Virus record (IMG/VR): IMGVR_UViG_3300031227_005786
Span: 1 to 25,217 of that record
Reading direction: 5' to 3' (one strand)
Origin: a virus
Length of the DNA stretch: 25,217 bases
Position 1 is the first letter of the stretch; the number at the start of each line of letters is the position of its first letter. The notes below the pieces were generated by a model that worked only from the letters and a program-made list of their open reading frames with translations, made no database searches and was not told where the DNA came from. Below, in pieces: positions 1-25,217 of this stretch. Made by a program: the position numbers and the translations under genes.

Positions 1-222
1 TCCTTTATTCTTGAGCCACTTATAAAATTTACGGAGTTGCATTATTGCAACATGGCGGGGGAAATGTTCAAAAACAGCCATCAGCAGAATTTCATCTATT
101 GAATTGTCTGGATAATCCAAGTCTTCAATTTGAGAGTGTATATCAACTTTCGCATTGTCCATGACATCTATATTCACCCAACCATCCAAATAATTCATTC
201 CACAACCAAGATGAAGTTTCAT
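1..222 (-). CDS. SAM-dependent methyltransferase, C-terminus cut by window edge
   Basis: The ATG (220-222) overlaps the TGA of the upstream methyltransferase (ATGA). The 74 codons present begin MKLHLGCGMNYLDGWVNID, the glycine-rich SAM-binding motif I of class I methyltransferases of the Methyltransf_11 type. It is followed by a hydrophobic strand and an acidic loop (DYPDNSIDEI) and then VFEHFPRH, as in motif II/III of this family. Proteins with this opening are common in polysaccharide and glycan gene clusters, which fits the glycosyltransferase two genes upstream. The substrate cannot be read from the fragment, and the rest of the gene lies beyond position 1. Confidence in the fold is good; the biological role is inference. 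Confidence 0.75.
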   Translation of the reverse strand, partial: MKLHLGCGMNYLDGWVNIDVMDNAKVDIHSQIEDLDYPDNSIDEILLMAVFEHFPRHVAIMQLRKFYKWLKNKG

Positions 223-938
223 CAGCTTTCCCCTATTGATATGAGCCAGCTTCCAAATGGTTTGCCTTCTTTCTTTTTCCGCTCATTGATTGCGATCTGA
301 ACCGGAATAAGTGCATGATTCACTCTCTTAAGATACATTGCTTCAGAGACCAAGCCAATAGTTTCCTCATGAATTGGTTCAATGCCTGACTTGCGGAAGT
401 GTTCATGCAAACTCCAGAAATCATTCTCAACTCCATATTCCCATGTTTCCTTTGCTATTGACATTTCTTTCGCAAACATATATGCATGAGACCCTGAATA
501 TGGGACTCCAACAATAACATATTTCCCAATCTCAGCCATCTTTTTAAACATAGCAATTATTTCATGCTGATTAAAATGCTCAACAGTTCCCATGCTGAAA
601 ACAATATCATAATTGTTGGATTTCTTGCACTCAAATAAATTATATTTCTGAAAATTACAGTTCTCAACTTCCATGTCACTAGCAATCCTTTTCGCAAGGT
701 CAATACTTCCCTGTTCAATGTCAATCCCTGTGCAATTAGCACCATGTTTTCCCAGTTCTATGCTGTATTGACCTGTTCCTGTTCCAACTTCCAAAACAGA
801 CTTTCCTTTCAGATCAATATGTTTCATTAACAGTTCAACAAACTCCACTCTCTGAGTGCTTCCAGCAGGCTCATCCATGATTCTTTCTGTTGATAGATTC
901 TTATAATTATCCCAGATCGAGTTCCATACTTTTGTCAT
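222..938 (-). CDS. Class I SAM-dependent methyltransferase (238 aa)
   Basis: Residues about 46-68 (SVLEVGTGTGQYSIELGKHG) form motif I, followed by GIDIEQGSIDLAK with the acidic residue that binds the SAM ribose. NYDIVFSMGTVEHF at about 110-123 is motif IV/V. The length is usual for stand-alone small-molecule or sugar methyltransferases, and there is no NPPY/DPPY or PCQ signature, so this is not a DNA methyltransferase. The start at 938 follows AAGGA 7-8 bases upstream. Its 3' end overlaps the next methyltransferase by ATGA, and the glycosyltransferase at 1362-2345 lies upstream in the same run. I infer that it decorates a glycan or a precursor, but the substrate is unknown. Confidence 0.85.
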   Translation of the reverse strand: MTKVWNSIWDNYKNLSTERIMDEPAGSTQRVEFVELLMKHIDLKGKSVLEVGTGTGQYSIELGKHGANCTGIDIEQGSIDLAKRIASDMEVENCNFQKYNLFECKKSNNYDIVFSMGTVEHFNQHEIIAMFKKMAEIGKYVIVGVPYSGSHAYMFAKEMSIAKETWEYGVENDFWSLHEHFRKSGIEPIHEETIGLVSEAMYLKRVNHALIPVQIAINERKKKEGKPFGSWLISIGES

Positions 939-940
939 AA

Positions 941-1132
941 TTATTCCTTTGCAAAGTCATTATAATTATATTCTTTGCCTATTTCACCAGAATACATTGT
1001 AAATGTTGTTCCACATATATCACAAGTTATTTGAGGAGGTGGATGTTCAATATTTTTGCATTTATGGCAAACATAAATAATATAATCTCCAGCGAATACA
1101 CCATTTTTCATAGGTTTTATTTTTTCAGTCAT
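941..1132 (-). CDS. Small zinc-ribbon protein (63 aa)
   Basis: A 63-residue protein with two CxxC pairs (CHKC at about 22-25 and CDIC at about 37-40), as in rubredoxin-like or zinc-ribbon knuckles, with a proline run (HPPPQ) between them. The ATG overlaps the TGA of the gene upstream (ATGA) and the TAA sits two bases before the methyltransferase start, so translation is probably coupled. No function is recognisable. Small zinc ribbons in phages often act as protein- or nucleic-acid-binding adaptors, but nothing here fixes that. Confidence 0.7.
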   Translation of the reverse strand: MTEKIKPMKNGVFAGDYIIYVCHKCKNIEHPPPQITCDICGTTFTMYSGEIGKEYNYNDFAKE

Positions 1133-1365
1133 GACACGATCCTTTTCGCATAGTCTTTCCTGAGTTCTACATCCCTAACCCAACCTCTTTCGAATCTTCT
1201 TCTCTCTTTCCTTGCATATCCAGCCTGAGATACATATGCATCGATTGCCAACAGGACTTCAGATGCAATGTTCATCTTGAACTCAGTCCATCTCAGTCTC
1301 CAGCTTATTGAGAAGAAATACAGAACAAGAACCACTCCCAGTGCAGTCAGTTGATAGGTCATCAT
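1129..1365 (-). CDS. Small protein with one N-terminal membrane segment (78 aa)
   Basis: Residues about 6-22 (LTALGVVLVLYFFSISW) form a single hydrophobic segment, followed by a strongly basic region (ARKERRRFERGW) that would lie on the cytoplasmic side. Two ATGs are adjacent; the first (1363-1365) overlaps the TGA of the glycosyltransferase (ATGA) and the gene ends with an ATGA overlap into the zinc-ribbon gene. No family is recognised. Its place between a glycosyltransferase and methyltransferases suggests a membrane-anchored accessory protein of the same cassette, which is inference only. Confidence 0.6.
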   Translation of the reverse strand: MMTYQLTALGVVLVLYFFSISWRLRWTEFKMNIASEVLLAIDAYVSQAGYARKERRRFERGWVRDVELRKDYAKRIVS

Positions 1366-2345
1366 TCTGTATCTCCGGCAATAACATTTCCAAGTGTTGT
1401 TTCAATGATATTAGCAAAAGCCTTGACCTGAACATCCTGAGTCCAACCTTTGTTGATGATATACTGTCTGTTGAACTCTTTCTCTGTCAGCCCACCAGCA
1501 ATAAATCTGTCAACAGCTTCCTTAATAGTATTGAATCTCATGACGCCATCATACTGCTTGTCAGCACCATAGAAATTGTGAATCACTGGCTCAATTCCCC
1601 TTGCCATTGCTTCAATAGCCGAAACATTATGACCTTCATGGACTGATGTGAGCAAGAAAAAATCCTTGTCGGCATAGAACTTGTTCATGTCCTTGACATT
1701 GCCATGCATCACAACTTTTCCCACAAGATCGAGCTCTCTAATCATATGGTTGATATATATCTCATATCTGGCTTCCTGATATGCTCCGGCAACATGCAGT
1801 TTGAATTCATCGTCTTTGTCAATCAATGCTCTGAATATCTGGAATAGCATTGCAGGATTTTTCTTGTGAGATATTGCCCCAACAGAGCAGATTTTCTTTC
1901 CAGAGGTCTCTTTGTTCAGCACAATATCAGAGATATCAATGCCATTAGGAACAACTGTATTTGTGATTCTGTTATTGATATTCATCTCATTATGGAATGT
2001 ATTGATTATTTCCTTAATATGATCTGCAACATAAATAACATGATTGACATAATCCCATTTTATTTCTCTGGGATATCCTGCAAGAGCTTCATAGGAATGG
2101 AGTCTGACAATAACTTTCTTGTCATGTTTGTTCTTTGTTGTTTCAAGATACTTGGTTATCATCATAGCTGACTCATTTGCCCATTCACACCATATCACAT
2201 CTGCAAAACCAACTGCTCTGATAACATCATCATTGCTTCTGATAATATATACCTTGATTTCATAATACTTCTGAAGTGGTTCGATCCATTGAAGGAAATT
2301 ATCCATTCCTTCAAGGCATGTGACTGCAATTCGTGTCTTTCTCAT
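1362..2345 (-). CDS. GT4-type glycosyltransferase (327 aa)
   Basis: The protein has the C-terminal half of GT-B group 1 (GT4) glycosyltransferases. VVPNGIDISDI near residue 137 is the linker motif, KKICSVGAISHKKNP near 150 the nucleotide-side glycine/lysine motif, VMHGNVKDMNKFYADKDFFL near 215 the typical strand pair, and EGHNVSAIEAMARG near 236 the E-x7-E motif that binds the donor nucleotide sugar. It should transfer a sugar from an activated donor, but the acceptor (phage DNA base, capsid protein or host envelope glycan) is not readable. The start at 2345 has AAAGGAG six bases upstream. It heads a coupled run of four further genes down to position 1, three of which are methyltransferases or a zinc protein. 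This is an unusual cassette so close to head genes. Confidence 0.88.
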   Translation of the reverse strand: MRKTRIAVTCLEGMDNFLQWIEPLQKYYEIKVYIIRSNDDVIRAVGFADVIWCEWANESAMMITKYLETTKNKHDKKVIVRLHSYEALAGYPREIKWDYVNHVIYVADHIKEIINTFHNEMNINNRITNTVVPNGIDISDIVLNKETSGKKICSVGAISHKKNPAMLFQIFRALIDKDDEFKLHVAGAYQEARYEIYINHMIRELDLVGKVVMHGNVKDMNKFYADKDFFLLTSVHEGHNVSAIEAMARGIEPVIHNFYGADKQYDGVMRFNTIKEAVDRFIAGGLTEKEFNRQYIINKGWTQDVQVKAFANIIETTLGNVIAGDTE

Positions 2346-2359
2346 GGTTTCTCCTTTTG

Positions 2360-2557
2360 TTAGTCAACGATATTAAAGGTATTTATTATGTTTTTCATGG
2401 TATTTATGATTGAAGCAAGAATATGTGTGTTTTGGCTGATATATCTATTCGCATATTTAAAAATTGCTTCAATGTCTTTTTCTTCTCTGTCAGACTCCAC
2501 ATATATTTCAATGCAGTATGGTTTAAATTCAGCTTTCATCCTTTTATTAATTTCCAC
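2360..2557 (-). CDS. Hypothetical protein (65 aa, GTG start)
   Basis: A GTG start at 2555-2557 preceded by AAAAGGAGAACC gives a 65-residue protein rich in charged residues (VESDREEKDIEAIFKYANRYI) with no cysteine cluster and no membrane segment. The predicted pattern is a beta strand followed by helices. It lies 14 bases upstream of the glycosyltransferase start and is separated from the gene before it by a 167-bp non-coding stretch containing a long inverted repeat. The function is not recognised. Confidence 0.6.
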   Translation of the reverse strand: MEINKRMKAEFKPYCIEIYVESDREEKDIEAIFKYANRYISQNTHILASIINTMKNIINTFNIVD

Positions 2558-2595
2558 TGTTTGGTTCTCCTTTTATTTAGAAGTTATATTATATT

Positions 2596-2729
2596 ATTAA
2601 GGAGGGCACTCCAACCCTCATTTAACTGAAAGGAGGTGTTGCCGCTTGAGAATAATATTGAAAGCAACGTTGCACCTTTCCCAACCTGATGCCTCTTTCC
2701 TTTTAGTTAGATTTTCTACCCTCCTTAAT
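2596..2729 (-). ncRNA. Candidate structured RNA element closed by an 11-bp inverted repeat
   Basis: The gap of 167 bases before the GTG at 2557 is closed by a perfect 11-bp inverted repeat, ATTAAGGAGGG at 2596-2606 and CCCTCCTTAAT at 2719-2729. Its outer arm overlaps the TAA stop (2725-2727) of the gene upstream. Read as minus-strand RNA, the inside offers further pairings: UAACU with AGUUA, AAAGG with CCUUU, GUUG with CAAC and GUUGC with GCAAC, i.e. a branched fold of about 134 nt. An alternative local hairpin GAGGG/CCCTC lies at its 3' end but is not followed by a U run, so a simple terminator is not supported. It could be a leader element or riboswitch for the genes below, or a small RNA. 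No known family is recognised. Confidence 0.4.
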
Positions 2730-2967
2730 GAAAACGATAAATTTCCCCTTTTGCCTGTATTTCTATTTTTTCAATACGATATTTAATTTTTAAACGATCC
2801 AACACTGACGTATATTTTAACATTTCATAATACATATAAATATATGGAAGTCCGGGGAGTCCACATCGATTTTCATGTCCATTATCCTGAACTTTATAAA
2901 TATAATAACGAGGCATTTTATACCATCCATAATAGTTCATTAGTTTTTCAATATAATATACAATCAT
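2725..2967 (-). CDS. Hypothetical tyrosine-rich small protein (80 aa)
   Basis: The ATG at 2965-2967 follows a strong AAGGAG spaced seven to eight bases away. The 80-residue product is unusually rich in tyrosine and isoleucine (for example YYIEKLMNYYGWYKMPRYYI) and has a KMPRYYIYKVQDNG start to a probable beta-rich domain. There is no membrane segment long enough to be sure of and no metal motif. It overlaps the end of the upstream small gene by about 20 bases. It may be a small head-completion or accessory protein, but no family is recognised. Confidence 0.6.
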   Translation of the reverse strand: MIVYYIEKLMNYYGWYKMPRYYIYKVQDNGHENRCGLPGLPYIYMYYEMLKYTSVLDRLKIKYRIEKIEIQAKGEIYRFH

Positions 2968-3142
2968 TGTGGTTCTCCTTATTTAATGTTAATTTACTGA
3001 GATATTCTGGTCCTACACTTTGCTTGTATGCTTTAATTACTCTTGTTGTTATACAAAATGTTGGGCATCTATATGTCATTATTATGTCATGAACTATTTC
3101 TGGATTGCTGTCTCTTGCTATTTGGTCAACACTATCAATCAC
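2948..3142 (-). CDS. Hypothetical protein (64 aa, GTG start)
   Basis: A GTG codon at 3140-3142 sits directly after the TAA of the minor head gene, with GAGGAAG upstream inside that gene's last codons. The product has a helical N-terminal half (SVDQIARDSNPEIVHDIIM) and two cysteines, and it ends within the start region of the next gene. Coupled position and plausible composition favour a real gene, but the weak start and short length leave doubt. No function is recognised. Confidence 0.45.
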   Translation of the reverse strand: MIDSVDQIARDSNPEIVHDIIMTYRCPTFCITTRVIKAYKQSVGPEYLSKLTLNKENHNDCILY

Positions 3143-4201
3143 TTATTTTTTCTTCCTCAGTTTAAAATCTTTTGTGAAGTTCTTCTCAAGGAAATATGGT
3201 TTGTTCTTCATCTTATTGAATGCTGGAGTATGCTTTTTTATATATGCTGTTGCCGGTTTCGGAATCGATCTAATATATTGTCTCTTATCCAACTCACCTG
3301 TTCTTAGATATCTTGCAACCTCTTTTCTGGAATACATCAGAGTGGTTGTGAAGCAAATACATAGTGCATGAAACCCTTCAAATATATAACCTCTCGGATA
3401 TGCTCCGACCATAGAATTGCAGATATCCGGTCTCGGATGACTTGCTGACAGTTTAACTAATATCCCTTTCACAAATGGAAGTTTCTGTCTTCTCAGGAAA
3501 TCACTGTTATGGAATGCCATGTTAGTTTCTGTTGCCGCCAGTCTACGAGCATTCTTTGCTGATGACCTATATATTCCCCTACCGGGATGATAAGCCTTCG
3601 CAGATTGGCTTAAAACCAGCTTCCCATCCTTATCTCTGACCCTTCTGAACAGTTTTTCAGGATCATTAAGCAATTGCCTGACATCCTGAGAGATTTTCTG
3701 CGCTGACCTGCCTCTTGTGATGCCTGATGCAAGATATGTCTCAAGCAGTTCCTGATTCTGAGTGTTTGTGTAATTCCAAACTCTTTGACTGAGATTCAGA
3801 CCGTTTTGTTTCCTTTTGATGAATTGATCAAGTGCAACAAGATTCAGTCCCTGCATCTCTGCAAGGATAGCTGGCTTTGCATTTGTGGTATATCTTGAGA
3901 CCTGACCAATAATATCATCATTCTTGTCATTCCCAAGTGTCCATTGAGACCTCACACCATTGTCAATAGATGTCAGAGCATTCTCAGAGTATTCAGCCAG
4001 CACAGCTTTGACTTTAAGTTCAAGATTCCGATTGAATTTATAAAAGTTTCGCTGAGTGAAGTCACTTGGATATTTAATCTTTGCCTGATTGACAAGTTTT
4101 GCCAATTCAGTCTCAAGATTCTTAAATATCTTTATCATCTCTCTGTTCTTAGAGATAATCTGTGCTTCATTCAGCCTTTTATATTCATAATCAAGAAGCA
4201 T
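3143..4201 (-). CDS. Minor head protein, phage Mu F-like (SPP1 gp7 type, 352 aa)
   Basis: The C-terminal domain shows the Mu F/SPP1 gp7 pattern: RLAATETNMAFHNSD near residue 220, then a DICNSMVGAYPRG stretch, FEGFHALCICF (the His plus Cys-x-Cys that typifies these domains) and a trailing helix. The N-terminal 200 residues are helical with many charged residues, usual for the portal-proximal part. I chose the ATG at 4199-4201 because AAGGAATAACCT lies just upstream and the preceding gene stops at 4206; an in-frame upstream ATG at 4264 would overlap that gene. These proteins sit at or near the portal inside the prohead and assist head assembly or DNA ejection. The usual neighbour, the portal, is about 1.4 kb upstream with small genes between, which is a little looser than in SPP1. 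Confidence 0.85.
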   Translation of the reverse strand: MLLDYEYKRLNEAQIISKNREMIKIFKNLETELAKLVNQAKIKYPSDFTQRNFYKFNRNLELKVKAVLAEYSENALTSIDNGVRSQWTLGNDKNDDIIGQVSRYTTNAKPAILAEMQGLNLVALDQFIKRKQNGLNLSQRVWNYTNTQNQELLETYLASGITRGRSAQKISQDVRQLLNDPEKLFRRVRDKDGKLVLSQSAKAYHPGRGIYRSSAKNARRLAATETNMAFHNSDFLRRQKLPFVKGILVKLSASHPRPDICNSMVGAYPRGYIFEGFHALCICFTTTLMYSRKEVARYLRTGELDKRQYIRSIPKPATAYIKKHTPAFNKMKNKPYFLEKNFTKDFKLRKKK

Positions 4202-4205
4202 TAGG

Positions 4206-4433
4206 TTATTCCTTATTAACAGAAAGAGCCATGACTTTGTTTCCATTTTCTGTGGTAATATCAATATTAGTCGTCTTCTTAATTGTAACTGTCATACTCT
4301 TTGATGTTTTATTATTCCTGAACTCAATTTCCCGGAGTTTACCATTCTCTTTTACTCCGACACACCAATCAAACTCATACAGACAGAATTCATCTTCTGT
4401 TTCGCTTTTCTTCTCAGTTATCGATACTATCAT
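4206..4433 (-). CDS. Hypothetical small beta-rich protein (75 aa)
   Basis: The ATG at 4431-4433 follows GGAAGGAAAATGAC, a well-placed ribosome site, and is preferred to an upstream in-frame ATG (4481) that lacks one. The 75 residues alternate hydrophobic and polar positions (MTVTIKKTTNIDITTENG), suggesting an all-beta fold. The TAA lies four bases before the minor head gene start. It may be a small structural or accessory protein, but the family is not recognised. Confidence 0.6.
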   Translation of the reverse strand: MIVSITEKKSETEDEFCLYEFDWCVGVKENGKLREIEFRNNKTSKSMTVTIKKTTNIDITTENGNKVMALSVNKE

Positions 4434-4491
4434 GTCATTTTCCTTCCAATGAAGTAACAGGCAACTATTATAATTATACATATAAGTAATA

Positions 4492-4731
4492 TTATGGTTT
4501 GATTTCCTCTTGTTTGAATATGCTTGGATTATGCTGATTCGGAATCATGCAGAAGTCATGAGATTGAGTCTCAGGACGATATGTTACTTGTACTGGTGTG
4601 TAATTTGCTTTGGATGTTGTGGTAACCTCGCTTATTGGTGGATTTGCCCAACATTCCCCCCACCATTTCTGACTATATGGTTGCTCTTCTGACGAACTCT
4701 TCCAATATGGACAATCCTTGCATGTTATCAT
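4492..4731 (-). CDS. Small cysteine-motif protein (79 aa)
   Basis: The product begins MITCKDCPYWK, then has GECWANPP about 25 residues later and a last cysteine in HDFCMIPNQ. This C-x2-C-P-Y-W ... G-x-C-x-x-N-P-P ... C arrangement is seen in small phage proteins of unknown function and is consistent with one bound zinc. The ATG at 4729-4731 overlaps the TGA of the upstream gene (ATGA), which decides this start over an earlier in-frame ATG at 4779. About 60 bases separate its end from the next start, with nothing visible in them. Confidence 0.65.
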   Translation of the reverse strand: MITCKDCPYWKSSSEEQPYSQKWWGECWANPPISEVTTTSKANYTPVQVTYRPETQSHDFCMIPNQHNPSIFKQEEIKP

Positions 4732-5297
4732 TTTACATTCCAGTTCATTTGCATGACAGAGACAGGATTCACTCCCCAAGTCCCTTCAAGTGATGGATTA
4801 TATGCACCAGTTTCACATAGCATATTAATATTCATGAGGCAGGGAGCAACTGTTCCATCACCTTGTTTGATTTTCGCCTTGACGGGGAACTGCATCATTG
4901 CTTCACCAATCCTGACAGGTTCTCCAATCTCCCATGACATTGGTTTCAGGAAACCGAGATGTGAATTGATCCAGCCATCAGCATTGAATAATGGATGACC
5001 GTCTAAAAGCCATGATTTATTTGTGAGTGATGCCATGAGATTGTGATCTGATTTCTTCCATGCATTAAAGAATTCACCCAGCTTTGCTTTGGCATTGTTG
5101 ATGTGGAGTTGATCGGAATTAGATGCATCAACTTTCTTTGTTGCATCTGCAAGGTTGTCAATTGCTTCTTTGCCTTTGTCTTTGGAATTATCCGGGAAGG
5201 TGAGTTTGTTAGTCTTAATCTTGCCAGTCAGCTTCTTCACCTGTGCTGATGTCAGTGTTGTTCTTCTTCCTGCTGGAGTTTTTGGTTTTCCCATCAT
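4728..5297 (-). CDS. Hypothetical protein, first gene after promoter P1 (189 aa)
   Basis: The N-terminal 60 residues are lysine- and threonine-rich (PAGRRTTLTSAQVKKLTGKIKTNK) and probably flexible. Residues about 68-180 (AKLGEFFNAWKKSDHNLMASLT ... EPVRIGEAMMQFPVKAKI) have the spacing of an NTF2/SnoaL-like cone fold, a weak resemblance. AAGGAG lies 3 bases before the first ATG (5295-5297) and 6 bases before an adjacent second ATG (5292-5294), so the second may be the true start. Promoter P1 lies 26 bases upstream, making this the leading gene of a late sub-operon that includes the minor head protein. It is not recognised as scaffold or capsid. Confidence 0.7.
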   Translation of the reverse strand: MMGKPKTPAGRRTTLTSAQVKKLTGKIKTNKLTFPDNSKDKGKEAIDNLADATKKVDASNSDQLHINNAKAKLGEFFNAWKKSDHNLMASLTNKSWLLDGHPLFNADGWINSHLGFLKPMSWEIGEPVRIGEAMMQFPVKAKIKQGDGTVAPCLMNINMLCETGAYNPSLEGTWGVNPVSVMQMNWNVK

Positions 5298-5322
5298 GGT
5301 CTCCTTTCAGTGTTGTGTATGT

Positions 5323-5351
5323 ATTATATATTATGATTCATATCAAGTCAA
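5323..5351 (-). promoter_or_regulatory. Promoter P1, sigma70-type
   Basis: On the minus strand TTGACT (5346-5351) is followed by exactly 17 bases and TATAAT (5323-5328), and the next gene starts 26 bases downstream. The spacer holds GATATGAATCATA, close to a 13-bp motif shared with promoters P2 and P3, and 14 of 17 spacer bases match P2. TATGAATCATA is a perfect odd-centred palindrome, so an operator for a phage repressor or activator is plausible. Confidence 0.8.
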
Positions 5352-5362
5352 GTCTTTTTTTA

Positions 5363-5439
5363 AGTGCCTTGCTAATATGGCGAAATGGACAGCTTCGGCG
5401 GACTATCCATATGAGGTCGCCTGAAAGGAACAAGGCACT
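5363..5439 (-). ncRNA. Candidate structured RNA element, 77 nt, three stacked stems
   Basis: AGTGCCTTG (5363-5371) and CAAGGCACT (5431-5439) are a perfect 9-bp inverted repeat. Inside, GGCGA pairs with UCGCC, and AUGGAUAG pairs over 8 bp with CUGUCCAU round a 10-base loop, all in minus-strand RNA. One of those 8 pairs is U-G on the minus strand and would be an A-C mismatch on the plus strand, which favours a minus-strand transcript. The element starts at the stop codon of the 64-aa gene and ends about 11 bases before the -35 of P1. There is no following U run, so it is not a standard terminator. Acceptor-like length suggested a tRNA, but no D or T arm fits. It could be a 3' stabilising structure or a small RNA. 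Confidence 0.45.
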
Positions 5440-5633
5440 CAGGTATTATTTATATGTTGCCAAAAACTATGTTTATATTTCCATGAGACAGAACCATCCC
5501 TGTGATATTGAACCGTAACATTATCTTTCTTTAATATGTCTCTAAGTTCATCAGATTTCTCATATTTTTTCTCAGCCCTGAACTTTATTATCATTCTGAC
5601 TGCTCGATTGACAATTTCTTGGTTATTCAGCAT
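5439..5633 (-). CDS. Stand-alone cysteinyl-tRNA synthetase C-terminal-domain-like protein (64 aa)
   Basis: The run EIVNRAVRMIIKFRAEKKYEK followed by SDELRDILKKDNVTVQYHRDGSVSWKYK matches the pattern of the small C-terminal anticodon-recognition domain of bacterial cysteinyl-tRNA synthetase: helix, R-x-x-K-x-[WY]-x-x-[AS]-D-x-x-R-D-x-L, then a short beta hairpin with a D-G-x-x-W ending. The rest of the enzyme is absent. The ATG at 5631-5633 is preceded by CCGGAAG and overlaps the portal stop (5623), so translation is coupled to the portal. An earlier in-frame ATG at 5711 would overlap the portal by 89 bases and is less likely. The role is unknown; RNA or tRNA binding is inference from the fold. 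Confidence 0.7.
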   Translation of the reverse strand: MLNNQEIVNRAVRMIIKFRAEKKYEKSDELRDILKKDNVTVQYHRDGSVSWKYKHSFWQHINNT

Positions 5634-7092
5634 CAAAACTTCCGGCTTCAAATCCTTCAGTAGTTTCTTTGCTCTGTTTGTCTTTTTCCATCTCCAGCTT
5701 TTCCTCTGCAATATCAGTCACATATGGATTATTTTTGAGAGCAGTATCTTCTGACATGATAGGTTCTCCTGCCAATGCTTCAGACAGTGTTGTGATGGTT
5801 TCAGCGATATCCTGTGGAGTCGGGTCTTGGAATTGTGGAGTAGCAACCACAGCCTGAAGACTTTCTTCACTTGCAACTGATGTGAATTGAAGCATCTTTT
5901 TCACCAGATTTAATCTTCTTGTGAATCCTTCTCCAAACACTTCTTGATGATTGAATGATTTCAGTCTTGCATCGAAAAACAGCATTTTGAGTAGAATACC
6001 ACTTATGGATGTCAGTCCTTTCACTGAATTGAAACTGATATCAGGTGTGTGTGTATTTGAGAATATCAAGTCTTTGAGATTATCGAGTTCCAACTTCAGT
6101 GATACCGGCTCATGATCCCATGTCAGATATGATGCATCACCATATTCAAGTTTCTTCTGATCCGGAGAAGGAACACCAGCAAATTGCAACATCTTCCCTG
6201 TCTGGGTTTTATCAGGCGGCTCAATCAATTTCCCCATTATTTTAATCATAGGAGCGGCATAATAGTCATTTTCATCTGCATGATTTGATATCAGGTCTTC
6301 ATATCTCTCAATCAGTGACTGAACATCCTTCCATTCTGCCTGTTCCTGCTCATAATATATAACTGGAATCTTGCCATACTGATTCGGCTTTGTTTCCAAC
6401 AGTTTGAATGCATCTCCTTCTTTGAAATAGAACACAAAATTCTCAGCAGTATAAACATCCACTCTTGAAACTGTTGCAATAGCGTTCTTCTCTGTATCAA
6501 ACTGTTCCATGTCATATGTAACTGTGAAAGCATCCATGTTTCCATATTGGTCAAAGTGTGGATAGATATGATATCCCAGCTTATTAGACAGGAGCATAAC
6601 TCCAATCTGCGAGCCGATATATTCAGGGTCAGTGTCAGGGACAGGACTCTCTTCATCGAAAGTCTCATTCTTAGCATACCACAATTCAGCAGTTCTGGTT
6701 TCAATCATGGTTGTTCTTGTAAGTTTCCTATCAAAATACTGAATCTTATTAGCATCAAATACTCCTTCAATCTGTTTGAATGCTTCTTCAGTGTTTTCTT
6801 CCGAATCAAGAACATACTTGACTGGTTTCCCGACAAGAAATGCAACAGCAAGACTTGTGATAACCTTCTGGAATGTAGCAACTAATCTGGCAACAGGAAC
6901 ATCCTTTACTTTGTCATCCTTTCCCACCTTTTTGTCAGGTCTCAAGAGAATCTTATGATCTCCATCATATTGCTTCTGATTAGTCTCAGCATCCTTGAGA
7001 TATTCATCATCTTTTGTGAGTTCCTTGATGATTGCCGCAACATCAGTCAATGCAAGAATCTGATCGATTATTTTTTCCTGTTTCTCAGCCAT
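5623..7092 (-). CDS. Portal protein, SPP1 gp6 family (489 aa)
   Basis: Length, position after the large terminase and sequence pattern match Phage_prot_Gp6/SPP1 portal proteins. A helical N-terminus contains YLKDAETNQKQYDGDHKIL, then NPV-like VKDVPVARLVATFQKVI and AVAFLVGKPVKYV, a long alpha/beta wing, ISFNSVKGLTSISGILLKMLF for the stem/clip helices near residue 360, and an acidic C-terminus. Twelve copies should form the ring through which DNA enters and leaves the head. The ATG at 7090-7092 has AAAGGAG upstream. It sits 15 bases after the terminase stop. Confidence 0.93.
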   Translation of the reverse strand: MAEKQEKIIDQILALTDVAAIIKELTKDDEYLKDAETNQKQYDGDHKILLRPDKKVGKDDKVKDVPVARLVATFQKVITSLAVAFLVGKPVKYVLDSEENTEEAFKQIEGVFDANKIQYFDRKLTRTTMIETRTAELWYAKNETFDEESPVPDTDPEYIGSQIGVMLLSNKLGYHIYPHFDQYGNMDAFTVTYDMEQFDTEKNAIATVSRVDVYTAENFVFYFKEGDAFKLLETKPNQYGKIPVIYYEQEQAEWKDVQSLIERYEDLISNHADENDYYAAPMIKIMGKLIEPPDKTQTGKMLQFAGVPSPDQKKLEYGDASYLTWDHEPVSLKLELDNLKDLIFSNTHTPDISFNSVKGLTSISGILLKMLFFDARLKSFNHQEVFGEGFTRRLNLVKKMLQFTSVASEESLQAVVATPQFQDPTPQDIAETITTLSEALAGEPIMSEDTALKNNPYVTDIAEEKLEMEKDKQSKETTEGFEAGSFDAE

Positions 7093-7107
7093 GATTTACT
7101 CCTTTGT

Positions 7108-8418
7108 TTACACGAATATTCCATAATCTGCTGGATTAATATGTTCGTTTTCTATCTCTAATATCTGCTCACTCCAGGCATACCTCAATGCATCGATCCA
7201 ATGGTTAAACTTGTCAATCGGGATATTCAATACATCTCCATCTTTATTTTTTGTCCATTGATATAATTGAAACTCATTTATTACATCCTGAAGTTCATAA
7301 TGAATAATAATCTTGTATTGTTTCAGCCAGTTAATACCATAATTTACTGAACCAGCCCCTTTTATTGATGGATAGATATTAATGCCATAATTAAGTCTTA
7401 AATCTTCTATATCTTTTGAGGAAGCACAATCTCCAATAATCTTTTCCTCACTACTCATTCCTTTAGCAGTCAATGGCAATGTTTCTCTGATGTTCTCTGC
7501 AATGACAGTGTTTACCATACCAAGTCCACCAAATGCATGAGTAATATATATTATATTGTCACGTTTTGCAGACCTTATCCCAGCAGTAGGGTCATTTGAA
7601 AATCCAAAGTCAAGTCCATTCTTATAATTATCGAATTGACCAAGTATATCACTTAAATCCTCTTTAATCCAGTTTGTAAATACAAGTTCACCAAGCACAC
7701 CCCAGTTACCAAGCACATAAACTTCGTATGAATATCTATCTTCTTCATTCTCTTTTAATGCTTCAAGTCTATTTACGTCCTGTTGTGTTAAATAATTATT
7801 ATCTTTATATGTCGTTTTTAATATTAATTTCTTATCATCTTTGTAAAGTTTATCATCATCATCAAAACACCCTTTGAAAAATTCTTTGTATATCCAACTT
7901 GTTTTAAACATGGGATTAAAGCTAAATATTTCTCTTTTTATTTTCCCTTTTCCGTCATCACCTCTCGTTCGTCTTCCAAGCTCGATATAATCTTCACGCT
8001 TGCACTCAGTTGCTTCTTCATACCATAAATCAGTCACATTTCCAACATCAGCAGTGATTGATTTTATTTTCTGGACATCATCAAGCCCCTTAAACATTGC
8101 CTGATAGCCATTTAGTTTGCATGTGATCTTAAAATCTGTTTCATTTATCTTAAAATGTTTTATTAATCCCCATTTTATAATACATTTTTTTACTTCTTTA
8201 AATACCGAGTCTCGAATTGATACTCCAACATTACGTAATACAAGATAGTTTCTTCCCCCTTGTATTAAATCCCATACAAGTCTTTGAGCAAGAAAATATG
8301 ACTTACCTGAACTTGATCCACCAAAAAATATCTGTATTGGTGTTTCATTAAATAAAAATTCATCATATACTGGATTGATTTCTCCTTTTCTATTGAATTC
8401 AAATCTATATGTTGTCAT
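7108..8418 (-). CDS. terL: Terminase large subunit, PBSX/Terminase_3 type (436 aa)
   Basis: ATP-driven DNA-packaging motor and nuclease. The ATPase domain has Walker A GGSSSGKS at about 33-40 and Walker B VTDLWYEEATE near 130-140 with the catalytic Glu after Tyr-Glu. FSFNPMFKTSWIYKEFF near 190 is the coupling motif of the Terminase_3 family. The nuclease domain shows its acidic residues in GLDFGFSNDPTAG near 268, IIGDCASSKD near 330 and the terminal HWIDALRYAW. The start (8416-8418) overlaps the small subunit stop by ATGA. The length is normal for the family and nothing is missing. Confidence 0.96.
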   Translation of the reverse strand: MTTYRFEFNRKGEINPVYDEFLFNETPIQIFFGGSSSGKSYFLAQRLVWDLIQGGRNYLVLRNVGVSIRDSVFKEVKKCIIKWGLIKHFKINETDFKITCKLNGYQAMFKGLDDVQKIKSITADVGNVTDLWYEEATECKREDYIELGRRTRGDDGKGKIKREIFSFNPMFKTSWIYKEFFKGCFDDDDKLYKDDKKLILKTTYKDNNYLTQQDVNRLEALKENEEDRYSYEVYVLGNWGVLGELVFTNWIKEDLSDILGQFDNYKNGLDFGFSNDPTAGIRSAKRDNIIYITHAFGGLGMVNTVIAENIRETLPLTAKGMSSEEKIIGDCASSKDIEDLRLNYGINIYPSIKGAGSVNYGINWLKQYKIIIHYELQDVINEFQLYQWTKNKDGDVLNIPIDKFNHWIDALRYAWSEQILEIENEHINPADYGIFV

Positions 8419-8933
8419 TCTTCTTTTTTCTCATCAGGATAACCTATCTTAATAATAACTTCTTGTGGAGTGTATTCTTCATAAAGTTTTTTCATCTTAC
8501 CAAGTTCAGCTAATGCTTTTGATTTTCCTTCAACTTTTATTTCATCAATAGTGTCATATTCTTCACCATCTTTTTTCCTGATCGTTTTTGTTGAACTGAT
8601 CGCATAGGCAATATCTCTCGGTAATTCCGATATTGGAATTAGGTTTGAGTTTTCATCATACAAATCTTTCATGTTAAAATCTGATATTGTTTTGTTTTTA
8701 TTCATCACATCAAAAACATCTTGCATAAATAGTTCTTCAAATTTAGCTCTGCGTTTTTCTATGTATTTTATTATTTCAGGTTTACTCAGGTTTTCTTGAC
8801 CAATAGAATAAGCAGTTTTTTTTGAATACCCGGCACGTTTTGCGGCATCGGTTGCATTACCCATTGAAGAGGTTAAATAGAGATCACAGAATCGTTTCAT
8901 TTTCGGAGTCATGTTTTTTTTCTTCTTTGCCAT
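8415..8933 (-). CDS. terS: Terminase small subunit (Terminase_2 type, 172 aa)
   Basis: Residues 8-60 (MTPKMKRFCDLYLTSSMGNATDAAKRAGYS then IGQENLSKPEI) show the helix-turn-helix start of Terminase_2 proteins: the FCDLYL helix, the N-A-T-x-A-A-x-x-A-G-Y-S helix and a conserved N-L-x-K-P-x-I. The C-terminal half is charged and probably oligomerises and contacts TerL. TerS recognises the packaging site on concatemeric DNA. The ATG at 8931-8933 has AGAGGAG upstream and a stable leader hairpin 20 bases further up. Directly beyond lies the GTTACA repeat array, a natural candidate for its binding site. Confidence 0.93.
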   Translation of the reverse strand: MAKKKKNMTPKMKRFCDLYLTSSMGNATDAAKRAGYSKKTAYSIGQENLSKPEIIKYIEKRRAKFEELFMQDVFDVMNKNKTISDFNMKDLYDENSNLIPISELPRDIAYAISSTKTIRKKDGEEYDTIDEIKVEGKSKALAELGKMKKLYEEYTPQEVIIKIGYPDEKKEE

Positions 8934-8952
8934 TTGCTCCTCTAATTATTTA

Positions 8953-8983
8953 TGGAGTCCCAGTGTCAGCATCTGAGACTCCA
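8953..8983 (-). promoter_or_regulatory. Hairpin in the terS leader
   Basis: Minus-strand RNA can form UGGAGUCUCAG paired with CUGGGACUCCA, 11 pairs with one U-G wobble round a 9-base loop. It ends 16-17 bases before the AGAGGAG site of terS and has no U run, so it looks like a leader or translational-control structure, or a processing stem, rather than a terminator. The wobble is a mismatch on the other strand, which favours minus-strand RNA. Confidence 0.5.
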
Positions 8984-9117
8984 GAAGAACTGAATGAAGA
9001 AAATATGAAACAAGGAGATTTGCTCCATACATAAAATAATAACATAATATTCTGTAAAATACAAGTATTTTTAGTGTAACAAGTTTAATACTATGTTTAT
9101 TATAAAGTTATAGTCAT

Positions 9118-9146
9118 TCTGTTACAAGATGTTACAGAATGTTACA
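9118..9146 (+). repeat. Left arm of long inverted repeat (three GTTACA units)
   Basis: Starts TCTGTTACA, followed by ATGTTACA and AATGTTACA in a 10-bp step. The reverse complement of the arm at 9375-9403 matches it at all but two adjacent bases (AG here, GA there). The two arms face each other across about 230 bp of TA-rich DNA. Confidence 0.8.
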
Positions 9147-9374
9147 CTTTTTTTCTTCTATAAGTATGTTAATATAATAAAAGTTACAAGAATTATTTTT
9201 AAATGTGTAACAATGTAACAGAAAAAACAACACATATATATACATGAGGAATGATAGAAATAAATATACAGAGTTACTCACATAGGAGTGTATAAATACA
9301 CAGATTCTGTTACATATATATATATTATTCTTAGTAAATATATATATATAATAGAGATAAGTACCTATTTTATT

Positions 9375-9403
9375 TGTAACATTCTGTAACATTCTGTAAC
9401 AGA
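9375..9403 (-). repeat. Right arm of long inverted repeat (three TGTAAC units)
   Basis: Plus strand reads TGTAACATTC twice in tandem and then TGTAACAGA. It is the inverted partner of 9118-9146 with two mismatches. A further tandem pair, TGTAACAAGT then TGTAACATTT, follows at 9437-9456 and runs into the stop of the next gene. Confidence 0.8.
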
Positions 9404-9454
9404 CCTCTGTAAGTTATTGTTTTTATTAAACTGATTTGTAACAAGTTGTAACAT

Positions 9455-9901
9455 TTAGAGCAGTATATCGGTGATTTTGGCTATTTTTGCCTTGTTTTTT
9501 TTATTTTCATTGAGTAGTTTTGTAACAATATTTTTTATATTTTCATCAATATTATTACTTTTTATTACATGAAAAATGCATTTTGGTTCTAAGAATGTTA
9601 CAGAAATGACCCGATCAAGTGGTGTCTTTTGCTTACAAATAAAGTTATCTCTAAACCCTTTTGGTCGTGAATAGTACTCACATTCCTGACAAACCTCGAA
9701 GAAATTCTGCTGTTTTAAAGTATCAAGATATTTAATATCCTGCATAATAAGACAGTGCCCAGAATCCTCAATTACCGGCTCGAAACATTCACAAGACAAT
9801 GTGAGTATCTGATTCCCAATGAAATTATAATCCTTTTTCCTACAAAAATTTATAGCCTCACCATGAACTCTGAATCGACAATTCTTACAGATTCTTTTCA
9901 T
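9455..9901 (-). CDS. Cysteine-rich protein with two repeated zinc-type modules (148 aa)
   Basis: Two modules share one pattern: ICKNCRF ... NFCRKK ... CECFEP at residues 4-41, and VCQECEYYS ... FICKQK ... KCIFHV at about 70-112. Each has C-x2-C, a third cysteine in an [NF]-x-C-[RK]-x-K context and a fourth in C-x-F/C-I-F. This looks like an internal duplication of a small zinc fold. The C-terminus is lysine/asparagine rich. The ATG (9899-9901) overlaps the upstream stop (ATGA) and follows AAGGAGTCAAGAAA. Two copies of the GTTACA repeat lie inside its coding sequence. Nucleic-acid or protein binding is likely but the role is unknown. Confidence 0.7.
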   Translation of the reverse strand: MKRICKNCRFRVHGEAINFCRKKDYNFIGNQILTLSCECFEPVIEDSGHCLIMQDIKYLDTLKQQNFFEVCQECEYYSRPKGFRDNFICKQKTPLDRVISVTFLEPKCIFHVIKSNNIDENIKNIVTKLLNENKKNKAKIAKITDILL

Positions 9902-10203
9902 TTTCTTGACTCCTTCCCAAAGAACTCCAGCATACTGTCAGATTCTGTGAATTTACCCAATATACGGCTTTTAAGGACATTATACTGTGTTTGCATATCA
10001 ACAGCCAACTGCATGAGTTTCATTGCCCTGACAGGAAGCAGAGTGTCTCCTGCGAAGTGTTTGAAGCATATCGGTTCTGTGATCGGGCTGCCATTAAACT
10101 CCTGCTTAAATAATGGATTCCCACAACAGGCAGCACAAAACCACTGACATTGCTCACAAATTGCATAGTAATCAATGCCTGATGGACTACATTTCTTTTT
10201 CAT
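9898..10203 (-). CDS. Small cysteine-rich protein (101 aa)
   Basis: A cluster of cysteines, CEQCQWFCAACC near residues 17-28 preceded by MKKKC, followed by PICFKHFAGDTLLPV, suggests one or two zinc sites. The C-terminal half is helical (RAMKLMQLAVDMQTQYNVLKSRI). The ATG at 10201-10203 has GGGAG four bases upstream and overlaps the end of the gene before it, so it is preferred to an in-frame ATG at 10239. It couples into the next gene by ATGA. Function is not recognised. Confidence 0.62.
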   Translation of the reverse strand: MKKKCSPSGIDYYAICEQCQWFCAACCGNPLFKQEFNGSPITEPICFKHFAGDTLLPVRAMKLMQLAVDMQTQYNVLKSRILGKFTESDSMLEFFGKESRK

Positions 10204-10342
10204 TTTTCTCCCATTCTTCCAACAGTTTATTAACTTCATCCATCTGTTCTTTAGCTTCTTTGGCTGACGTTAGAGCCTTGTTTATTACTTTAATAAATCT
10301 CCCATATATTTCAGTGAGAGTTGGATTAGGATTTTTTACCAT
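10187..10342 (-). CDS. Small helical protein (51 aa)
   Basis: Translated from ATG at 10340-10342, it reads MVKNPNPTLTEIYGRFIKV and then a long charged helix (SAKEAKEQMDEVNKLLEEWEKN) with heptad spacing, probably a short coiled coil. It overlaps the ends of both neighbours (start inside the gene upstream, stop inside the start region of the cysteine-rich gene), which is the packing typical of this operon. No family is recognised. Confidence 0.55.
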   Translation of the reverse strand: MVKNPNPTLTEIYGRFIKVINKALTSAKEAKEQMDEVNKLLEEWEKNEKEM

Positions 10343-10484
10343 TAGTCTTCCCAGCATTCTTGACTTTTTCTTCCAGAACAGCGACTTTTTTCTGCAGTTC
10401 AGCTATTTTAGATGCATCTGTTTTTTCAATAACTGTTATATGCTCATGCTTTCTTTCGAGTTGAATACCATCATTTTCATCCAT
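10326..10484 (-). CDS. Small coiled-coil protein (52 aa)
   Basis: The ATG at 10482-10484 follows GATTGGAGAAACAA, a good ribosome site. The product begins MDENDGIQLERKHEHI and contains a heptad stretch, KIAELQKKVAVLEEKV, that predicts a two-stranded coiled coil, then a basic tail (GKTNGKKS). Its stop overlaps the start of the 51-aa helical gene by 17 bases. Two successive short coiled-coil genes may make partners. Function is unknown. Confidence 0.6.
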   Translation of the reverse strand: MDENDGIQLERKHEHITVIEKTDASKIAELQKKVAVLEEKVKNAGKTNGKKS

Positions 10485-10508
10485 TTGTTTCTCCAATCTT
10501 TTTTTAAA

Positions 10509-10715
10509 TTATTTGCGCTCTAATTCTTTAATTCTTACTCTTACATCAGCCAACAGTTCAATGAGTTTTCTTATCGCAATTTGTTCAGCAGTAAATTTTG
10601 TAAGTTTAACTATCTTTGGTTGTGAATCTTGAAGTCTTCGAGCATCATCTATTGCCAACCCAATAAACTGCTGTTCTATTTTTTTCATTTCCATAAGTTC
10701 ATGATAATCTGACAT
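10509..10715 (-). CDS. Small helical protein (68 aa)
   Basis: A helical, charged product (MSDYHELMEMKKIEQQFIGL ... LIELLADVRVRIKELERK) with a C-terminal heptad pattern. GGGAG lies directly before the ATG (10713-10715) and a second GGAG lies 11 bases away, a slightly odd spacing. It is followed by the two other short helical genes. No family is recognised. Confidence 0.6.
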   Translation of the reverse strand: MSDYHELMEMKKIEQQFIGLAIDDARRLQDSQPKIVKLTKFTAEQIAIRKLIELLADVRVRIKELERK

Positions 10716-10841
10716 CTCCCTATTTTCTCCAATCTTTTTTTAAAGCTGGAACTCAGCCCACCCATGAACCAAATCCCAGCACAATACTAAGTAAAAATTT
10801 CACGAACACAACATGGGATTTTTAGTCCCATTCATGAGTTA
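10716..10841. other. Gap of 126 bp with a small hairpin
   Basis: The only visible structure is the perfect 6-bp hairpin ATGGGA/TCCCAT at 10813-10831. It has a 7-base loop and no U run on either strand. A 16-codon frame starting GTG (VKFLLSIVLGFGSWVG) has no ribosome site and may be the remains of a gene. I see no promoter. Confidence 0.4.
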
Positions 10842-11006
10842 TCACCCCCTTACAGTTAGTGGTCTATATTTCTCTGCACATTCATTGCAAACGATTTTAT
10901 GAATTGGTGTATGTGGATTATATTTATTAGATTGTAAATACTTATGTCGGATAAGTGTTCGTTCTTCAAGCTCCATTTCTTTGTGGCAATCATCACATAA
11001 TTTCAT
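10842..11006 (-). CDS. Small zinc-ribbon protein (54 aa)
   Basis: MKLCDDCHKEMELEERTL and, 30 residues on, KIVCNECAEKYRPL give two C-x2-C knuckles with an intervening basic helix, the layout of small HNH-like or zinc-ribbon proteins. There is no HNH catalytic pattern. The ATG at 11004-11006 has AAGGAG six bases upstream and lies 14 bases inside the lipoprotein gene, so it was preferred to the in-frame ATG at 11039. DNA or protein binding is inference. Confidence 0.65.
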   Translation of the reverse strand: MKLCDDCHKEMELEERTLIRHKYLQSNKYNPHTPIHKIVCNECAEKYRPLTVRG

Positions 11007-11394
11007 TGGACTGCTCCTTATAAAAAACTCTGCCTTCATATAGCAAAGAATCAGATACTACTGTGAATTTCTTCCCTGTTTTGTAAAAATCATCACCTTG
11101 TTTCAGATATCCCACTTGCTCTTCTTCATCATATGTATATCTGTAAAGAGGAATATGACCCAGAAAATCGGAATCTTTATATAACAGATATCCAACCATT
11201 GCTGTCCCATCAGCAAAGAAGATCAAACCTACTTTCTTATCACCTGTAACATTTGGATCAATCCATGTCCCAGTGATAGATGGAATTATTAATTCACATG
11301 GCTCACCTTGAATTCCCTTTAAGCCTTCCGGTCCAATCGGTCCTTCACAAGCAAATATAAACAAAACAGATAAACAAAGCATAAACATTTTCAT
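10993..11394 (-). CDS. Lipoprotein with short collagen-like stretch (about 133 aa)
   Basis: MKMFMLCLSVLFIFAC is a signal peptide with a lipobox ending in Cys16, expected to be cleaved and lipidated. It is followed at once by GPI-GPE-GLK-GIQ-GEP, five Gly-x-x collagen-type triplets, and then by a roughly 95-residue beta-rich domain (TGTWIDPNVTGDKKVGLIFF, SDSLLYEGRVFY) that resembles small lipocalin-like or Hsp-type barrels only loosely. The ATG at 11392-11394 follows AAAAAGGAG and overlaps the upstream stop (ATGA). Surface lipoproteins in phages often block superinfection or alter the host envelope, and that role is inferred here. The collagen-like linker supports an exposed protein in a Gram-negative type envelope. 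Confidence 0.75.
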   Translation of the reverse strand: MKMFMLCLSVLFIFACEGPIGPEGLKGIQGEPCELIIPSITGTWIDPNVTGDKKVGLIFFADGTAMVGYLLYKDSDFLGHIPLYRYTYDEEEQVGYLKQGDDFYKTGKKFTVVSDSLLYEGRVFYKEQSNEIM

Positions 11395-11558
11395 TTGATT
11401 CTCCTTTTTAAGTGTGGATGATTTATACACCTGAATGACAATGTTTTTGATTTTACTATATTACAATTGTGAAATGTGCATTCATAAAAATTCATAAGTT
11501 CTCTGGAATATGGACAATTTCCACATGTTGCTGTGTATATTTTAATGACTGTAATCAT
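11391..11558 (-). CDS. Small cysteine-rich protein (55 aa)
   Basis: Translated from ATG at 11556-11558, it reads MITVIKIYTATCGNCPYSREL and continues with cysteines in YECTFHNCN and FRCINHPHLKRR. It has five cysteines and two or three histidines, so a zinc site is likely, and the C-P-Y-S context resembles the 79-aa protein at 4492-4731. Start and stop both overlap their neighbours as ATGA, which is the main reason to believe in so short a gene. Function is unknown. Confidence 0.62.
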   Translation of the reverse strand: MITVIKIYTATCGNCPYSRELMNFYECTFHNCNIVKSKTLSFRCINHPHLKRRIK

Positions 11559-11830
11559 TTAATCCCAGCTTCGAGTTCATTTGTGGTCATGTTTTTGCAA
11601 TAGGCAATTTCAACCTCTCGGCGATGTGTTCTTTGTTGTGATGCTTCAAACATCTTGTTAAACTTCTCATCACGCTTTTTCTCCCTTTCTTTTATAGCTA
11701 CTGGGTCGTGTCGCTTGCAATACCATTTACCGTCACGGACATATTTGGCGGTAACGCCACATTTATGACAACCTTGCGCCCAACCATCACTAACATTAGC
11801 TTCACACTTATGTTTTACTTTCTTATTCAT
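11555..11830 (-). CDS. Small zinc-binding protein (91 aa)
   Basis: MNKKVKHKCEANVSDGWAQG is followed by CHKCGVTAKYVRDGKWYCKRHDP: cysteines at C, CxxC and C-x-x-H, consistent with one zinc finger. A long basic helix (KEREKKRDEKFNKMFEASQQ) and a CKNMTTNELE tail follow. The start at 11828-11830 has GGAGG five bases upstream; an adjacent upstream ATG (11831-11833) is too close to that site. The first codons overlap the gene before it. Function is not recognised. Confidence 0.7.
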   Translation of the reverse strand: MNKKVKHKCEANVSDGWAQGCHKCGVTAKYVRDGKWYCKRHDPVAIKEREKKRDEKFNKMFEASQQRTHRREVEIAYCKNMTTNELEAGIK

Positions 11831-12236
11831 CATCCCCTCCTGCGTTATCGGTGTCTGGGTTATATACGGTATCGCAATCAAGACAGTCTCTATGACCAAA
11901 CTTTTGAAACTGTTTAGTTCTTGTTGGTACGGTATATGTGCTTCCACAATTTGGACACACATCTGGCTCACATATCGTCTGCCTATCACCGCTCTCGGGG
12001 TCAGCATTCCCCTCCTTGAATGCCTTGAACTTGGCGAGTACTTGGTCAATGAATCGGCAATCAACAAGCTCGCTATCGTTAAAGTGTTGCATCACATCGT
12101 ATGAGCAGTATAGTTCGTGCGCTTTTTCCAACGCATCGACAAGCTCTTTGATGAGTGCGTTCTGCTTCTTAACTATTTTGTTTGTCTCGAATAGCACGGT
12201 TTCTGTCGGCGGTCCAATCGTTATTTTCTCACTCAT
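11823..12236 (-). CDS. Protein with C-terminal zinc ribbon (137 aa)
   Basis: The N-terminus is helical (TNKIVKKQNALIKELVDALEKA, coiled-coil-like), and residues about 93-122 hold CPNCGSTYTVP ... HRDCLDCDTVYNPD, a classical zinc ribbon with two C-x2-C knuckles. It ends in an acidic tail. The first seven residues, MSEKITI, and their 20-bp coding sequence are identical to the next gene upstream. The start overlaps the upstream TGA (ATGA). Zinc ribbons of this form occur in transcription- and replication-linked proteins, but the role here is unknown. Confidence 0.72.
   Translation of the reverse strand: MSEKITIGPPTETVLFETNKIVKKQNALIKELVDALEKAHELYCSYDVMQHFNDSELVDCRFIDQVLAKFKAFKEGNADPESGDRQTICEPDVCPNCGSTYTVPTRTKQFQKFGHRDCLDCDTVYNPDTDNAGGDDE
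12217..12236 (-). repeat. 20-bp direct repeat, copy 1, at a start codon
   Basis: Encodes the first seven residues (MSEKITI, ATGAGTGAGAAAATAACGAT on the minus strand) of the 137-aa gene. It is identical over 20 bases to 12501-12520 at the start of the 95-aa gene. Confidence 0.85.
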
Positions 12237-12520
12237 TGCAACCCACCTTCCTGCGTTTCTCCCGTAATATATACCTTTTCTTTATAAGATGACAGTGCGC
12301 TTGATAAAAACATCATAAGCATTGCGTTTACTTTCCCCTCATCCTTAGAAAGATATGCCCTTTGAAATTCTATTCTTGTTGGCTTATCAGCTATAAACTC
12401 TTTTCCTCTACAACAAGAAAAATCAGGACAACACTCATCGGTATTAATATTATGCAGAGAATTTCCTTTTACCCATTCCGAAAGTTGCTCTTCTCTTGTT
12501 ATCGTTATTTTCTCACTCAT
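12233..12520 (-). CDS. Hypothetical protein with four clustered cysteines (95 aa)
   Basis: MSEKITITREEQLSEWVKG opens the protein. ECCPDFSCCRGKEFIADKPT near residues 28-47 has a C-C-x4-C-C cluster, and the C-terminal half is helical. The ATG at 12518-12520 follows AAAGGAGATGAT and overlaps the TGA of the gene upstream; a frame extending to 12559 lacks a better site. It shares the 20-bp start sequence with its downstream neighbour, pointing to duplication or recombination of the 5' end. Function is unknown. Confidence 0.65.
   Translation of the reverse strand: MSEKITITREEQLSEWVKGNSLHNINTDECCPDFSCCRGKEFIADKPTRIEFQRAYLSKDEGKVNAMLMMFLSSALSSYKEKVYITGETQEGGLQ
12501..12520 (-). repeat. 20-bp direct repeat, copy 2, at a start codon
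   Basis: Identical to 12217-12236. Similarity stops at both ends of the 20 bases. A shorter relative, MSEKTIQ, opens the VRR-NUC gene at 17006. Confidence 0.85.
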
Positions 12521-13155
12521 ATCATCTCCTTTGTCCAATTCCTCACCTCCACCATGCAATTAGCGTGGATTGTGAGCGGTAAGCCTTTGTATTCAGTGCT
12601 ACCATCCAACTCAATGTCGAAACTCCATCCATCAGGATAGTTACTGTCGTATGGGTAGCAGACATACCCCTTCCCATCAGCCGTCTTGCGTGGCTTGGTG
12701 TAGAGGGCGTTCCAGTATTCCCGAAATCTCCTGTGTTCATTATCCACTCTATCGTACACATCCAACAAATGAGAACGTTCGATGCCACTGCTCATTATCC
12801 TCTCCATAGGCGTCAACTCCTGCAACCGACATACCCGTGTCTGCACAGTGAGCTTGATGTCTGTTTTGGTCGGTACTGATTTAGTATATATCCGATAATC
12901 CGGAGTCCATGACCCACGAGTGCAAGAAACTAACTTTGGAGCATACAAAACATACTCACCCGATGGGTACTTGAGTGGATAATTTTCAGCTAACTCTCCA
13001 AAACAGTGAAAGTAAGCATAGCCTTGTTTGCCAAACCTGTAATCCCAATACTCATATCCCTCTGGCGGTTGCGGCTCCAACGGCTCAACAAAGCACCCTG
13101 AGTTGTTATCAGTGATCTGCTGTGCCAACCGTGTGTCTGCGTAGAATTTGTTCAT
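12517..13155 (-). CDS. ASCH-like phage protein (212 aa)
   Basis: The pattern resembles a common phage protein family with an ASCH/PUA-like barrel. An N-terminal segment is rich in aromatics and prolines (PEGYEYWDYRFGKQGYAYF), then come TDIKLTVQTRVCRLQELTPMERIMSSGIE, where family members usually read V-x-R-L-Q-[DE]-[IL]-[ST] before an acidic helix, and FREYWNALYTK before a tryptophan-bearing final strand (DGWSFDIELDG). ASCH proteins bind RNA or modified nucleosides in some cases. GGAG lies seven bases before the ATG (13153-13155). It is the second gene after promoter P2. The family call is moderate. Confidence 0.6.
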   Translation of the reverse strand: MNKFYADTRLAQQITDNNSGCFVEPLEPQPPEGYEYWDYRFGKQGYAYFHCFGELAENYPLKYPSGEYVLYAPKLVSCTRGSWTPDYRIYTKSVPTKTDIKLTVQTRVCRLQELTPMERIMSSGIERSHLLDVYDRVDNEHRRFREYWNALYTKPRKTADGKGYVCYPYDSNYPDGWSFDIELDGSTEYKGLPLTIHANCMVEVRNWTKEMI

Positions 13156-13313
13156 GGCTTATCTCCGTACATTCTATTTGTTATAACAGTGCATATAAAA
13201 ACTACGACGATAGCTACCCATCCAAGCCATTCGGGTTCATAGCTAAAAGCATATAAAAAGAATATGGCGTATAATATACAGGCAATATTTAATGTGTTTT
13301 GTTCTTCTCTCAT
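13152..13313 (-). CDS. Small two-segment membrane protein, first gene after P2 (53 aa)
   Basis: MREEQNTLNIACILYAIFFL begins the product. Hydrophobic segments at about 8-23 and 31-45 (LGWVAIVVVFICTVI) predict two membrane helices with a short WLGW turn and a charged tail (NRMYGDKP). AAGGGG precedes the ATG at 13311-13313 by seven bases; another in-frame ATG lies two codons upstream but is only one base from that site. The stop overlaps the ASCH-like start as ATGA. Size and topology would suit a class II holin or a small inner-membrane effector, which is inference only. Confidence 0.62.
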   Translation of the reverse strand: MREEQNTLNIACILYAIFFLYAFSYEPEWLGWVAIVVVFICTVITNRMYGDKP

Positions 13314-13344
13314 ATTCATTCCCCTTATATTTAATCTTACTTAT

Positions 13345-13373
13345 ATTATATATTATAATTCATATTTTGTCAA
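13345..13373 (-). promoter_or_regulatory. Promoter P2, consensus sigma70-type
   Basis: TTGACA (13368-13373), 17 bases, TATAAT (13345-13350) on the minus strand, a perfect consensus. It lies just past the primase stop and 32-61 bases before the first gene. The spacer contains AATATGAATTATA (13354-13366), which recurs exactly in P3 on the opposite strand and nearly in P1. Confidence 0.88.
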
Positions 13374-13381
13374 GCTATTTT

Positions 13382-15775
13382 TTAAAATATTTTCTGAGTT
13401 GGGATTACTGTTGCTCTCTGAACCACTCCCATGAATCTGGCTGTCTTAGATTTGGCATCAGGAAATCTCTTGAGAATCCTTCCCCAGTTCTTTTCATGCT
13501 CTGAATTATTCAATATCTTTTGAATTCCTGCATGTGAATCTGAAACAATCATGAATCTTTCATCAATAACATCTTCATATTTTATTCCCATTCTCTCCAT
13601 AGCATTCTTTGCCGGGACTGATATATCATTTTCATAGAGTATTTCAGACACTGTTCTATCAATCCTTTCTCTTTCAACCATGTATGTGAGTGTATGTTCA
13701 AGAATCCTGTTCAGGCATTTCTCTTCATCACTCAGTCCTTCGATTGATGATTGCTCAGCCCAGTCCTGTTCTTCAATCCATTTCTCTGCATCTTCACCTG
13801 AAATTTTCCCATCGGATGTCAATGCATAAGCACCTGAAATCAGAGTTCCATACTGGTCTCCGATTCTCTGATTCCCAAACTTCTCAGCAATTACTCTTCC
13901 AAAAGTCCTTGCATTTGCCAGAATATCCGGGATCATTTTAATTGCTCTTGCCCTGAGACCAGCACAATATAATGGATTAACCACCTTGACTTGCTCTTTC
14001 AGTCCATCAAAGAAATCAACAGTATCTTTGGGATGTGGTTTGATTAAAGACAGCACAGTGATTCTGGATGCATCTGATTTCTGATGAATATTCACTCCCA
14101 CTGATGACAAGCAGAAGCATGACCTGACCTTGAACTCAACAGCACTTCCATGAGAACTGCCCTTGACAATGGGAGCACCTGTCTCTGATGATGCCTGTCT
14201 CATGAGTTCAACTACATTCTGAAGCCTGTCCCTTGACCTTCTCTCTTCTCCTTCAGCTTCATCAAGGACAACAGGGAAAGCATTAATCCCCAGCCATTGC
14301 CTAATCCCTGCTTCAGTTGTATTGCTCTGAGCATTCATTGCTGTCTGCCCCAGTGCCGGAGCAATTATGTTTCCAGATAACCATGTTTTCCCTGTTCCAG
14401 ATTGACCTGTCAGCCAAATGTGAGGTCTCCAATATAATGCTCCACAGATAGGAGCAACAACACACCATCCGGCAAACAGAGTTCCTGAAATCGGTTTCTC
14501 CCATGTTGGCATTCTGCAAACTTCAAGAAATTTTGATGATTCAGTCTTTGAGAGTGGTTCAGTCTGGGATGATTCGATTGGATAACTGGCATTGTATATG
14601 AAATTTGTTTTGAAATCCTGAATCTTTGTTGCCACACCATCGACAATAAGCATGTCTCCATTATGCTGGACAGTTCTGTTCTGATCAGACCATGTTCCGC
14701 ATCCCCTGAGTTTTTTGGAATCATATATTCCCATTCCTTTTGAATATCTGAACATGAAGTTTCTGCCAGCATTCCAATCCGTTCCTCTCTTGGAAGGGAA
14801 TGTTGTTTCCCACCATTGCAAGGGAGCAAGTGCAATCATATTCGCCTGTGAGTGCTGTTCAGCAGTCATCCTAACCAACTGAAGATCTTCATCTGGCATA
14901 TAATAGAATGCACCATCATTGCTACCCAGAATCTTGAATGGAGGATTGTCAGGGTCTTTGTAAACTGTTTTGATTTCTTCCTTTACATCTTCAGTCTTCT
15001 TTGCTTCAGGAGTCCATGTGGGAGAACTCTGAGCAATATTGATAAGTTCTTCTCTTGTTCCACCAGCTTCAATCCAGTCAGAGATATCCTGTCCTTTGCT
15101 CATGCCATCAACATTTGCAATTATTATTGATGAAGCAACTCCATCCAGATATGATGCAATTTTCTGAACATGATCCCTGCCCGGCTCATCATTGTCTGCA
15201 ATCAGAACGATTTTTGCTGAACTGAAATATTGAGAGAAATCCTTTCTCCATTTTCCTGCTCCACCTGAATTGCATGTTGCTGTGAAGCCCATTTCCTCAA
15301 GTTTAATTACATCCTTTTCACCTTCTACGATGAAGATTGCATTTCCAGCTTTGACAGTATCAATGACTTTTGGAAGCCTGAATGGAAGTGGATGAATTCC
15401 CTTTAAGTTATATATCCATTTCTTTGGATTCGCTGGGTCAGGCTGTCTTTGTGAGAAGGATTTTGGCTCGAATCTGACAGCTTGGTATATCACCTTACCT
15501 GTCATGTCAGTGTAATTATACTTTGCTACGATTTTCTTTTTACTTGTGGAAGATTTTGGGGCAAAAAGGTCTTTCAATTCATATCCAAGTGCAGACGCAA
15601 CATCCTTTGATTTACAACCTGCAAAACAGTGGAGAAGGATTGTCCCATTATCTTCTCGGATTGAAAGTGAATTATTTTTATCATCATGAGCCGGACAAAT
15701 TGCAGTGTGTCCATCACCTGACTTCTTAACCTTTTTAAGTTTGGAAAGTAATTCATGAATGTTGGCTGACATCAT
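13382..15775 (-). CDS. Toprim primase-helicase (797 aa)
   Basis: Residues about 17-55 form a primase zinc-binding domain (TAICPAHDDKNNSLSI ... LLHCFAGCKSKDVA, ligands C, H, C, C). A Toprim domain follows near 145-215 with FIVEGEKDVIKL (catalytic Glu) and IVLIADNDEPGRDHV (D-x-D). A linker leads to a P-loop ATPase: GQSGTGKTWLSG near 455 and VVLDEAEGEERRSRDR near 500 as Walker B. The middle part resembles DUF927-type helicase domains of integrative elements and phages. The protein should synthesise primers and unwind DNA at the phage fork. The gene has its own promoter, P3, and the usual bifunctional length. A second ATG directly downstream (MM) leaves a one-codon start ambiguity. Confidence 0.9.
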   Translation of the reverse strand: MMSANIHELLSKLKKVKKSGDGHTAICPAHDDKNNSLSIREDNGTILLHCFAGCKSKDVASALGYELKDLFAPKSSTSKKKIVAKYNYTDMTGKVIYQAVRFEPKSFSQRQPDPANPKKWIYNLKGIHPLPFRLPKVIDTVKAGNAIFIVEGEKDVIKLEEMGFTATCNSGGAGKWRKDFSQYFSSAKIVLIADNDEPGRDHVQKIASYLDGVASSIIIANVDGMSKGQDISDWIEAGGTREELINIAQSSPTWTPEAKKTEDVKEEIKTVYKDPDNPPFKILGSNDGAFYYMPDEDLQLVRMTAEQHSQANMIALAPLQWWETTFPSKRGTDWNAGRNFMFRYSKGMGIYDSKKLRGCGTWSDQNRTVQHNGDMLIVDGVATKIQDFKTNFIYNASYPIESSQTEPLSKTESSKFLEVCRMPTWEKPISGTLFAGWCVVAPICGALYWRPHIWLTGQSGTGKTWLSGNIIAPALGQTAMNAQSNTTEAGIRQWLGINAFPVVLDEAEGEERRSRDRLQNVVELMRQASSETGAPIVKGSSHGSAVEFKVRSCFCLSSVGVNIHQKSDASRITVLSLIKPHPKDTVDFFDGLKEQVKVVNPLYCAGLRARAIKMIPDILANARTFGRVIAEKFGNQRIGDQYGTLISGAYALTSDGKISGEDAEKWIEEQDWAEQSSIEGLSDEEKCLNRILEHTLTYMVERERIDRTVSEILYENDISVPAKNAMERMGIKYEDVIDERFMIVSDSHAGIQKILNNSEHEKNWGRILKRFPDAKSKTARFMGVVQRATVIPTQKIF

Positions 15776-15802
15776 ATTCCCATTTTTTGAGTTGTGATTA
15801 TC

Positions 15803-15831
15803 ATAATATGAATTATACTATTGATTGTCAA
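15803..15831 (-). promoter_or_regulatory. Promoter P3, sigma70-type, in the end of the C5-methyltransferase gene
   Basis: TTGACA (15826-15831), 17 bases, TATTAT (15803-15808) on the minus strand, 28 bases before the primase start. The -35 box lies inside the last codons of the methyltransferase gene. AATATGAATTATA is present on the plus strand at 15805-15817, overlapping the -10 box and spacer, in inverted orientation relative to P2. Confidence 0.82.
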
Positions 15832-16660
15832 GTTTTTTTATGATTGCTGAAATTACACTTGTTGTTACTGCATTGCCAATTGTTTTATATCTTTGTGAAT
15901 CTGAAATCAATGTTTTTTTATTATTTAATATTCCGTATTTTGTCCAGTTATCGGGAAATGCCTGTAATCGTTCGCATTCGATTGGAGTAAATATTCTTAT
16001 TTTACCATTTATTTTTATTTTTGTGCTATGTCCAGAAACTTTTCCATATTGTGCTGTTATAGCTCTACTGATATGATTTCTCCTGTAAATGCTTCCTTGT
16101 TTTCTATCATTTTGATTTCTTTCTGAGAAAGGGAATATTTTTTGTTCACATCTTTTTCCAAAATATCCAAAAATGAAAATTCTTTCTCTTGATTGAGGAA
16201 CTGAAATGCATCTGCTATCAAGAACTTGCCATTGATACTCATACCCAATGTTGGCAAGAATCCCAAGTATTCTTGAGAAAGTTTTTCCATTGTCATGACT
16301 AAGTAAACCCTTAACATTTTCGAGTAAAAAATATCCGGGTCGCTTGTGCTTGAGAATCCTTGCAATTTCAAAAAATAATGTACCTCTTGAGTCATTAAAC
16401 CCTTTTTTTTTGCCAGCAATACTGAAAGACTGGCATGGAAATCCGCCAACGAGCAAGTCAAAGTCGGGAAGTTCTGAAACATTGATGTTTGTCGCATCTC
16501 CGAAGTTTCTGTCTCCCGGGTATCTGTACTCGTAGATTGCTGAGGCGTATTTGTCAATTTCTGAATATCCAATACATTCCCATTTTTCTGTTGCTTGTTC
16601 GATTCCAACACGAAAACCTCCTATTCCAGCAAACATTTCAAAATATTTTAATTTAAACAT
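15818..16660 (-). CDS. DNA C5-cytosine methyltransferase (280 aa)
   Basis: All core motifs are present: FAGIGGFRVG (motif I, SAM binding) at about 10-19, GGFPCQSFS with the catalytic cysteine (motif IV) near 72, LLENVKGLL (VI), QSRERIFIFG (VIII), and TPIECERLQAFPDNW plus KTIGNAVTTSV (IX-X) at the C-terminus. The target-recognition region between VIII and IX is short, so the enzyme is small for its class. It should methylate cytosine C5 in a specific site of phage or host DNA. The ATG at 16658-16660 overlaps the stop of the nuclease gene; a TTG at 16663 with better spacing to GAGGAG is an alternative. No partner restriction enzyme of a classic type is next to it, only the VRR-NUC protein. Confidence 0.93.
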   Translation of the reverse strand: MFKLKYFEMFAGIGGFRVGIEQATEKWECIGYSEIDKYASAIYEYRYPGDRNFGDATNINVSELPDFDLLVGGFPCQSFSIAGKKKGFNDSRGTLFFEIARILKHKRPGYFLLENVKGLLSHDNGKTFSRILGILANIGYEYQWQVLDSRCISVPQSRERIFIFGYFGKRCEQKIFPFSERNQNDRKQGSIYRRNHISRAITAQYGKVSGHSTKIKINGKIRIFTPIECERLQAFPDNWTKYGILNNKKTLISDSQRYKTIGNAVTTSVISAIIKKLDNQ

Positions 16661-17006
16661 CAAACAAGACTCCTCGTTCGATTATCTTCACAGCTTCTTC
16701 TTCCGATTTTGCAACTCCGGCAATGCCACCAGCAAGTCCAACTTGAAACAAGAAATTCATCTGTGTTTTTGATACCTTACCTTTTTTGGTCTTGATTTCA
16801 ATAGCTGTGAAGACTGCAACATTTTTTCCAATCATGTCAGGAGTGATACGCTTCGTAGACCAGCCGACCAAATCAGCTGAACCTTTGCACAGACCGTATT
16901 TTATCTTACGGGTTTTATCGAATCCAACATTATTCCTGAACATAGTTGCAAGATGTGATTCTGAAATTGCCAGTCTGATTCTATCTTGTATTGTTTTCTC
17001 ACTCAT
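16653..17006 (-). CDS. VRR-NUC domain nuclease (117 aa)
   Basis: MSEKTIQDRIRLAISESHLA begins the protein. The family motifs are seen in order: KYGLCKGSADLVGW (G-x-A-D-[LI]), FTAIEIKTKKGKVSKTQ ([AV]-x-E-x-K with K/Q downstream) and a final helix region. These are the catalytic Asp, Glu, Lys and Gln of the PD-(D/E)xK VRR-NUC fold. In phages such proteins are structure-specific (junction or flap) nucleases used in recombination and packaging. The ATG at 17004-17006 follows AAAGGA by nine bases; a TTG at 17015 is an alternative. The stop overlaps the C5-methyltransferase start. Confidence 0.85.
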   Translation of the reverse strand: MSEKTIQDRIRLAISESHLATMFRNNVGFDKTRKIKYGLCKGSADLVGWSTKRITPDMIGKNVAVFTAIEIKTKKGKVSKTQMNFLFQVGLAGGIAGVAKSEEEAVKIIERGVLFDV

Positions 17007-17027
17007 TATATTCAATCCTTTTATAAC

Positions 17028-17099
17028 GTGCCTGTTTTTTATAAATTGTAACGCTATTTGCGTTAATTATTATACGATTATTATATTATTATCAGGCAC
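17028..17099. other. Intergenic element closed by GTGCCTG/CAGGCAC with inner hairpin
   Basis: GTGCCTG (17028-17034) and CAGGCAC (17093-17099) are a perfect 7-bp inverted repeat enclosing about 58 AT-rich bases. Inside is a second perfect hairpin, TAACGC/GCGTTA (17049-17065, 5-base loop). It lies 7 bases after the methyltransferase stop and just before the ribosome site of the VRR-NUC gene. A TATAAT at 17073-17078 on the minus strand lacks a matching -35. The outer arm core GTGCCT/AGGCAC also closes the element at 5363-5439. Confidence 0.45.
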
Positions 17100-17106
17100 A
17101 TTAATA

Positions 17107-17847
17107 TCAAAATAGTTTTAATTGTTGACGTTCGTAGAATATGCGTTTTTCTGCTATCTCACAATATTCAGGACTGATTTCCATGCCGATATATTGCCTG
17201 CTTGTTTTAATACAAGCAACTGGAGTCGTACCACTTCCTATTGTAAAATCTAAAACCGTCTCATTTTCATTTGTATATGTTTTGATAAGATATTCTATTA
17301 AGGCAACTGGTTTTTGAGTTGGATGCATGCCTTCAAAATTAGCATTTACAAAATTAATTACTGATATTGGATATCGATACCCACTATTTTTAATTATTAC
17401 ATTTTTCTTTTGGTAATGTGTTCCCGGCTGAATAGCTCTTTTTCTGATGTCAATATACGGTGTACCTTTTGTTTTTTGTGAATTAAAAACTGGTTGTCTA
17501 TAATAAAACAAACAAATATTCTCATGTGCCTTTTGAGGTCTTTTCCCTGATGCAAATGGTTCTTTCCCAAATGTTTTATTCCAAATCCATTCATACTTAA
17601 ACATCCCCATGTTACTCGCTATTAATTTTGTTGTAAATGGCTGACTTGCTGTCATAACGATTGCACCATTTGGCTTAATGATCCGCTTCAACTGTTCCCA
17701 CATAGGCTCAAGCGGAATGATAGAATCCCATTTACAAGCTGTTGTACCATAAGGAACATCTGCAAGAATCATATCAATGCTTTCTGACTCAATATTAGGC
17801 ATTAATTCTAAACAATCACCGCAATATATTTTATTCAATTCAAGCAT
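17107..17847 (-). CDS. DNA amino-methyltransferase A, beta-class (N6-A or N4-C), 246 aa
   Basis: Catalytic motif IV appears as DVPYG at 30-34 (a conservative variant of DPPY) and SAM motif I as DFTIGSGTTP near 208, in the order typical of beta-class enzymes. HPTQKPVALIEYLIKTY precedes motif I as usual. N-terminal 78 and C-terminal about 80 residues are nearly identical to the methyltransferase at 20288-21013, whereas residues about 80-165 (KTFGKEPFASGKR ... VINFVNANFEG) are different and probably set the target site. The DNA is also very similar at both ends. The ATG (17845-17847) overlaps the upstream TGA. Whether A or C is methylated cannot be told. Confidence 0.92.
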   Translation of the reverse strand: MLELNKIYCGDCLELMPNIESESIDMILADVPYGTTACKWDSIIPLEPMWEQLKRIIKPNGAIVMTASQPFTTKLIASNMGMFKYEWIWNKTFGKEPFASGKRPQKAHENICLFYYRQPVFNSQKTKGTPYIDIRKRAIQPGTHYQKKNVIIKNSGYRYPISVINFVNANFEGMHPTQKPVALIEYLIKTYTNENETVLDFTIGSGTTPVACIKTSRQYIGMEISPEYCEIAEKRIFYERQQLKLF

Positions 17848-18163
17848 ATTTCCCCTTCAGTTCATCAGGAATTCCTTCTTTAATTAATTTTGCATAAATC
17901 TGCTCAATGATTCCTTTACGAGTATGATAATCCCTCTCTGGAGCTATCTTCAATAAATCCTGAATACTCCAATCATCAAGATGCAACTCAGGATATGGTG
18001 GGACATAGCATGTTGAGCAGAATATTTCATCTCCTTCTCCCTTATGCCAGTCATCTTCTTCAACTGCTGATTCAGGATCAATCTCAACATAGAAATATGC
18101 TGTTTTCTCTCCGCAACCATCGCACTCAATTGAAAAAATATCATCATTAATTTGCTCAATCAC
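17840..18163 (-). CDS. Hypothetical protein with two CxxC motifs (107 aa)
   Basis: MIEQINDDIFSIECDGCGEK places a C-x2-C at about 14-17 and EIFCSTCYVPPYP another near 48-51, a zinc-ribbon arrangement with an acidic insert (DPESAVEEDDWHKGEGD) between. The C-terminus is helical. The start is GTG (18161-18163) after AAAGGA, with no ATG in a better position. It sits between two DNA methyltransferases, 15 bases from the one upstream and overlapping the one downstream by TGA/ATG, so a role in DNA modification is possible but unproven. Confidence 0.7.
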   Translation of the reverse strand: MIEQINDDIFSIECDGCGEKTAYFYVEIDPESAVEEDDWHKGEGDEIFCSTCYVPPYPELHLDDWSIQDLLKIAPERDYHTRKGIIEQIYAKLIKEGIPDELKGKYA

Positions 18164-18178
18164 TTTAAAATTCCTTTC

Positions 18179-19639
18179 CTAAAATAGTTTTAACTGTTTC
18201 ATTTCGGATTCAATTCGTTTATTCCCTATTACACAAGATTCCGGTGATAGTTCCATGCCAATAAACTGGAATCCTTCAATTATAGAAGCTACACCAGTGC
18301 TTCCACTGCCTGCGAAATTATCAAGCACTATTCCTTTTGGTGGTGTAATAAGACGGCAGAGATACCGCATGAGTTTAATAGGTTTGACAGTTGGATGATT
18401 GTTAGCACGAGGTATTTTTGTATCAGATATTTTATCACTGAAACCGTTATCTCTTTCTATATATTTCGCTTCCATCCCCTCAAGTCCCTTATTCCTTTCG
18501 GCTTTCGATGCCTTTGCGCAGTAGAAAAACCGAGCGGCAGAACCGGAATCGCCCTTATCAATAAACCGTTTATCTTGTCCACCTTGCCAGAAACCAGTGC
18601 TACTTGCTCCCCCACCGTGTGTTTTTGTATTCGGAAATCCTTCCAGTACTTCATCTGAGCCATTGTGAATGAAATTTGCAGGAAAACGACCTTGAGTATT
18701 AGGAGCAATTACTGTTGCTTTTCCAAGACTGAATTCTTTTTTATTAGCACTATCATATTCTTTGCCAATAGAATTTATTCCACTACGAAGTGTTCTTTCT
18801 TCTAAATCCTTTTTTTGATATTCCACTCTGCATCCATCCACATTTATTCCGCCAGTTCCCCAGTTCAGTACATTAGCGGCAACTGTTTTCTCAGATAGTG
18901 GTTTCCTGCAGAGCGTCCATAATTCCATTGCTGGTTTTAGAGCAGTGCCCCAGCCCTCATATGGTGAGTTTCCTTTGGTTATTTTTATTTCTTTTCCATT
19001 TTCTCTTTTGTTATAAATTTCACTTCCATAAATTGAACTTGCTCCGAAATTGGTTTTTCCCAATAACTCTCTTCCTGCCTCTTCAAAGGCAATATCGCAA
19101 AAATCATCAAGATTTAGCCCTTTCTTTAAAAGTTCATAGTCTTCTTTCATTGGAAATCTACCATCTTCAAACCAACTATTTCCCCCAAATGTTTTAGCAT
19201 TCATTCCGCACTTTTTGAATGCTTGTTGTTTTGTTAAACCCAATTTTACTCTTGCTTCTTTAATTCTATTGGAAAGGGTTTTTAATTTATCCCAATCTTT
19301 CCTTTTATCAATCGCCTTACCCACATTCAAACTTTTCGGGAATCCCGATCCATATACCCATGCAATTAAATCCCGTATCTCAAATCCTGCATCCTCAATA
19401 TTAACCGCCATTCTATGCTGTGTTCGAGTACCACAAGCAATTAATGCATATCCACCCGGCTTCAATACTCGTAATGCTTCTTCCCAAACATCAACACCCG
19501 GAATATTATAATCCCATTTCTTACCCATGAAACTCCATCCATACGGCGGATCGGTAACGATAGAGTCCACACTATTACTTTTCATCTTTTTCATCAATTT
19601 AACACAATCACCACAGTATATTTTATTCAATTCTTTCAC
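18179..19639 (-). CDS. DNA amino-methyltransferase with inserted helix-turn-helix domain (486 aa)
   Basis: Motif IV DPPYG lies at 30-34 and motif I as LDNFAGSGSTGVAS near 433, preceded by NNHPTVKPIKLMRYL, giving a beta-class N6-A or N4-C enzyme twice the size of its neighbours. Residues about 120-176 (SNRIKEARVKLGLTKQQAF then MNAKTFG and WFEDGRFPMKEDYELLKKGL) look like an XRE-type helix-turn-helix inserted in the catalytic domain, a feature I recall from other phage methylases. The GTG start at 19639 overlaps the upstream TGA and aligns with the ELNKIYCGDC start of both other enzymes; an in-frame ATG at 19669 lies inside the previous gene. The C-terminal EMKQLKLF resembles the tails of both paralogues. 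Confidence 0.92.
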   Translation of the reverse strand: MKELNKIYCGDCVKLMKKMKSNSVDSIVTDPPYGWSFMGKKWDYNIPGVDVWEEALRVLKPGGYALIACGTRTQHRMAVNIEDAGFEIRDLIAWVYGSGFPKSLNVGKAIDKRKDWDKLKTLSNRIKEARVKLGLTKQQAFKKCGMNAKTFGGNSWFEDGRFPMKEDYELLKKGLNLDDFCDIAFEEAGRELLGKTNFGASSIYGSEIYNKRENGKEIKITKGNSPYEGWGTALKPAMELWTLCRKPLSEKTVAANVLNWGTGGINVDGCRVEYQKKDLEERTLRSGINSIGKEYDSANKKEFSLGKATVIAPNTQGRFPANFIHNGSDEVLEGFPNTKTHGGGASSTGFWQGGQDKRFIDKGDSGSAARFFYCAKASKAERNKGLEGMEAKYIERDNGFSDKISDTKIPRANNHPTVKPIKLMRYLCRLITPPKGIVLDNFAGSGSTGVASIIEGFQFIGMELSPESCVIGNKRIESEMKQLKLF

Positions 19640-19959
19640 AGTCCAAAGCCCCACAATTTGCGAAGCCATTTAATCACAAGTTTATCGTCATATCTCCATA
19701 TCTCTAATGCTCTGAAGAAATTATATCCAAACTCCCACCAAATCCACAGAGCCAGCCAGAACACAGGATAGAGCCAGAATGTTGCATCGATCAAATACAG
19801 TATAATCGAAAATGGTATGCCATAACTGATAGCCTTCAGTATATGCCATAACTCCATCAATGTACTTCCACCTTTGGCATGATCAATTGCATCACATGCT
19901 GAATTAATCAGGTATGACAACAGCATCAGAATCATTATCATTGCGTTTTCTAAATTCAT
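19636..19959 (-). CDS. Hypothetical membrane protein (107 aa)
   Basis: Predicted membrane segments are at about 6-20 (AMIMILMLLSYLINSA), 41-57 (AISYGIPFSIILYLIDA) and 58-75 (TFWLYPVFWLALWIWW). The C-terminal tail is basic (RYDDKLVIKWLRKLWGFGL). The ATG at 19957-19959 follows GGAGAAGAACTG and starts 56 bases inside the upstream gene; a frame open to 20055 has no better site. The stop overlaps the methyltransferase GTG. Multi-span small proteins in such a place may be lysis, membrane-anchoring or defence-evasion factors, but none is recognised. Confidence 0.62.
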   Translation of the reverse strand: MNLENAMIMILMLLSYLINSACDAIDHAKGGSTLMELWHILKAISYGIPFSIILYLIDATFWLYPVFWLALWIWWEFGYNFFRALEIWRYDDKLVIKWLRKLWGFGL

Positions 19960-20182
19960 CAGTTCTTCTCCATGTTTGATATTTACTCGAGCCATCAGGA
20001 ACTGGTTTGAATGGTTTATCAACCTTGATAGCTTTCGAGACTTTGTTATAATCAATTATCCTTCTTGTCTGTCCTATTCCCCTGCCGGATATGATTGTGA
20101 TGTAAACTGCTCTGTTTCTAATATAATTTAATATTAAAAAGCCAATCAATCCAACCAATAATAAAATCCTTACAATCAGCAT
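19904..20182 (-). CDS. Small protein with N-terminal membrane anchor (92 aa)
   Basis: MLIVRILLLVGLIGFLILNY is a clear N-terminal membrane segment or uncleaved signal. The following 70 residues are hydrophilic with RGIGQTRRIIDYNKVSKAIK and an acidic tail (NDNDSDAVVIPD). AAAGGAG lies ten bases before the ATG (20180-20182) and inside the gene upstream. Its 3' end overlaps the next membrane gene. The soluble part may be beta-rich (VYITIISGRGIGQTR resembles a small barrel strand) but no family is assigned. Confidence 0.62.
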   Translation of the reverse strand: MLIVRILLLVGLIGFLILNYIRNRAVYITIISGRGIGQTRRIIDYNKVSKAIKVDKPFKPVPDGSSKYQTWRRTDEFRKRNDNDSDAVVIPD

Positions 20183-20288
20183 AAGTCAATATCTCCTTTC
20201 TTCTGAATCGGAACAGCCACATAACTGCAAGGAATGTTCCAATGATTAATGTTAATATTGAGAAACATAATGATGCGAGTTCAAGCAT
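20118..20288 (-). CDS. Small membrane protein (56 aa), overlapping gene
   Basis: From an ATG at 20286-20288 that overlaps the TAA of methyltransferase B (TAATG), the frame reads MLELASLCFSILTLIIGTFL then AVMWLFRFRRKE, one membrane segment followed by a basic stop-transfer, and ends at TAG 20118. It overlaps the next gene by 65 bases in a different frame, as spanin or holin pairs can. No separate ribosome site is needed if translation is coupled. Real but unproven. Confidence 0.45.
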   Translation of the reverse strand: MLELASLCFSILTLIIGTFLAVMWLFRFRRKEILTYADCKDFIIGWIDWLFNIKLY

Positions 20289-21013
20289 TATAGTTCCAGT
20301 TTTAATTGTTGACGTTCATAGAATATGCGTTTCTCTGCTATCTTGCAATACTGTTCATCAAGTTCAATACCAATATATTGCCTATTTGTTTTAATGCAAG
20401 CAACGGGAGTTGTTCCACTTCCCATTGTAAAATCTAAAACAATATCATTTTCATTTGTATATGTTTTGATTAAATATTCCATAAGTGCAACTGGTTTTTG
20501 AGTTGGATGTAATAATTTATCTCTACTAAATTTTTGAATACTTTTTGGATAACCACTTATTGTTTGTGTATATTGCCCACTATGATTTAAAACATCAGAT
20601 TTTGCTTGTTTTATATTTTTGGGGATTATATTATATATTCCTAAAGGATTATATATAGTTTTATTTTTTGAAAAAACTAAAATATTTTCATGTATTTTTA
20701 ATGGATGTATTTTTGCCAATAATGGATTTGATGATTTTATTTTATCCCATATCCATTCACACCTAAACCATTTAATATTACTCATAACTAAAATACTTGT
20801 AAATGGTTGACTTGCTGTCATAACGATTGCACCATTTGGTTTGATAATTCGTTTCAATTCTTTCCACATCGGTTCTAACGGGATAATGACATCCCATTTA
20901 CAAGCTGTTGTTCCATAAGGAACGTCTGCAAGAATCATATCAATGCTACCGGATTCTATGTTTGGCATTAATTCAAGACAGTCACCGCAATGTATCTTAT
21001 TAGTTTCAAGCAT
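20288..21013 (-). CDS. DNA amino-methyltransferase B, beta-class, paralogue of A (241 aa)
   Basis: MLETNKIHCGDCLELMPNI and ADVPYGTTACKWD (motif IV variant DVPY at 30-33) open the enzyme. HPTQKPVALMEYLIKTYTNE and LDFTMGSGTTPVACIKT (motif I) close it. Both ends are nearly identical to methyltransferase A at protein and DNA level, while residues about 80-160 (IKSSNPLLAKIHPLK ... GYPKSIQKFSRD) are unrelated. AAAGGA precedes the ATG (21011-21013), which overlaps the helicase stop. It should methylate N6-A or N4-C at a site different from that of A. Confidence 0.92.
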   Translation of the reverse strand: MLETNKIHCGDCLELMPNIESGSIDMILADVPYGTTACKWDVIIPLEPMWKELKRIIKPNGAIVMTASQPFTSILVMSNIKWFRCEWIWDKIKSSNPLLAKIHPLKIHENILVFSKNKTIYNPLGIYNIIPKNIKQAKSDVLNHSGQYTQTISGYPKSIQKFSRDKLLHPTQKPVALMEYLIKTYTNENDIVLDFTMGSGTTPVACIKTNRQYIGIELDEQYCKIAEKRIFYERQQLKLEL

Positions 21014-22418
21014 ATTGCTTTCCTTTCTCTCTTCTGGATTTCATTACATAATATACCCAGCCCGGAGAATAACCATATTTCTTTGCAACTGTTCTCAATT
21101 CATCCTCAGTCTTTGCCTTGTATATTTCATTCTTTCTTTCGAATGATAGTCTTCTTTTATCACTTTTGCTGATTTCTTCAAGCATTCCCTTAACCTCTGC
21201 TATCTCTCTGGAGAGGACTGGAGCAACCCATCCACAATCAGGACATGCTCCTTCGGACCTTTTGAACATCCTGAAGCAATTCTGGCATTGAACGATATTA
21301 ATTTCAGGATCATCATCAGACTCTTTTCTCTTTCGCTTCTTTGCACCATCCAACGTCCACTCTCTTTCATCATCAGGGAATCCATGTCTGAGAGTGTTTC
21401 CAACATGGTCAAGAATTATAGAACGTGTTTTTGATGGATGAATTCTTAAAACTCTTCCACATTGCTGGAGAAATAATCCCAGAGATGCTGTTGGTCTGAG
21501 TAATATACCAACAGAGACCACAGGAATGTCAGTCCCTTCTGAGATAATTTCACATGATGTCAGCACTTTAATTCTTCCAGCCCCCAAGTCATCAATTCTT
21601 TTCTTTCTTGAGTAATCATCCAGTTTCCCATCAATAGATTCTGAAGGAATGCCAACTGAATTGAATTTCTCAGCAACATGCTTGGCATGTTTAACACTTG
21701 CACAGAATGCAATTGCCGGTTCATTAGGACACAATTTCTGATAATGTTCAACAGCACATCCGGTGATAGTTGGTTTATCCATGAGTTCATCCATCTCATT
21801 CTGCTTGAAATCCCCAAACTGTTTATGTAAGCCTGAGAAATCTATCTTCTCAGGTGGAGCATAAATTACTGGCTGAGATAAATATCCCAATTCAATCAAG
21901 TCAGAGACAGATTTTCCATTAACTAACGTATCAAAGTAACCACCAGCCTGAATTCCAAGACCTTTGCCATCCAGCCTGACAGGAGTTGCTGTCACTCCCA
22001 ATAGTTTGGCATCAGGATATGCATTGAGTATCTTCTTCCATGAGCCTGCCGCAGTGTGATGACATTCATCTATGATAATTAAATCAGGGTCTGGATATTT
22101 TCCAAGCCGGCGAACAAGTGTTTGAACAGATGCAACCTGAATCTTGTCATATGAAATTGAATGTTTCGGAGAAATCAAACCATGTGGAACAGACATCTCC
22201 ATCAATGCTCTGGAGACCTGAGAGAGCAGTTCCTGTCTATGAACCAGTATAATTACCCTGTTTCCCATTTCGGATGCTTTCTCAGTGATGTATGCAAAGA
22301 TCACGGTTTTTCCTGAAGCTGTCGGACTCTGGAGAAGTGGAGCATTGAAATCTTCCCGGTATGCATCCCTAACCTGTTCCACAATTTCTTCCTGATATGG
22401 TCTCAGTGTGAATTTCAC
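21006..22418 (-). CDS. SF2 DEAD/DEAH-box helicase (470 aa)
   Basis: RPYQEEIVEQV starts the Q-tip region, SPTASGKT at 31-38 is Walker A, LIIIDECHHT near 115 is DECH-box motif II, VTATPVR motif III, and FLQQCGRVLRIHPSKT motif VI. The layout is that of UvrB/RecQ-like ResIII helicases found in phages. Near residue 400 CQNCFRMFKRSEGACPDCG forms a zinc finger, and the C-terminal 60 residues are charged and helical (KTEDELRTVAKKYGYSPGWV). It overlaps the Rad50-like ATPase upstream by four bases (ATGA), suggesting joint work in recombination or replication restart. Confidence 0.93.
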   Translation of the reverse strand: MKFTLRPYQEEIVEQVRDAYREDFNAPLLQSPTASGKTVIFAYITEKASEMGNRVIILVHRQELLSQVSRALMEMSVPHGLISPKHSISYDKIQVASVQTLVRRLGKYPDPDLIIIDECHHTAAGSWKKILNAYPDAKLLGVTATPVRLDGKGLGIQAGGYFDTLVNGKSVSDLIELGYLSQPVIYAPPEKIDFSGLHKQFGDFKQNEMDELMDKPTITGCAVEHYQKLCPNEPAIAFCASVKHAKHVAEKFNSVGIPSESIDGKLDDYSRKKRIDDLGAGRIKVLTSCEIISEGTDIPVVSVGILLRPTASLGLFLQQCGRVLRIHPSKTRSIILDHVGNTLRHGFPDDEREWTLDGAKKRKRKESDDDPEINIVQCQNCFRMFKRSEGACPDCGWVAPVLSREIAEVKGMLEEISKSDKRRLSFERKNEIYKAKTEDELRTVAKKYGYSPGWVYYVMKSRREKGKQYA

Positions 22419-24043
22419 GCTACTTCACCTTCCTCAATCCAGTATGAATGACCACCAACATCAGACATATCTCTCATGTTCTCTTTGCCATCAAGAATAG
22501 TCATACAAAGCAGAGCAGTCTTTCCAACTTCATTCAGGAGAATCAAGAGTCCACTTCTCCCTGCTCCATCAAGAATGTCAACACCATCAAGAATAATAAT
22601 GTCAGATTCATCATAGATTGCAATTGTTACCTGAATAACTGCTCTGAGCCTGTATTTTTCTGAGTCAGACAGGAGTTCATATCTTCTTCCATTGCATGTG
22701 AAAGACAAGTCACTTGGCTCAATACTCATTGATCCATACTCAGCTTCCCTACACAGTTCATGCATTTTCTTGTTGAATTTCAGGATGCCACTTGTGAGAC
22801 TGGATTTCCTGAGACCTTCAGGAGCAAGAGCCTTCACAACTTCCAACAGTGAAATGATTTCATTGTGGACATTTCTGGCTTCCTGATATGATTCAAGCAT
22901 TGTTTTTTGCCATTCGATCTGTTCAATATCAGCGTCAATGTCCTGTGCTGACCTTCCTTTTGATTTTTTCTCAGATTGATTCCATTTCTCAACAGCATCT
23001 TCACATTCTTTCAACAGCATTTTTGCCTCTCCAAGCCCTTCATTTGCAATTGACAATGCTTCCTGAAGTTTTTTCTCAGCATCTCTGTGTTTGTCATATT
23101 TTTTCTGGGAGTCATCGATCTGTTTCTTTGTCAGTTTCTTTGCAACAACAATCTTGCCATCTTCGATCTTCAATGCATCTCCACAAGAAGGACATGCCTG
23201 ATAATCATTTGTGAGAATAGATGGAACATCAGTTATATGTTTGTTATATGCTTCCTGTGAGTCATCAACAACTTGCTGATGTTCCTCTGCATTCAATCTT
23301 GCAGAAGCAATGCCATCAACATAACTTTTCAGCTTTTTTCTTTCTTCATCATCAATTGCAGTGGCAGAAACAGCACTGTCTCTTTCTTTTCGGAGAACAG
23401 TAATCTGTTTTATGAAGTCTTCAACCTTCTTTGTTTCAAGACCGATTTCCCAGCCTTCAGGTTTCCAGATTTCACCTTTGTTGATTCCATATTGATCTGA
23501 AGTGACATGCTTCCAAGCACCTTTTAACTCAGCACCTTTTTTCTTTGCCCGGTCATATGCTCCATCCCATGACAGAGTTTCCACCATGTTCCATATTTCA
23601 TCAATGCTTTCATCATCAATGTTGGCAGATGCAACTGCTTTTTTGAATTCGGATTTTGTGGGATTTGTTTTAAGCAGTTCTGAGAAATATATTGACTTGT
23701 CTCTTTCAGTTTCAATCAGAACAGGAGACTTCATTCCTGCTGATTCAAAAGAACATTTCGGAATTGATCCACCTGATGTGAGTTTCCCCAGTGGATAATC
23801 AATGAGACTTGTCCCATCTTCACATTCAAGAAGGACTTTCCCCACTCCGGAATTCGTATTCACAATCTGTGTTGCATCCTTTTTCAGAACAAATGGTGGG
23901 AGTGGTTCACCCAGAAGAACAGCACCAAATGCATTAGCAATGGATGACTTGCCCTGATAGTTTTTTCCAGCAACAAGAGAGATGCCAGATATATCAACTT
24001 CAGCATGTTTAATTCCCCTGTAAAAATCAACAGTTAATTTCAT
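22415..24043 (-). CDS. Rad50/SbcC-like SMC ATPase with zinc hook (542 aa)
   Basis: The N-terminus has the ABC-type Walker A AGKNYQGKSS at 25-34. Two helical arms follow with the hook YQACPSCGDALKIEDG near 285 (C-P-x-C). The C-terminus carries LLSDSEKYRLRAVIQ, a variant of the ABC signature, and SDIIILDGVDILDGAGR as Walker B/D-loop. Walker B has LDGVD where the usual sequence is D-E-P, so the catalytic residue is changed and ATPase activity may be altered. The coiled arms are short, as in phage versions. No Mre11/SbcD-type nuclease gene adjoins it; the helicase is next. It probably tethers or processes DNA ends. Confidence 0.88.
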   Translation of the reverse strand: MKLTVDFYRGIKHAEVDISGISLVAGKNYQGKSSIANAFGAVLLGEPLPPFVLKKDATQIVNTNSGVGKVLLECEDGTSLIDYPLGKLTSGGSIPKCSFESAGMKSPVLIETERDKSIYFSELLKTNPTKSEFKKAVASANIDDESIDEIWNMVETLSWDGAYDRAKKKGAELKGAWKHVTSDQYGINKGEIWKPEGWEIGLETKKVEDFIKQITVLRKERDSAVSATAIDDEERKKLKSYVDGIASARLNAEEHQQVVDDSQEAYNKHITDVPSILTNDYQACPSCGDALKIEDGKIVVAKKLTKKQIDDSQKKYDKHRDAEKKLQEALSIANEGLGEAKMLLKECEDAVEKWNQSEKKSKGRSAQDIDADIEQIEWQKTMLESYQEARNVHNEIISLLEVVKALAPEGLRKSSLTSGILKFNKKMHELCREAEYGSMSIEPSDLSFTCNGRRYELLSDSEKYRLRAVIQVTIAIYDESDIIILDGVDILDGAGRSGLLILLNEVGKTALLCMTILDGKENMRDMSDVGGHSYWIEEGEVA

Positions 24044-24063
24044 TTTCGGTTTCTCCGATTAAT

Positions 24064-25050
24064 TTAGAATGTGAGTTTGTTCTTGCTATTTGTTCTTGGT
24101 TTTGGTGGCACAATTTCAGGAAGTGGTTCAGCATCAACAGCTTCTTCAATACTACCAGCATCAAGAGTGTCCTGCACATCAACTGCCTGTTCAGTCACTT
24201 CACCTGTCTCTTCATCAACCACTTCCTCAACAAAACCTTCAGCCTGTTCAGGATAGAATTCTTCAATGTGATCTTCTGCATCAAAGTCTTCATCATCAAT
24301 GAGATTCGGGACTTCACCTTCAATGAGTTTCTGGTCCCCAACTTCCTGCGGAGCGATTTTCTTCAACTCATTTGCAGTTGTGACAAGTTTTTCAAGAGAC
24401 CCATCAAACTCAACTCCAACTACCCAGATTTTAACAGGCTTTTTTGTTAATGGATTGACTGCTGTTTTTTCTGCAAGGACAAGCTCCAAGTATATTCCTG
24501 CAAGCTGTCCTTTTGTCATGCTTTGGATAAGAAGAAGAGATGAATATATATTTGTTATACTGTGAAAACCAGTTGTTCTGAGTTTCCAGCAAGAGCCGAA
24601 TTTTTTCGCATCTCTTATCATGACAGACAAAGTTCCATTCATTTTGCATTTGTCTTTGCCTGTATATTCAGGGTCTTCTTTTCCGCAAGGACATTCGATT
24701 TCTTCACCATTGCAGATTGCAGTTTCTCCATCCCCGGAACATTCACAAGTCTTTCCATTATATCTGGAAAATCTGCTCTGGAAATTCCCCTCAATAGAAT
24801 TAAACAGAAGCATGATTGGGATTCTTTTTGGTTTTTCTCCGATAATTTTATGAATTTCTTTGTCCTTCTCAAAGTTATTACTCTTGTCTCTTTCCAAAGT
24901 CGTGACAAGGAAATAGTCAAGTTTCTCAGGCATCTGAAATGTACTGCCAGAGGCTGTCTTTTTTGTTTGACCTTTTCTTCCAATCTTGATTTTTCCAATC
25001 TCAAGTAGTGCAGGGCTGAGTGTTTTTAAATTTCTTGATTGTTTCTTCAT
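24064..25050 (-). CDS. Gp3-like / recombination-directionality-factor-like protein (328 aa)
   Basis: The central part matches a phage family related to the recombination directionality factor of phiC31 (gp3) and often named hydrolase or metal-binding protein. Seen here are MPEKLDYFLVTTLERD, IPIMLLFNSIEGNFQSRFSRY, TCECSGDGETA with a further CPCGK and DKCKMNGTL (a cysteine cluster), and FHSITNIYSSLLLIQSMTKG, then AGIYLELVLAEKTAV. The last 90 residues are acidic and low in complexity (EEAVDAEPLPEIV). The ATG at 25048-25050 has GAGGATTATTTTA upstream; an in-frame ATG at 25065 lies before that site. The family often sits beside recombination genes without a proven excision role, as here, where no integrase is seen. 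Confidence 0.75.
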   Translation of the reverse strand: MKKQSRNLKTLSPALLEIGKIKIGRKGQTKKTASGSTFQMPEKLDYFLVTTLERDKSNNFEKDKEIHKIIGEKPKRIPIMLLFNSIEGNFQSRFSRYNGKTCECSGDGETAICNGEEIECPCGKEDPEYTGKDKCKMNGTLSVMIRDAKKFGSCWKLRTTGFHSITNIYSSLLLIQSMTKGQLAGIYLELVLAEKTAVNPLTKKPVKIWVVGVEFDGSLEKLVTTANELKKIAPQEVGDQKLIEGEVPNLIDDEDFDAEDHIEEFYPEQAEGFVEEVVDEETGEVTEQAVDVQDTLDAGSIEEAVDAEPLPEIVPPKPRTNSKNKLTF

Positions 25051-25080
25051 TAAAATAATCCTCATAGTTTAAAAGTTAAA

Positions 25081-25217
25081 TTATTTTGCATCCTTGTCGT
25101 AGATTGTGCCGATGCGCTTAAAATCCGTCCAGTTCCAAAGATTGCGTCCCTCTGGATAATAAAAACTATTGCCAGCACCTTCATGATCTTCACCTGTAAT
25201 TTGCTCTATTATAAAAT
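25081..25217 (-). CDS. Unknown protein, 5' end beyond the window
   Basis: An open frame enters from the right edge and stops at TAA 25081-25083. The 44 residues end with GRNLWNWTDFKRIGTIYDKDAK and contain no motif I can place. It ends 16-30 bases before the next start. Partial, so neither length nor function can be judged. Confidence 0.45.
   Translation of the reverse strand, partial: FIIEQITGEDHEGAGNSFYYPEGRNLWNWTDFKRIGTIYDKDAK

Follow-up and report, generated by a model that had tools for sequence, protein, structure and literature searches.

A hexamer array upstream of a phage small terminase gene as a probable iteron-type replication origin linked to a primase-helicase family

Background

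Which function is served by a dense array of one hexamer that lies upstream of a phage small terminase gene (terS)? The question is raised by a 25,217-bp virus fragment, referred to here as the window, in which the main genes are carried by the minus strand and in which terS, terL and the portal gene lie on one side of the array, and a Cys-rich ORF and a primase-helicase gene on the other. Packaging (pac/cos) sites are frequently found in or near terS, and the PacA protein of phage P1 binds its hexamers at pac. A previous sequence-only reading of the locus proposed a packaging site, a replication origin, or both. Our analyses support the origin part of this proposal and not the packaging part: the array very probably constitutes the iteron-type replication origin of the phage, with an internal AT-rich core, and would be read by the phage's own primase-helicase.

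Results and discussion

Structure and composition of the array

The word GTTACA, or its complement TGTAAC, occurs 19 times in the window (the shuffle mean for 25 kb being 8.88), and 15 of these copies fall within the array (Table 1). In 1000 dinucleotide shuffles of positions 8934-9640, the mean number of copies was 0.85 and the maximum 6, while the top count for any hexamer was 9. These local shuffles confirmed the excess over chance claimed in the sequence-only reading, and the window array displays the clustering of one short word, far above chance, by which iteron-type origins are recognised. The last two copies (9521 and 9597) fall within the Cys-rich ORF, the intergenic part of the locus extending from 8934 to 9454. 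A T precedes GTTACA in 14 of the 15 copies and, judged from the sequence, the array unit is best read as the 7-bp dyad TGTWACA rather than as a hexamer; because its centre base flips between the window and the related phage L013 (see below), the strand assigned to a copy would reflect the identity of the centre base only.

Exact 10-bp steps separate the copies at 9121/9131/9141, 9375/9385/9395 and 9437/9447, just as originally described, and the left and right triplets form an inverted repeat of 29 bp at 93% identity. The broader description of the array as helically phased holds for these groups but is not established for the array as a whole: a common phase (R = 0.62, p = 0.003 with the copies taken as independent) was not significant with the runs kept as units (p = 0.19), and the idea of one helical phase for the whole array was consequently dropped. 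An Rfam search yielded no match.

Iteron-type origins also carry an AT-rich stretch within or beside the iterons, and a 60-bp stretch of 12% GC is found near the middle of the window array. The lowest-GC 60 bp ranked within the lowest 5% of same-sized stretches of the locus in 23 out of 26 arrays (0.043 in the window). GC skew showed no switch at the array and was uninformative, as the coding strand dominates the skew.

Table 1. Coordinates of the array, its components and the neighbouring genes (window positions unless another lineage is named)
Feature	Position	Strand	Basis or remark
Iteron array, proposed replication origin	9075..9602	.	15 copies of TGTWACA (GTTACA/TGTAAC)
Left triplet, TGTTACA x3, 10-bp step	9120..9146	+	motif positions
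Right triplet, TGTAACA x3, 10-bp step	9375..9401	-	motif positions
Copy pair, 10-bp step	9437..9453	-	motif positions
AT core TAAATATATATATATAATA, candidate unwinding element	9335..9353	+	common to L013, L011 and L312
Small Cys-rich ORF, two array copies in 3' end	9455..9901	-	L013 homologue in the same place
terS (Terminase_2, E 2.5e-28)	8415..8933	-	neighbour, not thought to be the reader
terL (Terminase_3)	7108..8418	-	neighbour
Hairpin	8954-8982; L013 4479-4508; L011 2045-2078; L312 3859-3895	- (window)	folding
Proposed initiator: 797-aa fusion of CHC2 zinc finger, TOPRIM primase and Cch/D5-like helicase	13382..15775	-	domain search and fold match

Conservation of the array in lineages with divergent terminases

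Contig 3300005935_000073 carries the array at 100% identity but represents the same phage as the window and hence provides no independent evidence. In L013 (contig 3300035698_012109), whose primase and TerS are 73% and 47% identical, respectively, to those of the window, TGTWACA is preserved in 10 of the 14 aligned copies, five of which show a flipped centre base, and identity to the window reaches 0.83 within the copies versus 0.64 outside them. This comparison lends good support to a conserved array that would bind a protein. In the same place upstream of terS, L011 and its related contig L010 carry TGTWWACA in 11-bp steps, whereas L312 carries TGCCTACA/TGTAGGCA in steps of 11-12 bp. Like the steps of 10-11 bp in L013, these correspond to about one helical turn. 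The check for a loss of the 10-bp phase in relatives, named as a refutation in the sequence-only reading, therefore has a mixed outcome, the spacing being kept as a turn but not as exactly 10 bp.

In all four lineages the AT core TAAATATATATATATAATA sits between a single copy and a triplet. DUF3987 phages use the L011-type word, GTTTACA, as well, and the L011 contig is without a primase; a swap of primase class was considered as an explanation of the word change in L011, against which stands the AT core that it has in common with the window, L013 and L312. Relative to the genes, the core is antisense in the window, as it is in L013, whereas L011 and L312 have it in the sense orientation, and this inversion with respect to terS argues against a terS promoter. 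It also weakens the proposal that the array constitutes an operator or promoter array for the late operon (from terS onward), bound by a phage regulator, which would fit the location upstream of the late genes and the AT-rich, promoter-like DNA held by the array. As the arrays of relatives moreover lie directly after or before the primase gene, we regard an operator as highly improbable.

The relationship between the array and the terminase genes is best appreciated in L312. Its primase is 46% identical to that of the window, and an array and the AT core are retained between primase and terS. In turn, its TerS belongs to a different PHROG family (phrog_309 versus phrog_51) and displays no BLASTP similarity to the window TerS, while its TerL matches that of the window at 27% over 95 residues only. 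According to these alignments, both terminase genes are replaced in L312, whereas the primase, the array type and the AT core remain. If the array were a pac or cosB-type site, TerS would bind its hexamers and TerL would cut nearby, and the distance of 130-180 bp from terS in the window, L013, L011 and L312 agrees with the customary location of such sites. However, among the 47 TerL relatives with enough upstream sequence, 46 lack a comparable array upstream of TerL/terS and a single one carries it, which is not the pattern of an array conserved together with TerS/TerL. The word is unchanged between the window and L013 despite the divergence of their TerS proteins, and the array type is unchanged in L312 next to a TerS from another family. 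Furthermore, the array abuts the primase gene in the phages phi1422 and Acjo_20, and DUF3987-type phages have their arrays beside the primase, mostly without a terminase within 3.5 kb. The survey of TerL relatives and the terminase replacement in L312 led us to reject a packaging site as the main explanation; packaging is not supported as the main function of the array, a pac or cosB-type site at this place being very unlikely, and repeats adjoining terS should be viewed with the caution that they need not be packaging sites.

Between the array and the start of terS, a stable hairpin is found in the four lineages (Table 1), with fold z-scores from -2.3 to -3.8. Its sequence is largely unrelated among three of the four and had no match in Rfam, and it may be a structured leader or a palindrome related to packaging. 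The hairpin of varying sequence and the terS adjacency retained in the four lineages would both be accommodated by a dual site, at which replication would start from the array and TerS would start packaging on the same or neighbouring DNA, the hairpin included. If true, iterons placed against terS would couple the start of replication to the marking of concatemers for TerS. Nevertheless, no sign of TerS reading the array and no general link to terS were seen, and in many phages that encode this primase family the array is located at the primase gene, all of which makes a dual site unlikely.

Arrays follow the primase-helicase gene across phages

When IMG/VR was scanned for triplets of the window-type and L011-type words, about 65 loci with dense arrays were retrieved, and genes for primase-helicases from other classes recurred beside them. 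Prim-Pol/DUF3987 proteins with a C-terminal HTH were found in 12 of these word-selected loci, with the array 0-349 bp from the gene, and the other flanking classes were D5_N/DUF5906/Pox_D5 and DUF5906/VapE-like. GTTACA or GTTTACA arrays adjoin the genes of both the DUF3987 and the D5/DUF5906 primase classes. In L042 (5243-5470), a run of TGTAACGGATG repeats spans the 3' end of a D5-type primase gene and continues in the intergenic DNA, this array being partly coding. Arrays in coding repeats, namely those of gp5-like tail genes (L066, L071, L084, L089, L096) and pentapeptide-like sequences (L203, L191), were set aside.

Because these first loci had been selected by word, the next scan was selected by protein, with a word-free hexamer-array score that compared the interval between -150 and +1200 bp around the primase stop with distant intervals. 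The strongest hexamer array lay just 3' of the primase gene, surpassing all distant intervals of the locus, in 35 of 58 primase-family loci (33 with a score of at least 14.5; a few contigs being near-duplicates), while about 40% of the loci presented no clear array by this score. The array words vary among these phages, including TAGACA, CGGGAC, GGTAAC, GTTACA (in L365), GCCTAC, CGTAAG, TGCAAA and CGTTAA. In loci L248, L249, L271, L283, L279, L289, L294 and L277, with mainly the TOPRIM half of the primase in common, phage-specific hexamer arrays begin no more than about 60 bp from the stop of the primase gene.

Cultured phages with the same primase show comparable arrangements: GTTACC occurs 12 times directly after the gene in Bdellovibrio phi1422 and GTTACA 12 times directly before it in Acinetobacter Acjo_20, and arrays are also present in Serratia MQ-4, Synechococcus S-H1 and Pararheinheimera KLER1-1, whereas none was detected by this score in two Bordetella phages (PBb002/PY223), Aeromonas ST4 or Pseudomonas Dolphis. 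A prophage of Novosphingobium ovatum carries seven copies of CGTAAG directly 3' of its primase gene; in L389, where bacterial genomes hold the closest relative of the primase (51%), an array immediately downstream is lacking. Linkage to the initiator gene, a further attribute of iteron-type origins, is therefore observed family-wide, although in the window itself small genes occupy the roughly 3.8 kb between the array and the primase-helicase gene, and terS is nearer. The origin part of the sequence-only reading is strongly supported because arrays are linked across the family to the primase-helicase gene and contain an AT-rich core.

Clustered iterons at 10-11 bp are likewise a property of parC in ParMRC systems, and their resemblance to the array raises the alternative of a phage-plasmid partition centromere bound by a ParR/TubR-like protein. 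As arrays track the primase gene, and as PHROG searches of the larger ORFs of the window (part of the genome only) detected no partition gene, we consider a centromere exceedingly unlikely.

A general mirror symmetry of such origins was also examined and dropped, given that neither the orientation-split test nor the positional mirror test over all arrays (combined p 0.85; window p 0.29) was significant. It is clear only in phi1422 (L386, JQ177062.1; 12/12 sites, p 0.008), where the sites at 5600-5940 surround an AT-rich centre in a perfect positional mirror about 5777, constituting a good experimental model origin.

The primase-helicase as putative initiator

Neither a Pfam match nor a convincing PDB sequence match was obtained for the helicase half of the window protein; the sequence families DUF927, D5_N and DUF5906 were not detected in it, and DUF5906 appears in only 2 of 51 relatives. 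A structural model built from 51 sequences (pLDDT 85.8), which replaced an earlier and poor 4-sequence model, matched SCCmec Cch best (5dgk, E 4e-9), followed by NrS-1, SaPI5 PriRep1 (7pds, E 3.8e-7) and poxvirus E5/D5 (E about 1e-6). Since TM-scores ranged from 0.2 to 0.5, the match is valid at the class level only, and the helicase half is predicted to belong to the SaPI Rep/Cch/D5 fold class of self-loading helicases.

On this basis, a mechanism for initiation at the array can be proposed. The primase-helicase would bind the copies of TGTWACA and assemble on them as rings, the clustered sites following each other at about one helical turn, the AT core would then be melted by the same protein, and the latter would load onto the single strands and prime new synthesis. 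The position beside terS would reflect the border between the replication and late modules. Word similarity showed a weak correlation with primase similarity (0.32 with the core); there was no covariation between word and C-terminal domain after correcting for the core, and the reading domain was not pinpointed in this way.

Comparison with known origins

Similar arrangements have been described in other replicons. A possible parallel is the alpha protein of phage P4, a fused primase-helicase like the one proposed here, which recognises short words in either orientation, the type I iterons of ori and crr; P4 has a second array located away from the first. The origin of phage lambda, read by the O protein, resembles the window array in being a phage origin built of iterons, but involves another initiator class and has its iterons inside the initiator gene. 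Among the TerL relatives of the window, L175, L183 and L166 carry GATAAC iterons; in L175 these are located some 8 kb away from TerL, within a gene that by eye resembles an initiator of the lambda O type.

In plasmid pRN1, the origin lies directly downstream of the gene of the primase-helicase ORF904 and is functional when moved elsewhere (PMC4234260). The downstream location is shared with the primase family studied here, whereas pRN1 relies on a stem-loop and an archaeo-eukaryotic primase, not on an iteron array. The SaPI Rep and Cch2 proteins recognise, via their C-terminal domain, iterons adjoining their genes, that of Cch2 binding AAGTG direct repeats just downstream of the Cch2 gene (PMC7581432). 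The SaPI rep-ori system is like the window in its short clustered iterons and, according to our model, in an initiator helicase of the self-loading Cch/D5 fold class, although no sequence homology was detected between the window helicase half and SaPI Rep. It differs in that its iterons are next to the gene, whereas the window combines a CHC2-TOPRIM primase part and the word TGTWACA with an array placed away from the gene, beside terS. SCCmec Cch and Cch2, with their putative origin, likewise differ in the kind of element, the word and the copy number, and binding in the window is a proposal.

For a family of phages, some cultured and others not, in which the TOPRIM primase-helicases have no annotation beyond 'primase' or 'hypothetical protein', our results provide an origin that can be put to the test. 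They also suggest a search rule, i.e. the phage's own repeated word of 6-8 bp together with an AT-rich core beside the primase-helicase gene, by which candidate origins were obtained at more than half of the examined loci. Relatives of one initiator family use different words, which makes this set suitable for the study of origin choice by such helicases.

Apart from the array, the window carries four clustered DNA methyltransferase genes at 15818-21013 (one of the C5-cytosine type and three of the N6/N4 type), a dense set for 25 kb.
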